Assembly: GCA_013314775.1 (NCBI GenBank)
Contig: JABUFB010000018.1
Span: 1 to 64,000, forward strand
Reading direction: 5' to 3'
Source: Armatimonadota bacterium
GTDB taxonomy: Bacteria > Armatimonadota > Zipacnadia > Zipacnadales > JABUFB01
DNA length: 64,000 bases
Under the pieces are notes generated by a model. The model did no database searches and had not been told where the DNA came from. It saw nothing but the letters and a program-made list of their open reading frames with translations. Of this stretch, positions 1 through 64,000 are shown in pieces. A program made the position numbers and the translations under genes. How positions within the stretch are numbered: the first letter of the stretch is position 1; every line of letters begins with the position of its first letter.

Positions 1-127
1 AGGCACAGCCGTCACCCCGAAGGCAGACCACCCGTGGAAGAAACCCTACAAAGGAGACTCCCGACCCCAACGGCAGTAGGACATTTCTACTTTGCACAAA
101 ACCGGACATTTCTACTTTGCGTTGACA
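1..127. mobile_element. Right end of an IS21-like insertion sequence
   Basis: Two identical 17-base direct repeats (GGACATTTCTACTTTGC at 79-95 and 104-120, offset 25 bases) lie just inside an end that finishes TTGACA at 122-127. Read on the minus strand the end starts TGTCAA. IS21-type elements typically begin with TGT and carry repeated transposase-binding sites near each tip. The element enters from the left of the window, so its left end and target duplication cannot be seen. Confidence 0.5.
2..79 (+). CDS. Transposase C-terminus (partial, cut by window edge)
   Basis: Frame 2 from the left edge is open for 25 codons and stops with TAG at 77-79. The tail holds the motif DHPWKKPY followed by a basic stretch. 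A DHPW(R/K) tail is, to my knowledge, common at the C-terminus of integrase-core (DDE) transposases of uncultured-bacterium insertion sequences. The stop lies 48 bases before a TTGACA end preceded by two direct repeats, which fits the 3' end of such an element. The catalytic part lies outside the window, so the family cannot be assigned. Confidence rests on the combination of tail motif and adjacent IS end. Confidence 0.55.
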   Translation, partial: GTAVTPKADHPWKKPYKGDSRPQRQ

Positions 128-253
128 GTTCAACACCGTTCCGTCCACGGCTCCAGGAACTGTGGGGAGGTCGTGGAGGAACGTCCCACCAGAGCGAGTA
201 CAGACCTGTCCAGCCGTACCGCAGTGCCGACCCGGCCCGGGAGGCGACGATGC

Positions 254-1900
254 TCAGTCCTCCGGCCATGTGATTTCGCGCAGGAGGACCTCGTGAGGCG
301 CGAGGTCGGCCGCAATCGCGGCTCCTGTCCCACCGGGCAACAGCACAGTGCCCGAGGGTTCGTCGAAGGCATTCACCGCAACCAGGAGCGCCGGCCCGCC
401 TGCCTTGCCGCGCACGATGTAGCTGACGAGGCGGCCGGTTCCGGTTGGGATAGTGCCCTTCGCCAACGTATCCGCCACCAGAGAGGGACTGCGGTCACGC
501 AGTTCGCGGGCAATACTTTGCACCCCGCGATAGAGCGTCTCATCCTCGTGCAGTTGACCGTATACCCAGGCATCATAGGCATAGAAAAAGATGCCCGAAG
601 CTCCGTGGGCAATGGCCAGGTAGGTCATACAACGTACCTCATCGGGAGTGGGTCGCCGGGGTTCGGTCAGGATGCCGCCCAGACCGCCCCAACGCACCTG
701 GTGCAGGTCGTTGTTGTGCACCTGGATCGCCGCCCAGACCGGCTTGCGCCCCCCCGTGACTTTCAGAGCGCGCTCAAGGTGGGGCGCCAGAGCGAACAGA
801 CTGTGGGTTGATACCGGGTACACGTCGGTGATGATCACATCCACGCCCGGCGCGTAGTCGGCAAAACTCTGCGGTGTGCACAGGCAGGCGGTGACGGGAA
901 CCGCCGGCGCAGCTTCCCGCAAGGTGACATAGGCCGAGCGGACCGCCTCCGGCGTGGCGCCGTGCAGGTTGGGCTCATCGATCAGGTACCATCCCCACAG
1001 TGCCGGGTGGCCGGACAGCGCACGCGCGCGGCTGCGCAGCCCCTCAAGGTTGCTCTTCACCACCATCATGCGATCGAAGCCCATGAGCACCTTCAGCCCG
1101 TTGGCCTGCGCGGTGTCCAGGTACCTGCGGGCGGTCTCGTCGCTATTGATCTGCGCGTAGTTCGCGGCATGTTCGGGCCAGTCTTCGAAGTCCGAATTGT
1201 GGACGAAATTGAAGCCGGCGGCCGCGAGTTCCGCCAGTATCTGATCCAGCGTCATCTCGCGCCCCGACGTGGGCCGGACCGTATAAAGGCCCACGGGCAG
1301 GTCTCCATTCACAGTCAGCGAAGTCGCCGGTCCGGGCATATTGCAGCCCAGTTCGCGGTACTCGGCGAGCGCGGTGGCCTCAGACTCGCGCCGGATCTGC
1401 GCCAGTCTCTCGCGCCTCATTGCATCGGTCAGGACCACCCGTTCCAGACGCACGTTATCGATCAGGATCACCTTCCCGGCCGGCACCACCACATACCAGC
1501 CGGCGCCGGTTTCGTGGCCGCGCATCTCATGGCCGACGCTCTGCCACTCGCCGCCGATTGTGACCCAGTGGATACCCCCGGCGAACCGGTGCAGGCCCAC
1601 TTGTCCCGGCTCGCCGTCAGCGGTCTTCGCATCAAGCGAGAAGCGCAGCAGTTCTCCCCGGTCGCCCGCGGTTGTGCCGAGAAAGGCCTGGGTTGTCCCG
1701 GCGGAGTTGTCCAGCCGCACCATCCGGTTGCCATCGACCTCGATGACGTCCACCTTCAGCCCTTCGCCCTGAGGGCGCCAGCGGCCGGCGCCATCATCAA
1801 AGGAGTCAATCAGGACCACCAGTTCCTTGTTTTCCATCGGCTGTGGGGTATCAGCCAGCGCTAGCGGACACAGCAGGCAAGCAAGCAGTGGGGTAGTCAT
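254..1900 (-). CDS. Exported TIM-barrel glycoside hydrolase-like protein with N-terminal CBM-like domain
   Basis: The protein is 548 aa from the ATG at 1900, chosen because it places a signal peptide (about residues 1-17, ending ALAD) at the N-terminus; the open frame runs further upstream but lacks coding character. Residues about 30-155 form a jelly-roll-like domain that opens with DSFDDGAGRW and ends with IDNVRLERV, a carbohydrate-binding layout. Residues about 200-465 look like a TIM barrel with WGWYLIDEPNLHG (residues 303-315). The DEP triplet sits where clan GH-A enzymes have the acid/base Asn-Glu-Pro. A small beta-sandwich closes the protein. The substrate is unknown. No clear Shine-Dalgarno precedes the start. 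It is divergent from the beta-helix gene at 2079. Confidence 0.75.
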   Translation of the reverse strand: MTTPLLACLLCPLALADTPQPMENKELVVLIDSFDDGAGRWRPQGEGLKVDVIEVDGNRMVRLDNSAGTTQAFLGTTAGDRGELLRFSLDAKTADGEPGQVGLHRFAGGIHWVTIGGEWQSVGHEMRGHETGAGWYVVVPAGKVILIDNVRLERVVLTDAMRRERLAQIRRESEATALAEYRELGCNMPGPATSLTVNGDLPVGLYTVRPTSGREMTLDQILAELAAAGFNFVHNSDFEDWPEHAANYAQINSDETARRYLDTAQANGLKVLMGFDRMMVVKSNLEGLRSRARALSGHPALWGWYLIDEPNLHGATPEAVRSAYVTLREAAPAVPVTACLCTPQSFADYAPGVDVIITDVYPVSTHSLFALAPHLERALKVTGGRKPVWAAIQVHNNDLHQVRWGGLGGILTEPRRPTPDEVRCMTYLAIAHGASGIFFYAYDAWVYGQLHEDETLYRGVQSIARELRDRSPSLVADTLAKGTIPTGTGRLVSYIVRGKAGGPALLVAVNAFDEPSGTVLLPGGTGAAIAADLAPHEVLLREITWPED

Positions 1901-2017
1901 GGGGGGTAATTCCGCGCAGCCTGCGGGGAGCCCTGCGTCCATCCACGGGTGGGCGCCCGGACAGCCCCCGACGAAATGGCTTCTCCCGGAAGAGGGAGCG
2001 TCCTGCCGACGCGGCGA

Positions 2018-2047
2018 ATCATAACATCGCGCATTTCGCGGCGCCAA
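2018..2047 (-). promoter_or_regulatory. Possible sigma-70-type promoter for the 254-1900 hydrolase
   Basis: On the minus strand TTGGCG (2042-2047) and TATGAT (2018-2023) are separated by 18 bases in the divergent intergenic region. This would give a leader of about 110 bases. The -10 box is good and the -35 box is half matched. Confidence 0.3.
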
Positions 2048-2078
2048 CCGTTGCAGGTTCCTTGCAGGAGGTGCGGCC

Positions 2079-4442
2079 ATGCTCCACCCGTGCAGGCCCT
2101 GGTTTCTCGCGCTCGCGCTCGGACTGGTAGTCTCCCAGGCGCACGCTGCGACGATCCGCGTGCCCTCACGCAGCATCAACACCATTCAGGAGGGCATTGA
2201 CGCAGCTTCCGACGGCGACCGCGTCTTGGTGGCAACCGGAACCTACAACGAGAGCATCAACTTCAAGGGCAAGACCATCACGGTGCAGAGTACTGATCCC
2301 GAAGACCCCGAGGTAGTGGCGAAGACTGTCATCAGCGGCGCCGGGGTCACTTCGGTGGTCACCTTCAATGGCGCAGAGGGCTCCGACGCCGTGCTTGAGG
2401 GTTTCACAATCACGGGCGGTGAGGGCACCCCGATCTTCTATCCCGGTGGCATCGGCGCTCGCGCCGGCGGCGGCATCTATTGCGGCCCGCTCGCTAGCCC
2501 CACCATTCGCCACAACCACATCCACCACAATCAGGCCAACACGCTGGGGGCCGGGGTCTTCTGCGCGGGTGATGTCACGCTCGAGGAGAACCGGATAACA
2601 GACAACCACGGGGCCAGCTTGGGAGGCGGCGTCTACTGGTCTGGGATTGGCGGGAGCATTGTGGGGAACCGGATCGAGCTGAACTCCTCCCTCGGCCAGG
2701 GCGGCGGCCTGTACGTGACCGGCAGCCCGATCGTTCGAGACAACGAGGTCATGGGCAACGCCGCCCAACTTGGGGGCGGCGTCTTCTGCACCAACGGCGC
2801 GGCATGGATCGGCGAGAACACGATCGACAGCAACAGCGCGACAGACGGCGCCGGGATCCATTGCCAGGGGGGAGACCCCGTCATCAGCCAGAATCTCATC
2901 AACCTCAACACGGCCACGGGCAACGGGGGTGGGGTCTGGACAGACCAGGAGTCTGTCATCTCCGACAACAGGATCACTGCAAACATGGCCGTCAACGGTG
3001 GGGGTATGTACATTGCCAACCCGGCACTGGTCAGGGCTGAGGACACCATCCTGGTGGGCAATACCATCAGCGGGAACGCCACCAGCGCCGACGGAGCGGG
3101 GATCTTCTGCAATGCGGGCATCTTGGGCCTCGGCGTGAAGATCCGTAACAGCCTGATAATTGTCAACCGTGCCGGGGGTCGAGGTGGCGGAATCCTGTGT
3201 AACGGCACATCGCCCGACATCATCAACTGCACCTTCTCCGGTAACGGGGCTGTTGCCGGCGGAGGCGCGATCGTCTGCAGGGTTACGGCAGGCCCCAATA
3301 TCGCGCTGCCGCATATCACCAACAGCATCGTGGCCTTCTCATCCATCGGCGGCGGCATCGTCGCGGATCCCTCGGCGGCCGCCTATCTGTCCCACTGCGA
3401 CGTGTACGGGAACTCCGGTGGCGACTACTCCGGCCTGGTCTTCCGTGGAGTGGACACCATCGGCCAGGACCCACTCTTCGCCGATCCCTCCCACGGGGAC
3501 TACCACCTGAAGTCCAGAGGAGGGCGCTGGACACAGGGAGGATGGGTGTACGACTCGGTGCACAGCCCTTGCATCGACAGCGGCGACCCCAGCGCTTCCT
3601 ACGCCGACGAGCCTCTCCCCAATGGGAACCGTGTCAACATGGGGGCGTACGGCAACACGATTCAGGCCTCGATGACCTTGCTCCCAGACCCGACGATCAC
3701 CGGCATCACTCCCTCTTCCGGCATCAACGTCGCGCCTGTGGCAATCACCAGCCTGAAGGGTACCGATTTCATGCCAGGCGCGGGAGTATCCCTGGGCAAG
3801 TCAGGACAGCCGGGCATCCCGGGCACCGATGTCGTGGTGGTCAGCCCGCAGGAGATCACCTGCACCTTCGACCTGACCGGCGTGCTCATTGGCCCCTGGG
3901 ACGTGATGGTAAGCAACCCCAACGACACGACCGGCACGCTCCCGGGCGGATTCCGGGTCACCTTCCCACCGCCGCAGGTCACCGGAATCGCTCCGAGCCA
4001 TGGCCTCACCACGGATGCTGACTATGACGTGGAGGTAGTCGGCCAGGGCTTCCAGGCTGATGCTACCGTCGTGCTCCGTCTTGCCGGTCAGCCGGACATC
4101 GTTGCCATGGACGCGAGAGTGGCCGAACCCACTCGCATCCTGTGCAAGATTGACCTGAGGGGTAGCGCGCTTGGACTGTGGGACGTGGTCGTCACCAACC
4201 GCGACGACCTGTCCGCTACGCTGGCTGCAGCCTTCGAGATCCGCGCGCCGGTTCCTGGTGATGTGAATCGGGATCACGTCGTGGATGCCGGGGATCTTGC
4301 GGCCTTCATTCGCGCGTGGCGTCTCCACTACAGTGCTGATCCAAACTGGGACCGCGCCGCCGACCAGGATCAGGACGGGGACCTTGATGCAACCGATGCC
4401 GACATGCTGCTAATGTTCCTGGCGCTGGCGGGAGCATTGTAG
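2079..4442 (+). CDS. Exported right-handed beta-helix protein with two IPT/TIG domains and a dockerin
   Basis: The protein is 787 aa, with its start set by GCAGGAGG nine bases upstream of the ATG and by a signal peptide ending AHAA. Residues about 35-480 are a parallel beta-helix of pectate-lyase type, with recurring GGG(I/V)YC and N-x-(I/L)-x2-N rungs. Two IPT/TIG beta-sandwich domains follow (about 545-632 and 640-722). A type I dockerin ends the protein: GDVNRDHVVDAGD, then DQDQDGDLDATDAD, two EF-hand-like calcium loops in residues 727-787. The likely role is binding or cleaving a polysaccharide outside the cell, attached through the dockerin. The same IPT-IPT-dockerin tail occurs on the protease at 15519. 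No cohesin is seen in the window. It is first in a run with the genes at 4475 and 4911. Confidence 0.85.
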   Translation: MLHPCRPWFLALALGLVVSQAHAATIRVPSRSINTIQEGIDAASDGDRVLVATGTYNESINFKGKTITVQSTDPEDPEVVAKTVISGAGVTSVVTFNGAEGSDAVLEGFTITGGEGTPIFYPGGIGARAGGGIYCGPLASPTIRHNHIHHNQANTLGAGVFCAGDVTLEENRITDNHGASLGGGVYWSGIGGSIVGNRIELNSSLGQGGGLYVTGSPIVRDNEVMGNAAQLGGGVFCTNGAAWIGENTIDSNSATDGAGIHCQGGDPVISQNLINLNTATGNGGGVWTDQESVISDNRITANMAVNGGGMYIANPALVRAEDTILVGNTISGNATSADGAGIFCNAGILGLGVKIRNSLIIVNRAGGRGGGILCNGTSPDIINCTFSGNGAVAGGGAIVCRVTAGPNIALPHITNSIVAFSSIGGGIVADPSAAAYLSHCDVYGNSGGDYSGLVFRGVDTIGQDPLFADPSHGDYHLKSRGGRWTQGGWVYDSVHSPCIDSGDPSASYADEPLPNGNRVNMGAYGNTIQASMTLLPDPTITGITPSSGINVAPVAITSLKGTDFMPGAGVSLGKSGQPGIPGTDVVVVSPQEITCTFDLTGVLIGPWDVMVSNPNDTTGTLPGGFRVTFPPPQVTGIAPSHGLTTDADYDVEVVGQGFQADATVVLRLAGQPDIVAMDARVAEPTRILCKIDLRGSALGLWDVVVTNRDDLSATLAAAFEIRAPVPGDVNRDHVVDAGDLAAFIRAWRLHYSADPNWDRAADQDQDGDLDATDADMLLMFLALAGAL

Positions 4443-4474
4443 CTGCGCGAGTGTGACCGAAGGAGCGTGACGTC

Positions 4475-4897
4475 ATGCCAGTGGCCTCCGCTGCTGCAAT
4501 CGCCTTCGCGGTCCTGCTCTGCGCATCGCACAGCATCGCCGCTGAGTTCGTGCCCACGGTGAAGCTGGATGGACAGGCCGTCACCACGTCCGGATTGCCC
4601 CTGTATGGATTCGCGCGGTTCATGCAGCCCGCGCTGGACCTCGCGGGGGAATGGCAGCGGTGGGTGTTCAGCGAGACCTTCGCCGCCCTGGAGGAGCAGC
4701 CTCCGGTGGCCGGAACGCTCTGGTGGACGGCGTATGAGTACGCCTCCCCGCGCCGGAAGCCCGAACTGATCTTCCATGCTTTCGGCCTGCACGACTTCCC
4801 GCGCCAGACACAGCGGCTCGTTGCCGATGCCCTGTCGAAGGCATACTGCCGCGCAATGGGGAAATCGGGAGGGAAGCACCCAAGCGTAGCTGGTTGA
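4475..4897 (+). CDS. Small exported hypothetical protein
   Basis: The protein is 140 aa with a clear signal peptide (cleavage near SIAA/EF, residue 23) and a GAAGGAG site ahead of the ATG. It starts 32 bases after the dockerin gene and ends 13 bases before the next start, so it is very probably co-transcribed with both. The mature part is rich in aromatic residues (WQRWVF, LWWTAYEYASP) and has no domain I recognise. The contents suggest a small extracellular partner of the flanking polysaccharide-acting proteins, which is only contextual inference. Confidence 0.7.
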   Translation: MPVASAAAIAFAVLLCASHSIAAEFVPTVKLDGQAVTTSGLPLYGFARFMQPALDLAGEWQRWVFSETFAALEEQPPVAGTLWWTAYEYASPRRKPELIFHAFGLHDFPRQTQRLVADALSKAYCRAMGKSGGKHPSVAG

Positions 4898-4910
4898 AGG
4901 AGTGACACCG

Positions 4911-6767
4911 ATGCGCCTGGACGTTGTCGGCCCTGATACACCGGCCGTTGCCATGGCTATGATGGTCCTTTGTGTTGTGCTATCTACAACTGCATTTGCC
5001 GACACCTCACAGGGCTTCGAGCAGCGTTATCTGTGGACCTGGGACTGGCGGATGGACTGGTCCGGCAGGACGCCCGGCGGTATTCTCATGGGCGGCGGGG
5101 GGAAGTACCCGAAACCCGCGGGGGAGTACCTCGAAGACTACAAGGCGCTGGTGGACTACGCCGCTGATCACACCAGATTCAATGCCATCATCATCTGGGG
5201 CTTCCTGCGCGACGGTCACGGCGGCGAGCAGGCAGCGAAGGAGCTCTGCGAGTACGCCGCCGCGAGGGGCATCCGCATCGTCCCTGGCGTAGGCACCAGC
5301 GGCTACGAGGGCTACTACTTCGAGGGCAACCACAAGTACAACATCACCACCTGGTTACGCGCGCATCCTGAACTGCGCGCGGTAAATGCCGACGGCCGGC
5401 CGCACAACGCCCTGTGCCCCACGAAACCGGAGAACGTCCAGTGGCTGAAGGACGGCTGCCGCTGGCTCTTCGAGAACTTCAGGATCGGCGGCATCAACTT
5501 CGAAATCGGCGACTTCTTCGTCTGCCACTGCCCCGACTGCAAGCGTGCTCGGGCCCAGATCCCCGGCGATGCGCCGGACCACTTCAAAGACATGGCCATT
5601 TCCACGGCGCCGGTGGCGAAACTGGCCCACGAAATCGCCCCGGATGCCTGGGTGAGTTATGCGACGTACACCGCTTTCACCCCCGAGATGGCGGCGAAAG
5701 CACCCTCCTGGGTAGCGCTGATCCCCGAGGACATTATCTGCCAGTGGACGCTTACGGGAATGGGCAGTGATGAGAAGTGGCCGCCGGGTATGCGCCCACC
5801 CACAGCGCGGAACACCGGGTACCTGCACTGGGGCAACAAGAGCACCCACTCGGTGGATCGGTTCTTCCTGCGGCAGATTCAGGACATCTGTGCGCGCGCG
5901 GCGGATGCGGGGTTCCTGGGCCTGGCCACGTATGGCGAGGACCCGGCGAGCATCTTCAGCATGCGGCTGTTCTACGACGCCTGGAGCTACTTCCTGGACC
6001 ACCCGCATGCATCCCTGGACGACTACGCCGCGGAGTCGCTCGCAGAGTGGTTCGGGTCACAAGAGGATGCGCGGGCATTCCTTGGCATCGCGCTCAAGTA
6101 CGAGAGCGAAGGAGCTGACAGGCGGTCGCTGGCATCCTCACTCACGGCAGCACGCGCAGCGCGAGACGCCTCCAGCACCGAGAAGGCTCGCGCTGTCTGG
6201 GATGCCTTCGCGATCTTCCTCGCGGACAGACTGGCGGAGATCGAGGCGCAGGACCGGGTCATCACCTCGGCCGAAGAGCTCTCGGCCGCCATGCGCGACG
6301 GCTTTCGGGTGCCCCAGGACACCAGCACCGTGCTCGTCCTCCCCCGGCAGGAAGCGGATGTGCTGGAGCTGCTGGTGCGGGTTCACATGGACATGGAGAA
6401 CGGCATCCTGCCCGTGATGCGCCTGACCTTCAATGACACGGTGCTCGAGCCCGATCGCGCCCTGGACCGCCCGGAGTTCATCCAGACCCCTCATCACGGG
6501 GGATACTCGCGCCTGGCCTCCTTTGAGCCCAAGCCCCAGGCGTGGCGAGTGAAGTACGACAACGACTTCCATATCAATGAGCCTTCCGGTCGGAAGTACG
6601 ACACGCTGGATTACAGCCCGGTGTTCCGTTTCCGCATCGGCGACCTGTGGCGCGACGGCGAGAACCGGCTGCAGATCGATAACCTGGAGCGCCGCTTCCG
6701 ACCCGGCGAGACCGGCGTGCTGGTGGTCGGGAAAGTGAGTCTGCAAAACCAGGCCGGGACCGACTGA
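4911..6767 (+). CDS. Exported TIM-barrel hydrolase-like protein with CxCxxC motif
   Basis: The protein is 618 aa. The ATG at 4911 is preferred over an in-frame GTG at 4902 because GAAGGAG lies 8 bases upstream of it. A signal peptide ends near TTAFAD. The body reads as a TIM-barrel glycoside-hydrolase fold: ALVDYAADHTRFNAIIIWGF, then RIVPGVGTSGYEG, then GGINFEIGDFFVCHCPDCKR at about residues 195-210. A Cys-x-Cys-x2-Cys site just after a carboxylate-bearing strand is also seen in DUF4838-type proteins, including the one at 46831-49332. The C-terminal part (about 480-618) is a beta-sandwich. The exact family and substrate are unknown. It is last in the run that begins at 2079. Confidence 0.7.
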   Translation: MRLDVVGPDTPAVAMAMMVLCVVLSTTAFADTSQGFEQRYLWTWDWRMDWSGRTPGGILMGGGGKYPKPAGEYLEDYKALVDYAADHTRFNAIIIWGFLRDGHGGEQAAKELCEYAAARGIRIVPGVGTSGYEGYYFEGNHKYNITTWLRAHPELRAVNADGRPHNALCPTKPENVQWLKDGCRWLFENFRIGGINFEIGDFFVCHCPDCKRARAQIPGDAPDHFKDMAISTAPVAKLAHEIAPDAWVSYATYTAFTPEMAAKAPSWVALIPEDIICQWTLTGMGSDEKWPPGMRPPTARNTGYLHWGNKSTHSVDRFFLRQIQDICARAADAGFLGLATYGEDPASIFSMRLFYDAWSYFLDHPHASLDDYAAESLAEWFGSQEDARAFLGIALKYESEGADRRSLASSLTAARAARDASSTEKARAVWDAFAIFLADRLAEIEAQDRVITSAEELSAAMRDGFRVPQDTSTVLVLPRQEADVLELLVRVHMDMENGILPVMRLTFNDTVLEPDRALDRPEFIQTPHHGGYSRLASFEPKPQAWRVKYDNDFHINEPSGRKYDTLDYSPVFRFRIGDLWRDGENRLQIDNLERRFRPGETGVLVVGKVSLQNQAGTD

Positions 6768-7234
6768 GGCGCTGGTTCGGCAGCCTTCCCGACCCGCAGT
6801 GACGTGGACCATGAAGAGCAGCTCCTCGTAACGGGCAAGTACACCGCCGAAAACCGGTGAAGGTTCCGGACCCGTGAACTGCCGGCCGACAGCCCTTGGA
6901 TATACGGCTCTTCTGGGGAACCGCGCCAGGGTGTGGACACGCCCGGACGGCGCTTTCCAGCAGCTGGACCGACCTTCATTCGGCTTGGACTTTGCCGGCT
7001 GCCGGTACGCGCGCAAGAGCCCGGCCTGCCAGCGCGAGGGCTGTCGGCACGCGATCTTGTTGGGGCAGGAGCCGGGCCTTCAGGCGTGCACTGCAGTTGC
7101 CATCGGTCTCCTTCCCGGACGGATCGACTCCTGCCGTAGCGCATCATCCATGCAGGCGAACAGGCGCGTCCGGCGAAAACATTCCGGAACATCGCCGGGC
7201 GATCCTTACGCGGCTACCGGGAGGCGCATGGAGC
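6768..7234. other. Intergenic stretch without a recognisable gene
   Basis: Open frames here are shadows without family resemblance or ribosome-binding sites. The long frame that runs into the next gene from a TTG at 6896 reads as non-coding before 7235. I see no clear promoter or terminator; the region presumably carries the promoter of the 7235-15319 operon. Confidence 0.5.
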
Positions 7235-8659
7235 ATGAAACTTGAGCTCATGCGAGTACTGTCTGATTCCGAGCTCCATGATATTCATGAGGCGAGCGTG
7301 CATATCCTCGAACACGCGGGTGTGAAGATCGGCAGCCCGCGCATGCTCGAGTTTCTGCGTGACCGCGGCCTGCCGGTAGATGCGGAGACACAGGTGGTGC
7401 GTTTCCCGCGAGCAGCCATCGAGGATGAAATCGCGAAGGTCCCGGCGCAGTTCGAAGTCTGTGGCCGCGACGGTCGGCCGGTATTCGTCCTCGGCGACGG
7501 CACCCCGAGGATCGCCGCAGGTCACAATGCAGTCTTCTGGGTGGACTCGGATTCCGGCGTCACCCGCAAGTCCACATGCGAAGACGTGGCGATCTTCTCC
7601 CGAATCTGCCAGCACCTGAAGCACATCGACATGATCGGCATCCCGGTCATGCCCCAGGATGTCCCCAGCCAGCGCGCGACCTTGCTGTATGGTGTGCGCG
7701 CGGTCATCGAAAACAGCGCCAAGCCCGTGTTCTTCTCCACCGACCGCGCCGACGTGAACCGCGCATGCATCGAACTGCTGCGCGCGGCTTTCGAAGGCGA
7801 CTTCCATAGTCAGGTCTACGGCATCAGCCAGCTCTCGCCCACCAGCCCCCTGGTCTGGGAGCCGGGGGTGCTCGAGGCCATCATGGATACGGTCACCACC
7901 GGAGTCCCCCTGGCGATCCTCCCCGAGCCCAACGCCGGGGTCTCGGCGCCCTTCACTCTCGCCGGGCTGCTCACGGTGAACAACGCCGAATGCCTGTCCG
8001 GGCTTGCCATGGTCCAGATGCTGAAGCCCGGCCACAAGGTGCTCTACGCCAACTCGTGGACGACCACCGACATGAGAACCGGCGCGGCGCTGGTGGGTTC
8101 GGTGGAGACCTCGATCTGCCGCATCGCCGGCGCGCAGCTTGCCCGTTTCTACGGACTGCCCTGCCACACCACAGCGCCCAATTCCGACAATCATGCCCAC
8201 GACGAGCAAAATGCGTGGGAGAAAACGCTGAGCACTTTCTGTTCGGTGGCCGCGGGCAATGACCTCATCGTGAATTGCGGAATGTTCGCAACCGGCATGA
8301 CCTGCAGCCACGAGCAACTGGTGATGGACGAGGAGATCTCGGCGCTCTCGCGACGGCTTGCACGGGGAGTTGAGGTCAGTGAGGAGACCATCGCGCGGGA
8401 CCTCATCGAGCAGATCGGCCCCCAGGGACCCACCTACCTGACCACCGAACACACCCTCGCGCACCTGCGTTCCGACGAGTACCACGTCCCGAACGTGGCG
8501 GTGCGCGGACCCTTCGCAAGCTGGCAGGCCGCGGGTGCGCCGGATGCAGTTGCATTGGCCCGCGAGAAAGCGCGCGAGCTCGCGGCAAGGCCGTTCCCCG
8601 AGCTGGACGCCGGGCGCAAGACCCACCTGGCGCGAATTATCGCGGAGTTCGGCAGCTGA
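7235..8659 (+). CDS. MttB-family (trimethylamine:corrinoid-type) methyltransferase
   Basis: The protein is 474 aa from an ATG with GGGAGG upstream, the usual length of the MttB superfamily. Sequence features fit that family: an N-terminal LSDSELHDIHEASVHILEHAG segment, then a barrel core with LSPTSPLVW and GHKVLYANSWTT. The frame has no internal amber codon, so this is a non-pyrrolysine member. Characterised members of that group demethylate quaternary amines such as glycine betaine or carnitine and pass the methyl to a corrinoid protein. No corrinoid protein or activator is in the window. It opens an operon with three carbohydrate-active proteins; the next start is one base past its stop. 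The true substrate is unknown. Confidence 0.85.
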   Translation: MKLELMRVLSDSELHDIHEASVHILEHAGVKIGSPRMLEFLRDRGLPVDAETQVVRFPRAAIEDEIAKVPAQFEVCGRDGRPVFVLGDGTPRIAAGHNAVFWVDSDSGVTRKSTCEDVAIFSRICQHLKHIDMIGIPVMPQDVPSQRATLLYGVRAVIENSAKPVFFSTDRADVNRACIELLRAAFEGDFHSQVYGISQLSPTSPLVWEPGVLEAIMDTVTTGVPLAILPEPNAGVSAPFTLAGLLTVNNAECLSGLAMVQMLKPGHKVLYANSWTTTDMRTGAALVGSVETSICRIAGAQLARFYGLPCHTTAPNSDNHAHDEQNAWEKTLSTFCSVAAGNDLIVNCGMFATGMTCSHEQLVMDEEISALSRRLARGVEVSEETIARDLIEQIGPQGPTYLTTEHTLAHLRSDEYHVPNVAVRGPFASWQAAGAPDAVALAREKARELAARPFPELDAGRKTHLARIIAEFGS

Positions 8660-8660
8660 G

Positions 8661-9533
8661 ATGCTCACTCTCTGGCGCCAAGGCGATTGGGAAGTCGAGT
8701 GCGACCTGGACGGCGGGCGTCTCACTCGTGTCTGCTGGCGCGGGCACAGTCTGCTGACCGGGCCTCACATGCCGGGCGGCACATTCACCCCGCCGGACCC
8801 GAAATGGGGCGAGTACGAGACGCGGCCGGTGTTCGGCTATGACGACTGCTGGCCATCGCTGGAGGTCTCGCTCTGGCCGGGACGGGACCGCACCGTGCGC
8901 GACCACGGCGAAGTGTGCTGGCTGCCGTGGGAGATTGACGCGGGCCAGGATGCGCTGCGGGGAACTGTGGCAGACTCGGGCGGTGAGTGGTCCTTCGCGC
9001 GCGTCTTGTCCTGCGATGCAGGTGCGTTGCGCTTCGACTTCACCGTGGCGAATACGGGAAGCCGGCCGCTGGCAATGAGCTGGGCCGGGCACGCGCTGGC
9101 GCCGCCGGGGAATGTGCGCTACCTCGATTTGCCCACGTGTCGGCACATTCGCTGGGAGTGGCCGCAAGAGCGCGCTACCGGGGATACGGGCGTACAGTCG
9201 GCGGATGTCTGGCCCTTCCTGCGGGAGCTTGAGGGGCAGGCGGTAATGCTCGTGCTGGACCATTGCGCGGCCCCGGTGGTGACGGTCGGGCTGGATGGCG
9301 CGCGGTGGACTCTGGCCATCGAGGGCGTCGAACGGCCATCTCTCGGCCTGTGGTACAACCCGGGCGCGTATCCGCCTGAGCCCGGCCTGGAGCGAGAGGA
9401 GTTCGGCCTGGAGTGGATGCTCACGCCGGAATGCTCGCTCCAAGATGCTGCGGCCAATGGCAATGCAATGATGGTGGCCCCGCGGGATGAACTGCGCTGG
9501 GCCGTAACCTGGAGCGTCAAGGAGACCCTATGA
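8661..9533 (+). CDS. Galactose-mutarotase-like beta-sandwich protein
   Basis: The protein is 290 aa. The ATG at 8661 sits directly after the MttB stop, and translation is probably coupled because no Shine-Dalgarno is visible. The sequence is all-beta, Trp- and Gly-rich, with FGYDDCWPSLEVSLWPG and TVANTGSRPLAMSWAGHALA, which resembles aldose 1-epimerase and related sugar-binding sandwiches. The pattern FTVANTGS(R/K)PL is typical of that fold. It lacks a signal peptide, so it appears cytoplasmic. Its last codons overlap the next start (ATGA, 9530-9533). The likely role is handling or sensing a free sugar or oligosaccharide. I am fairly sure of the fold but not of the activity. Confidence 0.65.
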   Translation: MLTLWRQGDWEVECDLDGGRLTRVCWRGHSLLTGPHMPGGTFTPPDPKWGEYETRPVFGYDDCWPSLEVSLWPGRDRTVRDHGEVCWLPWEIDAGQDALRGTVADSGGEWSFARVLSCDAGALRFDFTVANTGSRPLAMSWAGHALAPPGNVRYLDLPTCRHIRWEWPQERATGDTGVQSADVWPFLRELEGQAVMLVLDHCAAPVVTVGLDGARWTLAIEGVERPSLGLWYNPGAYPPEPGLEREEFGLEWMLTPECSLQDAAANGNAMMVAPRDELRWAVTWSVKETL

Positions 9534-12500
9534 ACGAGACCACGCGGCCGGTCGCCGGCCAGGCTTTCGACGCAGCCCCTTTCGCCCGACCCTTGTCCGG
9601 TGGCATGGGCCTTATCTGGGATGACCCGCGGGAGATTCACCGCGTGATCGCCGTTTTCGACGGAGCGGTACCGGAAGGTCTCGAAGTCCAGTACTGGCGC
9701 TGTAAGTGGCCTCAGGTGCGCCTGCCCAAGGACCACGTGGAAGGGCGCGGGGCGGCGGGTTGGTGGCAACTGGGTGACTGGTTCAATGGCGAATGGCGCA
9801 CCGCGGATGCAGAGATGACCGTGGAGGGGAACGCCGCGACCTTCACCTTCCGACCGGTCTGTGCCACCGAGTTCCCGGATGTGGCCGGCTTCGACGCCAC
9901 CTTCCGCACAACCATGAAGCTGCGGCTCGCCTGCGATGAAGCGCCGGTCAGCCTGAGCGCACTGACGGATTCGCGTTGGGAGCGCCGCGTCATTACCGTT
10001 CTCAGCGCCGTGCCCTGTGACAGTCTGAAGTTGGAGGCCTTCAACGGCCACATCGAGAGCACCGACCAGATTGCTCCGGACAAGCACGTGGTCAGCCTGT
10101 GGTGCGCTGCGAACCGCGACCCGCACTCCTTCGACAAGACGCTGCTCACGATCCTTGGCCCGCAAGTGGTCACCGTGGCCCTGGATGATGTGGCTGCGGG
10201 GCCGGTCTGGATCGCCGACTACGGTCTCTGCGTGGTCGCGGGTGAGGACGAACGCGACTACGCGGGCGTGTGTTCTGAGGCCGCGCTCGATGCCCGTCCG
10301 GGGATCTACGAGATGGTGGAGCACCTGCCGGAACAGTCATGGCGGCGCGCGTGGGAAAACATGGTGCCCAAGCGCAGCAGGCTCCCCCTGCCTCTTGCGC
10401 CCGACGGCAGCCGGCACAAGTTCGCACTGAACCCCGACGGTTCGCTGAGATACCGGACGAACAACGAGGTGCTCCTCAAGTGCCGCGGAGCAGACAGCGA
10501 GCGACTGGAAGCGGATTGCGCAGATCTGCACCTTAGCTTCGGCCTGCCTCCCGAGAGCACGTCGCGTACCATCGAAGACGGGATCCTGCCCATCGGGATT
10601 ACGACCTGGGAGACGCCGGGGGGGACCATCGAGCAGGTGGGCTTCGCCACGATTCTCGCGGGCGCTGACCCGGAAGGCCCCGCCCCCGCTGCGGATGCAG
10701 GAGGCGTGTGCATGCTGGGGTTCACCTTCGCGGGATCGGGCACGTTCCGGCTTCCTCTGCGCTTTGAATCATGCGGGGCGCCGGAGAAGTTGTCGATTGA
10801 TGACCAGGGCCTGATCCGCACGGGTGACAAGGTCCGCGCTCTGATCGACATCCGGGGCCGGGGCGAACTGGTAGAGGGCAATGAGGGGATCGAGTATTCA
10901 GTCACCCTGACCGACAGCGAGAACCACAAAGTCATCCTCACCGTGCCGTATGTCCGGCCGACGCCCGATGAGATGGAGCAGTTGCAGGCGTTGGATTTCG
11001 ATCGCGAGCACAAGGCGGTGGGCGACTACTGGCGGCGGGTCCTCAGCGAGCAGATGAAGCTGGTCACGCCCGAGGAAGACCTGAACGAGTTCTTCACATC
11101 TGTTGCGATGCACTCGCTCATCAACTCCGAACTGGAGCCCAACTCGCGCCGGCGTTTCGCCCGGGCGGGCTCCTTCAACTACCTGGCCTTCGCGAACGAG
11201 TCCTGCATGATGATCACGGACCTCGACCGACGCGGCATCCATGAGGAGGCGCGGGAGTGTCTCGAGGGCTTCCTGCACTACCAGGGCACGGTCCCGCTTC
11301 CCGGCGATTTCCGGTCGCAGGAGGGTGTGCTCTGGGGGGCAGCGGGGTACGAACACATCGGCTACAACCAGCACCACGGCTGGATTCTGTGGTGCCTGAT
11401 CGAGCATTTCCGCTTCACCCGCGACCGGGAATGGCTGCGATCCATTGCCGCGAAAGTGTTGGCGGCGGCGGACTGGATCATCAATGAGCGCGAGCGTGAA
11501 CTTCCTGCCGACAGCCCGGAGGCCGGTCTGCTGCCGCCGGGAAACCTCGAGGACATCACCGACTGGTGGCCCTGGCTCAGCACGAACTGCTACACGTGGC
11601 GCGGGCTGAACGCCGCAGCTTGGGGGCTGGCGCAGATCAACCACCCGGAAGCCGGGCGGCTCCAGGCGAAGGCCGATGAGTACCGGCAGGCGATCATTAC
11701 CTGCTTCACCCGGGCCGCGGAACGCTCACCGGTGGTGCGTCTGCGCAATGGAACTTACGTGCCGCATTTTCCCTCTCACGTTTACCGCCGGGGACGCAGT
11801 TTCGGCTGGATCTGTGAGACGCTGGAAGGCGCTATTCACCTGCTGATCACCGGCATCCTCGACCCCTGCAGCCGCGAGGCCCGGTGGATCATCAACGACT
11901 ACGAGGACAATCTGTACCTGAGCCGGCAGTATGGGTACTGCATCGAAGACTACGCCCGGCACTGGTTCGACTGGGGCGGTTTCTCCATGCAGGCCTGCCT
12001 GCTGTTTCAGGTCGAGCCGTACCTGTACCGCGATGATGTGAAGCACGCACTGCGCAGCGCCTTCAACGCCCTGGCCGCCAACTACTACCCCGACACACGC
12101 ATGGCCGCAGAGCACGCGCTGCCCGAACTGGGCGACTGGCGCGGCGACCACTACAAGAGTCCCGACGAGGCCAATGCCTGCGGCTGGCTGCGGTACCTGT
12201 TCGTGCGCGAAGAGGGCGACGCCCTCATCGTGGGGCAGGCTGTCCCGAAGAGCTGGCTCGAGCCGGGGCGGCGCTGTGGTGTGGAACGCGCGATGACTCA
12301 TTTCGGCGAAATGAGCGTGGTCTTTGAAGGCGGGCAGGACGCCATCACCGTCCACCTGGATGCCCCGCGACGCAATCCGCCGGAGCTGATCAAGGTGCGC
12401 CTGCGTACTCCAGCGGGACGCTCGCTGGACCTCGTGGACACTACCGGCCCGACGTGGGTTGCGATCGAGGGAGAGTGGGTCACGCTGCCTGGAGACTGCG

Positions 12501-12535
12501 GCAAGATCACGATCACCGCAAGACTGGCGCGCTGA
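9530..12535 (+). CDS. Six-hairpin (alpha/alpha-barrel) glycoside hydrolase-like protein
   Basis: The protein is 1001 aa without a signal peptide, its ATG overlapping the preceding stop. The first 480 residues are beta-rich. Residues about 500-860 form a six-hairpin domain: an N-terminal FARAGSFNYLAFANESCMM segment, a GVLWGAAGYEHIGYNQHHGW loop, repeated hairpins with WLRSIAAKVLAAADWI, and GWICETLEGAIHLLI. This is the toroid used by families such as GH63, GH78, GH94 and GH95; I cannot choose one. A short C-terminal beta domain (about 900-1001) follows, as is usual for these enzymes. Acidic residues such as E and D in the LPGDFRSQEG and GNLEDITDWW loops are candidate catalysts. It belongs to the MttB operon. 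Confidence 0.7.
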   Translation: MNETTRPVAGQAFDAAPFARPLSGGMGLIWDDPREIHRVIAVFDGAVPEGLEVQYWRCKWPQVRLPKDHVEGRGAAGWWQLGDWFNGEWRTADAEMTVEGNAATFTFRPVCATEFPDVAGFDATFRTTMKLRLACDEAPVSLSALTDSRWERRVITVLSAVPCDSLKLEAFNGHIESTDQIAPDKHVVSLWCAANRDPHSFDKTLLTILGPQVVTVALDDVAAGPVWIADYGLCVVAGEDERDYAGVCSEAALDARPGIYEMVEHLPEQSWRRAWENMVPKRSRLPLPLAPDGSRHKFALNPDGSLRYRTNNEVLLKCRGADSERLEADCADLHLSFGLPPESTSRTIEDGILPIGITTWETPGGTIEQVGFATILAGADPEGPAPAADAGGVCMLGFTFAGSGTFRLPLRFESCGAPEKLSIDDQGLIRTGDKVRALIDIRGRGELVEGNEGIEYSVTLTDSENHKVILTVPYVRPTPDEMEQLQALDFDREHKAVGDYWRRVLSEQMKLVTPEEDLNEFFTSVAMHSLINSELEPNSRRRFARAGSFNYLAFANESCMMITDLDRRGIHEEARECLEGFLHYQGTVPLPGDFRSQEGVLWGAAGYEHIGYNQHHGWILWCLIEHFRFTRDREWLRSIAAKVLAAADWIINERERELPADSPEAGLLPPGNLEDITDWWPWLSTNCYTWRGLNAAAWGLAQINHPEAGRLQAKADEYRQAIITCFTRAAERSPVVRLRNGTYVPHFPSHVYRRGRSFGWICETLEGAIHLLITGILDPCSREARWIINDYEDNLYLSRQYGYCIEDYARHWFDWGGFSMQACLLFQVEPYLYRDDVKHALRSAFNALAANYYPDTRMAAEHALPELGDWRGDHYKSPDEANACGWLRYLFVREEGDALIVGQAVPKSWLEPGRRCGVERAMTHFGEMSVVFEGGQDAITVHLDAPRRNPPELIKVRLRTPAGRSLDLVDTTGPTWVAIEGEWVTLPGDCGKITITARLAR

Positions 12536-12562
12536 GTGCGCCTGTCCATGGAGGGACTGGAG

Positions 12563-15319
12563 ATGACAGGAACAGTGCTGACACCTTTGTGCACACTGCT
12601 CGCGGCAGCACTTGCAGGTTGCATCGCGTGGGCCGACGCGCCGGTGCTGTATGTCTCAACTCAGGGGAATGACGGGTGGTCCGGCACCTTGGCTGATCCC
12701 GCAGCCGGCGGGCAGGATGGACCATTTGCGACACTCGAGCGCGCCCGGGATGAACTGCGCGCCATGAGAGCCCGGGGGCAGAGCTCGGCCGGGGCGACTG
12801 TCTATGTGCGCGGCGGCGAGTACTTCCTGGAGCAGACCTTCACTCTCGATGCTCGGGATTCCGGCGTCGAGGGTGCTCCTGTGCGCTATGTGGCCGCCGA
12901 GGGCGAGACGCCGATCCTCATCGGAGGGGCGTCACTCACGGGCTTCGTCAGGTCCCAGGGCGAGGTCATGTCCCTGGACCTTGCATCCATCGGGCGCAAG
13001 GGCCTCAAGTTCGGGCAACTCTTCTACAACGGCAAGCGGCAGCACCTCGCGCGATACCCCAACTATGATCCAGACAATCCCTATGCCGGCGGGTTCCTGT
13101 ACGCGGCCGACCGGGTCGGCGAGGGCAGCAAGACCCAGTTCCGGTTCGAGCCTGGCACCTTCAAACACTGGGAGCGTCCCACAGACGGACAAGTCTGGAT
13201 ATTCCCGGGTGTGAACTATTGGAATAACATCGTGGGCATCAAGAGCGTAGACCATGAGGCGGGTGTCATTACCCTGGCCGGGGAGACCTCCTACGCCGTC
13301 AACAAAGGTGATCGATACTTCGTGCAGGGCCTGAAGGAGGAGCTGGACGCCCCCGGAGAGTGGTATCTCGATGCCGAGCGCTCGATCCTCTATTTCTGGC
13401 CACCGGGGGATCTGTCCAAGCGCGTCTCGGCGCCGGTTTTGAGCACCATCGTGAGCATCGCAAAAACCCCGGACCAGGCGGACTGGGTGCAGGACATTGA
13501 GCTGCGCGGGTTCACCTTCGAAGGCTGCGATGGCACCGCGGTAACCATGACCAACGCTCGCCGCTGCAGCATCACCGCTTCCACCATCCGCAACGCAGGC
13601 GGCGGGGGGGTTACCCTTTCCGCTACAAAGGAATGTCTGGTTGCCGGCAATGACATCTACGAAGTGGGAAGCTCCGGGGTGGCGATACACTCAGGCAACC
13701 GCAATCCCACCGCCCCGGACAACAACGTGGTGGACAACAACTACATCCACCATATTGGCTGCTTCTCGAAGACTTCCAGTGCGGTGTCCGTCAGCGGCGT
13801 GCGCAACTGGGTCCGCCACAACCTCATCCACGACACCCCGCGCATCGCCATCTCCTATAACGGGAACGACCACGTGATCGAGTACAACCACCTGCGCCAC
13901 ATGAACCTGGAGACCCAGGACAGCGGCGCCACTTACTGCCTGGGACGCGACTGGACTAACCGGGGCCACGTGGTCCGCTACAACTATATCCACGACACTC
14001 TGGGTTATGGAAGGCACGGGGGCACACAGTGGCATTCGCCGTTCTTCACCTTCGGAATCTACCTGGACGACTGGAGCAGCGGCCAGCACGTGTACGGGAA
14101 CATCGTGGCCCGGTCCTTCCTTGCAGGGATTGACGTCCACAGCGGCCGAGACAACCTGATCGAGAACAACATCATCTACGACTGCGCCCAAGAGCAGATG
14201 CGCTACCAGGAATGGCCCACGTCCCACAGGATGCTCCCGGACATGCTTCAGAAGGTGCTTGACTGGCCGTTTTCTCACCTTTACCCGGCCCTCGCTCGAC
14301 ACCGGGATGCGGTGGCCGACTCCACCCAGTCCTACAACACCTTCCAGCGCAACATCATCAGCTACGGCCGCCCGGGCTCACGGCTGTACGCCGTCAGCGG
14401 TCTGGACTGGGACACCACAACTCATGACAACAACGTGCTCTGGCACTGGTCCGGCAAGCCCGACAGCAGTCTGGATAGAATGCGCGATCACGGCCTCGAT
14501 CTCAACTCCGTAGTCGCCGATCCGCTGTTCGTTGACCCGGAGAACGGCGACTTCACCCTTCGCCCAGAGTCACCGGCACTGAAGATGGGCTTCGAGCAGA
14601 TACCGCAGGACAAGATCGGCCCGTACGAGAGCCACCTGCGGGCGACGTGGCCAATCGTGGAAGCACCCGGGGCTCGCGAGCACCCCCACCAGCCGGTCCG
14701 CGTGGAGCGCAAAGTCCCCCGGTACCCGGTCGCGCGCGTCAAAGAACCGATTCAGGTGGACGGAAAACTGGAGCCCGGCGAGTGGCTGGGCTTGGACCCG
14801 GCGAAAGCCATGCTCCTGCAAGAAGACCCATCCGGCGACACCGGCAAGAGGCCCGTGAGCCGCGCCTGGTTGGTCCACGACGGGACCAGTCTGTATGTCG
14901 GACTGCTCAATGAGGTGAACCCGCAGGCGCCTCTCTCGCTGGGAAGCCGCTGGGGTGGAGACGATGGCGCGGAAGTGTGCATCGAGGTTCTCCGCGACGA
15001 GAAGCCTGGCCTGACCTTCGTCCTGCAGGGCTTCGCCTCCGGGCTCTTTCAGAGCACTGACCACGCGGGAATACCCACAGCCGAAGCCGAGCGTCTGGGC
15101 AGAGCCACGCAATTCGCGGCTCAGGTGGGCGAAGGCTGGTGGTCCGGCGAATGGTGCGTGTCGCTGGATGCCCTCGGCATCAGGCCCGGCACGAAGCAGA
15201 CCATCCGGTTCAATATCGGTGTGCGCAAGACCGGCGGCCCGACCCCCTGGATAACCTGGGTGGGCACGGGCGCCCAGAACTGGCTGGTTGCTCATGCGGG
15301 GGAGATCTTTCTGGAGTGA
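12563..15319 (+). CDS. Exported beta-helix protein with C-terminal CBM9-like domain
   Basis: The protein is 918 aa. The ATG at 12563 follows GGAGGG by 7 bases and beats the in-frame GTG at 12536. The N-terminus can be read as a signal peptide ending WADA or as a lipoprotein signal with LAGC at residues 17-20. The opening LYVSTQGNDGWSG and ERARDELRAMR is the standard start of polysaccharide-acting right-handed beta-helix proteins. Helix rungs run to about residue 640, with NNYIHHIG and IENNIIYDC as examples. Residues about 720-918 match a CBM9/DOMON-like sandwich (IQVDGKLEPGEW, GDDGAEVCIEV). It is the last gene of the operon and probably acts outside the cell on the substrate whose products the cytoplasmic genes process. 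Confidence 0.8.
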   Translation: MTGTVLTPLCTLLAAALAGCIAWADAPVLYVSTQGNDGWSGTLADPAAGGQDGPFATLERARDELRAMRARGQSSAGATVYVRGGEYFLEQTFTLDARDSGVEGAPVRYVAAEGETPILIGGASLTGFVRSQGEVMSLDLASIGRKGLKFGQLFYNGKRQHLARYPNYDPDNPYAGGFLYAADRVGEGSKTQFRFEPGTFKHWERPTDGQVWIFPGVNYWNNIVGIKSVDHEAGVITLAGETSYAVNKGDRYFVQGLKEELDAPGEWYLDAERSILYFWPPGDLSKRVSAPVLSTIVSIAKTPDQADWVQDIELRGFTFEGCDGTAVTMTNARRCSITASTIRNAGGGGVTLSATKECLVAGNDIYEVGSSGVAIHSGNRNPTAPDNNVVDNNYIHHIGCFSKTSSAVSVSGVRNWVRHNLIHDTPRIAISYNGNDHVIEYNHLRHMNLETQDSGATYCLGRDWTNRGHVVRYNYIHDTLGYGRHGGTQWHSPFFTFGIYLDDWSSGQHVYGNIVARSFLAGIDVHSGRDNLIENNIIYDCAQEQMRYQEWPTSHRMLPDMLQKVLDWPFSHLYPALARHRDAVADSTQSYNTFQRNIISYGRPGSRLYAVSGLDWDTTTHDNNVLWHWSGKPDSSLDRMRDHGLDLNSVVADPLFVDPENGDFTLRPESPALKMGFEQIPQDKIGPYESHLRATWPIVEAPGAREHPHQPVRVERKVPRYPVARVKEPIQVDGKLEPGEWLGLDPAKAMLLQEDPSGDTGKRPVSRAWLVHDGTSLYVGLLNEVNPQAPLSLGSRWGGDDGAEVCIEVLRDEKPGLTFVLQGFASGLFQSTDHAGIPTAEAERLGRATQFAAQVGEGWWSGEWCVSLDALGIRPGTKQTIRFNIGVRKTGGPTPWITWVGTGAQNWLVAHAGEIFLE

Positions 15320-15388
15320 CCGAGTCCCGGGCATCACTGACGCCACGAATGAGATCATCTCCGCCCAATATCGTTCCATCAGTTGACT

Positions 15389-15416
15389 TTGAGACACAGC
15401 ACAGGCAGAATATAGT
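15389..15416 (+). promoter_or_regulatory. Sigma-70-type promoter for the papain-like protease gene
   Basis: TTGAGA (15389-15394) and TATAGT (15411-15416) are 16 bases apart. An alternative TTGACT lies at 15383-15388 but would give a 22-base spacer. Transcription would start near 15423, leaving a leader of about 95 bases before the preferred TTG start. Confidence 0.5.
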
Positions 15417-15420
15417 CGCG

Positions 15421-15518
15421 GGAGGGGATATTTGATACAGCGTCGTGGCTGGGCTGGGAGCCAGGGGGGCGTTTCCGGCAACGCGGGGGGACACGCCTGG
15501 ACTGAGGAGGTTTCCGCG
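15421..15518 (+). promoter_or_regulatory. Structured leader ahead of the protease gene
   Basis: Two hairpins can be drawn. TGGCT (15446-15450) pairs with AGCCA (15459-15463), and GCGTT (15469-15473) pairs with AACGC (15480-15484). GGCGT (15468-15472) could instead pair with ACGCC (15493-15497), so the second stem has a mutually exclusive partner close to GAGGAGG (15504-15510). It matches no riboswitch class I know. It may simply be GC-rich leader or part of an N-terminal extension from a TTG at 15432. Confidence 0.3.
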
Positions 15519-18059
15519 TTGGACCGCCAGACCCAGCGACCTTGGATTGCCCTTGTCGCCCTCGTCGCTTTCGCGCTCCTGTCGATCTGTAGCACTGCGC
15601 TTGCCAAGCCATCTTCCGCCCCCTTGAGCCCCGAGTTCAAGGCATTCATCGCTGCGAAGAAGGCCGGTGGCCTGAGGCCCGTGGGCAGCGGCAGCGGGCA
15701 CGGCAAGGGCGATATCCCGCCACCGGTGAACCGCGAATACATCGCGGGCCCTTCCGTACTCAGGGCCCTTGACGGCGCACCTGCCAGTTATGACCTGCGG
15801 GCCATCAGCGAGAAAGTGCCGCCGGTCCGGAACCAGGGAAGCTGCGGGTCCTGCTGGGCCTTCGCCACGTACGGTTCCCTCGAGAGTTGTATCCGCCCCA
15901 CTGACACGTCTGACTTCTCCGAGGACCATCTAAAGAATACCCACGGCTGGGATTACGGCCCTTGTGAGGGCGGACACCCCTGGATGTCCGCGGCGTACCT
16001 GGGCCGCTGGGGAGGGCCGGTGTGGGAGTCCGACGACCCCTACGGCAGTTCCGGTGGCACTTCACCACCCGGATTGGAACCCCGGGCCCATGTACATGAG
16101 GTCTGGTGGCTTCCCGCCGACCCGGCCATTATCAAGAATGAAGTCATGGCCCACGGCGGCGTCTACGCCAACTACCTGCATGACGACGCCTACTATAACC
16201 CGGCCACAGCTGCTTATTACCACCCCACGGCAACCTCAACAGACCACGCAGTGTGCATCGTTGGCTGGGATGATGCCTACTCCAAGTCAAACTTCAAGGC
16301 AGGGACACAGCCGAAGTCGGACGGCGCGTGGCTGGTGCGGAACAGTTGGGGCACGAGTTGGGGTCTCTCGGGCTACTTCTGGGTATCTTACGAGGACGCA
16401 CGGTTTGCCAAGACCGTCATCGCCCAGTTCCCGGAGACCGAACCCGCTACCAACTACGACTACCAATACTCCTACGACCCGCTGGGGTGGGTCGGTGACT
16501 TCGGCTGGGGGGGGAGCAACTACAGCGGCTGGGCAGCCAATCTCTTCACTGCATCCGGTGAGCATACCCTGAAAGGCATTGGTTTCTACACCACGCAGGG
16601 AGGTGCAAGCTATTCGGCGCGTGTCTACAAGAACCCGACCAGCGGACCGTACACGGGCGGAACGCTGGTAGCCACCGCCAGCGGATCGTGCACGTACGCG
16701 GGCCTTCACCATGCGGTCCTGTCCACGCCAGTGTCCTTGCATACAGGCGACAAGTTCTCCATTTGCATCCAGTTCACGAATCCGTCCTATGCTCGCCCGA
16801 TACCTCTTGAGTCGAGAATCGTCGGCGCCACAAGTGCTGCGTCCGCCTCCGCTGGACAGAGTTACTGCAGTACCAACGGCACGACCTGGACGGACCTCAC
16901 CACCTACAACAGCACCGCGAACTTCTGCATCAAAGCTTTCGTCGACATCGTGCCGCCGCCAACGGTGACTGCAATCTCCCCGGATTCCGGGACCAACACC
17001 GGGCCGGTCAGTGTCACCATCACGGGAACCGGCTTCCGCGCGGGAGCGACCACGAAGCTGACCCGCAGCGGCCAGACAGACATCAACGGTAGCAACGTGA
17101 CGGTGGTCAGCGATACCGAGATCACCTGCAGCTTCGACATCACCGGAGCCGCCGTTGGTCCCTGGAGCGTGGTCGTCACCAATGACGACAACCAGACCGG
17201 GACCCTGACCGACGGTTTCACCGTGGAGTACCCCGCTCCAACCGTGATCGAGACCTCGCCGGACAACGGCCCCAACACCGGTCCGGTGAATGTGACCATC
17301 GGCGGCACGGCTTTCCGAACAGGAGCAACCACGAAGCTCACGAGAACGGGGCAGGCGGACATAGCCGGAACAAGCGTGGTGGTGGACAGCGCCACCCAGA
17401 TCACCTGCTCCTTCGATCTGACAGGTGCAGCACTCGGCTTGTGGAACGTGGTGGTCACCAATGATGATGGCAAGTCGGGGCAATTGGCCAACGGCTTCGA
17501 GGTGCTCGGGGAGCCACCAAGCATCACGCAATGGGCCGTAGTGGCAACCCACAGTAATGGGGTGGGCCAGGTCATCACCCCCTGCACCGACGGCTATGTG
17601 GAACCGCGCACCTGCCGTCTTGCTATGCTGCGCTTGAGCTTCAGTGCCCCGCTGACTGCGGTTGCCCCGGCGAACATCTCGGTGGTCGGCGTCAATAGCG
17701 GGAACCTTTCGGCAAACGTCGCGGGGGTTACGCTGAGTGGCGACAACGACATCCTGTGGATCGAGTTCAACCCGGCCTTGCCGGATGACGACACCTACAC
17801 GATCACCCTCTCCGACACCATCACCGGCCGGGACACCGGCCTCGCCTTGTCCGGCGACCGTGACTGTATCCTCAAGGTGTGCATCGGCGACGTCAATGGC
17901 AGTTCACGCGTGACCATCACGGACATGTATGTCATGCAGAGCAAGCTGAACCAGACAGTCACCAGCGACAATTGCCGGTATGACCTGAACCTCAACGGGC
18001 TGATCACCATCACCGAGATGTACCTGGTGCAGTCTCACATGAATCACGCGGCTCCGTAG
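15519..18059 (+). CDS. Exported papain-family (C1A) protease with lectin-like, two IPT/TIG and dockerin domains
   Basis: The protein is 846 aa from a TTG at 15519, chosen because GAGGAGG lies 8 bases upstream and a clean signal peptide follows (cleavage near TALA/KP). An in-frame TTG at 15432 would add 29 residues. The papain core has the active-site Cys112 in GSCGSCWAF, the His near 243 in TDHAVCIVGW and the Asn near 275 in VRNSWGTSWG, so it looks catalytically complete. A lectin-like beta domain follows (about 300-480), then two IPT/TIG domains (about 485-575 and 578-665), an extra beta domain, and a C-terminal type I dockerin (GDVNGSSRVTITD and DLNLNGLITITE). The role is probably extracellular proteolysis. 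It is convergent with the PEP-CTERM gene. Confidence 0.85.
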   Translation: MDRQTQRPWIALVALVAFALLSICSTALAKPSSAPLSPEFKAFIAAKKAGGLRPVGSGSGHGKGDIPPPVNREYIAGPSVLRALDGAPASYDLRAISEKVPPVRNQGSCGSCWAFATYGSLESCIRPTDTSDFSEDHLKNTHGWDYGPCEGGHPWMSAAYLGRWGGPVWESDDPYGSSGGTSPPGLEPRAHVHEVWWLPADPAIIKNEVMAHGGVYANYLHDDAYYNPATAAYYHPTATSTDHAVCIVGWDDAYSKSNFKAGTQPKSDGAWLVRNSWGTSWGLSGYFWVSYEDARFAKTVIAQFPETEPATNYDYQYSYDPLGWVGDFGWGGSNYSGWAANLFTASGEHTLKGIGFYTTQGGASYSARVYKNPTSGPYTGGTLVATASGSCTYAGLHHAVLSTPVSLHTGDKFSICIQFTNPSYARPIPLESRIVGATSAASASAGQSYCSTNGTTWTDLTTYNSTANFCIKAFVDIVPPPTVTAISPDSGTNTGPVSVTITGTGFRAGATTKLTRSGQTDINGSNVTVVSDTEITCSFDITGAAVGPWSVVVTNDDNQTGTLTDGFTVEYPAPTVIETSPDNGPNTGPVNVTIGGTAFRTGATTKLTRTGQADIAGTSVVVDSATQITCSFDLTGAALGLWNVVVTNDDGKSGQLANGFEVLGEPPSITQWAVVATHSNGVGQVITPCTDGYVEPRTCRLAMLRLSFSAPLTAVAPANISVVGVNSGNLSANVAGVTLSGDNDILWIEFNPALPDDDTYTITLSDTITGRDTGLALSGDRDCILKVCIGDVNGSSRVTITDMYVMQSKLNQTVTSDNCRYDLNLNGLITITEMYLVQSHMNHAAP

Positions 18060-18092
18060 GGGTCGTGCCTCAGCCGGTCGTCTTCGAAGACA

Positions 18093-18129
18093 AAGCGATA
18101 CGCCGCCCAAACTGGGCGGCGTATCGCTT
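18093..18129. terminator. Long perfect hairpin between convergent genes
   Basis: A 17-base perfect stem (18093-18109 with 18113-18129) closes a 3-base loop. It lies between the protease stop (18059) and the PEP-CTERM stop (18165). The minus-strand side is followed by a moderately U-rich stretch, so it probably terminates at least that gene and may serve both. Confidence 0.75.
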
Positions 18130-18164
18130 CACTGCGCTTGCCTCGATCTGTCCTGCTGTGGGCC

Positions 18165-19031
18165 TCAGTTGTCGCACCGCTTGCGGCGACGCCATGCGAT
18201 GCCCACCGGCACAGCCCCCAGAAGAAGCAGTGCTCCGGGCGACAGTTCGGGCGTTATCTCTTCTCCGTCGTTGCCCCCACCGTCGGGCCGAAGGATCTTG
18301 CCCTTACCCGGCGGATCCTGATTGCCCGATACCGGAAGCCCATCCGGACTACTCGGGTTAGGATCGGGGTCCAGGAACCCTACATTGTACAGATAGGCGA
18401 ACGGCTCCCCGCTCCTGCCATCCTTCGCGTAGAAGTCCCCCCAGACGGGGTTGCGCCGACTCTGGAAGGACCATTGCAGGTTCGTAGCGGGGACATCCGG
18501 CAGATCGAGCTTGATGCCATATATATGGGAAAGGGACCCGTCTGGGTACTCGGGCATGCCAGGGTTGCACGATTCGTTGGAGTAGAACGTGCGGATTTCC
18601 ATTTCCGTCGGCGTCCAGCTCTTCCAAACGGTTCCATCCCAGTACTTGAGGTTCAGCAGGGCGATCTCGTCTGGCTTGAGGTCACTGGTAAGCTCGACGA
18701 TGAAATGGCTGGCGTCCTTGCGGGGCACCGTCAGACTGTAATCATACTGCCAGATGCCGCCCTGATTCTCCTGGGTGACCGTCCAGCCGAAGCTGCTCCC
18801 CGTTTCCCACCCGCCACCACCAACGAGACCGCCGCCGGCACTGGTCAGGGAGCCCGTGTACTGCGCAAAATACGCCATCGCCGGCGCTGCGCAGAGGACA
18901 AGCACGACTACAGCAATGCTTGTTGCAGATCTAGTGATGATCGTGATCACCGCCTTCCGTCTCGAGATACGGCGCTCCAGCCCCCACGGATTCCCCCCAT
19001 CCTTGGTGATCACCCCTTCCGTCGTCAGCAC
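18165..19031 (-). CDS. PEP-CTERM-like sorted surface protein
   Basis: The frame opens with GTG at 19031 and gives 288 aa; the start is uncertain, since later GTG codons would also leave the signal peptide (RSATSIAVVVLVLCAAPAMA) intact. The mature protein is beta-rich with no known catalytic domain: WTVTQENQGGIWQYDYSLTV, FIVELTSDL, and LQWSFQSRRNPVWGDFYAK. This resembles many short PEP-CTERM proteins of unknown role. The C-terminus is tripartite: TPELSPGA, a hydrophobic LLLLGAVPVGIAW, then RRRKR. That fits PEP-CTERM sorting by an exosortase, although the motif is P-E-L-S-P rather than the usual V-P-E-P. No exosortase gene is in the window. It converges on the protease gene. Confidence 0.7.
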   Translation of the reverse strand: MLTTEGVITKDGGNPWGLERRISRRKAVITIITRSATSIAVVVLVLCAAPAMAYFAQYTGSLTSAGGGLVGGGGWETGSSFGWTVTQENQGGIWQYDYSLTVPRKDASHFIVELTSDLKPDEIALLNLKYWDGTVWKSWTPTEMEIRTFYSNESCNPGMPEYPDGSLSHIYGIKLDLPDVPATNLQWSFQSRRNPVWGDFYAKDGRSGEPFAYLYNVGFLDPDPNPSSPDGLPVSGNQDPPGKGKILRPDGGGNDGEEITPELSPGALLLLGAVPVGIAWRRRKRCDN

Positions 19032-19135
19032 GAAACGGTCGTCGCCAGTGACGAATCCAAGCGATAACCAGTCCCTTCGTGGTGCCGCACGACGGGTGGC
19101 TACTGACTATTGTACCGAGGTCCTGTCGAATCCGT

Positions 19136-19155
19136 ACTCAATTTTGACTCAATTT
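19136..19155. repeat. Two tandem ACTCAATTT repeats, 11-base period
   Basis: ACTCAATTT occurs at 19136-19144 and 19147-19155 in the gap upstream of the PEP-CTERM gene. One helical turn separates the copies, as for a regulator bound on one face. It may be chance AT-rich sequence. Confidence 0.25.
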
Positions 19156-19173
19156 GTCCTATAGTCTTCGTCC

Positions 19174-20307
19174 CTATCGCCTGTCTCCGCCCAGTTCCCG
19201 ACAGCAGTCCACCACGAACCGCGTCTGTTTCATGGTCCGGTGCGGATAGCCCGCCACGCTCAGGATGAAATGGTCCCATGGCTCAGCCTCGCGGATCATC
19301 GCGTGGATGCCGGCCCGCGTTGCCTCGAGGTCGTCCATGGGTTCTGCAAGCTGCTGGACCCCCGCCATGATGGTGATCCGGTCGCCCAGCGCCCGGCGGC
19401 CTTCGCCCACCGTCACATTTCCCAGAGGCGGGATGGTGAAGGCATGCACCGCGTCCATGCGCGTCTGCCGATACAGGGGCAGCAGGTCGCGGATCAGCCC
19501 GCAGGAGTGGTGGAAGTAAAACTTGCCCGCATCATGCGCGGCTTCCGCCCGGGTGTTGGTGAGGTCGATGTTGCAGGTCTCGAACATCGCCGGAGAGATC
19601 GCGGTGGTCGAGGTGTCATCAACGGTGACGACAACATCCACGTCGGACCGCACCCCCACGGCCAGGCGCTTCAGGTAGTTGCGCTCCATCGACGCGAACA
19701 GAGCCAGCAGGTCCTCGCGGGCATCGGCCCACAGGTAGGCCAGCGTCGCCACACCCGAGTAAACGCGGAACATCATCCCCAGCGGGGTGCCCTCCATGGG
19801 GCCCAGAAGCAGGCCGTCATCGGCGATGAGTTCCCGCCGCTTCCGGGTTCGCTCAATGCCCTCCGGGTCAGGCTCGATCAGCTCATCGTCGAAGATGGCG
19901 GCGAGTGCCGGCAGGTCCGCCGGCCCCTTGACGGGATGCTCGGTCCAGTTGCTGGATACCGCGCCGGTGGTGTCGCGGCAGACCCGGATGGTCTCGCGCA
20001 GATCGCCCTCGGGAGTGTGCCAGATGCGCCGCGTGATGTCGCCGTCGGTCTCTTGTTCCACCTCCACCTTACGGCGGGTGATACGCACCGGCATGCCGAA
20101 CCAGTCGCAGATATCGAGTCCGAGGGCGCGGGAGAAGATGACGGTCGCCTCGCCGCCCCAGTGCACATCCCCCAGCGCCCGGGCAAGCTCCGGGTCCATC
20201 TCTTCGCTGCTCGGGCGGTTGTACGGGTCACAATGCCCGGTGACCGGCAGCCAGTGCGGGGTCTCGTGACGCAGGACCCGCAACAGGTTCTCGCGGCGCG
20301 TGATCAT
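19174..20307 (-). CDS. Uroporphyrinogen-decarboxylase-family protein (methylcobamide methyltransferase-like)
   Basis: The protein is 377 aa. The ATG at 20307 has GAGGGAG 9 bases upstream and starts with MITRRENLLRVLRHE, the standard opening of this family; the TTG at 20355 is discarded. The chain ends with a barrel of URO-D type. HHSCG (about residues 265-269) resembles the His-x-Cys zinc site of MtbA/MtaA-type methyltransferases, and GVQQLAEPMDD lies near the C-terminus. It is unlikely to be the heme enzyme HemE, because neighbours are not heme genes and the sequence is typical of the many paralogues in such genomes. The role could be corrinoid-dependent methyl transfer. It lies 44 bases downstream of the sialidase gene, probably in one transcript. 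Confidence 0.75.
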   Translation of the reverse strand: MITRRENLLRVLRHETPHWLPVTGHCDPYNRPSSEEMDPELARALGDVHWGGEATVIFSRALGLDICDWFGMPVRITRRKVEVEQETDGDITRRIWHTPEGDLRETIRVCRDTTGAVSSNWTEHPVKGPADLPALAAIFDDELIEPDPEGIERTRKRRELIADDGLLLGPMEGTPLGMMFRVYSGVATLAYLWADAREDLLALFASMERNYLKRLAVGVRSDVDVVVTVDDTSTTAISPAMFETCNIDLTNTRAEAAHDAGKFYFHHSCGLIRDLLPLYRQTRMDAVHAFTIPPLGNVTVGEGRRALGDRITIMAGVQQLAEPMDDLEATRAGIHAMIREAEPWDHFILSVAGYPHRTMKQTRFVVDCCRELGGDRR

Positions 20308-20351
20308 CGCAAATCGCTCCCTCGAGAGCGCGCGGATTGCGCGCGCGCAGG

Positions 20352-21350
20352 TCAATGCAGGTCCTCGCGGGTGAAGACGCTGAGCAGGATTTCCCCCGCA
20401 CCGCCGCGGTCCCGGTCGTGAACCGCGTAGATGGTGCCGTCGCTGGAGAAGGCCGCGTCGGGATAGCTCACACTGTCTCGCGGGTCCAGCACGATCATCT
20501 GCTGCCAGGTCGCGCCCTCATCGGAAGACACGCAGGCGACGATTCCCGTGCGCTTCGTCGGGTCCGGGCTATTGATGAGCAGCCAGTCTCCATCAGGCAG
20601 CCTGCGGACAAAGAATCGCGACCCGGGGTTGGGAATGCCCGTTGGCTCGCCGGCCCCCCAGGTGCGGCCGCGATCTTCCGACAGGCTCTGCCAGATCACT
20701 CCCGCGCCTGTGCGGATATACATGACCAATGCGCCGTCGGAACGCTCGACGATCATGTTCTCCAGCGCCCAGTTTGGGGCTTCGACCGCTCCATGCAGTG
20801 TCCAGGTGCGGCCTTCGTCGGTGGAGATGCCCACGCCCTGCAACTGTCCGGGCCCGGCGAACCAGTCGGAAACGGTGCGTGAGGCATGGGTCACCGGCAT
20901 GAGCCACTCGCCCGTTGAAAGGACCGTGGGCTTGTTCATGCGGAAACTGAAGGGCGCCTCGTAGCCCACCCGGAACTCCTCACTCCAGACCGGGTCAGCA
21001 GCATCGGGCGCCGCGCAGGTCATAGCGAAGACCCCGTGTTCGGCGGCATCCTTATTGCCCCGATTGAAGATGAGCCAGAGCACACCATTGGGAGCGAGCC
21101 AGAGGGTCGGGTCGAAGGCGCGGAAGCCGTCCCGGGGAGAGGCAATGATCGCGGGCACTGAGAAGGTCCGCCCGCTGTCGTCGCTGGTGACCATATACAG
21201 CCGGTTGTCGGGATGGGGCTCCTTGTCGCCGCCCGAGAACCACACCACGAACAGGCGGCCGCCGGGCGTCAATTCCACTCCCGGGATACCCGCCCAGAGT
21301 TCCCCAATCGCTGCTTTGTTGCTGACAACCTGCTGAAGTCGCACGGACAC
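20352..21350 (-). CDS. Sialidase / BNR-repeat neuraminidase-like protein
   Basis: The protein is 332 aa with no signal peptide. The GTG at 21350 is close to AAGGG, and a second GTG two codons on (VRLQQ) has better spacing, so the start is uncertain by a few residues. Four Asp-box motifs of the type S-x-D-x-G-x-T-(W/F) are visible: SDDSGRTF, STDEGRTW, SEDRGRTW and SSDEGATW. These mark a six-bladed beta-propeller of the exo-alpha-sialidase (GH33) superfamily. An early arginine expected in GH33 is not obvious, so the activity may be on another sugar. It sits upstream of the URO-D-family gene. Confidence 0.75.
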   Translation of the reverse strand: MSVRLQQVVSNKAAIGELWAGIPGVELTPGGRLFVVWFSGGDKEPHPDNRLYMVTSDDSGRTFSVPAIIASPRDGFRAFDPTLWLAPNGVLWLIFNRGNKDAAEHGVFAMTCAAPDAADPVWSEEFRVGYEAPFSFRMNKPTVLSTGEWLMPVTHASRTVSDWFAGPGQLQGVGISTDEGRTWTLHGAVEAPNWALENMIVERSDGALVMYIRTGAGVIWQSLSEDRGRTWGAGEPTGIPNPGSRFFVRRLPDGDWLLINSPDPTKRTGIVACVSSDEGATWQQMIVLDPRDSVSYPDAAFSSDGTIYAVHDRDRGGAGEILLSVFTREDLH

Positions 21351-21778
21351 TCATCCCTTCGGCCTTGGACCTGAGACAGCCCCGATCACTTCGCCCTGGG
21401 TGCTGTCCTCCCTCCCCGGAAGGCAATCAGAAAGTGGAGCGGGAAATGTTCAGTATCGTGTGTAGTGCGCGGAAGGTCACGACGAGACCCCCACAACTGG
21501 ATCGCGCCGGTGTACCCGGTGGCCGTAGAGGACAGGCATTGACGTTGAGCGCGGACGGAAGGCGAACGACGTGACCGTGCGTTCCGGCGAGGGTTTGCCC
21601 GGGGGCAGGCAGTCGCCGCGGAACCTGCCGGGCGCCTCCAGCGGGTCCGCTCGCGCCGGCTTGCGATACCACGGCCGGTGTTTCCCTGAACAGAAAGATC
21701 GCCAGGCCTGTCACGCACCGCCTTTGCTCGCACTATATACTCCTGCAGGACCGATTCCTGCCGGAATGGGAGGAGTAC
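21351..21778. other. Divergent intergenic region, sialidase / addB
   Basis: No convincing gene lies here. Near its right end a TATACT (21736-21741) is followed by a 6-bp hairpin (GCAGGA 21745-21750 with TCCTGC 21756-21761) just before the addB ribosome site. The matching -35 box is poor, so the addB promoter is only suggested. On the minus strand GATACT with an upstream GTGACC 17 bases away is a weak candidate for the sialidase gene. Confidence 0.35.
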
Positions 21779-24700
21779 ATGCCCGCACAGTGGATCGTCC
21801 ATTTGACAACACGCAGCGGTCTCGAAGGGGGCCTGGTTGAGACATACCGGGCCGAAGCCGCGCGTCTCGGGAGCGACGGTGTCGCTCTCCTCACGCCGAC
21901 CCAGGCGGCCGCTGAGATCGCCCGGAGGCTTGTGGTATCCGGAAGCAATGCCGGGGCTCTCCTGGACCCGCGCATCATGACCTTCCCACAACTTGCGGAC
22001 GCGCTGCTAGTGGCAAACCACACCTCATCGCGGCAGCTCACGGCGACCCAGCGGGAACTGCTTGTGGCGGATGTTCTGGCGGAACTGGCGCAGGAGCCGG
22101 AGCTGGAATACCTGCGGGCCACTCACACGTGCAAAGGCACCATCGGCGCAATCTGCAACCTCCTCGATGAGCTGAAGCGCGGCGGGGTGTCCTCCGATGA
22201 TCTGCCCGAACTGGTGTCGAAGGCCGTTCCAGGCCACCCCGCGAACCAGGCCGTCTCGCTGGTTTTCGCGCGTTACCAGGACCGCCTGCAGGAACTGGCC
22301 CTGTATGACGAGCCGGGCCTCTTCTGGAACGCACTTGACCTGCTGGAGAATGGCAAGCGGCGGCCGCTGGAGGATTTGCGGGTGCTCCTGCTGGACGGGT
22401 TCCAGGAGTTCACCACCACCCAGACCCGGATGCTGGAGGAACTGGGGAACTGGCTGGAGCGCATCGAATTGCGGCTGTGGCTGGATCCTTGCCGGGAGCA
22501 GATGACGCCGCGCGCGGCGGCAACCCGCAACTGGCTGGCCGATGCCATGCATGCTGAGATGCGCCCGGACACCCTCTCCGAGCCTGAACCCGCAACGGAC
22601 CTGGACCACCTGCGCGCGCGCGTCTTCTCCCTCGACCCTGCCGGGCTTGCCCAGGCTGACGGAACGGTGAAGGTGCTGGAAGTCGCCGGCGGGACGGTGG
22701 GCGAGTGTCGAGAGATCGCGCGCCGCATCAAGCTGCAACTGGCCGAAAATCCAGACCTGCCACCCAATCGCATCGCGATTGTGCTGCGCTCCTGGGATAC
22801 GGGCTACGATACGGCCCTTCACCAGGCTCTCGAGTGGTACGGCGTCCCCGCGGATTTCGCGCGGGGACCGCGGCTGTCTTCAGTCCCGGCGGTACAGGCG
22901 GCGCTGGACATCCTGGATGTGGTAGTTGGCAGGTGGCGGCGCCAGGACGTGATCAAGCTCCTGAACAACGGCTATGTCAGTCCGAAAGACAGCAAGTACG
23001 GGAAGGTGCGGGCGCAGCGATTGGAGCGTCTGGCCATGGAGGCCGGGATTGTCGGCGGTGGGGATGACGACACCCCGGCCAGGCAGTGGAAGGCGGCGCT
23101 CAACCGCCTTGGTCACCGGTTGGGGGAGGAACGGAGACGCCGGCGCGCACTCGAAGATGCCCTGGGCATCGTCCCGGAAAGCGAAGATCAGCTGCGGGTG
23201 CTGGAGGATGAAGACGGCGACCGGTTGCGCACCCTTGGAGCCCTCGACGCGGCACTCGAGCAGGTCGAGAGAGCGGTGAATCTGGTGGATGCCCTGGACG
23301 ATCTGCTGCGGCCGCTGGCCACTGCCAAATCTCTGTCTGGCGCGTCGCTGGCCTTCGGGGAGATCATCAAGGCCCTGGGCATCATTGATTCAGCCGAAAA
23401 AGGCGATGCAAGTCGCGTGGCTTTGGATTTGCAGGGGCTCGATGGCTTGTCGACGATCCTGAGGGAGATCACGGAAGCCCCGGAAGTGCTCCGGATCACA
23501 GGCGAGGTGGGTGTGGCCCAGTTCGCCGCGTGCATCCGCGACGCCTGCGGGTCTGCACGCTTGCCCGGCAATCGCCACCGGCGCTGCGGGGTGCAGGTGC
23601 TTGAGGCCTCCCAGGCGGCGCTCGAGCGTTTCGACACCGTGTTCGTTCCCGGCCTGCGCGACGGGTTGTTCCCGGCGCGCCCCCGGCAGGATGTGTTCTA
23701 CGGGGATGCGGAACGCGAGAGACTGCAGCAGGACCTGCCCGGCCTTCGCCCGCGCCTGGGAGACCGGCATGATGACGAGCACCTGCTCTACGCGGCGCTG
23801 GCGGCTGCCGAAGGAGAGGTCTGGCTGTCCTATCCGCTCTCCGAAGCCAATGGTGCCCCGGTGCTGCGGTCGTCGTACGTAGACGAGGTCCTCCGACACT
23901 GGAAACTTGCCGGTGATTCGGAGTTGGCGGCAAGGATAATCACCACCCGGCGGCAGTCCGAAGTCATCGCCGGGCCGGACGAAGTCGCCAACTACCCTGA
24001 GCTCCTGGAAGCGATCCAGCGGCCGCACGCAGGAGCCAGTCTCCAGGGCCTGATCAACTTCGCCGAAAACATCGTGCCGCCCGACGAACTACCGGCCCTT
24101 GCGCAGGTCCGGAGGCTCGCGCTGGTCGAGGCCTTGCGTTCCCAGGGTGACGGGCCTTTCTGCGGGGTCCTCAAAGATCAGGCGATTCTTACCGAGCTGG
24201 ACGAACGCTACGGCCCCGAACACACGTATTCGGTGAGCCAGCTCAACACCTATGCAGGGTGCCCAATGCGCTTCTTCCTGGAGAGAGTGCTGGGCCTGGA
24301 GGCCCCCACGGAACCGATGGAGGCCATCGACCGGCGCGATCTGGGGCTTGTCGCGCACCGCATCCTGGCCAGGTTTTTCGGCCCGCGGACCATCGGGAAT
24401 GATGACTGCAAGCCGATCACGGCGGAGAACCTGTGCACAGCGAAAGCCGCGCTGTCCCAATGCGTCGCGGCTGTGGGCAGCGAACTGGATTCCCTGGCAC
24501 GCGGCGCGGCCCAGGTCTGGGCGCGGGCGATGGAACGGCTGGAGGAGGACCTTCTCGCCCTGCTGGAGTTCGAGGCCGAACGCAATGCCGGGGAACAGGG
24601 CAGGAGGCGGACGTGGTCGCCACCACGGCAAGTGAGGGCAGTGGAGGCGGTTTTCGGCAAGAACGGGGAGTTTGTGGTTACGCCCCCGGACTGCGAACCG

Positions 24701-25159
24701 GTGAAGCTGCGAGGCCGCATCGACCGGGTGGACCTGACTGAGTACGAGGGCAGGCGCTACTGGGTGATCTGGGACTACAAGACCGGCACAGGTGTATCGG
24801 CGAACCTCGTACGCGCAGGGGCCGACCTGCAGCTTCCCGTCTACGCGCTGGCCGTGAGACAGCTGTATCCGAATGAGACGGATGACTGCCACCTGTGGGG
24901 GTACTACCGGGTCACGCGTCCCGTGGGTTGGACCAGCGTGGTGATGGGCAAAGCCGGTGAGGAAACGGCGCGTATGCTGGACGAGATCGTGGAAGAGGCG
25001 AAGAGGAAGATTGCGCAGTACGTCGCGGACATCCGCGCGGGCAGATTCGCGCCTGTCCCCAACGAGTCCCTGCGGCCCTGCCGCTACTGCGACTTCCGCA
25101 GCATATGTCGAGCGGGTTCGTTGATAGGCACTTCATCCACACCGGGGAGGGAGCAGTGA
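21779..25159 (+). CDS. addB: AddB subunit of AddAB helicase-nuclease
   Basis: The protein is 1126 aa, the normal AddB length. GGAGGAG precedes the ATG. AddB pairs with AddA to resect double-strand breaks for recombination. The C-terminal nuclease domain is complete, with DYKTG near residue 1000. The iron-sulfur 'staple' cysteines are present: one in YAGCPMRFF near 828, and Cys1101, 1104 and 1110 in CRYCDFRSIC. The N-terminus, IVHLTTRSGLEGG, lacks the GxGKT Walker A that Bacillus AddB has, so this subunit probably does not hydrolyse ATP. It overlaps addA (TGATG at 25157-25161). Confidence 0.93.
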   Translation: MPAQWIVHLTTRSGLEGGLVETYRAEAARLGSDGVALLTPTQAAAEIARRLVVSGSNAGALLDPRIMTFPQLADALLVANHTSSRQLTATQRELLVADVLAELAQEPELEYLRATHTCKGTIGAICNLLDELKRGGVSSDDLPELVSKAVPGHPANQAVSLVFARYQDRLQELALYDEPGLFWNALDLLENGKRRPLEDLRVLLLDGFQEFTTTQTRMLEELGNWLERIELRLWLDPCREQMTPRAAATRNWLADAMHAEMRPDTLSEPEPATDLDHLRARVFSLDPAGLAQADGTVKVLEVAGGTVGECREIARRIKLQLAENPDLPPNRIAIVLRSWDTGYDTALHQALEWYGVPADFARGPRLSSVPAVQAALDILDVVVGRWRRQDVIKLLNNGYVSPKDSKYGKVRAQRLERLAMEAGIVGGGDDDTPARQWKAALNRLGHRLGEERRRRRALEDALGIVPESEDQLRVLEDEDGDRLRTLGALDAALEQVERAVNLVDALDDLLRPLATAKSLSGASLAFGEIIKALGIIDSAEKGDASRVALDLQGLDGLSTILREITEAPEVLRITGEVGVAQFAACIRDACGSARLPGNRHRRCGVQVLEASQAALERFDTVFVPGLRDGLFPARPRQDVFYGDAERERLQQDLPGLRPRLGDRHDDEHLLYAALAAAEGEVWLSYPLSEANGAPVLRSSYVDEVLRHWKLAGDSELAARIITTRRQSEVIAGPDEVANYPELLEAIQRPHAGASLQGLINFAENIVPPDELPALAQVRRLALVEALRSQGDGPFCGVLKDQAILTELDERYGPEHTYSVSQLNTYAGCPMRFFLERVLGLEAPTEPMEAIDRRDLGLVAHRILARFFGPRTIGNDDCKPITAENLCTAKAALSQCVAAVGSELDSLARGAAQVWARAMERLEEDLLALLEFEAERNAGEQGRRRTWSPPRQVRAVEAVFGKNGEFVVTPPDCEPVKLRGRIDRVDLTEYEGRRYWVIWDYKTGTGVSANLVRAGADLQLPVYALAVRQLYPNETDDCHLWGYYRVTRPVGWTSVVMGKAGEETARMLDEIVEEAKRKIAQYVADIRAGRFAPVPNESLRPCRYCDFRSICRAGSLIGTSSTPGREQ

Positions 25160-28100
25160 TGATCGAGCGCACTCCGCAAGTGACGCCGGAAATGGACACC
25201 AACGCCCTGCGGCAGGAGATCATGGCGAACACCGACAGGCACCAGTTCCTCGGAGCAGGCGCGGGCGCGGGGAAGACCACGGTGCTTGTGGGGCATTACT
25301 TCGAGCTGCTCCGGGCGGGACTGCGGCCCTCCCAACTGGTGGCGGTCACGTTCACCGATAAGGCCGCGGCCGAGATGAAAGCCAGGCTGCGGGAGAAGTG
25401 TCGGGAAAAGGCGGTCGAAGCGCGCGATGCCCGAGACCTTTCGGCAGATGACTGGGAGGGGCTCTTACACGAGATTGAGACCGCACCCATCAGCACCATC
25501 CACGCGCTGTGCGCCCGGCTGTTGCGGGAGAACTCTCTGGCGGCGGGCCTCGACCCGGACTTTGCCGTGCTGGACGAGATTGATTCACGCATCCTGTTGG
25601 ATGACGTGGTTCGGCGGACGCTGCTTTCTCGCCTGGGCAAGGAGCCAACAGCAGACAGTCTCGTGGTGGCGCTGGGGTATGACGAGGCGGTCAGCCATAT
25701 CACGAAACTGGTACAGGACCGGGTACAGGTGGAGGCCGTGCTGGCCGACACGCGCTACGACACGGAGGAAGCGTTGCTAGGACATTGGCAGGAGCTCGGG
25801 CGCCAGTACCTCGCAGAGCGGCTCCACGGGATGCTCGAAAGCGATGAGTGGGTCGACGCGATGGCGATCGTGACCGCGAAGCAGGAGCCCCAAAAGCCGG
25901 CGACCGATGCACTGGAACGCAAACGCATCGCAGTGGCACAGTGCATCGACAAGAGCGGTCTTCTCAACTGGACCCTGGAGGCAGGTCCCGAGGCCATCGC
26001 GCAAGCGGTCGTTGCTCTGGCCGAAAGCACCCGGGCAGTCGGGGCCGTTGGCAATGCGGGAGCGGCGGGAGTCTGGGGCACGGCACTGGCGGAGATGAGA
26101 GCGGCGCTGCGACTGTTTCTGAACAAGGAAGGCCTTCTGCAGACGACCGCCGCGGAGATCGAAACACTCCAGTCACAGACAGAGGACGACCGCGCCTGCG
26201 CCAGGCTAACTTGCGCCCTGGTGGCCGAGGTGAAGGCGGCCATCGGAGCGTATGCGCAGGCAAAGGACGAAGCCTCCGCGCTGGATTTCGAGGACCTCAT
26301 GGAGCGCACGCGGTGGCTCTGGCAGGAGCACCCAGAGGCGCTCGAACGCACTCGCCGGGGCCTTCGGCATGTGATGATCGACGAGTTCCAGGACACGAAC
26401 ACCCTCCAGAAACAGGTGCTCTGGCCCCTCGTCACCGGGGAGCCCTATGACCCCGCGAACCCCGTCGCATTGCCCGAAAAGGGCGTGCGCCTGTTCGTGG
26501 TGGGCGATGCGAAACAGTCCATCTATCGCTTTCGTAATGCCGACGTCACGGTCTTCAACGCGACCCGCCGGGAGATGCTCAGTGGAGCATCGCGGGTGGA
26601 TGAGCTGACCCGCAACTTCCGCTCGACCCAGGGACTCATCGGTGTCTTCAATGAGCTGTTCGCGCACCCGGCCGTAATGGGTGAGGAGGCCGAAAATCTC
26701 TGGGAGGCCACCTATGCGAAGATGCAGGCGGTCCGGGGCAATCCTGCGGACCAGACGCCGCTGGAGATTCACCTGCTCACCGAGCAAAAAGGCTCCCGCG
26801 GGGAATCAGCGGGGAACGACAGTGACGAGGGGGAGGAGATCGACACCACATCCCTCCGTACCCGGGAAGCCAGGTGGATTGCGGGCAGGCTGGTGGAACT
26901 GCTGCAGTCCGGCGACTTCCGGGTGCAACACGAGAAGGGCGAAGATGCGCCGTGGGAGCCGATCAGGCCGGGGGACATCGCGATTCTGTTCCGAGCCATG
27001 AAGGACGTGGCCTTGTACGAGCAAGCATTGCGGGATGCGGGCTTGCCCTATTATCTCGTGGTGGGGCGCGGGTTCTTCGCCGCCCAGGAAGTTCAGGATG
27101 TTGCCAATGTCCTGCGGGCCATCGAGAATGAGCTGGATGACATCGCCCTGGTGGGCGCCCTGCGCTCGCCCATGTTCGGTTTGTCCGACGAGACCCTGTA
27201 TCGGCTGGGGCAGATACGCGTCGGATCATGGATGAACCGCCTTCGCACGGCGGCGATCGGTTCGAGAGAGAGCGGGGAACCCGGACCGGAGCAGTTGGTC
27301 GACCCGGACCAGAAAGAACTTGTCATCCGTGCGTTCAAGATTCTCCAGGACTTCCATGACCACAAGAACCGTCTGCCGCTCTCGGCTCTGGTGCAGCGCA
27401 TTGTGGACCGCACGGGGTTCACGGCGGTGCTCGCGGGACAGTTCGGCGGCCGCCAGATGGTCTCCAATGTGCGCAAGCTGGTGGAGCTTGCCGGGGAGTT
27501 CGAGGCCGGACAGAAGACCCAGGGTCGGGGGAGCCTGAGGGACTTCGTGGAGCACATCCGGCGGATGACCACCGACGAGGTGCGTGAGGGACAGGCGCCT
27601 ATCGAAGAGGAGGCGGGCGACTGCATCAAGCTCATCACCTACCACTCCGCCAAAGGGCTCCAGTGGCCGGTGGTGGTTGTGCCGGATCTGTGCCGCAAGC
27701 CGGGCGGCGGCTTTTCACTGCCGTACCGCCACCACCGGGACTTCGGCCTTGTGGTGAAGACCACTCGCCTGAGAAAGCAGGAAAACGGCGACAGCTACTG
27801 GCCGGCGCTTGGAAGGCAGATCGACAACCGCAATAAGGCCGAAGAAGACGCCGAAAACCGCCGGCTTTTCTATGTGGCCGCAACCCGCGCCCAGGACCTG
27901 CTGATCCTGTCGGGGGTGGCGTTCGTGAATAAGGATGGCGGCATGTCCAAGGACGCCGAGAAAGGCCCTCTCGGTTGGATCAATGAGGCGCTGCCGGGCT
28001 GCCTTTGGATGGACGCGGGGAACCCGCCACAGGAGACCCTCCGCCGCTGGGACAATGGGTCACTCATAAAGGTCGAGGGCCTCGCGGCCGGCGAGGCAAC

Positions 28101-29001
28101 GTACGAGGCCTCCCCGTCTGCGCAGCCAACCGCGAAGGTTCCCGATACGAGGACCCTCGCGCGGCGCATCGCCGCCATCTCTCCGGCAGCCACAGGCCAG
28201 GCGCACTTCACAGCGACGGAACTGTCCCAGTACTGCCACTGCCCGCGGCTGTACGAGTTGCAGACGAGACTGGGGCTGCCTGCCGGTGCGCCGGCCTTCG
28301 GCAGCGGATCTGATTCCTCGCGCCTGAACTCCGTGGAGCTGGGCACCGTGGTGCACCGGGTCCTGCAGCTCGTGGGCACCGAGGGGCTCCCGGAGCTGGA
28401 CCGCCTCGTGCCCCCCGATGCCGACATGCTCTACATGGACACACTTCTCGATAAGCGCGCAGCCGAAGAGCGCCAGGTTATCCGCCGGCAGGTTCAGCAG
28501 TTCCTGGATCACGACCTGTACAAGGCGCTGTTCACTTCCAGCAGCCGCCTGCGGTCCGAAGTGGGCCTGACTACCCTGATCGATGTCGACGGTCTACAGG
28601 TGGTGGTGGAAGGGAAAATCGACGCGCTGGTGGAGACCGAGGACGGGAAACTCCACCTGCTGGATTACAAGACCGGTCGCGAAGACATGGCAAAGGACAG
28701 GCAGTACCGGGTTCAGCTTGGTCTTTATTGCCACGCGGTCCTGCAAGCGAGGGGTGTGGTCCCGGAGAGCGCGCGGCTGGTCTATCTGTCCCGAGACGGT
28801 ATCCAGACGCCGGACCTGGGGCCGGTGACGGACCTGATGGATAGCGCTCTGGATTCGGCGAGGGTTGCGGTCCGAGGCATCTGGCAGGGCGACTTCTCCC
28901 GCCGTGAGGTCGCCTGTGACCACTGCCCGGGCCGGTGGCTGTGCAGGCACACTGCCCAGGTGGCAGGGGTGGCCGCGTCAGGGGCAGGGGATCGCGAGTA
29001 G
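25159..29001 (+). CDS. addA: AddA subunit of AddAB helicase-nuclease
   Basis: The protein is 1280 aa from the ATG at 25159, which overlaps the addB stop and follows a GGGGAGGGAG site; the longer frame from 25105 is rejected. UvrD/Rep-type helicase motifs are in order: Walker A GAGAGKTT (about 34-41), DEFQDTN (about 408), VGDAKQSIYRFR, TYHSAKGLQWPVV and FYVAATRAQDL. The RecB-type nuclease has LLDYKTG near 1168-1172. It also carries a four-cysteine pattern like AddB's: Cys1026/1028 in YCHCPRLYE and Cys1253, 1256, 1262 in CDHCPGRWLC. A metal cluster in AddA is unusual, since in the Bacillus enzyme only AddB has it. Confidence 0.93.
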   Translation: MIERTPQVTPEMDTNALRQEIMANTDRHQFLGAGAGAGKTTVLVGHYFELLRAGLRPSQLVAVTFTDKAAAEMKARLREKCREKAVEARDARDLSADDWEGLLHEIETAPISTIHALCARLLRENSLAAGLDPDFAVLDEIDSRILLDDVVRRTLLSRLGKEPTADSLVVALGYDEAVSHITKLVQDRVQVEAVLADTRYDTEEALLGHWQELGRQYLAERLHGMLESDEWVDAMAIVTAKQEPQKPATDALERKRIAVAQCIDKSGLLNWTLEAGPEAIAQAVVALAESTRAVGAVGNAGAAGVWGTALAEMRAALRLFLNKEGLLQTTAAEIETLQSQTEDDRACARLTCALVAEVKAAIGAYAQAKDEASALDFEDLMERTRWLWQEHPEALERTRRGLRHVMIDEFQDTNTLQKQVLWPLVTGEPYDPANPVALPEKGVRLFVVGDAKQSIYRFRNADVTVFNATRREMLSGASRVDELTRNFRSTQGLIGVFNELFAHPAVMGEEAENLWEATYAKMQAVRGNPADQTPLEIHLLTEQKGSRGESAGNDSDEGEEIDTTSLRTREARWIAGRLVELLQSGDFRVQHEKGEDAPWEPIRPGDIAILFRAMKDVALYEQALRDAGLPYYLVVGRGFFAAQEVQDVANVLRAIENELDDIALVGALRSPMFGLSDETLYRLGQIRVGSWMNRLRTAAIGSRESGEPGPEQLVDPDQKELVIRAFKILQDFHDHKNRLPLSALVQRIVDRTGFTAVLAGQFGGRQMVSNVRKLVELAGEFEAGQKTQGRGSLRDFVEHIRRMTTDEVREGQAPIEEEAGDCIKLITYHSAKGLQWPVVVVPDLCRKPGGGFSLPYRHHRDFGLVVKTTRLRKQENGDSYWPALGRQIDNRNKAEEDAENRRLFYVAATRAQDLLILSGVAFVNKDGGMSKDAEKGPLGWINEALPGCLWMDAGNPPQETLRRWDNGSLIKVEGLAAGEATYEASPSAQPTAKVPDTRTLARRIAAISPAATGQAHFTATELSQYCHCPRLYELQTRLGLPAGAPAFGSGSDSSRLNSVELGTVVHRVLQLVGTEGLPELDRLVPPDADMLYMDTLLDKRAAEERQVIRRQVQQFLDHDLYKALFTSSSRLRSEVGLTTLIDVDGLQVVVEGKIDALVETEDGKLHLLDYKTGREDMAKDRQYRVQLGLYCHAVLQARGVVPESARLVYLSRDGIQTPDLGPVTDLMDSALDSARVAVRGIWQGDFSRREVACDHCPGRWLCRHTAQVAGVAASGAGDRE

Positions 29002-29033
29002 GTCCGCTTGCGCGGGGCAATTCGCGCTTACCA

Positions 29034-29324
29034 TCAAGATTTGTCCCGCATGCCCAGCCGCCTGATGCCGGCCCTCGCCGGGTGTGTCTCGACACTCGTG
29101 CCGACTTTCGCCAAAGACGCGCGGACCGTCCACCTGGCCGCGATCCTGCGCGCTCTTTCGGTCATGGGAGCTGTCCTGGGCTTCGCACGCAGCTCGTGAC
29201 ACTTGCGGCGGGTGTCCGCCATGCGATCCAATATGCCCACCCAAGATAGCCGCACGCGCTCCTTCTCGGTCTCGGTTTTCGCGGCGATCACGGCCTGGTC
29301 CATGAGCTTGGGGCTCCGGGCCAT
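29034..29324 (-). CDS. Possible small basic protein, or remnant
   Basis: This is the only frame in the 29002-29380 gap with coding-like codon use, at least in its first 40 codons. It would give a 96-aa Arg/Lys-rich, helical protein. No ribosome-binding site precedes the ATG, and the frame stays open for about 16 GC-rich codons upstream of it, as a decayed 3' fragment would. It lies downstream of the sulfatase-like gene on the same strand. I do not recognise it. The rest of the gap holds nothing I can support. Confidence 0.25.
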   Translation of the reverse strand: MARSPKLMDQAVIAAKTETEKERVRLSWVGILDRMADTRRKCHELRAKPRTAPMTERARRIAARWTVRASLAKVGTSVETHPARAGIRRLGMRDKS

Positions 29325-29380
29325 GCTGGGCGCGGCCTTTGCGCAGTTCTCTGTCTGGGCGTTCGCCCTTGTCTATCCCC

Positions 29381-30736
29381 TCAAAGCACCCACTGCCGCG
29401 TGATCTCTTCACCCGCGCCGATGAAACTCATCGCTGCCCGGAACATCGCCGCAATCTCCAGCGCCATCACGCGGTTGTCCTCACAGACGTTCTTCTCCTG
29501 CCGCGGGTCCTGGTTCAGGTTGTATAGTTCGGGTTCCTGTTCCGGAGTGCCCAGGATCAGCGCCCAGCCGTCCTCATGGGTGATCGTCGCCCGCGCTCCT
29601 GGCCTCTGCCGGTCGTGGGTCCGCGCCGCGGATATGGCGATCTCCCGCAGTCGCACCTTCTGCCCGTCGAGGATCGGCCCCAGGCTTTTCCCGTGCCCGC
29701 GCGCCTCGTCTTCTACCCCGCACAGATCCAGGATTGTCGGCCGCAGATCCACCGCCTGCACAAGCGGGTCCACTCTCACCCCGCGCGGTCCGTCAGGCAG
29801 TCTAATCAGCAGTGGCTCATCCACGATCTCCCGGTACATTGGCCACGGTGGCCCACCCGTGGCGCTCTTCCCGGTACGCCCATGCTCCCCGAGGTAGAAG
29901 CCGTGGTCGGACGTGAAGATGATTGCCGTGTCCTCCAGCAGGCCCAGTTCCCGCACCTTCGTCACGATTGCCCCGATCCACTTGTCCACTAGCGTCAACT
30001 CGCCACAGTATGCCGCGTGCAGCCAGTTCAGTTCATCCTCGTTGAGGTACTCCGTAGTGTCGTACCGGGGGTGTCGGACCTTCTCGCCATTGGGCTCGCC
30101 GGGGAAGTATAGTTGGGTGAACCAGTCGGGAGCATCCCACGGCTCGTGGGGGTCGAACATATCCACCCACAGGAAGAACCGATCCGCCCTGTAATTGGTC
30201 TCCAGCCACCGGCACACATCCAGGGCCGTGCGCGCGGAATGATGCCCCATTTCCCCCGGATGATCCAGTCGCTGCAACGTGTGGTTGCGGAACTCCCGCT
30301 CGTCGTATCGGTCTTTGTCCGCGGACCACTCCATCTGCAGGCCCGGCTCATCATTGGCCCGCGTGAAGCAGCAGTCCCCTTCCTGCCCCCGGTTCCAGTG
30401 CTGCCCCTGAAAGCCCCGATGGTAGAAGTGGTCCCGGCTGGCGATATGCGGCGTATCGTGGATAATCTGGGTCACATAACCGTTCTTTGTCAGCACTTCC
30501 GCCAGCGACGGGATGTCCTTCGGCATCGGTCCCCAGCCGTAGAACGGAAACCCGTAGCGCCCCAGGAAGCAGTCTGCCCTGTGAGGGAGGGTCGGGAACG
30601 ACCCCAGCAGGCAGTTTTCGAAGATCACCGATTCAGCCGCAAGGGCGTCCAGGTTCTCCGTGTGCATCCACTCATTTCCATAGCAGCCAAGGTGATCCTT
30701 TCGGCACGTGTCCGACACTATCACGATCACATTCAT
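29381..30736 (-). CDS. Alkaline-phosphatase-superfamily 'sulfatase' with Thr in the nucleophile position
   Basis: The protein is 451 aa without a signal peptide. Metal-site residues of the arylsulfatase fold are recognisable: VIVSDTCRKDHLGCYGN at the N-terminus, MFDPHEPW in the middle, and FTSDHGFYLGEHG. In type I sulfatases a Cys or Ser in C/S-x-P-x-R is converted to formylglycine. Here the aligned stretch is SFPTLPHRAD, with Thr49-Leu-Pro-His-Arg53. Threonine cannot become formylglycine. The enzyme is therefore probably a phosphodiesterase- or phosphomonoesterase-like relative using Thr as nucleophile, or a lipid- or sugar-phosphate hydrolase, rather than a classical sulfatase. The start codon has only a weak ribosome site. 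Confidence 0.8.
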   Translation of the reverse strand: MNVIVIVSDTCRKDHLGCYGNEWMHTENLDALAAESVIFENCLLGSFPTLPHRADCFLGRYGFPFYGWGPMPKDIPSLAEVLTKNGYVTQIIHDTPHIASRDHFYHRGFQGQHWNRGQEGDCCFTRANDEPGLQMEWSADKDRYDEREFRNHTLQRLDHPGEMGHHSARTALDVCRWLETNYRADRFFLWVDMFDPHEPWDAPDWFTQLYFPGEPNGEKVRHPRYDTTEYLNEDELNWLHAAYCGELTLVDKWIGAIVTKVRELGLLEDTAIIFTSDHGFYLGEHGRTGKSATGGPPWPMYREIVDEPLLIRLPDGPRGVRVDPLVQAVDLRPTILDLCGVEDEARGHGKSLGPILDGQKVRLREIAISAARTHDRQRPGARATITHEDGWALILGTPEQEPELYNLNQDPRQEKNVCEDNRVMALEIAAMFRAAMSFIGAGEEITRQWVL

Positions 30737-31002
30737 CCGGAGTCACCAGCCATAATTCGTCCTCTCCGCGCCCATGCCTGTTATTCCGCGCATCTTCCTA
30801 TCGACCTCTCGGCGTCCCTGTCCGGTCAGCGACGGGTGCCACTGCTTCCTCGAATCAGTGCTCTATCCATGGAGCATCCCAGGCGGGGCCTGGTGTGGCA
30901 CGCTGCCGGGCTGTCCTCTCTCGCCATGTTCTGCCAAGGAAGGTCTTCCCCTCCCGGCGAATACCCTTCTGTCGGGTCATCTTGCCTTCGAGGTACGTCG
31001 CC

Positions 31003-34000
31003 ATGCGTCGCCCTGCCGCCCTGCCTACCCCCATGCTTTCCTTGGCCCTTCTTCTCTGCATTTCGGCCGGTGCCCAGGAGTCGATCCTGGTTACCGGCTT
31101 CGAAACCGACGAAGGCCTCTCGATCACCTTCGCCGAAAAAGGCCGTGACATCGCCCTTTCTCTCAACACGGACCCTCAGTTCATCTCACAGGGAAAATCC
31201 AGCCTGAGTCTGGCCAGCAAGTCCGTCCCCGAACCCCGGGGCAATACCTACGCGGGCGTCTCGGTGAAGCTGCCCGAGCCCATTGATGTCACCGGGCATG
31301 CCCTGGTGTTCGACGTTTGGACCACCCAGGCCGCCAATACCCGTGCGCTCTATGCTCGGGGGTATGACACCGCCAACAAGAACGCTCTTAGCTGGAGTAA
31401 CTGGAACGCACCTCTTCGCGACAATGAAAAGGTCACCATCCAACTCCAGCCGGGTATCTCCATGGCTGGCTTCTCCTGGGAGAACGCTGTCGCTGAGAGC
31501 CCCAATCGCGACGAGATCACCCGCCTGGAGTTCATCATCGGCACTTCCGCCAAGGACGCTCCTTTCAACATTTTCATCGACAACGTCCGGCTGGTGAAAA
31601 GCAACATGCGTGCCTTCCTGGAAGTGAAAGAGCCCAAGCCGCTGTACCTCGACACGCCGCTCCTCAAAGACAACCAGCCCAACGCATTCATCCTGTACCC
31701 GGACGGCGACGACTGGGCCGCGCTGGCCGCCGAACTGCGCGGTTCTTTGCGTGACAAGCTCGGGGTCGACTTTCCCCTGAAGCCCGCCGCCGCTGTTCAG
31801 CCCGAGGACCTTGAAGCCTCCCAGGTCATCGCGCTCGGCGCGGTCTCCAACAACCCGCGCCTGCTCTACCTGTATTCCCATGGTTACACATACGCCGATG
31901 ACTACTACCCCGGTCCGGACGGTTTTGTGACCCAGTCCATTCATGACCCCTGGGGGACCGGCAAGAACGTTCTGCTGGTCGGAGCGAGCACTATCGCCGG
32001 GGCCCGTCAAGGGATCGCGGCCCTGATCGCGGCCATCCCTGACAGCGGTGTGGTCCCACCGGTCTTCCAGGTGAAGCTAGCCGGAGCGGCTCGCGAACGC
32101 CTGCAGTCGCGACTCACCGAGAGTCCCGCCGACAACTACCTGGAGAGTCAGAAGCAGCGGGCCGAAAAGGCACTCGAAGAGGGAGCCCACACCGGTCTCT
32201 TCGGCCAGATTGCCTCCGTCGGGCAGCTATACGCCGAGAGTCGCAAAGACGCCTACGCCACCGCCTTCGTCTGGCTCGTGCGCCGCGCGAAATCCCACTG
32301 GGACACGAAGCCCACCACTTTCGGCGGCCCGTGGGGAATGGATTCGGACTTCCAGATTCACGCGGTGCTGCCCATGTGGGACCAGGTCGAGGAAAGCCCG
32401 GCACTCACCGATCAGGACCGCCTCGATGTCGCCCGCATTCTCTTCCAGTGGGTCTCCGACGAGGGTGTCCCTTCTGCGAACAGCGTTGTCGGCAGCACCC
32501 ACGTCCGCCATAACCATCAGACCTTCCCCGCCCTGGGCCTGCTGTACGCGGGTGAGTACTTCCGCAAGTACTACCACGCCGCCGAAGCCAATGCCTGGCT
32601 GGACATCGCCGCTGCCGCCTTCGAGTTCCAGGCAGAGGCATTCAAGCCCCACGAGGACTGCAACGGCTATCAGTGGCTGACCCTGTATCACCTGATGCGC
32701 TACGCCCTTTCGAAGCCCGACTTCACGTTCTTCGAAAACGGTAACGCGCGCCGCTGCGCCGACTATGCCGTGCTGTCCATGGATAACCTCGGCTACTCTG
32801 TTACCTACGGCGACACCGGGGCCTTCACCGGCTGGTGGAGCGAGATGCCCTTCCTGGCCGGCGCCATCTGGTACTACCGCGATCCCCGCTGGGCGTGGGT
32901 TCTGGACAAGAAGACCGCCCTTAGCGGCCGCTATGCCCTGGGCCAATTCGCCGTCTCCCTTGAAGGGAAGCAGCCGAATGACCTCGTGGGCACCCGCGTT
33001 TGGCCCGTTGATCCCTTCTATTTTGAGAGCTGGGGCGGTCCCGCGCGTCTGCCCCGGGAGAGTGCCGCAGACAAGGTGGTCTTCCGTAACGGGTTCGACC
33101 CCGACGATCAGTATCTTCTTCTCGACGGCCTCAGCAACGGCGGACACAAACATCTTGACGGCAACTCCATCTCCCGCTGGACCGAAAACGGCCGCATCTG
33201 GCTCGCCGACGCCGACTACATCCTCTCCCTGCCCAAGTATCACAACGGCGTCCTGATCCTCCGCGACGGCCAAACCGCGCCCATACCGGATTTCGTGCAT
33301 CTGCAACATTCCACCGAGCTACCCCAGTTCGGCGCGACGACCACTACTTACCTCGACTACTCTGGAGTGGACTGGCACCGCAACATCATCTGGCTCAAGG
33401 GCGGGTACTTCCTGGTCGCGGATCGCATGGTCGCCCGGCAGGCGGGCAACTACAGCTTCCGCGTGGTCTGGAATACCATCGGAACCGTGGAAATCGCCGA
33501 AAATGGTCTGGACATAGAGCAGGATGGCCAGCATGCCCGCATCGCCATGACGCCCGATTGCCACCTTCTGCTACATGATGACCCCGATTACGGGAAGAAC
33601 TGGTCCGGCTACCCCTTCATCAAGGAGCCGGTGGTCCGTGTCCTGCGGGGCGTGCGAGACTGCACCCTCCGGGAGGGCCAACAGATCACCCTCTTCTCTC
33701 TGCTCCATGCTTCCGGTGAAGAGCCATCCCCGGCCCGGCTCGTGAGGCTGGGTGACAATACTGTCGCCGTTACCGGCCTATCCGACCCTGCCATCGTCCA
33801 CGTCGGCGGCGGGGAAGACTACCCTATCATCGACGGTGTGGACATCCAGGCCGATATCGCCATGCTCACCCCCTCACGTCTGTTCACCGTGGGCGCCACT
33901 CATGTCCAGTCCGACGATATGACCCTCGATCGCCCGGAAGGCATCGACGCTGAGGTCAATCTCATGACCGGCATGTCGCTCATGATCGACCCCTGCGTGA

Positions 34001-35793
34001 AGACTGCGGGGATCCTCGGCCAGCCCACGGAGCGCAGAGTGGGCAACGGGATGGACCAGCCGCTCACCGCATATATCAACTCGCGCATCGCCCGGGCGCC
34101 AGCCGCTGCTGCGGCCGAGACCTCCGAACTGAGAGCGCCCGGTGAACTTCGTGTCGCGTGGTCCCACCGCGACCGCCTGGATTCCTACATAATTACCAAC
34201 AACGCCGGCTCCTTCGCCGCCGTAGATGCAGGGATGCAGTTCACAGTCTCGCCCGAGCCTCTGTCCGCCAATGTCTTCAGCGGGGTTCAGGGCGAGAATC
34301 GCCCCTCGAACCTTTTCGACGGCCAACTGCTGACCGCGTCCGGCGGCACCATGTGGGGCGATGACCAGCCTGTCACTCTCGACATGACCTTCGACAACGT
34401 GTATGACATCAGTCGTGTCAATCTCAAGGCCTGGTTTGCCACCTCTTCCAGCAGGAAGAAGCTCTTTCAGATCGGCGCGGTCGATGTCTTCGCCGCCGCA
34501 ACCGACGAGGAAGCCGACCTGCAGCCGGTCCTCCAGGTCCAGGACACCGATGACCATGGCAACTGGGGAGCTCCCGGTTACGGGCCACAGACCTACGACT
34601 TCCCAGGCCTGACAGCCTCCGCGAAGCGCCTGCGCATCACTCTCACCCCGCGCCCGGGAACCGCGATTTACCTCGCCGAACTCGAAGTCTACGGCAACCG
34701 CCCCGGCCTGGAGATCGACTATGAGACCCTCCGCAAGCGCGCCGCTCCTGTGCACTCCTTCCGGGCGCTGAAACTGGCGGATCTCAACGGTGACGGAACG
34801 AGCGAAATCATCGCCGGCTCCTCCGATGGCTCGGTCTACGCTTTCGACGCATCGGGTGCGAAGCTCTGGTCGGTGGACACCGGCGGCCAGGTCAATGACG
34901 TCACCACCGTGGAGTTCGAGGGCCCCAGCAACCCCACCGTTATCGCCGGCAGCATGGGCGGCGCGGTCACCGCCATCTCCCCGGACGGAGTGGAGCTCTG
35001 GCGCTTCCAGGCCCCCTACTACAAGCGCGTCGGCCATATCCGCTGCGTCTTTCCGGCCGACCTCGCGGGCAATGGCGAGCAGGTGGCCATTGCCGGGTCC
35101 GACAACTGGCATTTCCATGCCATCGACCGGGACGGCAGGGAGATCTGGCGCTATGAGAGCGTTCACGGCTCCACTGCCGGCGCAGCCGCGGATGTTGATG
35201 GGGACGGCAAGGACGAGGTGATCTGCGCCACGGAGTATTACTGGTGGCATGTGGTCAGGCCCGACGGCAAGCGGCTCTTCTCCTACTCGACCAAGGGTGG
35301 CCCCCATGCCAACGTCGCCGCTGCCGCGAAACTCGACGCCGCGGGCGGCCTGTGCTCCATTTTCGGAGGAGCAGACGGGAACGTCCACGTGCTCAACCCG
35401 GACGGGAAATTGCGCTGGCTGTTCAACACCGGCGATGAGGTCACTGCAGTCGAGGCCTGTGATATCAACGGCGACGGTCTGGACGAGCTCCTGGTCGCCT
35501 CGATGAGCTTCAACGTCTACGCTCTCGACCAGTCTGGCAACATTCTGTGGCGCCGGGACCTCGGTTCTGAAGTGGATGGTCTCGCTCTTGCGAAGGCCGG
35601 GGCGAACAACCGGCTCCTGGCCGCCACTCGCGACGGGAAGCTGGTGGCGCTGGAGCCCACGGATGGCGCCCTGCTCGCCGTACTGCCGAGAGAGATGCCC
35701 GTCCTGGATCTGGCCGCAGTTCCCGGCGACCCCGAGGCCTTATCAGTCCTGGCCACGAAGACTGGGGAACTGGTGTGCGTCCCGGTGCCGTAG
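31003..35793 (+). CDS. Giant exported heparinase II/III-like protein with discoidin-like and beta-propeller domains
   Basis: The start at 31003 gives 1596 aa with a signal peptide ending AGAQ; GAGGT lies about 9 bases upstream. The frame extends back to 30487 but that part is antisense to the sulfatase gene. Domains in order: a jelly-roll domain (about 28-205, VTGFETDEG to IDNVRLV), an alpha/alpha toroid with PFLAGAIWYYRDPRWAW, a heparinase II/III-like beta-sandwich holding NGGHKHLDGNSISRW near 710-725, an F5/8-type-C-like domain (about 1090-1240), and a PQQ/FG-GAP-like propeller (about 1245-1596; LADLNGDGTSEIIAGSSDG and repeats). It probably cleaves an acidic polysaccharide outside the cell. 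It is divergent from the sulfatase-like gene, a common pairing in such loci. Confidence 0.8.
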   Translation: MRRPAALPTPMLSLALLLCISAGAQESILVTGFETDEGLSITFAEKGRDIALSLNTDPQFISQGKSSLSLASKSVPEPRGNTYAGVSVKLPEPIDVTGHALVFDVWTTQAANTRALYARGYDTANKNALSWSNWNAPLRDNEKVTIQLQPGISMAGFSWENAVAESPNRDEITRLEFIIGTSAKDAPFNIFIDNVRLVKSNMRAFLEVKEPKPLYLDTPLLKDNQPNAFILYPDGDDWAALAAELRGSLRDKLGVDFPLKPAAAVQPEDLEASQVIALGAVSNNPRLLYLYSHGYTYADDYYPGPDGFVTQSIHDPWGTGKNVLLVGASTIAGARQGIAALIAAIPDSGVVPPVFQVKLAGAARERLQSRLTESPADNYLESQKQRAEKALEEGAHTGLFGQIASVGQLYAESRKDAYATAFVWLVRRAKSHWDTKPTTFGGPWGMDSDFQIHAVLPMWDQVEESPALTDQDRLDVARILFQWVSDEGVPSANSVVGSTHVRHNHQTFPALGLLYAGEYFRKYYHAAEANAWLDIAAAAFEFQAEAFKPHEDCNGYQWLTLYHLMRYALSKPDFTFFENGNARRCADYAVLSMDNLGYSVTYGDTGAFTGWWSEMPFLAGAIWYYRDPRWAWVLDKKTALSGRYALGQFAVSLEGKQPNDLVGTRVWPVDPFYFESWGGPARLPRESAADKVVFRNGFDPDDQYLLLDGLSNGGHKHLDGNSISRWTENGRIWLADADYILSLPKYHNGVLILRDGQTAPIPDFVHLQHSTELPQFGATTTTYLDYSGVDWHRNIIWLKGGYFLVADRMVARQAGNYSFRVVWNTIGTVEIAENGLDIEQDGQHARIAMTPDCHLLLHDDPDYGKNWSGYPFIKEPVVRVLRGVRDCTLREGQQITLFSLLHASGEEPSPARLVRLGDNTVAVTGLSDPAIVHVGGGEDYPIIDGVDIQADIAMLTPSRLFTVGATHVQSDDMTLDRPEGIDAEVNLMTGMSLMIDPCVKTAGILGQPTERRVGNGMDQPLTAYINSRIARAPAAAAAETSELRAPGELRVAWSHRDRLDSYIITNNAGSFAAVDAGMQFTVSPEPLSANVFSGVQGENRPSNLFDGQLLTASGGTMWGDDQPVTLDMTFDNVYDISRVNLKAWFATSSSRKKLFQIGAVDVFAAATDEEADLQPVLQVQDTDDHGNWGAPGYGPQTYDFPGLTASAKRLRITLTPRPGTAIYLAELEVYGNRPGLEIDYETLRKRAAPVHSFRALKLADLNGDGTSEIIAGSSDGSVYAFDASGAKLWSVDTGGQVNDVTTVEFEGPSNPTVIAGSMGGAVTAISPDGVELWRFQAPYYKRVGHIRCVFPADLAGNGEQVAIAGSDNWHFHAIDRDGREIWRYESVHGSTAGAAADVDGDGKDEVICATEYYWWHVVRPDGKRLFSYSTKGGPHANVAAAAKLDAAGGLCSIFGGADGNVHVLNPDGKLRWLFNTGDEVTAVEACDINGDGLDELLVASMSFNVYALDQSGNILWRRDLGSEVDGLALAKAGANNRLLAATRDGKLVALEPTDGALLAVLPREMPVLDLAAVPGDPEALSVLATKTGELVCVPVP

Positions 35794-35884
35794 CCCCTTC
35801 TCCCCTGGTTCCGGTCCCGCAACGCGAGGGTGGAGAAGAGGGCGTGGGGAAAAAAGCCGTCCGCCTTTGGGGAGGAAAAAGAAA

Positions 35885-35918
35885 ACGGGGACGGGCCTGT
35901 TCTCAGGCCCGTCCCCGT
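35885..35918 (-). terminator. Rho-independent terminator of the HEAT-repeat gene
   Basis: A 15-bp stem (35885-35899 with 35904-35918, loop TTCT) is followed on the minus strand by TTTTCTTTTT (35875-35884). It lies just past the stop of the gene at 35944. Confidence 0.85.
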
Positions 35919-35943
35919 CGCAAGCCCATAAGACTTCGCCGCG

Positions 35944-37461
35944 TTAGTCCGCTCCGGGCAGTCGGCGCTTGGCGATGCCCAGCTTCTGCAGGCCGGTCTC
36001 AGCCGCGTTCGCTACCTGCGGCACCGGGTCATCCAGCGCTGCCACGAGCATCTTCGTGCTCCGCCGATCTCGCATGTCGGCCACGGCCTGCACCGCTGCC
36101 CAGCGCACATCCTGCTCCTGCGATTTCTCCTCCAATGTCTCGGCAGCCAGTTCGCGCTTCTTGGCATCCTCATACAGTGCGATAAGTGCGTCCAGGGCTT
36201 CCGGCCCACTGGTCCGTCCCAGTTGTACGGCGGCGTGCCGGCGCACTTCGGGGGACTCGTCCCTGGATGCCACGATCAACGCCTTCACGACCTCCGGGCC
36301 ACCGATGCAGCCCAACGCCTCCACAGCGAAACGCCGGACGGTCTCGTCTTTGTCATATAGTCCGGTCTGGATAACATCCTTCACCACGGACGATGCGGGA
36401 GTAGTGATCAGGGCCGATGCGGCGCGCCTTCGTACGTGGACGTCTTCATCTTTCAGCGCTTCCGCCAGCGGGCGAGCCGCTTTCTCGGAACCCAGGTAGC
36501 CAAGGCCCTGTGCCGCGATCTCTCGCACCATCGGTTCCGGGTCCTTGAGGGCATCGATTAGTATCGGCAGTCCCTTGAGATTCGACGGATTGCCCCGCTG
36601 CTCACCCTTCTTGACCGACTTCACGGACTTGGCAAATTTCTCCTGGGAAGGGTTCGTACCCGCGCAGATCAGGGCGACGCACATGGTCGCTGCGTGTCGT
36701 TGCCGGCCATCTCGCCCTGACCGGACGGCTCGCTCGAGTTCAGGCAGCGCGGCCTCGCCCATGAGCTTGAGCTTGATCGCCGCCTGCGCCGACTGGTCAT
36801 TCTCACGCTTGCCCAGTTGCGCCACGAGTGTCGCGACTTCCCCAACGTCCCCGCCCCGTCCAACCGCGGAAAGTGCCCGCTTCGCCAGATCACGCACGTC
36901 TGGGTCAGCGCTGGCCAGAAGTTCCTTGAGGCGCCGCTCGCCCTGGGAGCCCTTGGCGCTTCGCCCCAGAGCCAGAATCGCCGCATCGCGGACAATGGGG
37001 TTCGCGTCCCCGGAGGCTGCGATGAGCACATCGGCAAAGGCGTCGGCCTGGGTCGACAGAGCCTCCACCGCCGCCGCGCGCACTCGCGGATCTTCGCCGC
37101 TCTGCCCCGCCACAACGCCCACAAGGATCTTGGCAACATCCGCCGCCATATCGGGGTCATCGGTGGCCAGCAGGCCTTTGAGCTGCTCGATGGAGCCCAG
37201 CGCTTCGTCGATATCCTCACTTGCGGCAGTCTTCCCCGCGTTCTTGACCGCCTCCGCCTGAGCCTTGGCAAGATCCTCTTTCTGTTCCGCCATCGGATCC
37301 TCTTCCGGCGTCTCTTCTGCATCCGACTTGGCGTCAGGCGCCGGCTGCTCAGTCTGTGCCGTCTCGGGGTCAGGCTGCTTCTTCCCGCAGCCGGAGGGCA
37401 AGCAGAGCAGTACAATGAGCAAGGGCAGGGCCCAGTACAACGAGAGCAATGATCGCTTCAT
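35944..37461 (-). CDS. HEAT-repeat lipoprotein
   Basis: The protein is 505 aa. GGAAAGG lies 9 bases upstream of the ATG. A lipoprotein signal peptide ends LPSGC (lipobox, Cys25), followed by an acidic, Pro-rich linker to about residue 70. The rest is tandem helical repeats with recurring D-x3-R-x2-A-(A/V)-x-A-L patterns, for example DPMVREIAAQGLGYLG, DVHVRRRAASAL and SPEVRRHAAVQLG. At least eight copies are visible. It is probably an outer-surface or periplasmic scaffold that binds another protein; no enzymatic motif is present. It is divergent from queA and terminated by the hairpin just downstream. Confidence 0.85.
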   Translation of the reverse strand: MKRSLLSLYWALPLLIVLLCLPSGCGKKQPDPETAQTEQPAPDAKSDAEETPEEDPMAEQKEDLAKAQAEAVKNAGKTAASEDIDEALGSIEQLKGLLATDDPDMAADVAKILVGVVAGQSGEDPRVRAAAVEALSTQADAFADVLIAASGDANPIVRDAAILALGRSAKGSQGERRLKELLASADPDVRDLAKRALSAVGRGGDVGEVATLVAQLGKRENDQSAQAAIKLKLMGEAALPELERAVRSGRDGRQRHAATMCVALICAGTNPSQEKFAKSVKSVKKGEQRGNPSNLKGLPILIDALKDPEPMVREIAAQGLGYLGSEKAARPLAEALKDEDVHVRRRAASALITTPASSVVKDVIQTGLYDKDETVRRFAVEALGCIGGPEVVKALIVASRDESPEVRRHAAVQLGRTSGPEALDALIALYEDAKKRELAAETLEEKSQEQDVRWAAVQAVADMRDRRSTKMLVAALDDPVPQVANAAETGLQKLGIAKRRLPGAD

Positions 37462-37670
37462 GTCTCGTGACCTTTCCTCTTCTAGGAACGCCTACGGTCG
37501 CCGGAGGGCGAGTCTACCCCGGCCTGAATACAAACGCTTCTCCACGCGATATCTGTTCCCGCAAGCGGGAGGAAGGAAACGCACCCCAGCGGCCATATCC
37601 TCCTGTACGCAAGCGCGCGGATGGGCTACACTGGATGGCATCCATCCTACCCGGGTATTCGACATCGGCC

Positions 37671-38702
37671 ATGGACGTCAGTCTTTTCGACTACCACCTT
37701 CCACCCGAAAGCATCGCCCAGGAGCCCCTGCCTGAGCGCTCGGCATCGCGCATGCTCGTTCTGGCACGCACCGGCTCCGAGCCGCCCAGCGACAGGGCGT
37801 TCCGCGACCTGCCGGAGTTCCTGCGCCCCGGCGATCTGCTGGTTCTGAATGACACCCGGGTCATTCCTGCCCGGCTTATCGGCCGTCGCTCAAGCGGGGG
37901 CCGGGTGGAGGCCCTGCTTCTGCGGCCCCTGGAACCCGACCTGTGGGAAGCCCTGGTCCGGCCGGCTGCCCGCATGAGACCCGGACAGACCGCAGAGTTC
38001 GGCGATGGCCGCCTGAACGCCCGTGTCGTGGAGGCGCTGCCGGGCGGCCTGCGGGTCCTGCGGCTGTCCTGCGACGAGCCTCTCGAAGACATTCTCGACC
38101 AAGTCGGCCAGACTCCGCTGCCGCCGTACATCAAGCGCGCGGAGCCACGCCCGGAGGATCGTGCCCGATACCAGACGGTCTATGCGGCCCAACCGGGAGC
38201 CGTTGCAGCACCCACCGCGGGACTGCATTTCGACGCCCCCACCCTCGCCGCAGTAGAATCGGCCGGCGCAGCCATCGCCCATGTCACCCTGCACGTTGGC
38301 CTGGGTACCTTTCAACCGGTCAGCGTCGATACTGTGGAAGAGCACGAGATCCACAGTGAGTGGTGCTCGATCCCCGACCAGACTGCAGAAGCGGTCAATG
38401 CCACTCGCGCCCAAGGCGGCCGGGTCATCGCGGTCGGCACCACGGTGGTTCGCGCCCTGGAGAGCTGGGCATCGTCCGGCCGTGTTTCACCCGGAAAAGG
38501 CCTCACCAACCTGTTCATCTACCCGGGCTATCAGTTTCAGATCATCGACGCCCTGCTCACCAATTTCCACCTCCCGCGCTCCAGCTTGCTGATGTTGGTC
38601 TCGGCATTTGCGGGGCGAGAGCGCATTCTATCCGCATACAGTCACGCGGTCCAGAGCGGCTACCGCTTCTACAGCTACGGCGACTGTATGCTTATCCTCT
38701 GA
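37671..38702 (+). CDS. queA: S-adenosylmethionine:tRNA ribosyltransferase-isomerase
   Basis: The protein is 343 aa from the ATG at 37671; the longer frame is rejected because the family starts with a short M-D-x-S-L-F-D-Y-x-L-P. QueA adds the epoxycyclopentane ring to 7-aminomethyl-7-deazaguanine at tRNA position 34, the penultimate step to queuosine. Signature stretches include IAQEPLPERSASRML, LVLNDTRVIPARL, TPLPPYIKR, AAPTAGLHFD and FITPGYQF-like IYPGYQFQIIDALLTNFHLPRS. Length is a little under E. coli QueA (356). A perfect inverted repeat GGATGG-CAT-CCATCC (37633-37647) lies upstream and may be regulatory. tgt follows 20 bases on. Confidence 0.95.
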   Translation: MDVSLFDYHLPPESIAQEPLPERSASRMLVLARTGSEPPSDRAFRDLPEFLRPGDLLVLNDTRVIPARLIGRRSSGGRVEALLLRPLEPDLWEALVRPAARMRPGQTAEFGDGRLNARVVEALPGGLRVLRLSCDEPLEDILDQVGQTPLPPYIKRAEPRPEDRARYQTVYAAQPGAVAAPTAGLHFDAPTLAAVESAGAAIAHVTLHVGLGTFQPVSVDTVEEHEIHSEWCSIPDQTAEAVNATRAQGGRVIAVGTTVVRALESWASSGRVSPGKGLTNLFIYPGYQFQIIDALLTNFHLPRSSLLMLVSAFAGRERILSAYSHAVQSGYRFYSYGDCMLIL

Positions 38703-38722
38703 TTTCCGCCACGGAGTGCCCG

Positions 38723-39865
38723 ATGCATTTCACCCTTCTCGCAAAAGACAATGCATCTCGCGCCCGCCTGGGCGAACTTCGGCTGGCCCATGCCACCGTG
38801 CGCACCCCTTTGTTCATGCCCTGCGCCAGTCTCGCCGTGGTCCGCGCCTGCGACACCGCAGACATCGAGCAGCTTGGCGTCCAGATGCTCTGCTGCAATG
38901 CCTACCACCTGTGGCAGCGCCCGGGCGATGAGATCGTCTACAATCTCGGCGGGCTGCATGACTTCATGCAATGGCCCGGCGGGATTCTGACTGACAGCGG
39001 CGGCTTCCAGGTCTTCTCCCTCGCCCAGCCCAAAGACATCATCGAGGAGGGAGTCCGGTTCCGGTCGCATCTTGATGGCTCGAAGCTCATGCTCACTGCA
39101 GAGCAGTCCATCGCGATACAGAACAACCTGGGCAGCGACATCGCTATGGCCTTCGACGAGTGCGCGCCATACCCGGCGGATCGTGGTTATATTGAGCGCT
39201 CCATGGAACGCACCCTCCGCTGGGCCCAGCGCACCAAAGACGCCCACGCCAATCCGAACCAGGCCCTCTTCGGTATCGTTCAGGGCGGCCTGTACCCGGA
39301 CCTGCGCGCGGAAAGCGCCCGGCGCACCGTGGAGATGGGTTTCGACGGTTACGCGCTGGGCGGCCTGTCGGTTGGGGAGAGCAAGCAGCAGATGCTGCAG
39401 GCCGTCGAGGTCTGCGAGCCCCTTCTGCCCGAGCACTCTCCGCGCTACGTCATGGGCGTGGGCACTCCTGCGGACATCGTCAGTTGCGTCATGCGCGGGG
39501 TAGACATGTTCGACTGCGTTCTGCCCACCCGCATGGCCCGGCACGGCAGCCTTCTTACCTCATCAGGCACCCTGAAGATCAAGAACGCGCGCTTCCGCGA
39601 AGACCCGCGACCCCTGGAAGAGGACTGCGACTGCCCCGCCTGCACCCGTTACTCCCGCGCATGGCTCCATCACCTGTTCCGCATCCAGGAAGCCACCGCC
39701 TGGCGCCTGCTCAGCCTGCATAACATCCGCTTCTACAAGCGCCTGATGGCCCGCATTCGCCAGGCCATCCAGGACGGCACACTCGCCGAACTGAATGCCA
39801 CGGTTCTCTCCTGGACCCGCCGGGACGCCGCCGGCGAAGATGCAGGCGAGGGTGAGACAGACTGA
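38723..39865 (+). CDS. tgt: tRNA-guanine transglycosylase
   Basis: The protein is 380 aa from an ATG with GGAG upstream, 20 bases after queA. Tgt swaps guanine 34 for preQ1 in tRNAs for Asp, Asn, His and Tyr. The base-binding Asp lies in TDSGGFQVFSL (about residue 91), the nucleophilic Asp in FDCVLPTRMARHG (about 263), and the zinc ligands in CDCPACTRY (Cys 302, 304, 307) with a histidine near 333 in LHNIRFY. FGIVQGGLYPDLR is the conserved substrate loop. The set appears complete and active. Genes often found after tgt (yajC, secD) are absent here. Confidence 0.96.
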   Translation: MHFTLLAKDNASRARLGELRLAHATVRTPLFMPCASLAVVRACDTADIEQLGVQMLCCNAYHLWQRPGDEIVYNLGGLHDFMQWPGGILTDSGGFQVFSLAQPKDIIEEGVRFRSHLDGSKLMLTAEQSIAIQNNLGSDIAMAFDECAPYPADRGYIERSMERTLRWAQRTKDAHANPNQALFGIVQGGLYPDLRAESARRTVEMGFDGYALGGLSVGESKQQMLQAVEVCEPLLPEHSPRYVMGVGTPADIVSCVMRGVDMFDCVLPTRMARHGSLLTSSGTLKIKNARFREDPRPLEEDCDCPACTRYSRAWLHHLFRIQEATAWRLLSLHNIRFYKRLMARIRQAIQDGTLAELNATVLSWTRRDAAGEDAGEGETD

Positions 39866-39902
39866 CCGCTACCCGCCCTATCTGTCCGGTCCTGGAGCCG
39901 CT

Positions 39903-40937
39903 ATGACCCCCTTCTACATCACCACGATCCCCGGACTGTCAGACATCGCCCGGGAAGAGCTTTTGGGCCTGGCGCCGGACGCCCGGATCACCGCCATCTT
40001 CCCGGACCGGGTCGTCTTCGACCTGCCCCGAGACCCGGAACGACTTCTCTCGCTGCGATTAGCCGAAGACCTGTTCGTCCATCTGGGAGAGCTGTCGGGT
40101 CTTGCCACCGACGAGTCTGCCCTCATCACGATCCACGACTACCTGGCTTCTCTCGATCTCTCCGAGGCCCTGGATCACCATGCCCGTATCCACCAGCCGT
40201 CAGCTCCGCCCACATTTCGCATAACCGCCACCCGTTCGGGCAGCCACTCTTTCAACTCGCTGCAGCTTGCGGGGGAGGCCGGCGCGGGGGTTGTGGCGAG
40301 GTATGGCTGGAAGGCCAATCTGAAGCACCCGGACGTTGAGATCGGCGTGCAACTCGCGGATAACCACGCGTGCTTCGGTTTGCGCCTTTCCACGGACGCC
40401 ATGGCCAACCGTTCCGCGGTGTCGGGCGTGGCCTCCTTGCGCCCCACCGTCGCCCGGGCGATGTGTCTTCTCAGCGATCCCCAGCCTGGACAGGTTGTCC
40501 TCGACCCCATGTGCGGCACGGGAACGATCCTTGCCGAACGCGCTCCCGGCCTGCCCCAGGCCACCCTCATTGGCTCCGACCGGTGGCCGCCGGCTCTCGC
40601 ATCCGCGGGCCAGACTCTGTCCGGTGCGGGTGCGTGTCTGCTGCTCGCCGATGCCCAGTATCTGCCCCTGGCTGATGCCAGCATTGACCGCATCATCACC
40701 AACCCACCGTGGGGCCGGCGCGTGGGTTCCCACCGCCAGGACCGCCGCCTGTATCCGCGCTTTCTGGCTGAAGCCGTCCGGGTCCTGAAGTCCGGCGGTT
40801 TGCTGGTCGTCCTCTCCCTGGAGCGCCGCCTGATGTTCGACTGCCTGGATGCCTTGCCCGAACTGGAGCTCCTCTCCCGCACCCTCATCAACATCGGCGG
40901 CATGCAGCCGTCCATCTATCTCCTGCGCCGCACCTGA
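39903..40937 (+). CDS. THUMP-domain class I methyltransferase (RNA guanine-N2 type)
   Basis: The protein is 344 aa. The ATG at 39903 starts MTPFYITTIPGLSDIAREEL, the usual opening of TrmN/Trm14/RlmL-like enzymes, so the longer frame is rejected. Residues about 1-150 hold the ferredoxin-like plus THUMP RNA-binding region. The Rossmann-like methyltransferase follows: SAM motif I LDPMCGTGTIL near residue 200 and the NPPWG catalytic motif near 267. It probably methylates the N2 of a guanosine in tRNA or rRNA. It follows tgt by 37 bases, so the cluster is a three-gene RNA-modification operon. The exact target cannot be read from the sequence. Confidence 0.85.
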   Translation: MTPFYITTIPGLSDIAREELLGLAPDARITAIFPDRVVFDLPRDPERLLSLRLAEDLFVHLGELSGLATDESALITIHDYLASLDLSEALDHHARIHQPSAPPTFRITATRSGSHSFNSLQLAGEAGAGVVARYGWKANLKHPDVEIGVQLADNHACFGLRLSTDAMANRSAVSGVASLRPTVARAMCLLSDPQPGQVVLDPMCGTGTILAERAPGLPQATLIGSDRWPPALASAGQTLSGAGACLLLADAQYLPLADASIDRIITNPPWGRRVGSHRQDRRLYPRFLAEAVRVLKSGGLLVVLSLERRLMFDCLDALPELELLSRTLINIGGMQPSIYLLRRT

Positions 40938-41155
40938 CCGCCGTTCCATTTGGGGACTGGCATCCGGGTTCGAATCGCGCCCGACCCGGTGCCTGTGCCC
41001 AATGGGAGTGTGCTGCGGGAGTTGCCGCAACGCTCTTTCACCAGCCGTGGGGTGTGCGCGGCGAGTGTCACGGGTCCCGTGCTCTGGACGGCGAGCACAC
41101 CCTTGACCTGTGCTCATACCTGCTTCCGGCGAGCTCAACCCCTGACGACCCGCCC

Positions 41156-41185
41156 TTGCTCCTCGCCGCCCAAATCGGCTAATAT
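41156..41185 (+). promoter_or_regulatory. Likely promoter of the DUF6785 gene
   Basis: TTGCTC (41156-41161) and TAATAT (41180-41185) are 18 bases apart. Transcription would start near 41192, just ahead of the hairpin at 41196. Confidence 0.45.
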
Positions 41186-41195
41186 TGCAGTCCAC

Positions 41196-41226
41196 GCCCG
41201 CTGCGACGGTTTCTGCCGCAGCGGGC
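41196..41226 (+). promoter_or_regulatory. Ten-bp leader hairpin
   Basis: GCCCGCTGCG (41196-41205) pairs perfectly with CGCAGCGGGC (41217-41226) around an 11-base loop. It sits at the expected 5' end of the transcript and 24 bases before the ATG. It has no U tract, so it is more likely a stabilising or regulatory 5' element than a terminator. Confidence 0.4.
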
Positions 41227-41250
41227 ATTCTTCGTCGGCGGGCTTTGTCC

Positions 41251-43242
41251 ATGCGAGAATCCCATCAGCTCACAACCGAATCCCCGGCCGCGCCGCTCTT
41301 CCGCCGGGCCGTCACTCCCCGCGCCGTGGTCGCGGGAATCATCGCACTGATCGCCACGTCTTTCATTGTCGCGTGGGCCGAGCTCGTCACCGGGACCATC
41401 CAGATCGGCTTCCTCCAGCTTCCGCCGGTTCTCATCGCCATCCTGTTCATCTTCACCGTCCTGAACAAGCTCCTGGGCCGCATCTCGCCCAACCTCCCCT
41501 TTACCGGCCCCGAGCTTGTGGTCATCTACTGCATGATCCTGATGTCCTCAATGATCACCTCCCGCGGGCTTCTGGAGGACCTCATTCCCGTCCAGGTTGG
41601 CCTGAACTACTACGCCGACCCCGCCAGCAAGTGGGAGGAACTGTTCTTCCCCCACGTCAAGCAGTGGATGGTCCCCTGGGACGTGGAGCAGGGCCCTCTG
41701 CAGGAGGTATCCGTGGGGTTCTTCGAAGGCCTGCGCCCCGGCGCGGCGATCCCCTGGAGGCCCTGGATCCTTCCAACTCTCGCCTGGCTCGGCCTCGTGG
41801 GCCTGGTCTACGCTGCGTATCTTGCGCTCGCAGCCTTCCTGCAGCGCCTCTGGGCCGACAACGAGCTTCTTTCTTTTCCACTTGTCCAGTTGCCCCTGGA
41901 GATGATCAGCCAGGAGGGCAGCCGCGATTTCCTGCGCAATAAGCTCATGTGGCTCGGTTTCGCCGTCCCGCTGGTGATCTTCGGGCTCAATGGCCTGAAC
42001 CGCATCTACCCCGCGGTCCCCTCCATCACATTGCAGGTGGGCATCAACCAGTATCTCAAGGGCAAGCCGTGGAGCGATCTCGGCTACTTCACCATGTTTT
42101 TTTCCATGGCCGCCGTGGGCTTCTTCTACCTGCTGCCCAGCGAGATTCTCCTGAGCCTGTGGTCCTTCTTCCTTCTTGCGCGGGTGCAGGAACTGATCGC
42201 TTCCTCCCTGGGCGCCACCATGTCGGGCATGCCCCATGCCGGGGTGAAGCTGTTCGTGGGTTACCAGACCGTGGGGGCCTACTTCGGCATTGTCGCCTAC
42301 ATGCTGTACACCTCGTGGCCGCGCATCAAGACCATGCTCCTGTCCGCAACCGGAGCGGGTTCGGGGGATGACAGCCACGAGTTGATGCCATACTCCACCG
42401 CTCTCGCCGTCCTGGCAGTGGCTTTCGCCGGGATCATCGCCTACTGCGGCGCTGCCGGCATGTCTGTCTGGGTGGCCGTGGTGGAGTTCGGCATCTACCT
42501 CTTCGTCCAGTCAATCATCATGGCCCGCAGCACCGCCGAGGCCGGCATGCCCATGACCGAGGGCTCCTTCACTCCGCTGGATGTCATCGGCATCTTCGCC
42601 AACAAGCGCACCCTCGGCCCACGGAACCTCACCGCCCTGGCTTTCACCGACTGCATCTTCACTCGCGATCTGCGCGGCATGGTCCTCACCGGCTTCCTGG
42701 ACGGCCAGAAGCTGGGGGATGCCCTGCATGTGCGCCGCCGCACCCTTCTGCCCGTGTTCGTGTTCGCGATTCTGGCGGCCGTTGTGGTGGGCTTCATCTT
42801 CCACATCTGGCTCCCGTACCGTTACGGCGGGATCACGATGTACTCTTACACGTACCGCTCCATCCCCACCCAGTTCTGGCGAGAGCACGCCCCGTTCATG
42901 ACCGGCCAGGAGAGCTTCACCTGGTCCGCGGGCATCTGGACCGCCGTGGGCATTGCGGTATCCATCGCCCTGAACATCCTGCGCCGGAACTTCGTCTGGT
43001 GGCCCCTGAACCCCCTTGGCTATGCATTGAGCGCCGCCTGGACCACCACGGTCTTCTGGTTCCCTATGCTCCTGGCCTGGATGATCAAGTCGGTGATTAC
43101 CCGTTACGGCGGCATCACAGGCTACCGCAAGGCCCGCCCCATCTTCCTGGGCTTGATTTTCGGCGAGTTCACCATGGCCGCGTTCTGGACCCTGATATCC
43201 TGCATCTTCCGCACCCAGGCGCCTTTCTTCCCCTGGCCTTAG
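41251..43242 (+). CDS. DUF6785/DUF6784-family polytopic membrane protein
   Basis: The protein is 663 aa from the ATG at 41251, which has only a weak ribosome site. It carries about 12-14 hydrophobic segments, starting with VVAGIIALIATSFIVAWAEL and ending with FTMAAFWTLISCIF. A large luminal or periplasmic loop (about residues 110-170) follows the third segment. The family occurs widely in Armatimonadota and Planctomycetota, and I recall its fold as resembling oligopeptide (OPT) transporters. A transporter role is therefore plausible but unproven; no substrate is indicated by neighbours. It is monocistronic, with its own candidate promoter and leader hairpin. Confidence 0.75.
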   Translation: MRESHQLTTESPAAPLFRRAVTPRAVVAGIIALIATSFIVAWAELVTGTIQIGFLQLPPVLIAILFIFTVLNKLLGRISPNLPFTGPELVVIYCMILMSSMITSRGLLEDLIPVQVGLNYYADPASKWEELFFPHVKQWMVPWDVEQGPLQEVSVGFFEGLRPGAAIPWRPWILPTLAWLGLVGLVYAAYLALAAFLQRLWADNELLSFPLVQLPLEMISQEGSRDFLRNKLMWLGFAVPLVIFGLNGLNRIYPAVPSITLQVGINQYLKGKPWSDLGYFTMFFSMAAVGFFYLLPSEILLSLWSFFLLARVQELIASSLGATMSGMPHAGVKLFVGYQTVGAYFGIVAYMLYTSWPRIKTMLLSATGAGSGDDSHELMPYSTALAVLAVAFAGIIAYCGAAGMSVWVAVVEFGIYLFVQSIIMARSTAEAGMPMTEGSFTPLDVIGIFANKRTLGPRNLTALAFTDCIFTRDLRGMVLTGFLDGQKLGDALHVRRRTLLPVFVFAILAAVVVGFIFHIWLPYRYGGITMYSYTYRSIPTQFWREHAPFMTGQESFTWSAGIWTAVGIAVSIALNILRRNFVWWPLNPLGYALSAAWTTTVFWFPMLLAWMIKSVITRYGGITGYRKARPIFLGLIFGEFTMAAFWTLISCIFRTQAPFFPWP

Positions 43243-43775
43243 GCACGTGCCCCAGGCGCGTCTTTCTCCCCCGGTGGGCCTGACCGTTGTCCGTCTTGGC
43301 AGTGAGAAGTGGAGAGGGGTTTGAAAGGTCAGGTGGTGAATCTGGACGTCCGCAGGTCGCGGCGTCTTGTAAGTAACAGTGCCAGCCAGAAGATGCCGTC
43401 GGTTTCCCAGTAATGTTGGCGCCCCGACAGGCCCCGCGCCTTGGCCGTGCCCCCAGACAATACGCCGGCGCCGTAGCCGCCGTCGGAGCCGAGCCTCAGA
43501 GGCTTGCCGGCCTCGATCTGCAGCTTCATGGTTCCGCTTGGCTTGCGGATGCGTTTCTGTCTTGCAGCAGTCTGCGCGTCATTTATTGCCAGCCCGAGGG
43601 TGCCTGGACTTACCGAGCTCAGGCGCTCTCTGTTCCGTATGAGTTCAGCCGGCCCGAGGGTACTGGAATCTCGCTGGTGGGCCTTTTGCCTCACAGCCCG
43701 CGAAGCGGGCGGCAACCTACAGCCACGGGTGGAGTGGAGCGAAGCGGAACGGAACCCGTGGACTCGGCGGAAAGG
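43243..43775. other. Gene-free stretch with inverted repeats
   Basis: Open frames on both strands run into the tRNA and are artefacts. The minus-strand frame has short protein-like pieces but no start or family resemblance, and could be a decayed gene. The clear structure is the hairpin pair at 43696-43761. Confidence 0.45.
43696..43761. repeat. REP-like hairpin pair
   Basis: GCCCGC-GAA-GCGGGC (43696-43710) is followed 12 bases on by CCACGGGT (43723-43730) pairing with ACCCGTGG (43754-43761). The inner loop is purine-rich (GGAGTGGAGCGAAGCGGAAC). Similar CCACGGGT...ACCCGTGG units recur, as I recall, in genomes of related uncultured bacteria, often as mobile palindromes. Only one copy is seen in this window. 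Confidence 0.4.
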
Positions 43776-43804
43776 TTGACAGAAATGACCCGAACGGGTA
43801 AAAT
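43776..43804 (+). promoter_or_regulatory. Consensus promoter of the initiator tRNA
   Basis: TTGACA (43776-43781) and TAAAAT (43799-43804) are 17 bases apart, the best match to sigma-70 consensus in the window. The tRNA begins 12 bases past the -10 box, so the 5' leader is only a few bases. Confidence 0.85.
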
Positions 43805-43816
43805 ATCGTTCGTTGA

Positions 43817-43893
43817 CGCGCGGTGGAGCAGTCAGGTAGCTCGCAAGGCTCATAACCTTGAGGTCGCAGGTTCGAATCCTGCCCGCGCTACCA
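43817..43893 (+). tRNA. Initiator tRNA-fMet (CAT)
   Basis: A full 77-base cloverleaf with encoded CCA can be drawn. Acceptor 43817-43823 pairs with 3' strand 43883-43888; D-arm GAGC/GCTC; anticodon loop CTCATAA; T-arm GCAGG-TTCGAAT-CCTGC. Position 1 (C) faces U72, so the end of the acceptor is unpaired, as in bacterial initiators (which usually have C1-A72). The TGGAGCAGxxxGGTAGCTCG D region matches E. coli tRNA-fMet. The anticodon stem carries AGG/CCT at 29-31/39-41 instead of the usual GGG/CCC. It has its own promoter and terminator. Confidence 0.93.
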
Positions 43894-43948
43894 AGTACAT
43901 CCATTCCCCAACCATTTCGCATTTGGTTATAGGGAATCGCTCTGAGAG

Positions 43949-43976
43949 CCCCAGAATCCCCTGATTCTGGGGTTTT
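43949..43976 (+). terminator. Rho-independent terminator of the tRNA
   Basis: CCCCAGAATC (43949-43958) pairs with GATTCTGGGG (43963-43972) around CCCT, followed by TTTT (43973-43976). It lies 56 bases past the tRNA CCA end. Confidence 0.85.
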
Positions 43977-43990
43977 CGCTTGTATCCGGG

Positions 43991-44308
43991 TTATAACCAA
44001 AACGGCCCGAGTTCGGGAATAACCATCTCCAGACCCATCTTGATCCCGATCGGCGGCGAGCCCCTCGATGAGGCAACCGAGTGGATGCGGGCCTCCACCT
44101 CTACTCCCAGACCGGAAGACGGGTCGTGGTAGCGGATGGTCTCGCTGCGCACAGGGTCGCCCTCTGACACCGCGGCCTGCTCACGGGACGCCGGTTCCAG
44201 TGAGGTGCCTTCGCTGACCAAAGAGAAGATCAGGCCTGCGAGGTCCACCCCAATAACCCGGTTCGCCCACTGCTCTGCGGCCCGCAGTTCGCCGTCAGTA
44301 GGTTGCAT
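43991..44308 (-). CDS. Small hypothetical protein
   Basis: The protein is 105 aa with GGAGA ahead of the ATG and acceptable codon use for this genome. It has no signal peptide, no membrane segment and no motif I recognise; it ends with an amphipathic EMVIPELGPFWL. It follows the phospholipase-like gene by 66 bases on the same strand and is probably the last gene of that operon. Function is unknown. It is short enough that a spurious frame cannot be excluded. Confidence 0.5.
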   Translation of the reverse strand: MQPTDGELRAAEQWANRVIGVDLAGLIFSLVSEGTSLEPASREQAAVSEGDPVRSETIRYHDPSSGLGVEVEARIHSVASSRGSPPIGIKMGLEMVIPELGPFWL

Positions 44309-44374
44309 GGCTGTCTCCGCGGTGTAGTGATGTTGGCGTGAGCGACCTGCGAGCCCTGCCGGGATGACGGCACC

Positions 44375-45808
44375 TCACTGCGCCACCAAAGGAACAACCC
44401 ACACTCGCTCCAGCACGTCGGTGAGCGGACGTGCGGTCTCGACCACAGCACTGACCGTCATGCCCCTGGATGCGCAAGTGTAGGTCACTTCGGCGGGCCG
44501 TGCAGTGCCCTCGGCCAGGGCCACGGATTCCCCACCCGCCGGGGTCGCGAAGCGGAAGCTCACCTTCGCCGCGGGGTCCTTGAGGACCGCGCCACAGCGA
44601 TACGTGACGCCCTCGTCAAGGCTGGCTCCACGGCTTGACCAGCGACCGCCGCTCTGTTGCCAGCGATCCGGGCCCGGCGCCAGGTACGACAGGGTCCCGG
44701 TGGGGTTCTGCAGAATGTTACCGGGCGGGTCAGTGGGGGCAAGCGCCAGGTCCACGCGGGCGACTTGACCTTTGGCCAGGACGAACGGATCTGAAACGAT
44801 CCAGGTGGACCCGGGGCGGTAGGCAAGCACGCGGTACACCCCTTCTGGCAAGTTTCGGAATCGGTACTCGCCCAGCCACCCGAGGCCCTCCGGGATAGAC
44901 GCAACCGAGTAAGCGACCGTTGAGTACGCGGTCAATGCGGCGCTCAGTCCCTGGGTCGGGTCGGCGATCTGGTCATACTTGGCGGCATCCAGAAGCACGA
45001 CTCGCGCGCCCTTGTTGTTCCGCTTCGGGTTGTCCAGATGGAACTCTCCGGCGATCACGTTCCCTTCCAGCCCTGCACCTTCCAGGTTCTCGTTCAGCAC
45101 CAGCGTGAAGATGGAGTGCAGCACGTCCGCCAGCGCCCGCGCGCACTCATTGGCGCATTCAAGGAGAATTGGTTCCACGTTGGGGCGCTCCGCCTCACCC
45201 TGCTCGCAAAGGGGTTTCGCCTTCTCCGCGCGGGGAATGACATAGGCAACCAGCTGGTCCATGCGCGCACGCAGGCCGGCGAGAAGCGCCTCGTCATCAT
45301 TGCCCAGTAGAACCGGCTGGTAGCCCTCGATGTTGATGGCCTTCGCGTTGACCCAGTTTTCCATGGGGCCGTGCAGGGGTCCGCTGATATACAAGGCATG
45401 GGGCGGCGCACCGGTGTCTTCAACGAAATGCACCAGCGGCCCCAGTTGGCGGCAGGCGTTTGCGGGGGTCTCGGTGCGGAATGCCTGCAACGCCCGGCGC
45501 AGGAAGGGCTCGTAAGTGTCGGCGACGCCCGGCATGGCGTGGAAGGCGTACTTCGGGAACGCCGGAATCAGCAGGTAGTCGTCGGCATAGAATGGGCCCA
45601 GTTCCTGCCCCTGCTGGTCGGGCATCCATGAGTAGTTGGTCAATGAGTCGAACTCGCTGCCGAAACGCTCCCGGCACTGTTCGGCTTCCGGCAGTACATT
45701 CAGGGCCGCTCGCGCGATGTCCGGGTGCGGCCCCCAGGCGAAGGCCGACTGGACCGCGAGCAGTGCGAGCAACGTCAGGACGGTAGAGCGGCAGGCGCGT
45801 GCGGTCAT
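44375..45808 (-). CDS. Exported zinc-dependent phospholipase C / S1-P1 nuclease-like protein
   Basis: The protein is 477 aa. The ATG at 45808 follows GGAGG by a good spacing. The signal peptide ends QSAFA, so the mature protein starts with Trp (WGPHPDIARAAL). An N-terminal Trp, then WGxH, is the zinc-1 site of bacterial phospholipase C and S1/P1 nucleases, where the free amino group binds metal. The matching HFVEDTGAPPHA (His-x3-Asp-x5-His) follows near residue 125, and KYAFHAMPG gives a further His. Residues about 235-477 are Ig-like beta domains not found in the classical enzymes. It probably cleaves phosphodiesters outside the cell. The upstream MDR gene ends 32 bases away. Confidence 0.8.
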   Translation of the reverse strand: MTARACRSTVLTLLALLAVQSAFAWGPHPDIARAALNVLPEAEQCRERFGSEFDSLTNYSWMPDQQGQELGPFYADDYLLIPAFPKYAFHAMPGVADTYEPFLRRALQAFRTETPANACRQLGPLVHFVEDTGAPPHALYISGPLHGPMENWVNAKAINIEGYQPVLLGNDDEALLAGLRARMDQLVAYVIPRAEKAKPLCEQGEAERPNVEPILLECANECARALADVLHSIFTLVLNENLEGAGLEGNVIAGEFHLDNPKRNNKGARVVLLDAAKYDQIADPTQGLSAALTAYSTVAYSVASIPEGLGWLGEYRFRNLPEGVYRVLAYRPGSTWIVSDPFVLAKGQVARVDLALAPTDPPGNILQNPTGTLSYLAPGPDRWQQSGGRWSSRGASLDEGVTYRCGAVLKDPAAKVSFRFATPAGGESVALAEGTARPAEVTYTCASRGMTVSAVVETARPLTDVLERVWVVPLVAQ

Positions 45809-45840
45809 CGTGGTTCCTCCGTGCAATAGCTCAGCGTCTC

Positions 45841-46800
45841 TTAGCGCCAGTCAAAGATGACGCCGTACAGGGCCCTCGGCTCGTCGCGCATGGTGGCATA
45901 TATCTCCGGGGCCTGGTCGATGCTGACTCGGTGGGAGACGACCGGTGGGACTTGCACCGCGCCGGTGCGGACCAGATGCAGCAGGCAGTCAATCTCCGAC
46001 GCGCTGAAATGGCAGGAGACTTCGATAGAGGCCTCAGTGGTGTGCAGCATCGACCACGGGAAGAGAGTCTCCCCCCGCACGGAAATGGACGCGATCGCGC
46101 CGCCGTGGCCGAGCAGGCCATGTTCGTGGACATCGAAGAAGAAGCGCTCATATCCCGCGCCGTCGAAGATCACGTCATAGTGGCGGCCAGACTCAACCTG
46201 CTCCCAGGCGTCAGCCGCGCGCATATCCACGACGCGGTGGGCTCCGGTGACTCTGGCCGCGTCCAGACGCCGGTCCACGATGTCCGCCGCAGTCACATGC
46301 GCGCCCACCGCCCTCGCGCACTGGGCGGCGAAGATCCCGATGGGCCCGAGACCGATCACCAGCACCTTCTGCCCGGCGCTGACGCGGGTGCGGCGGATGG
46401 CGCGCATGGCCACCCCGGCGACCCCGAGCAGGGCGCAATCGCCAGGGTCGACATCCCCCGGCAGCTTCACCAGCAGGGGCGGCATGACCACGGCGTCCCG
46501 TATATGCCAGCCTACGTGGCCCACATAGTCGCCGAGGAAGACGAGATCGCCCTCCGCCAGCGTTTCGACGTCCTCACCGGCGCCGGCGACCCGGCACACA
46601 TGCTGATAGCCGTGACGGCTCGGGTACTGTCCGCCTCCGTAGCCGTAGTCGCACATGAGTGCGTGGCGTTCGGTGCCATTGGTGATCCCCGAAAACAACG
46701 TCTCCAGCAGTACCTGTGTTGGGCCGGGCTGGGGTGCCGGGCCGATGTCGGCAAAACCCATCTCGCCACGGGCGACGAACTCGACGGCTGTGTTGCGCAT
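45841..46800 (-). CDS. Zinc-site-lacking MDR (alcohol-dehydrogenase-like) oxidoreductase
   Basis: The protein is 319 aa. GGAGGAGCGATT lies upstream of the ATG. The GroES-like start (GPAPQPGPTQVLLETLFSGITNGTE) and the Rossmann site (VLVIGLGPIGIFAAQCARA, about 155-173) are clear. The catalytic zinc ligands of classical alcohol dehydrogenases are missing: the expected Cys is replaced in SGITNGTE and the GHE triplet reads HGYQ. Members of this NGTE/SAGTE-type subgroup often act on sugars or related cyclic alcohols. In this operon it would oxidise or reduce a sugar-derived product. Start and stop fit tightly between its neighbours (30 and 32 bases). Confidence 0.8.
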   Translation of the reverse strand: MRNTAVEFVARGEMGFADIGPAPQPGPTQVLLETLFSGITNGTERHALMCDYGYGGGQYPSRHGYQHVCRVAGAGEDVETLAEGDLVFLGDYVGHVGWHIRDAVVMPPLLVKLPGDVDPGDCALLGVAGVAMRAIRRTRVSAGQKVLVIGLGPIGIFAAQCARAVGAHVTAADIVDRRLDAARVTGAHRVVDMRAADAWEQVESGRHYDVIFDGAGYERFFFDVHEHGLLGHGGAIASISVRGETLFPWSMLHTTEASIEVSCHFSASEIDCLLHLVRTGAVQVPPVVSHRVSIDQAPEIYATMRDEPRALYGVIFDWR

Positions 46801-46830
46801 GGCGAATCGCTCCTCCAGCGGCAGAGCCGC

Positions 46831-49332
46831 CTATTCGACGGCCTCAATCTCGTACGCCTGCAGCGCGTCAAAGAACACCCGGTGGCCCTCCTTCGGCTGA
46901 TAGAGGGCATCCACGCGCACCAGCAGGGTGGACGTTCCCTCGGGCGCCTCGAGGGTCTCGAGGGTGAACGCGCGCCAGTCGCTGGTGCACTTGAACCGGT
47001 TGCTGCGAAGGGTGTCGGCCAGTGTGCGGCCCCCGGCATCGCGGAACTGGGTGAGCATCTGGCAGACCGTGGACACACCGGGCTCGCCTTCCCACCGGGC
47101 GCGCAACACGAACAGGTAGCGCTTCCCGGGCTTCGCCGGCACGTCCGTCCGGAATACGCCGCCGTAGCCGTCCGCAGTTCCGGTAACCTCCACCGCATTT
47201 GCGCCCTCGTAAGGCTGTTCAGTGGTGACACCGCACTTGCCGGTGCCGAAGTGCATCCCGGCCCACCAGCCATCCAGCGGCTTCTCGGCCTCGAAGCCCG
47301 GGTTCGGCACGAGGTTTCGGGCAGTGCCGTCGCCGATCGCAAGGAGGGTGGCTGCAAGCGGCGCCATCTCGGTGCCCGGCGTCTGTCTCAGGTCCCGAAA
47401 CTTCGCGGCAAGAGTGTCGTCGAGGGTGTCGAGATAGGTCTCGGCAGCGTCCAGATACGGTGCGCGTTCGGCGGTGCCGTAGGGATATGAGCTGTTCCAG
47501 GTGAATACCAGCACCGGGTCCCTCATGAGTTCCTGGTACAGCGACCACAGGGGCTGGGCGAGGTTCGCGGCCCCGCCCGAGAGCAATGCCAGCGCCTGCT
47601 CAACCGACAGGCGGCCCTCCGACTTCCCCCGGGCCACGTATGTCGCGATGACCCCGCGGTAATATTGCCAGGACCGCGCCATCACCTCCACGCGTGCCCT
47701 GGTCTCGGGGGTGTCCGCGAGGCGCTGTGCGTCGGCGATCCAGGCGTCGGCCTTCTCGATGTCGCTGAGGTCCAGGCGCTCCAGCCAGCCCGGATTGCCC
47801 ATGAGGTACTGCTCGTTCCTGCAGCGCCGGAAGTAGTCGCTCTCGGGCACGCGGCGGATCCAGTAGTCTTCCCAATGGTCGAAGTAGGCCTTCATCGGCG
47901 CAGCGGCCCTGCCGAATGCCAGGCGGTACCACTCCTCGAGAAGCGCGTCCACGTCGCGGTCCGGGTCCCACCAGATCTTGGCCATCACGTAGTACTTCGG
48001 GGCCTCGCCGAAGAACGGGTAGGTCTCGGCGTACCACGCCCGGACCTGGTGATCCCGGGCCCAGCGGACGCAATCGGCCCAGTGGTGGAGGTAGATGCGC
48101 GGCGGCACGTGATGGTCGCCGTAGGTGTAGTCATAGCGGCCCAGGAAGGTGCATTTCGCGGCCCAGGCCTGCACGAGAGCTTCATGATCCCGGCGGCGCT
48201 CAGGGTCGAGAAGTTGCATGGAGTCGTATGTGAGAAAGGGGATCACCCGCGGGTGCACATCCACCTTCACCGGCGGCTTGCCCACGTGGCTGTAGGCGAG
48301 ACACCCGAACCAGGCGTCAGGGTGCTTCTCGAGGACCTTATCCACCACTGCATTGACCCACTTGAAATAGACGTCGGAGTAGCACGCCATGCCGAGGAAT
48401 TCCTCGCCCTGAATGTACTCCTCGCGGCAGTTCTCGCACTGGCAATACAGGTTGCTGTCGTTCACTCCGAAGGAGTAGCTACGGATGCGAGGATTCCTGT
48501 CCAGCGCCTCAGTGATAATTCTCGCTGCTTCGTCCACCAGGCCCGGCGCGGTGAAACATGGTTGCCAGGAGTAGTCATTGTCGCTCGGCAGGTAGCGCTG
48601 CGTCGCCCCGGCCTTGGGGATCGGGAAGAACTCCGGGTGGGTCTTCGCGTATTTCGCGGGTGGAAACATGTCCACGAGACTGTGGTGGAAGTTGAGTCGC
48701 GTCCAGAACCGCATGCGCCGCGCCCAGGTCTGGTGGGTGGGCATTGAGGCAAGCAGGGGCACCTGCATGAAAGCCGGTTCGTCGCGCAGATACACATTGG
48801 CGGGCACCACGAGAGTCTCTGTCCGCGGGACGTGTTCGCCGATCTCGGTGGGGAAAAGCCAGCGCACCCCGACGAAACGCTCCAGGAACTCGTAGGTGCC
48901 GAACTCCGTGCCTTCGGATGTGGGGCCCGCGATGACGAGATGCCGACCGTCCACCGCTCGGATGATGTAGCCTGAGGGATCGAGACGGTCCAGGTCGGCC
49001 CCGATCTGCCGGTCCACGTATTCCCCGCGGCCGATGAACACCAGGGTGCCGTCGGGGATCTCACCGGCGGCGAGGTCCACTACCGGCAGTTCCGCGCCCG
49101 TGCTCTTGCGGACGTACTCCACCACCGTCGCGACGATATTGGCGATGGTACGCTCCTCGGTGGCCCACCGGTTGGTGATGTCCTGCTTCAGCGGGTAGCG
49201 CCGCGAGTCGATGACAAGAGTAGCCTGAGGCTCGCCCTCTCGCACCAGTGCGAAGTCATCCGCAAGCGCCGCGAAAGGGGCAAGCGCAGAGAGCAAAATG
49301 AGGCTGGACAGGCTGGTCAGGCGGAAGTACAT
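46831..49332 (-). CDS. Exported DUF4838-domain glycoside hydrolase-like protein
   Basis: The protein is 833 aa from the ATG at 49332, which gives a signal peptide ending FAALADD; the longer frame is rejected. The N-terminal part (about 40-150, TGAELPVVDLAAGEIPDGT, then EFGTYEFLERFVGVRWLFP) is the alpha-glucuronidase/GH20-like preceding domain. DUF4838 follows (about 170-550) with the CxCxxC site in NLYCQCENCREE near residue 300 and VKVDVHPRVIPFLTYD. A C-terminal carbohydrate-binding-like sandwich ends the protein (about 650-833). The likely role is release of uronic or other sugars from polysaccharide. It heads the (-) operon 49332-43991 and is divergent from the isomerase at 49543. Confidence 0.8.
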   Translation of the reverse strand: MYFRLTSLSSLILLSALAPFAALADDFALVREGEPQATLVIDSRRYPLKQDITNRWATEERTIANIVATVVEYVRKSTGAELPVVDLAAGEIPDGTLVFIGRGEYVDRQIGADLDRLDPSGYIIRAVDGRHLVIAGPTSEGTEFGTYEFLERFVGVRWLFPTEIGEHVPRTETLVVPANVYLRDEPAFMQVPLLASMPTHQTWARRMRFWTRLNFHHSLVDMFPPAKYAKTHPEFFPIPKAGATQRYLPSDNDYSWQPCFTAPGLVDEAARIITEALDRNPRIRSYSFGVNDSNLYCQCENCREEYIQGEEFLGMACYSDVYFKWVNAVVDKVLEKHPDAWFGCLAYSHVGKPPVKVDVHPRVIPFLTYDSMQLLDPERRRDHEALVQAWAAKCTFLGRYDYTYGDHHVPPRIYLHHWADCVRWARDHQVRAWYAETYPFFGEAPKYYVMAKIWWDPDRDVDALLEEWYRLAFGRAAAPMKAYFDHWEDYWIRRVPESDYFRRCRNEQYLMGNPGWLERLDLSDIEKADAWIADAQRLADTPETRARVEVMARSWQYYRGVIATYVARGKSEGRLSVEQALALLSGGAANLAQPLWSLYQELMRDPVLVFTWNSSYPYGTAERAPYLDAAETYLDTLDDTLAAKFRDLRQTPGTEMAPLAATLLAIGDGTARNLVPNPGFEAEKPLDGWWAGMHFGTGKCGVTTEQPYEGANAVEVTGTADGYGGVFRTDVPAKPGKRYLFVLRARWEGEPGVSTVCQMLTQFRDAGGRTLADTLRSNRFKCTSDWRAFTLETLEAPEGTSTLLVRVDALYQPKEGHRVFFDALQAYEIEAVE

Positions 49333-49542
49333 CGCAGTCACCCGGCCCGGGATGCGGGCGTTGTGTGCCGAGACGCACCCCAACTGGTGCTGCCGCAGGT
49401 ATGCCAGGCCCGCGCATGGAATACTGGCGGACACAGACCGGCCGCGACCGGTGACCTTTTCCGCATACCGGCGACGGTGACCTCTCCCGGCCAAAGGCCG
49501 TCATACGGTAGACGTCGCCAAAGTGCAGGAGGATACCCGAAC

Positions 49543-50427
49543 ATGAAACCCGTGCTCTTTTCCGTCAGTTACGCCGGGCTTTGGGGTCAGGCGTCTCTCG
49601 GGCTGGCGGATTTCGTGACCCACGCCGCCGAACTGGGCTACCCGGCGGTGGAGCTGATGGGCAAGCGCCCGCACCTGAGCGTGCTGGACTATGATGCCGA
49701 ATCCGCCGGAGCACTCGCGGATCATTGCCGGCAGGCGGGGGTGGAGGTGGCCTGTATCGCGGGGTACACCAACTTCGCCGGTGGGGCGGAGAGTTCCGAG
49801 GTGCCCTTCGTGGAAATGCAGGTGAACTACGTGCGGGACCTGGCGCAATTGGCCCGGGCGCTGGACTGCGGCCTGGTGCGGGTGTTCACCTCATACGAGC
49901 GCGACGACCTGCCCGTGGCGGCGAACTGGGTGCGCACGGTGGCCGCGATCCGCGAGTGCTGCGATGTTGTCGCAGACTATGGCGTGACCATCGGCATCCA
50001 GAACCACCATGACATCGCGGTGCACAGCAAGGCGCTGGTGGAACTGCTGCGCGACGTTGATCGGGCCAACTGTCGGCTCATGTTCGACGCGTGGTCGCCG
50101 TGCCTGCGGGGCGAGCCCGCGTACGAGACCGCGCGGGTCTTGGCCCCGCACACGGTTCACACGACCTTCGCCGATTATGTGCGGCTGCCCCGGTTCCAGT
50201 ATGACCCGGCGCTCATCAACTACCAGTCGGCGGGCCCGGACCTTGTGCGCGCCGTGCCCATGGGCGACGGTGACCTCGCCAACGCCGACTTCCTGCGGGG
50301 CTTGCGGGACGGCGGCTTCGACGGAACGGTGGCCTACGAGATGTGTTCGCCCTTGCGCGGTGGTGGCGAGATGGCGAACCTCGACCACTGCGCCCGGCGT
50401 TTCCTGGAGTGGTTCGCGATGCAGTAG
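49543..50427 (+). CDS. Sugar phosphate isomerase/epimerase (xylose-isomerase-like TIM barrel)
   Basis: The protein is 294 aa; AGGAGG lies 11 bases upstream of the ATG. The barrel shows the AP-endonuclease-2 / xylose-isomerase-like pattern: VELMGKRPHLSVLDYD, IGIQNHHDIAVHSKALVELL, LMFDAWSPCLRGE, and VAYEMCSPLRGGGEMANL. The acidic and His residues in these motifs are the usual metal ligands. It has no signal peptide. It probably interconverts keto- and aldose forms of a sugar, or epimerises one, produced by the neighbouring DUF4838/MDR operon. Substrate is unknown. Confidence 0.85.
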   Translation: MKPVLFSVSYAGLWGQASLGLADFVTHAAELGYPAVELMGKRPHLSVLDYDAESAGALADHCRQAGVEVACIAGYTNFAGGAESSEVPFVEMQVNYVRDLAQLARALDCGLVRVFTSYERDDLPVAANWVRTVAAIRECCDVVADYGVTIGIQNHHDIAVHSKALVELLRDVDRANCRLMFDAWSPCLRGEPAYETARVLAPHTVHTTFADYVRLPRFQYDPALINYQSAGPDLVRAVPMGDGDLANADFLRGLRDGGFDGTVAYEMCSPLRGGGEMANLDHCARRFLEWFAMQ

Positions 50428-50548
50428 GTCCGGCGCATGCGCACCACCTCCACCCACGGGGGAGCGTCCCCGACCGCCTGCGCATCGGGCATAGCCGGCT
50501 AGACCACTACGGCCACAATTGCCTGTGGGCCCGACGGATGTCCGCAAC

Positions 50549-51298
50549 TCACCGGGCGATCACCAGCAGCTCCATGTCATCGAAGCCCGGCGCACGCTCG
50601 CGGCTGAAACGCCCCAGCTCGCAGGCGTAGATGCCGATTTCGGTCATCCCCAGCGTTTCCAGCAGCCACCGGATTTCGGACGGAGCGTAGTAGCGCTCAT
50701 TGCAGTGGATAGCATGGGTGACCCCGTCATCGTCGGCGAACTCGAAATCGGAGCAGGCGCGGAAGGTTTCCAGGTCCAGCGAGGTGGGGCCGGGCCCTTC
50801 CACGGTCTGTCCATCCGTCTGCCGGATCGTCCGCGCCAGCGCATACAGTGCATTCAGGGCGGTCATCACCAGCTTCCCGCCGGGCCTCAGCGCTCGGCAG
50901 GCGCCTTGCAGGATCCGGAAGTTCATGGCGTCGGTTTCCATGAGCGAGAAGCCGCCCTCGCAGATCATGATCGCCAGATCGAAGGCGGCCATGAAGTCGA
51001 GTTCCCGCGCGTCGCACTGGCGGAAGTCCACGGACACCCCTGCCTGGGAAGCTTTCTCGCGGGCGCGCGCCAGTTGCCCTTCGGAAAGGTCCACTCCAGT
51101 CACCTGATAGCCGCGTTTCGCCAGTTCAATGGCATGGCGTCCTGTACCGCAGCCGATGTCGAGGATGGTCTTCGCGCGGTCGTGCTCCAGTTCCTGTTCG
51201 ATGAAGTCTACCTCGCCCAGGGTGCCCTGGGTGTAGCACTCTTCATCATACTGTCGGGCGTAATTCGCAAATAGCGTCTGGTACCACTGCTGCTTCAT
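50549..51298 (-). CDS. SAM-dependent methyltransferase (class I)
   Basis: The protein is 249 aa from the ATG at 51298, which has AGGAGA 7 bases upstream; the longer frame is rejected. SAM-binding motifs are normal: ILDIGCGTGRHAIELAKRGYQVTGVDLS (about 48-75), then DARELDFMAAFDLAIMI and LRPGGKLVM. No domain outside the methyltransferase fold is seen, so the substrate, small molecule or macromolecule, cannot be named. It is convergent with the isomerase gene. It abuts the higBA region on its upstream side. Confidence 0.85.
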   Translation of the reverse strand: MKQQWYQTLFANYARQYDEECYTQGTLGEVDFIEQELEHDRAKTILDIGCGTGRHAIELAKRGYQVTGVDLSEGQLARAREKASQAGVSVDFRQCDARELDFMAAFDLAIMICEGGFSLMETDAMNFRILQGACRALRPGGKLVMTALNALYALARTIRQTDGQTVEGPGPTSLDLETFRACSDFEFADDDGVTHAIHCNERYYAPSEIRWLLETLGMTEIGIYACELGRFSRERAPGFDDMELLVIAR

Positions 51299-51398
51299 TG
51301 TCGTCTCCTGATCCAGCTTCAGCCTGGTGAACACTCCTCAGTATAGCGCGAAGGCGGCGGGGTGGTAAGGGGAGGGGGAAAGCCGGATCGGCGATGCG

Positions 51399-51439
51399 GA
51401 TGATAACGCTTGACGTTATTAACGCATCGCGTTATCATC
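51399..51439 (+). promoter_or_regulatory. higBA promoter with nested operator palindromes
   Basis: TTGACG (51410-51415) and TATCAT (51433-51438) are 17 bases apart. An 11-base inverted repeat, GATGATAACGC (51399-51409) and GCGTTATCATC (51429-51439), overlaps both boxes. Inside it a second perfect palindrome, CGTTA-T-TAACG (51414-51424), shares the same centre at 51419. This is well placed for autorepression by HigA. The -10 box ends nine bases before the higB ATG. Confidence 0.75.
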
Positions 51440-51446
51440 CATACAC

Positions 51447-51728
51447 ATGATCCGCAGCTTTCGGGACCGGGAGACCGAGCGGCTCTTCAAGCGCGAACGG
51501 CCGCGTCGCATTCCGGCAGCGATCCATCGACCCGCGCTGCGCAAGCTCGCGATCCTGCACGCGGCGACGGATCTGGCAGACCTGCGGGTGCCCCCCGGCA
51601 ACAGGCTGGAGCGGCTCATCGGTGACCGCGACGGACAGTGGAGCATACGCATCAATGAACAGTGGCGGATCTGTTTCGCCTGGAGGGACGGTGACGCATA
51701 CGATGTCGAGATCACGGACTACCATTGA
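51447..51728 (+). CDS. higB: HigB-type toxin (RelE/ParE superfamily)
   Basis: The protein is 93 aa. PPGNRLERLIGDRDGQWSIR and INEQWRICFAWRDGDAYDVE are signature HigB stretches near the C-terminus, ending in ITDYH. HigB enzymes cleave mRNA on the ribosome. The ATG at 51447 lies nine bases past the -10 box and has no ribosome-binding site, so the message may be leaderless. It overlaps the antitoxin gene by 26 bases. All expected active-site positions appear present. It lies in a gene patch unlike its surroundings. Confidence 0.9.
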   Translation: MIRSFRDRETERLFKRERPRRIPAAIHRPALRKLAILHAATDLADLRVPPGNRLERLIGDRDGQWSIRINEQWRICFAWRDGDAYDVEITDYH

Positions 51729-52044
51729 GACGCAGAGGGGAGCGCCGGCCAAGCCGCCGCCTGTACATCCGGGCGAGGTCCTCCTGGAGGAGTTCCTGCT
51801 GCCCCTTGGCATCAGCCAATACCGCCTGGCGAAGGACACGGGGGTCCCGCCGCGCCGCATCAACGAAATCGTCCACGGCAAGCGGGCGATCACCGCGGAC
51901 ACAGCCCTGCGCCTGTCGCGGTACTTCGGCACGAGTGAACCCTTCTGGCTCAACCTGCAGGCGCATTACGACCTGGAGATCGCGAAAGACCGCCTGGGCA
52001 AGACGCTGGAGGAGGACGTTGTGGTGTTCAAAGGGAGCCACTGA
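51703..52044 (+). CDS. higA: HigA-type antitoxin (HTH, XRE family)
   Basis: The protein is 113 aa from the ATG at 51703, inside the end of higB; no good ribosome site precedes it, so translation is probably coupled. The XRE-type helix-turn-helix covers about residues 22-75: PPVHPGEVLLEEFLLPLGIS, then QYRLAKDTGVPPRRINEIVHG and TADTALRLSRYFGTSEPFWL. This last motif is diagnostic of HigA. It should bind the palindromes at 51399-51439 and neutralise HigB. Residue spacing is normal for the family. Confidence 0.9.
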   Translation: MSRSRTTIETQRGAPAKPPPVHPGEVLLEEFLLPLGISQYRLAKDTGVPPRRINEIVHGKRAITADTALRLSRYFGTSEPFWLNLQAHYDLEIAKDRLGKTLEEDVVVFKGSH

Positions 52045-52120
52045 CTCCAGCGGCGTTCCTGCCTCCCCCGCAAATCCTGCGAGAGAGCGAAGTAACGCCG
52101 GGCCCCACGGCGGATGGCGC

Positions 52121-53560
52121 TCAGGTCAACGGGACGCCCTCGATGGCCTCGTCGTCGAGGTTCTTGAGTACCTCCTTGAGTGACTTCTCCTGCGTGCGCG
52201 CCAGCAGCTTGACGAGCACGTCAGTGCAGATGCCCTGGACCTCGGTGACGAGAGCCTCGCCGTCCCTCTGTCCCTGCGACTTGTCCCTTTTGTTGATGGC
52301 GGTGGCGAGATCCGGTTGGGTGCCGTGCACCACATCGCTCCGGTAGTCGTAGAGCTTCCGGAGTGTCTCGAAAACACTAGCTCTGCTGAGCAGGCGCGCG
52401 GCTCGGAGGCCGAGGCGGAAACTCAGCTCACCCTTACCATCGATCAGCGCGCTCTCAAGCAGGATGGCCATGTCAATGAGCTTGTCCTCCAAGTAGCGCC
52501 TGTCGTCCAGCCCATTGTACCTCCGCAGAGCAATGGCCAGCTTCCCGTCCTCGTTGGCCTTGAGTTGCTGCCACAGGCCCAGCAGATCGGGCAACAGGTC
52601 TTTAGTGAGGCGGAATGTCGTCTCTTTGCCTGAATCCTCCTTGTTGAACCTCGGCTTTCCAAGGGCATTCAGTGACACAGGACGCGTCCACGAGTTCTGG
52701 TCTAGGCAGGTCCGGACGTTCTCAAATCGCGAACGCACTTCGAGCCAGTGGAGCCACTTCGGGACGCCAGGCTGCCTCAGCAGTCTACAGGCGGTGATGA
52801 ACCGCTCGATGTTGCTGAGAACAACCTGTCCGTGCAATCCGCCGTCCCAATCGTAGGGCGTCTGGATTCGTAGCACGCAGCCGGACCCGAAGTAGTAGTT
52901 CAGATCATTGCAGAAGGCGTTCAGGTCGTTCCAAAGGGATGGTTCCCACGAGGCCACTTCATCGGAGGTCAGCCGACCAAGCGAGGTCCGTTCATCGAGC
53001 GCTGTCTCGTCAACCTCGCACTCGAGACAACGCAGAGGGACCACGATTCGCCGCAGGTACCCCCCGTCACCAAGGAATGCCTCGTACTCTTGGTAGAGGT
53101 TCTCGAAGACGTCCTCGTCGAAGTGCCACTCATCCAGGCTCCTTGCGTACTCGTGGATGAACGAGTCCACCCCCCACCGGGTAAAACGCCAGTAGTCGAC
53201 GTGCTCTTGCGGGGCCGTCGACTCGTGCTCGCGGGAATGTCTGAGGTCCTTTTCCTCCCAGACCTGCTCTTCCCATCGGCCCAGAATGTCTCCGATTCCG
53301 TGCTCTGCGCAGACCGCGCAGATCGTGGTGTAGAGCTCCTGGGGGACGTTGAGTTCCCCGCTGGCGCTGCGCCTGGCGAAGGGGATCCGTACAGGTACCC
53401 TACCCGGAGTCCACCGCCCGTCAGGGTCAAGCACAGGTCCGTCGGTCTCGCACTGGATGCAGGTGGATATGGTCTCAAAGAAACTATGCGCCGTGAGGGC
53501 CTCGACGGCCTTGCGCAATGCGACCTTGAGATCCGCCTTCACCTGCTGGCGGTCGTCCAT
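52121..53560 (-). CDS. HEPN-like (ApeA-type) protein with three CxxC pairs; candidate defence gene
   Basis: The protein is 479 aa from the ATG at 53560 (GGGAGG upstream). The C-terminal third reads as a HEPN fold: helices LIDMAILLESALIDGKGELSF and RLGLRAARLLSRASVFETLRKLYDYRSDVVHG. Arg407-x4-His412 (RSDVVH) fits the R-x4-6-H ribonuclease motif, and the LYDxRSxxVHG context is close to Apea-type HEPN domains. The first 190 residues hold three CxxC pairs (Cys34/37, 81/84, 178/181), probably a zinc-binding part. Known ApeA is an abortive-infection protein. Function here is inferred. It is convergent with higBA and starts 31 bases after the Gfo/Idh gene on the same strand. Confidence 0.65.
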   Translation of the reverse strand: MDDRQQVKADLKVALRKAVEALTAHSFFETISTCIQCETDGPVLDPDGRWTPGRVPVRIPFARRSASGELNVPQELYTTICAVCAEHGIGDILGRWEEQVWEEKDLRHSREHESTAPQEHVDYWRFTRWGVDSFIHEYARSLDEWHFDEDVFENLYQEYEAFLGDGGYLRRIVVPLRCLECEVDETALDERTSLGRLTSDEVASWEPSLWNDLNAFCNDLNYYFGSGCVLRIQTPYDWDGGLHGQVVLSNIERFITACRLLRQPGVPKWLHWLEVRSRFENVRTCLDQNSWTRPVSLNALGKPRFNKEDSGKETTFRLTKDLLPDLLGLWQQLKANEDGKLAIALRRYNGLDDRRYLEDKLIDMAILLESALIDGKGELSFRLGLRAARLLSRASVFETLRKLYDYRSDVVHGTQPDLATAINKRDKSQGQRDGEALVTEVQGICTDVLVKLLARTQEKSLKEVLKNLDDEAIEGVPLT

Positions 53561-53591
53561 GGCTATCGCCTCCCTATCGGGCTGGTCACCC

Positions 53592-54671
53592 TTACCTCCC
53601 CCACACCTCATGCGGGGTCTTGTCACGCGGCGCGTTGTACGGCCACGTCACCTTCCGACCCGTGCCGGCGCTTTCGTACGCCGCCAGGATGATCTCCAGC
53701 ACTGCCCGGCCGTCCTCGCCCGTCTCCAGTGGCTCCGTGTCGTTCAGCACGCAGTCCACGAAATGCGCAAGCTCCTGCGGGAAGCCGTAATTCCATGCTT
53801 CCTCGTACATGGTGAAGCTCCAGCCCATCGTGCTCCCCGCTTTCTCCACAGCGTAGTCATAGCCCCGCTTGCTGTAGGTCTGGAAGGCGCTGCCGTGGAG
53901 CAGGTCGCATATAATCACGCCCTCGGAACCGTACAGTTCGATGCGGTCGTCCATGCCCCCGGGTTTCGCCCAGGACTCCTCGGCGACCCCGCGCGCGCCG
54001 CCCTCGAACTCCACCACGATCAGCGAGTCATCGTCGCCCTTCGTCCTGTCGCCATGGACGAAAGTGCCCATGTCCGCCCAGACGCTCTTCACTTGCGGCT
54101 TGCCCAACATCCAGCGGAAGTACTCGAAGGCGTGGCAGCCCATGTCGAGAGTGACGCCGCCGCCGGAGCGCTCCACATCCCAGAACCACGGCATGTGCGG
54201 GCCGTCGTGCTTTTCGCACTGCTTGATACGGAAAAGTTTCCCCAGGGCGCCGGAGTCGCAGAGCTGCTTTGCGCGGACGTACTTGGGGGTGAAACAGAGC
54301 TCCTCGGCGTACATGAGCTTGACGCCCTGCTCGCGGCAGGTGTCGATCATCCGGTCGGCTTCGGCGAGAGTGGGACAGAGAGGCTTCTCGCAGATGACGT
54401 GCTTCTTCGCGAGTGCGGCGTCGCAGCAGACCCGGCAGTGCAGGTCATTGGGCAGGCACATGAGCACCACGTCGACCTCGGGCAGATCGAGCACGGCGCG
54501 GTAGTCGGTGAAGTGCTTGCCGATGGCGTGCTTCGCGGCAAAGGCCTCGACATGTTCCGGTGTGGGTGAAGCGACCGCGACCGCCCGGGCATTGTGCATC
54601 TTCTTGATCGATTCCACGTGGATCTCCGCGACAAACCCGGAGCCGATGATGCCGATACCGACCTGGTCCAT
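53592..54671 (-). CDS. Gfo/Idh/MocA-family oxidoreductase
   Basis: The protein is 359 aa from the ATG at 54671 (GGAGG 7-8 bases upstream). The NAD(P) Rossmann site is GIIGSGFVAEIHVESIKKM, and CEKPLCPTLAEAD carries the family's Glu-Lys-Pro. The C-terminal domain includes GGGVTLDMGCHAFEYFRW, where the His and Asp positions match the usual catalytic region. It probably oxidises a sugar or inositol-like cyclic polyol at the level of an aldehyde or ketone. The substrate is unknown. It is divergent from the GH43-like gene at 54825 and lies upstream of the HEPN gene. Confidence 0.85.
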   Translation of the reverse strand: MDQVGIGIIGSGFVAEIHVESIKKMHNARAVAVASPTPEHVEAFAAKHAIGKHFTDYRAVLDLPEVDVVLMCLPNDLHCRVCCDAALAKKHVICEKPLCPTLAEADRMIDTCREQGVKLMYAEELCFTPKYVRAKQLCDSGALGKLFRIKQCEKHDGPHMPWFWDVERSGGGVTLDMGCHAFEYFRWMLGKPQVKSVWADMGTFVHGDRTKGDDDSLIVVEFEGGARGVAEESWAKPGGMDDRIELYGSEGVIICDLLHGSAFQTYSKRGYDYAVEKAGSTMGWSFTMYEEAWNYGFPQELAHFVDCVLNDTEPLETGEDGRAVLEIILAAYESAGTGRKVTWPYNAPRDKTPHEVWGR

Positions 54672-54824
54672 AGTGGCACCTCCAGAATGCGCCGGGCGCA
54701 AGGCCCGGAAAGCTTCAACTCACTTCGCGCTGCCCCGGGCGCTTCCCTGCAAGGAGGTTCGGCGGTGCGGGGGACGGAAACCCCGGGCAGTCGCGAGATT
54801 TCGCACGAAGTGGGGAGTATGGAC

Positions 54825-55706
54825 ATGCCCTTTGGGTTCGACGGTCTGAAAAACCCGGTGTTTGCAGTGCCCGGCGTGAGTGTCCGCGACCCCGCGGCAA
54901 TTTGGCATGAGGGCGTCTGCTATCTGTATTACACCCGGCACATCGGCGACTGGGGCGGCAATGCGTCGTGGGACATTGGGCTGGTCACCACCACGGACTT
55001 CCGGGAGTTCAGCGCAGAGCGGATCATCACACCGAAGGGGTATGCCTCGCCGGGCAATGTGATCCGGTTCCAGGACCGCTGGGTTCTAGTGGTGCAGTCG
55101 TACCCGTGGCCCAGCGAGATCGCGCTGATGGAATCCAGAGACCTGCTGAACTGGAGCGCGCCGAGGCACATCATTCCCGCGGATACGGGGCCAGGCTGGG
55201 GAGCGGAGCACGGACCGATCGACGGCTGGCTGTTCTTTCACGACGGCCTGTGGTACTGCCCGTGGGTGAACTTCCTGAAGGGGACCGACCACCGCGCTTT
55301 CGGGGCTCATGCATCGTGCGATCTGGAGCGGTGGGAGAATCTCACACCCGAAAAACCTTTCATCGACGGCAGCGCGTACAACCACAACGGGGGCATCGAG
55401 AATTGCGCGGTGGTCAATGACGGGCATCAGTGGCACTTCTTCGTGAGCGTCGGCATGGCGCCACAGAAGCTCGCCCGCGTGGTTGCCCCTGAGCCCTTCC
55501 TGTGGCCCGCGGTGACGCCCGAGGATGAACTTCGCCTGCCGCCGGCTCAGTGGTGCTCGTACAACCAGTCGGCACTGTTCGTGGACGACTGGCGGGAGAT
55601 CTGCGGCAAGTGGGCCATGATCTTCCACGGTCTGGACAGACCTGACGGTCTGGCGACATTCGGGCTGGCATTCTCGGACGATCTGCGTGAGTGGGAGATG
55701 CTCTGA
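54825..55706 (+). CDS. Five-bladed beta-propeller glycosidase-like protein (GH43/GH32/GH130 type)
   Basis: The protein is 293 aa. The ATG at 54825 has GGGGAG 7 bases upstream, whereas the ATG at 54819 is too close. Propeller blades read SVRDPAAIWHEGVCYLYYT, ASWDIGLVTTTDFREF, SPGNVIRFQDRWVLVVQSY and NNGGIENCAVVNDGHQWHFF; the first Asp in VRDPAAI is the usual nucleophile or base in this fold. No signal peptide is present. It probably acts on short oligosaccharides in the cytoplasm. Its stop is 9 bases from the convergent heparinase-like gene. Confidence 0.75.
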   Translation: MPFGFDGLKNPVFAVPGVSVRDPAAIWHEGVCYLYYTRHIGDWGGNASWDIGLVTTTDFREFSAERIITPKGYASPGNVIRFQDRWVLVVQSYPWPSEIALMESRDLLNWSAPRHIIPADTGPGWGAEHGPIDGWLFFHDGLWYCPWVNFLKGTDHRAFGAHASCDLERWENLTPEKPFIDGSAYNHNGGIENCAVVNDGHQWHFFVSVGMAPQKLARVVAPEPFLWPAVTPEDELRLPPAQWCSYNQSALFVDDWREICGKWAMIFHGLDRPDGLATFGLAFSDDLREWEML

Positions 55707-55715
55707 GCGAGAGTG

Positions 55716-57929
55716 TCAGGCGTTGGGGCCGGCGGCGACCCTGCCGGTCTTGTGGTCCGGCGCGCGCCAGACCACGGCCTGCGGCGTGTCGCTGGACCAG
55801 ACCGGGCGATCGCCGACCCAGATGTGTTTCGCGCCCAGCGCGAGGACATACTTTGGTCTGCCGGAAGAGTCGGAAGCCCACTGAAGCCCGACACCATCTG
55901 TCGCGACGGGGCCGCTTCCCAGCCGGGCTGACCCGCTGGTTCGGAACAGGACGCGCGTGCGGCCGTCGATGATCGCGCCCAGCCATCCCCGGCCGCAGCG
56001 CGTCTCCACCACCGGGAAACGGTCGCCACTGTCCCTGGGCGACAGGATCGAGAGGAAGCAGGCCCGCTGACTGTCGTGGACCGTCTTCGTGACCACGGTG
56101 TGGCTCAGCGGTTCTTGGTCCTCGCGGGTGAAATGTGTGTCGGTTTTCGCGGTGAGGGGAGAGCCACTCGAGCCCGTGGATGCAAGCACCAGTTGTAGCG
56201 AAGCCCCCGGGCGATGTACCACTGCCCGGTCTTCCTGCAGGTCTAAAAGTCCGCCGGTATCTCCGCCGGCGTTCAGGTGCATAAGCCAGGAAAAGTCATG
56301 CTCGCCTTCGGCAGCCACCGCGCGGTCGAACACCACTGCATCCTCGCCTGCGACGAAGGTCAGGGCCCGCTCGAACTGGGTGTCGTGATGGGAACAGGCG
56401 ACCCTTACAGCGCTCACGTTGCGGTCGAACAGAGCGTCTCTCGTCTCGACATCGACGCCGATGGACAGCACGGCGCCGAGAGCGGTCTTGATGGGTGGCC
56501 CCTGTCCGTCCACGAGCACCAGATTGTGGCTCTCGCCCTTGCGGGTCACGTGTCTTCGCTGCCATCCCCCGTAACCCGTGTCCATTACCAGCGTTTCGTC
56601 TCCCTTGCAGAGCGTGAGGCTTGTGCCATCGGGTTGCTCGAAAACGCCCCCTGCAAGACGGGCCTTGGAGCGCTCGCCCCTGAGACTCAGGTAAACCGCT
56701 GACGAGTCCCAGCCGCTGCGGATGAACACATCCCCGCAGGCTTCCAGCAATCCGCTTGGGTGCCAGGACGGCGGCACGGCCGGCCTGGTGATGTCATACC
56801 ACGACAGAGCCTCGGGGAGTTGGTCATTGGGCACCGCACGGGCGAACCCGGGGCCCTGCGCATCCCAGCGGTACAGGCCGGAATCCGCCGTTGCCGCGGT
56901 CATCGCGTAACTGATGGAGGGGGTAACGGTGGAGCTGTCCAGATTCGGCCTCAGGCCGTTGGGCATGCGGATCCGCACGCTCCACTCGCACGCAAGCAGT
57001 CCCTGGTCATCCAGGATGGTCTCCCCCGTGGCGATGCGGTCAGCAATCAGGAACGCGAGATAGAGCTTGGCCGCTTCGAAGTGTCGGCCGGGGCCCTCCG
57101 CATAGGAGCCGTCGCGGCAGACCTGTCGCTGCAGGGCCTTGGGGATCTCGCTGCGCGCCCTGCGGTACCAGGCTGCTGGGCCGGGATCATTGCCCGGAGG
57201 ATCGAAGTCCCGGATGGCCAGGGCGCAGATCCCGAGCGCCGAGAACTGGCGGATCGCGCGGGTATCCCCGCCGGGGCTGGGCCAGACGTACTGTGAAGTG
57301 TACAGCTCGCGGCCCAGGTCGTACAGCAGGAGCCGGGTCTTGGTCTCCAGCATCTGATTCCCGCGCAAGTAGTTGGCCATGAGATCATACGCGACGGCGT
57401 ATGACGCGGTAGCCTCCACGATCTCATCGAGCCCGCGCCACTTGCCCCCGCGGGAAGGCGGCCGGACCTTGGCCAGGAGTGCTTCGGCATTCTCCGCATA
57501 GCGCCGCTCGCGTGTGAGGGTGAACAGGAAGGCCAGGGCTTTCGCCCGATGGGCACGCTCGGTGTGTGTGAGCTGGCTCTCATCCGGCAGCGGGCTTGCG
57601 CACCAGGCCTCCAGGCGCTTGAGCCATTCGCGGTATGGACGCTCGCGAAGACGGTCGCGGATCGTGTCGAGTTGCTGGCGCTCGAAAAGCAGAGAGGGGT
57701 GCTTCTCAGGGGGCAGGCCGGCCTTGGTCACACCGATACCAAGGCCCATGACCATCATCCCGACACCGAAGACAAGCAGGCTCACGCCGAAAACGATGGT
57801 TCGCTTCCGGATGGCCGGTGGCTTTCGGTCTGCCCCCCTGGGATGATCCAGCGGCATGGTCTGTGCCCCGGACGAGGCCGACCTCCTGGCGAATGTGGTT
57901 CCAGGACTGTCGCTGCGGTCAGGCTGCAT
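55716..57929 (-). CDS. Membrane-anchored heparinase II/III-like protein
   Basis: The protein is 737 aa with a single N-terminal hydrophobic segment (about 44-67, TIVFGVSLLVFGVGMMVMGLG), so it is anchored to the membrane. An alpha-helical toroid (about 80-350) precedes a heparinase II/III-like beta part (about 380-640) with RSGWDSSAVYLSLRGERSKA and ALTFVAGEDAVVFDRAV. In heparinase II/III families the catalytic tyrosine lies in the toroid, but I could not fix its position. It probably cleaves acidic polysaccharide by elimination. Start is the ATG at 57929, 39 bases after the carA stop. It is downstream of carA on the same strand, which may be only positional. Confidence 0.7.
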   Translation of the reverse strand: MQPDRSDSPGTTFARRSASSGAQTMPLDHPRGADRKPPAIRKRTIVFGVSLLVFGVGMMVMGLGIGVTKAGLPPEKHPSLLFERQQLDTIRDRLRERPYREWLKRLEAWCASPLPDESQLTHTERAHRAKALAFLFTLTRERRYAENAEALLAKVRPPSRGGKWRGLDEIVEATASYAVAYDLMANYLRGNQMLETKTRLLLYDLGRELYTSQYVWPSPGGDTRAIRQFSALGICALAIRDFDPPGNDPGPAAWYRRARSEIPKALQRQVCRDGSYAEGPGRHFEAAKLYLAFLIADRIATGETILDDQGLLACEWSVRIRMPNGLRPNLDSSTVTPSISYAMTAATADSGLYRWDAQGPGFARAVPNDQLPEALSWYDITRPAVPPSWHPSGLLEACGDVFIRSGWDSSAVYLSLRGERSKARLAGGVFEQPDGTSLTLCKGDETLVMDTGYGGWQRRHVTRKGESHNLVLVDGQGPPIKTALGAVLSIGVDVETRDALFDRNVSAVRVACSHHDTQFERALTFVAGEDAVVFDRAVAAEGEHDFSWLMHLNAGGDTGGLLDLQEDRAVVHRPGASLQLVLASTGSSGSPLTAKTDTHFTREDQEPLSHTVVTKTVHDSQRACFLSILSPRDSGDRFPVVETRCGRGWLGAIIDGRTRVLFRTSGSARLGSGPVATDGVGLQWASDSSGRPKYVLALGAKHIWVGDRPVWSSDTPQAVVWRAPDHKTGRVAAGPNA

Positions 57930-57968
57930 AGTGGGCGACGAAGTTGCGATTGTGAAACGGCAGCGGCA

Positions 57969-59147
57969 TCAGGCTCCGCGGAACGCGAGCATGTCTCGCT
58001 TGAACTCGTCGAACAGGTACCGAGCATCGTGGGGGCCCGGACCGGCTTCGGGATGATATTGCACCGAGAAAACCGGCAAGTCCCTATGCCTCATCCCCTC
58101 GATGGTCTGGTCATTGAGGTTCACGTGGGTCTGCTCCATACCCGTGCCCTGCAGAGAGTCAAAGTCCACAGAGAACCCGTGGTTCTGGGTGGTGATTTCC
58201 ACCTGCCCTGTGCGCAGGTTCTTGACGGGGTGGTTGACGCCGCGGTGGCCAAACTTCAGCTTGTAAGTGCGGCCGCCGAGAGCCAGCGCGATCAGCTGCT
58301 GGCCGAAGCAGATCCCGAAGATCGGGACTCTGCCGATGAGATTTGCGATGGTATCGATGGCATAAGTGACGGCGTCCGGGTCCCCCGGGCCATTGGAGAT
58401 GACCACGCCGTCGGGCTCCAGTTCCATGATCTCGTCGGCCTGTGTCTGCGCCGGGACCACGATGACCTGGCAACCCATCTGGTGCACAAGGCGCAGGATA
58501 TTCTGCTTCACACCCAGGTCCACGACGACGGCACGCAGCACCTGCTCCCGGGGCTTCCACATGCTTGGCATCCCGGTTGCCAAGCCCAGCGACAACTGCC
58601 TCGGATCATCGCCCGAAAAGTCCACGTAGCCCGACTCGCCCCACTCGCGGATGCGATCACAGGTGACGTCTTTCGCCAGATCGACAGCCACGATCGATGG
58701 GGAAGCCTTGGCCTTCTCCACCAGGCTCTCTGCATCGAGATCGGTGGTGGAGATCACACCCTTCTTCGCCCCGTATGTCCGCAGGTGGCGGGTGAGCATC
58801 CGGGTATCGATGCCCTCGATGCCGATGATCCCATTGGCGCCCAGATAGTCACTGAGCGTTCGCTTGCTCCGCCAGTTGCTGGGAACCTCACAAAGCTCGC
58901 GGACGATGAAACCCTCGACCCAGGGCCGCCAGGATTCCACGTCCTCGTCATTGATCCCGTAGTTGCCGATCTGGGTGTAGGTCATGCACGGGATCTGTCC
59001 CCGGTACGAGGGATCCGTGAGGACCTCCTGGTAACCGGTCATTCCCGTGTTGAAGACCACTTCTCCGAAGTTCTCGCCCTCTGCGCCGAATGACCAGCCT
59101 TCAAAGACCAGACCGTCCTCCAGCGCGAGCATGGCCTTGCTGCCCAA
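57969..59147 (-). CDS. carA: Carbamoyl-phosphate synthase small subunit
   Basis: The protein is 392 aa from a TTG at 59147, favoured because GGGGAG lies a few bases upstream and the resulting MGSKAMLALEDGLVFEG fits the family start; an ATG at 59132 is the alternative. CarA is the glutaminase of carbamoyl-phosphate synthase, feeding pyrimidine and arginine synthesis. The N-terminal domain (EGWSFGAEGENFGEVVFNTGMTGYQEVLTDPSY) and the GATase triad (FGICFGQQ nucleophile Cys; QYHPEAGPGPHD His/Glu) are intact. A TATAAT promoter lies upstream. carB is not in the window. pyrC is the upstream neighbour, same strand. Confidence 0.93.
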   Translation of the reverse strand: MGSKAMLALEDGLVFEGWSFGAEGENFGEVVFNTGMTGYQEVLTDPSYRGQIPCMTYTQIGNYGINDEDVESWRPWVEGFIVRELCEVPSNWRSKRTLSDYLGANGIIGIEGIDTRMLTRHLRTYGAKKGVISTTDLDAESLVEKAKASPSIVAVDLAKDVTCDRIREWGESGYVDFSGDDPRQLSLGLATGMPSMWKPREQVLRAVVVDLGVKQNILRLVHQMGCQVIVVPAQTQADEIMELEPDGVVISNGPGDPDAVTYAIDTIANLIGRVPIFGICFGQQLIALALGGRTYKLKFGHRGVNHPVKNLRTGQVEITTQNHGFSVDFDSLQGTGMEQTHVNLNDQTIEGMRHRDLPVFSVQYHPEAGPGPHDARYLFDEFKRDMLAFRGA

Positions 59148-59256
59148 GTCGCTCTCCCCTTCTGTTCCCCAGCCACACCGTAATGCCCCAGACCTGAAGG
59201 AAAACTCAGGAAATCCCAAGCTTTCTCCTAACATCCCCTGCCACGGTACGGAAGGA

Positions 59257-59285
59257 ATTATACTCGTGGCTGTTTGACGAAGCAA
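59257..59285 (-). promoter_or_regulatory. Promoter of carA
   Basis: On the minus strand TTGCTT (59280-59285) and TATAAT (59257-59262) are 17 bases apart. The -10 box matches consensus. The leader is about 100 bases; it includes CCTGA...TCAGG, a weak hairpin. Confidence 0.6.
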
Positions 59286-59292
59286 GGAGCTG

Positions 59293-60633
59293 TTAGTCCC
59301 CGGACGGCTCTGGACAGACCACGTACTCCCTCATTCGCCACCGTCCTCCCACGATCGTGCCCCAGGCTCTCCCCCGCAGCTGGGCCCCTGCGAAGGGCGT
59401 GTTGCGGCCCTTCGACTGGAACTGCGCCGGGTCAACAATCCAGCGATGCTCCGGGTCAATGAGAGTGATATCCGCGGGTGCGCCCGCGACCAGGAACCCC
59501 GGGCCCCGTGCGGCGCCTGGCCAGAGCACCCAGGCCGGGTTGCAGGTCATGAGCGCGAGGCACTCCGCCGGGGTCATCAGGCCGGTATGCACGAGCTCGC
59601 TGAAAGTCACTCCCAGCGACGTCTCCAGCCCCACCACGCCGAAGGGCGCGTCCACGAGTCCCGCCGCCTTCTCTTCAGGCGTATGTGGCGCGTGATCGGT
59701 GGCGATCACGCCGATCAGCCCGTCCAGCAGTGCAGCGCGTACCGCCAGTCGGTCCTCCTCGGCTCTCAGCGGCGGATTCATTTTGGCATTTGCCCCATGT
59801 GTGCGGACCGCGTCCTCGGTCAGCGCGAAGTAGTGGGGCGCGGTCTCCAGGGTCAGCGACGGCCATACTCTGGCCTGCCGAATCTGCCGGGCCGCCTCCA
59901 GAAGAACCCGTGAACTTGCGTGGGCCACGTGGAACCGCGGCCTGGTGCCCGGACAGCAGGCCTGGGCGGCGTGCTCCCAAGCCAGCAGGCTCTCGCTCTC
60001 CGAGCGGCTATCCTGCCCCGTTACCCCGAGCGCATTGCTTGCCGCGCCCAGGTTCATGACGCCGCCCCGGGTGAATCTGCGGTCCTCACAGTGGGCAATC
60101 AGAGTTGCATCTCCGGCGCCGGCCGCCCTGAGCGCCCTTTGCATGCCCTCCAGTTCCTGCACCGGAAATGCATCGTCCGTAAGAGCGACGCAACCCGCGT
60201 CCCGCATGCTCCGGGCGTCCACGAACTCCGCATTGAGGTTGTCCGTGCTAATCGCGCCGATGATCTCGACCCGGCAGAAAGCCTCCTCGCCAATGCGCGA
60301 CGCAAGTTCCGCGACCCGTTCCGGACGGTCCACGGGCGGCAAGGTGTTGGGCATGCAGGCAACGGTGGTGAAGCCTCCGGCCACCGCCGCTCGGGTGCCG
60401 CTGGTGATGGTTTCTTTGTGCTCCTGGCCGGGCGTGCGCAGGTGGACGTGGATATCCACAAGGCCCGGTGCGATGAGCAGCCTCGGCACAGGCACCGTTT
60501 CCCAGTCTGCCGGCCACGGCTCAGGGCCGATGCTTGCCAGAATGCCGGCGTGCACCCAGACATCGGCCTGTTCCATCCGGCCGGATGCGGGGTCAACAAC
60601 GGTGCCGCCTTTGAGCACGAATTCTCCGCTCAT
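59293..60633 (-). CDS. pyrC: Dihydroorotase
   Basis: The protein is 446 aa from the ATG at 60633 (MSGEFVLKGG), the usual start for type I dihydroorotases; GGAGG lies further upstream than normal (19 bases). The binuclear metal site is visible: DIHVHLRTPGQEH, CED in TLIAHCED, HVAHASS, and ATDHAPHTPEEK. CMPNT follows the usual strand. It closes carbamoyl-aspartate to dihydroorotate in pyrimidine synthesis. It precedes carA by 145 bases on the same strand, but carA has its own promoter. Confidence 0.93.
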   Translation of the reverse strand: MSGEFVLKGGTVVDPASGRMEQADVWVHAGILASIGPEPWPADWETVPVPRLLIAPGLVDIHVHLRTPGQEHKETITSGTRAAVAGGFTTVACMPNTLPPVDRPERVAELASRIGEEAFCRVEIIGAISTDNLNAEFVDARSMRDAGCVALTDDAFPVQELEGMQRALRAAGAGDATLIAHCEDRRFTRGGVMNLGAASNALGVTGQDSRSESESLLAWEHAAQACCPGTRPRFHVAHASSRVLLEAARQIRQARVWPSLTLETAPHYFALTEDAVRTHGANAKMNPPLRAEEDRLAVRAALLDGLIGVIATDHAPHTPEEKAAGLVDAPFGVVGLETSLGVTFSELVHTGLMTPAECLALMTCNPAWVLWPGAARGPGFLVAGAPADITLIDPEHRWIVDPAQFQSKGRNTPFAGAQLRGRAWGTIVGGRWRMREYVVCPEPSGD

Positions 60634-60671
60634 GCTTGTTGCTCGCGTTGGTCCTCCATTCGGACACGCAA

Positions 60672-60698
60672 AACAGGCCTCCCCCCGGGAGGCCTGTT
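60672..60698 (-). terminator. Hairpin terminator after the Gly-Met-Pro repeat gene
   Basis: AACAGGCCTCCC (60672-60683) pairs with GGGAGGCCTGTT (60687-60698). On the minus strand the stem is followed by a short T run. It lies between the repeat-protein stop and the pyrC start. Confidence 0.65.
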
Positions 60699-60730
60699 GC
60701 GGTTGCGCTGAGTTCAGGTTCGGCCTCTCA

Positions 60731-62047
60731 CTATCCGCCGGAGATCTGGACGCGCCCCACAAAATACGTGCCACCCGAATTGCCGGTGAACACGATGCCA
60801 AGGAGCTTCGCGCCTTCCGTGAGCCCCGGGCCTTTCATGTCTGAGAACTTGACTGTCGCCTCGCTCCAGCCGCCTTCTGTCTTCAGCGACTTGACGGCAA
60901 ATGCGCCGGTGTCAACCTGGCCCTTATCGGTGATGAGGAGCATTCGCACGGAGGTGAGCTGCTTTGCGGGGCGCGATGGTCCGAAGCCGCCAAAGCCACC
61001 GGGCGTCCCCCCCATTCCCGGCATTCCACCGGGAGACATCCCCGGCATCATTCCAGGCATGCCACCCGGAGCCATACCGGGCATCATTCCCGGCTCGCCG
61101 GGCATACCCCCCGGCATTCCGGGTATCCCGGGCATTCCGCCGGGCATTCCAGGCATCCCACCCGGCATTCCAGGCATCCCAGGCATTCCACCGGGCATCT
61201 CACCGGGCATAGCCCCCGGCATTCCGGGCATTCCACCGGGCATCCCGGGAACCGTGGCAGCCGGAGCGGCTGCAGGCGGAGGTCCGCCGGGGCCGCCGAT
61301 CTCGTGGGGCTGCGGACGGCGCGCGGGCGCCTGCCCGCCGCCTTCAGGCAGGCCAGGCAACTGGGCGAAGTACTCGGGAAGATTGTCGTCTGGAGCCGCG
61401 CCTACTCCCGGCATTCCCGGCATCCCACCGGGCATTCCCGGCATCCCGCCCGGCATTCCAGGCATCCCGCCCGGCATTCCAGGCATCCCGCCCGGCATTC
61501 CAGGCATCCCGCCCGGCATTCCAGGCATCCCAGGTGCCGGGCCTTCCATTCCGGGCATCCCAGGCATCCCACCGGGCATTCCCGGCATCCCAGGTGCCGG
61601 GCCTTCCATTCCGGGCATCCCAGGCATCCCAGGCATGCCGCCCATGCCCGGCATGTCCATGCCCGGCATCCCGCCGCCGCGCCGTCCCCGGCGACCCGTT
61701 CTGCCGGATCGCCCGCGACGGGTCTGCTGGAAAGAGGTCCTGCCAAGCTGGACATACGCCGTGATCTGGCTGGTCCGGGCATTTTTCACATACGGAGTGA
61801 GGTCCACGGGCTTTTCCAGCGTAAGCCGCCCGCCTTCCTGCAGGCCGTAAGTCTCGACCTGCAGCGTGTTCCCATTCTGATACTTGGGATTGTTGCCCAG
61901 GGTCAGTTTACCGTTGCCCCAGGGGGTCATCTGCGCCTCCGTGGCCTTGCCCTCGAAAACCACAACCGTCGCGGCTTGGGCCACGCCGGCCGCAAGGGCC
62001 AGGAACACGGTGAGTGTCATCGCGATGATCGCGCTCTTGGTCGCCAT
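60731..62047 (-). CDS. Exported protein with Met-rich GGMPGMP repeats inserted in a jelly-roll-like domain
   Basis: The protein is 438 aa from the ATG at 62047 (GAGAGG upstream) with a signal peptide ending VAQAA. Residues about 26-105 ([18 protein letters not shown] to [13 protein letters not shown]) and about 360-438 ([13 protein letters not shown] to [12 protein letters not shown]) look like two halves of one carbohydrate-binding-type sandwich. Between them lie an Arg-rich linker ([17 protein letters not shown]) and about 220 residues of GGMPGMP-type repeats, interrupted by a Pro/Ala-rich spacer. The repeats contain dozens of M-x2-M pairs, a pattern known to bind Cu(I) in other exported proteins. 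Function is unknown; binding of polymer and metal are both possible. It lies between hemW and pyrC, ending at the hairpin terminator. Confidence 0.7.
60980..61675 (-). repeat. Tandem 21-base repeats coding GGMPGMP
   Basis: The plus strand shows near-identical 21-base units (for example five in a row around 61435-61535) coding the heptad GGMPGMP. A longer block with [13 protein letters not shown] is duplicated near 61538-61650. A non-repeat stretch interrupts at about 61249-61405. The array is coding and in frame, not a CRISPR. Confidence 0.9.
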
Positions 62048-62147
62048 ACTGCCTCTCACCCTCTTGCCGGTGTGAGCGAATCTGCATCCCGGCGAGATAC
62101 CCTTCGACGGCCGTAAGGATCATTCCTTCCGGTCGCGGGGCTGAGCC

Positions 62148-63272
62148 TCATTGCAGGAACTCGACAGCAACGGCGTTTTGAACGAGTAATCCTTTAGACG
62201 TTAAACGTAAGACCCCGTGTTCGTCAACCAGAAGTCTTTCTTTGACGAGCCGATCAATGACGTCCGCGTACCGTTGACGCGGGTCGATGCCATATCTGCA
62301 AGCCAGTTCGGGGGGCCTGATGCCCTCCGTCAGCCGCAGGCCCAGCATCATCGCCTCGCCCAACGCCTCCTCGGGGCCAAGCCTCTCCGCCTCGCGCACA
62401 AGTTCCTCGCCAGCCAGAGCCAGCCGTGTGTACTCGCGCGAATCAGCCACGTTCCGGCTGCGCACACCGGCCCGATAGCTCCATGCGCCGGCGCCGATGC
62501 CAATGTACTCGCCGTTGTGCCAGTAGTTGAGATTGTGCCGGGATTCGCGCCCTGGCCGCGCGTAGTTGGAAATCTCGTAGCGGCGGTATCCTGCACGCCT
62601 GAGCCGGCGCACCGTCCAATCCAGCCAGTGCGCGCTGCCGGAGCCGCGGGGCCGGGGGAGTTCGCCACGCTCCACTTTCTCCCTCAGGGGGGTGCCCTCC
62701 TCGAGAGACAACCCGTAGGCGGAAATGTGGTCGGGCTCCAGGGCAATGGCCCCCTCGAGGGTCTCCTGCCAGTGCTCCAGCTTTTGCCCCGGCAGTCCGC
62801 GGATGAGGTCGAGGGACAGGTTCTCGAAGCCGGCCGCACGCGCCGAAGCCACTGCCTGCTCGGCTTGGGCCGCATCATGCGCCCTGCCAAGGAGCGTCAG
62901 TTCCGGGTCGCGCAGCGACTGCACCCCGAGACTCAGCCGGTTGAAGCCCGCCTCGCGCAACGCCCTCAAGGACGCCTCGGTCACCGTTCCCGGGTTTGCT
63001 TCGAGGGTGATCTCCGCGCTGGGTCCGACCACGAAGCGGGCAGTGACGGCCTGCAGAACCCGGGCGAGGTCGCAAGGCGCGAAAACCGTTGGCGTTCCCC
63101 CTCCGAAGTACACGGTGGCTGCACCCAGGGGTGGTGTGCGCTCGATTTCGGCCACAAGCGCGTCCACGTAGGCGCTCTGCTCAGCAGGGGTGCCCGGGCG
63201 CGAGTTGAAATCGCAGTAAAGGCACTTACTGCGGCAGAATGCGAAGTGGACGTAGATGCCGGGGCCGCTCAT
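62148..63272 (-). CDS. hemW: Radical-SAM heme chaperone HemW
   Basis: The protein is 374 aa. Its ATG directly follows the GH57 stop (TGAATG), so translation is probably coupled. The N-terminal IYVHFAFCRSKCLYCDFNSR carries the CxxxCxxC iron-sulfur site (Cys13, 17, 20). VYFGGGTPT, then LGVQSLRDPELTLLGRAHD and SLDLIRGLPGQ, follow the HemW pattern, as does the C-terminal winged-helix-like part. HemW is thought to deliver heme to proteins. It differs from HemN, which has other C-terminal motifs. The unrelated repeat gene lies 100 bases downstream. Confidence 0.92.
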   Translation of the reverse strand: MSGPGIYVHFAFCRSKCLYCDFNSRPGTPAEQSAYVDALVAEIERTPPLGAATVYFGGGTPTVFAPCDLARVLQAVTARFVVGPSAEITLEANPGTVTEASLRALREAGFNRLSLGVQSLRDPELTLLGRAHDAAQAEQAVASARAAGFENLSLDLIRGLPGQKLEHWQETLEGAIALEPDHISAYGLSLEEGTPLREKVERGELPRPRGSGSAHWLDWTVRRLRRAGYRRYEISNYARPGRESRHNLNYWHNGEYIGIGAGAWSYRAGVRSRNVADSREYTRLALAGEELVREAERLGPEEALGEAMMLGLRLTEGIRPPELACRYGIDPRQRYADVIDRLVKERLLVDEHGVLRLTSKGLLVQNAVAVEFLQ

Positions 63273-64000
63273 TCAGACCGGTCCCGCAGCGGGCGCTCTC
63301 TCGGCCGCTCCCGGCAGCCACCAGTGCGGGTCGAGGTCGGGGAAGGGCCGGTCGCGGTCGCAGATTGCTGCGAACTGCTTTTCCTGCTCGGGGCTGAGAG
63401 ACGCGCCGGCGGCCACTTCGCGGGCAAGACGCGCCACGAAACGATAGTCATCATAGTGGTGACGGACACGTGCGGATGCATAGTCGTGGGCCGACCAGGT
63501 GCTGATGAGGAACTGCCAGTCAGATGCCTGCAGCAGCAGCAGTTCGCGCCCGGCCTGCTGGACAAGCGCGCGCACCCTGGAATCCCTGTTGTCTGCGAGA
63601 TAAGCCGCCAGCCCCTTGTAGTCCTTCTCCGCATCGTAGACAAGATGCCAGGTCCAGGCGGTCTCGGCGTTGAGCCAGACCGCATGTCCACCGCCCGCTC
63701 CCCACGAGCCTTCGGGAAGGGTAATTGCGCGGTCCGGCGAGTGGTTCGTGATGTACTCGGAGGCCTTCATCACCGCAATGTCCGGGTCCTGGTTCATCCA
63801 CCGGAGTGTCTTGGTGAGCCATGCCGGGCCTTCGAACCACCAGTGGCCGAACAGTTCGGCGTCGAAGGGCGCGCAGACCACAGGCATGCCGCCCTCCCAG
63901 GGCGCCGACTGGAGCTTGCTTTTCACGAGCCAAAGGAAATGCCCCGCATGTTCGCGTACGCGTGCATCTGCCTGATGCGGTTCGTACGGTTGCTTGGTAC
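63273..64000 (-). CDS. GH57 alpha-glucan enzyme, C-terminal part (continues beyond window)
   Basis: The frame is open from the right window edge to a TGA at 63273-63275, giving about 241 codons. The edge-proximal part reads QPYEPHQADARVREHAGHFL, a helical segment common in GH57 alpha-glucan branching enzymes. PVVCAPFDAELFGHWWFEGP carries the catalytic Asp of the GH57 family. The C-terminal helical domain (HHYDDYRFVARLAREV and so on) matches the same group. It probably builds or trims glycogen in the cytoplasm. The N-terminal barrel with the nucleophile Glu lies outside the window. Confidence 0.85.
   Translation of the reverse strand, partial: TKQPYEPHQADARVREHAGHFLWLVKSKLQSAPWEGGMPVVCAPFDAELFGHWWFEGPAWLTKTLRWMNQDPDIAVMKASEYITNHSPDRAITLPEGSWGAGGGHAVWLNAETAWTWHLVYDAEKDYKGLAAYLADNRDSRVRALVQQAGRELLLLQASDWQFLISTWSAHDYASARVRHHYDDYRFVARLAREVAAGASLSPEQEKQFAAICDRDRPFPDLDPHWWLPGAAERAPAAGPV

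Follow-up and report, generated by a model that had tools for sequence, protein, structure and literature searches.

A candidate stand-alone HEPN ribonuclease effector at an apparent insertion site beside a Gfo/Idh/MocA gene in Armatimonadota

Introduction

HEPN domains carry an R-x4-6-H motif that serves as a metal-independent RNase active site (PMC3710099). The nearest tested analogue of the protein described here, likened by description and not by sequence, is Tha of S. aureus prophages, an R-x4-H HEPN RNase that is switched on by phage tail proteins and gives no protection as the H270A variant (PMC11087260). Other comparable systems include the AbiJ/AbiU2-type proteins, HEPN-based Abi proteins among which AbiJ has variable N-terminal domains preceding a C-terminal HEPN domain in a sensor-plus-RNase logic (PMC3710099), and ApeA (PF18739), a defense protein with a C-terminal HEPN domain behind a large N-terminal region. 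HEPN proteins have also been described as additional BREX effectors (PMC12839542).

We analyzed 64,000 nucleotides of an Armatimonadota genome (assembly GCA_013314775.1, contig JABUFB010000018.1, positions 1 to 64,000; hereafter the window), in which an ORF on the reverse strand (52121-53560) encodes a 479 aa HEPN-domain protein. Like Tha, this protein stands alone, has a C-terminal R-x4-H HEPN domain behind an N-terminal part without a known domain, and is predicted to be an abortive-infection RNase, whereas Tha has 301 aa, is prophage-borne, and is paired with the control gene Ith. The window protein has no Pfam match to the AbiJ/AbiU2-type HEPN families, and its RS..VH motif differs from the RNY..H consensus of ApeA. 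HEPN-MNT toxins (PDB 5yep, 7bxo, 8xdj) were among its best structural matches (Z 8.8-9.1), but those toxins are small single domains and no MNT antitoxin gene lies beside the window gene. HepS of the Gifsy-1 prophage, a prophage protein on a phage tail component (PDB 9oik, bound to the lambda J tail tip), matched weakly, at Z 5.8 and rmsd 9.6.

Gene and domain organization

The HEPN gene (Table 1) starts 31 bp downstream of the stop codon of a same-strand gene for a Gfo/Idh/MocA oxidoreductase, and other window genes around it encode sugar catabolism and carA. A preliminary description made from the sequence alone had placed an R-x4-H motif at residues 407-412 and three CxxC pairs in the first 190 residues. 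Both were borne out exactly, as R407-SDVV-H412 and as CIQC 34-37, CAVC 81-84, and CLEC 178-181.

Table 1 Features of the HEPN locus, in window coordinates.
Feature	Position	Strand	Basis
higB toxin gene, outside the inserted segment, older resident	51447..51728	+	HigB-like_toxin 2e-20; in G001 and G003 without the HEPN gene
higA antitoxin gene, outside the inserted segment, older resident	51757..52044	+	HigA 7e-33; profile match starts about 51757, longer ORF opens 51622
Degenerate 20-bp copy of the Gfo/Idh 3' end by higA, taken as the old end	52062..52081	+	16/20, at the position predicted from the empty site
HEPN-domain protein gene	52121..53560	-	479 aa, ATG start at 53560, ribosome-binding site GGGAGG
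C-terminal HEPN domain, residues 318-479	52124..52609	-	Family profile built without the window protein matches (E 2.9e-18); top VIA-align rows for the model are HEPN structures
R407-S-D-V-V-H412, predicted metal-independent RNase active site	52325..52342	-	Conservation; motif role from PMC3710099
N-terminal and central region, residues 1-317, variable, presumed sensor/regulator	52610..53560	-	Residues 144-186 resemble the central segment of the family; CxxC pairs private
Gfo/Idh/MocA oxidoreductase gene, 3' end is the insertion site	53592..54665	-	PF01408 3e-26; orthologues
Live Gfo/Idh/MocA 3' end, one border of inserted segment 52062-53594	53595..53614	+	20-bp match and empty-site comparison

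Shuffling of the HEPN protein gave an R-x4-H expectation of 0.86 per shuffled copy, so the motif alone carries no meaning. R407 and H412 are meaningful because the motif stood at the same place in 23/23 aligned relatives, of which some Armatimonadota rows had been chosen by a motif filter, so that their motif is no independent evidence, while the 12 plasmid and haloarchaeal rows had not. The acidic residue E369 of helix 2 was near-invariant in the family alignments. The residue after the arginine is S408 in the window protein and S, G, or N in the family (N in several haloarchaeal relatives); in the HEPN superfamily this position usually holds a polar residue, mostly N, D, or H.

The three CxxC pairs were unlikely by chance (p=0.0014 by shuffling the HEPN protein sequence) and private to the window protein: the 23 relatives lacked them, and the single pair of the Leisingera protein is unrelated. 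Zinc sensing as a conserved function is therefore not supported, and the zinc-type sensor half suggested in the preliminary description was rejected as a family trait.

Fold of the C-terminal domain. The model of residues 318-479, built on a two-sequence alignment (mean pLDDT 51, pTM 0.46), ran from helix 1 through helix 2, which holds E369 (position 52 within model helix 40-55), and an inserted helix to helix 3, with R407 and H412 at its end, and helix 4. The same order is described for HEPN domains (PMC3710099), in which two alpha-hairpins have an insert between helices 2 and 3, helix 2 bears an acidic residue, and helix 3 closes with the motif; at pLDDT 51, the agreement in helix order and in similarity to solved HEPN domains is weaker than it looks. 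Foldseek alone gave no significant match, the best being the sacsin HEPN domain (E 0.36, probability 0.97). With VIA-align, the 20 best solved matches were nearly all HEPN domains (Z 7.3-9.2), including sacsin, HEPN-MNT toxins, AF0298, and AbiV, and the first clear non-HEPN match was a designed helical protein at Z 6.3; for helical bundles, Z below about 13 may reflect a common arrangement. Given the low confidence of the model, these structural matches are support and not proof, and a full-length AlphaFold model on two sequences (pLDDT 36) was useless, so that the structural evidence covers the C-terminal part only. Family conservation, helix order, and structural neighbors together support the reading of the C-terminal part as a HEPN domain.

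Relatives of the HEPN protein

Used as a query against 291 Armatimonadota genomes, the HEPN protein had any match in only four. Two were relatives of the HEPN part (44% identity, E 3e-10 and 5e-10), in G198 and G149. G024 has a relative of the N-terminal region (L002:1270-2460), broken by a TAG and continuing into a repeat-rich region. Further matches in the phylum (L020 and L022, E above 4e-3) were discarded, as they overlay unrelated ORFs (murE/murF-like in L022). The whole protein had no tblastn match among plasmids and phages, and searches of genome and viral contigs with single-sequence patterns, which reach close relatives only, plus viral searches with relatives and alignments, returned only the G149 contig again.

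A three-sequence profile of the HEPN part brought in further proteins, and plasmid searches led to relatives in Cupriavidus, Leisingera, Rhodococcus, and haloarchaea, several of them labeled "HEPN domain-containing protein" in RefSeq. By these searches, the relatives are spread over Armatimonadota, proteobacterial and actinobacterial plasmids, and haloarchaea, with phyla beyond Armatimonadota sampled through plasmids only. A profile from seven haloarchaeal members alone found the window protein at E 2.9e-18 among 2,300 sequences (best shuffle 0.1), with the match spanning residues 324-473. The profile together with G073 and G198 gave a weak separate match at residues 144-186 (4e-5, 43 residues), so the central region is probably shared with the family too.

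The window protein had zero matches in Pfam, PADLOC, and NCBIfam, and PDB sequence searches with it gave nothing useful. None of the scanned family members scored above cut-off for any Pfam or NCBIfam model, and PADLOC returned weak matches for single relatives only. The window protein had one weak PHROG match of unknown function at residues 371-414 (E 6e-4). In a check against CARF-HEPN proteins (Csm6/Csx1), it had no Pfam CARF match and one relative weakly matched the CARF_HEPN model (E 0.026). As judged from these model searches, the HEPN clade is wide and covered by no Pfam, NCBIfam, or PADLOC model.

The preliminary description had pointed to ApeA as the known relative, and membership of that family (HEPN_Apea plus the ApeA N-terminal domain) would fit an R-x4-H motif that is likewise C-terminal behind a large N-terminal region. 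However, HEPN_Apea (PF18739) gave no hit in the protein's own genome, not even at E 10, though the same model found members in six other Armatimonadota genomes, four of them above the curated cut-off (best 2e-26). Those members mostly had the motif TRNY..H and a different body. A profile-profile comparison of HEPN_Apea with the present family by hhalign gave a probability of 0.6% (E 0.095), and the ApeA N-terminal domain (about 300 residues, mostly strands) had no Pfam match in the window protein or its relatives. The link to ApeA was thus not borne out, and membership is highly improbable.

Insertion at the Gfo/Idh/MocA 3' end

The HEPN gene and higA are convergent, with 76 bp between their stop codons. 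This adjacency is what would favor the HEPN protein as a part or extra toxin of the higBA module, and the preliminary description had set the gene in a small toxin-antitoxin patch. The higBA pair is truly adjacent, with good matches for both genes (Table 1). Against a single unit stand the convergent orientation, a promoter-like site of higBA's own, the presence of higBA without the HEPN gene in two relatives (beside Gfo/Idh in the same-genus G001, and with changed gene order in G003), and the annotation of the plasmid relatives examined, none of which lies beside higBA. Judged by gene content in these genomes, the link between the HEPN gene and higBA is accidental and higBA is the older resident; a shared module is scarcely credible.

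The promoter-like site, sigma-70-like, lies just before higB at 51410-51438 (TTGACG, 17 bases, TATCAT). An inverted-repeat-like sequence around it could be a HigA operator.

Contig C682 of G001 aligned to the window in two blocks, one at 50551-52035 (methyltransferase and higBA, 89%) and one starting at 53589 (Gfo/Idh, 90%). The blocks are 14 bp apart, with the HEPN gene exactly missing. In G011 the methyltransferase gene directly followed the Gfo/Idh gene. With the HEPN gene lacking at the locus in G001, G003, and G011, the gene arrived alone at the Gfo/Idh 3' end. Comparison of these loci showed an insertion at the Gfo/Idh/MocA 3' end independent of higBA. Since the locus is without the gene in other relatives as well, a deletion in G001 is the less likely course.

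Besides the live end, position 52062 (16/20) held the sole match of at least 15/20 to the 20-bp Gfo/Idh 3' end within the window, and this is the place of the live 3' end in the empty site. The local-alignment score of this remnant, attained by 15% of random stretches, is not significant alone; what speaks for the remnant is that the match is the only one in the window and falls at the predicted place. The sequence is most simply read as an insertion of segment 52062-53594 that supplied a new 3' end, while the old one stayed behind and decayed. The segment had a GC content of 61.1% vs 64.3% for the window (sd 1.6), among the lowest 2.7% of same-size windows. The gene had previously been judged by eye less GC-rich than its neighbors, which is true, but the effect is mild, with carA in the same window at 60.4%.

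Reuse of the site. The Gfo/Idh/MocA 3' end resembles a repeated insertion site, with differing cargo and decayed end copies in the window and at five other loci (L042, L051, L050, L071, L072); no integrase was seen in the cargo at these ends. Contig C567 of G001 had the same 3' end followed by a MazE-type antitoxin (3.5e-11), a PIN toxin (2e-8), and an EcoRI-type methylase (2.6e-40). The G001 assembly is fragmented with 6% contamination, so C567 may be a second strain. In G002 (L051:6931-7700), a 745 bp MazE/PIN pair with a disrupted PIN toxin was flanked by two 25-bp Gfo-end copies (24/25 identical), followed downstream by an AbiTii-like ORF (E 0.0085, below cut-off) and then by older Gfo-end fragments. 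Extra Gfo-end fragments were also found downstream in G003, G007, and G012, and the 25-bp Gfo end, allowing up to 3 mismatches, occurred nowhere else in the genomes of these relatives. The site is not purely defensive, since its further cargo included a sulfatase and an acetyltransferase.

Decay is seen in other segments inserted here, such as the disrupted PIN gene and Gfo-end fragments of G002, and the G024 relative is broken by its stop. The window gene could likewise be a passenger on a mobile segment, inactive or in decay. Its copy is nevertheless intact, with a ribosome-binding site and all conserved HEPN residues, which makes such a passenger improbable.

Predicted function

Defense context. 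Relatives elsewhere lie among defense genes. A haloarchaeal relative (L032:5677-7212), annotated "hypothetical protein", is inside a BREX-5 locus (pglX-pglZ and helicase) between pglZ and the helicase gene, and a Cupriavidus plasmid relative (L027:3657-7014) adjoins putAbiC and Wadjet-type DUF3375/DUF4194/SbcC genes. Of other relatives, one is near McrC (McrBC) and one near AbiEi and DUF262 genes. A Rhodococcus plasmid relative (L023:4152-6927) is placed two genes ahead of a RAMP-superfamily CRISPR-type protein.

We consider the window protein a candidate stand-alone HEPN ribonuclease effector of the abortive-infection type, with a rough probability of 0.7 and with its activity predicted. The earlier reading as an undescribed defense protein gained from the variable site shared with defense-type genes, from plasmid relatives beside defense systems, and from the lack of any Pfam, PADLOC, or NCBIfam match, while the function itself is a prediction.

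A housekeeping or stress role in RNA processing or RNA binding would be the main departure from this. HEPN domains also act in RNA processing (PMC3710099), the window neighbors are sugar catabolism genes and carA, and a sulfatase and an acetyltransferase are among the cargo of the site. But the gene is missing from the closest relatives and rare in the phylum (4/291 genomes with any match), it occupies a variable site used by toxin-antitoxin, methylase, and AbiTii-like genes, and plasmid relatives lie beside BREX, Wadjet, McrBC, and putAbiC genes. We regard a housekeeping role as unlikely.

Proposed mechanism. As a ribonuclease effector, the HEPN gene would be expressed through read-through from the Gfo/Idh gene, and the variable N-terminal and central region (about residues 1-317) would keep the protein inactive until that region senses a trigger made by a phage or by infection. 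The N-terminal half is tied only weakly to the family, by the 43-residue match, so the nature of the trigger is a guess. Once triggered, the HEPN domains may pair and cleave RNA at R407/H412 without metal, and the cell would then cease to grow and to make phage, an outcome shown for Tha in S. aureus (PMC11087260).

Implications

Extending from this locus, we tentatively suggest, at somewhat less than even odds, an unnamed family of single-gene HEPN immune effectors that reaches from Armatimonadota to haloarchaea and has fast-changing N-terminal sensors, together with a Gfo/Idh/MocA 3' end that acts as a recombination site. Integrase-free defense segments of ~0.7-1.5 kb would be added there successively, each with a new copy of the gene end and with the old one left behind.

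The findings point to a widespread, unmodeled HEPN clade that present defense-finding libraries overlook, and the list of members adjoining BREX, Wadjet, and McrBC systems is ready for use. For Armatimonadota, of which few phages have been studied, the insertion site is a natural setting in which to test how single defense genes move.
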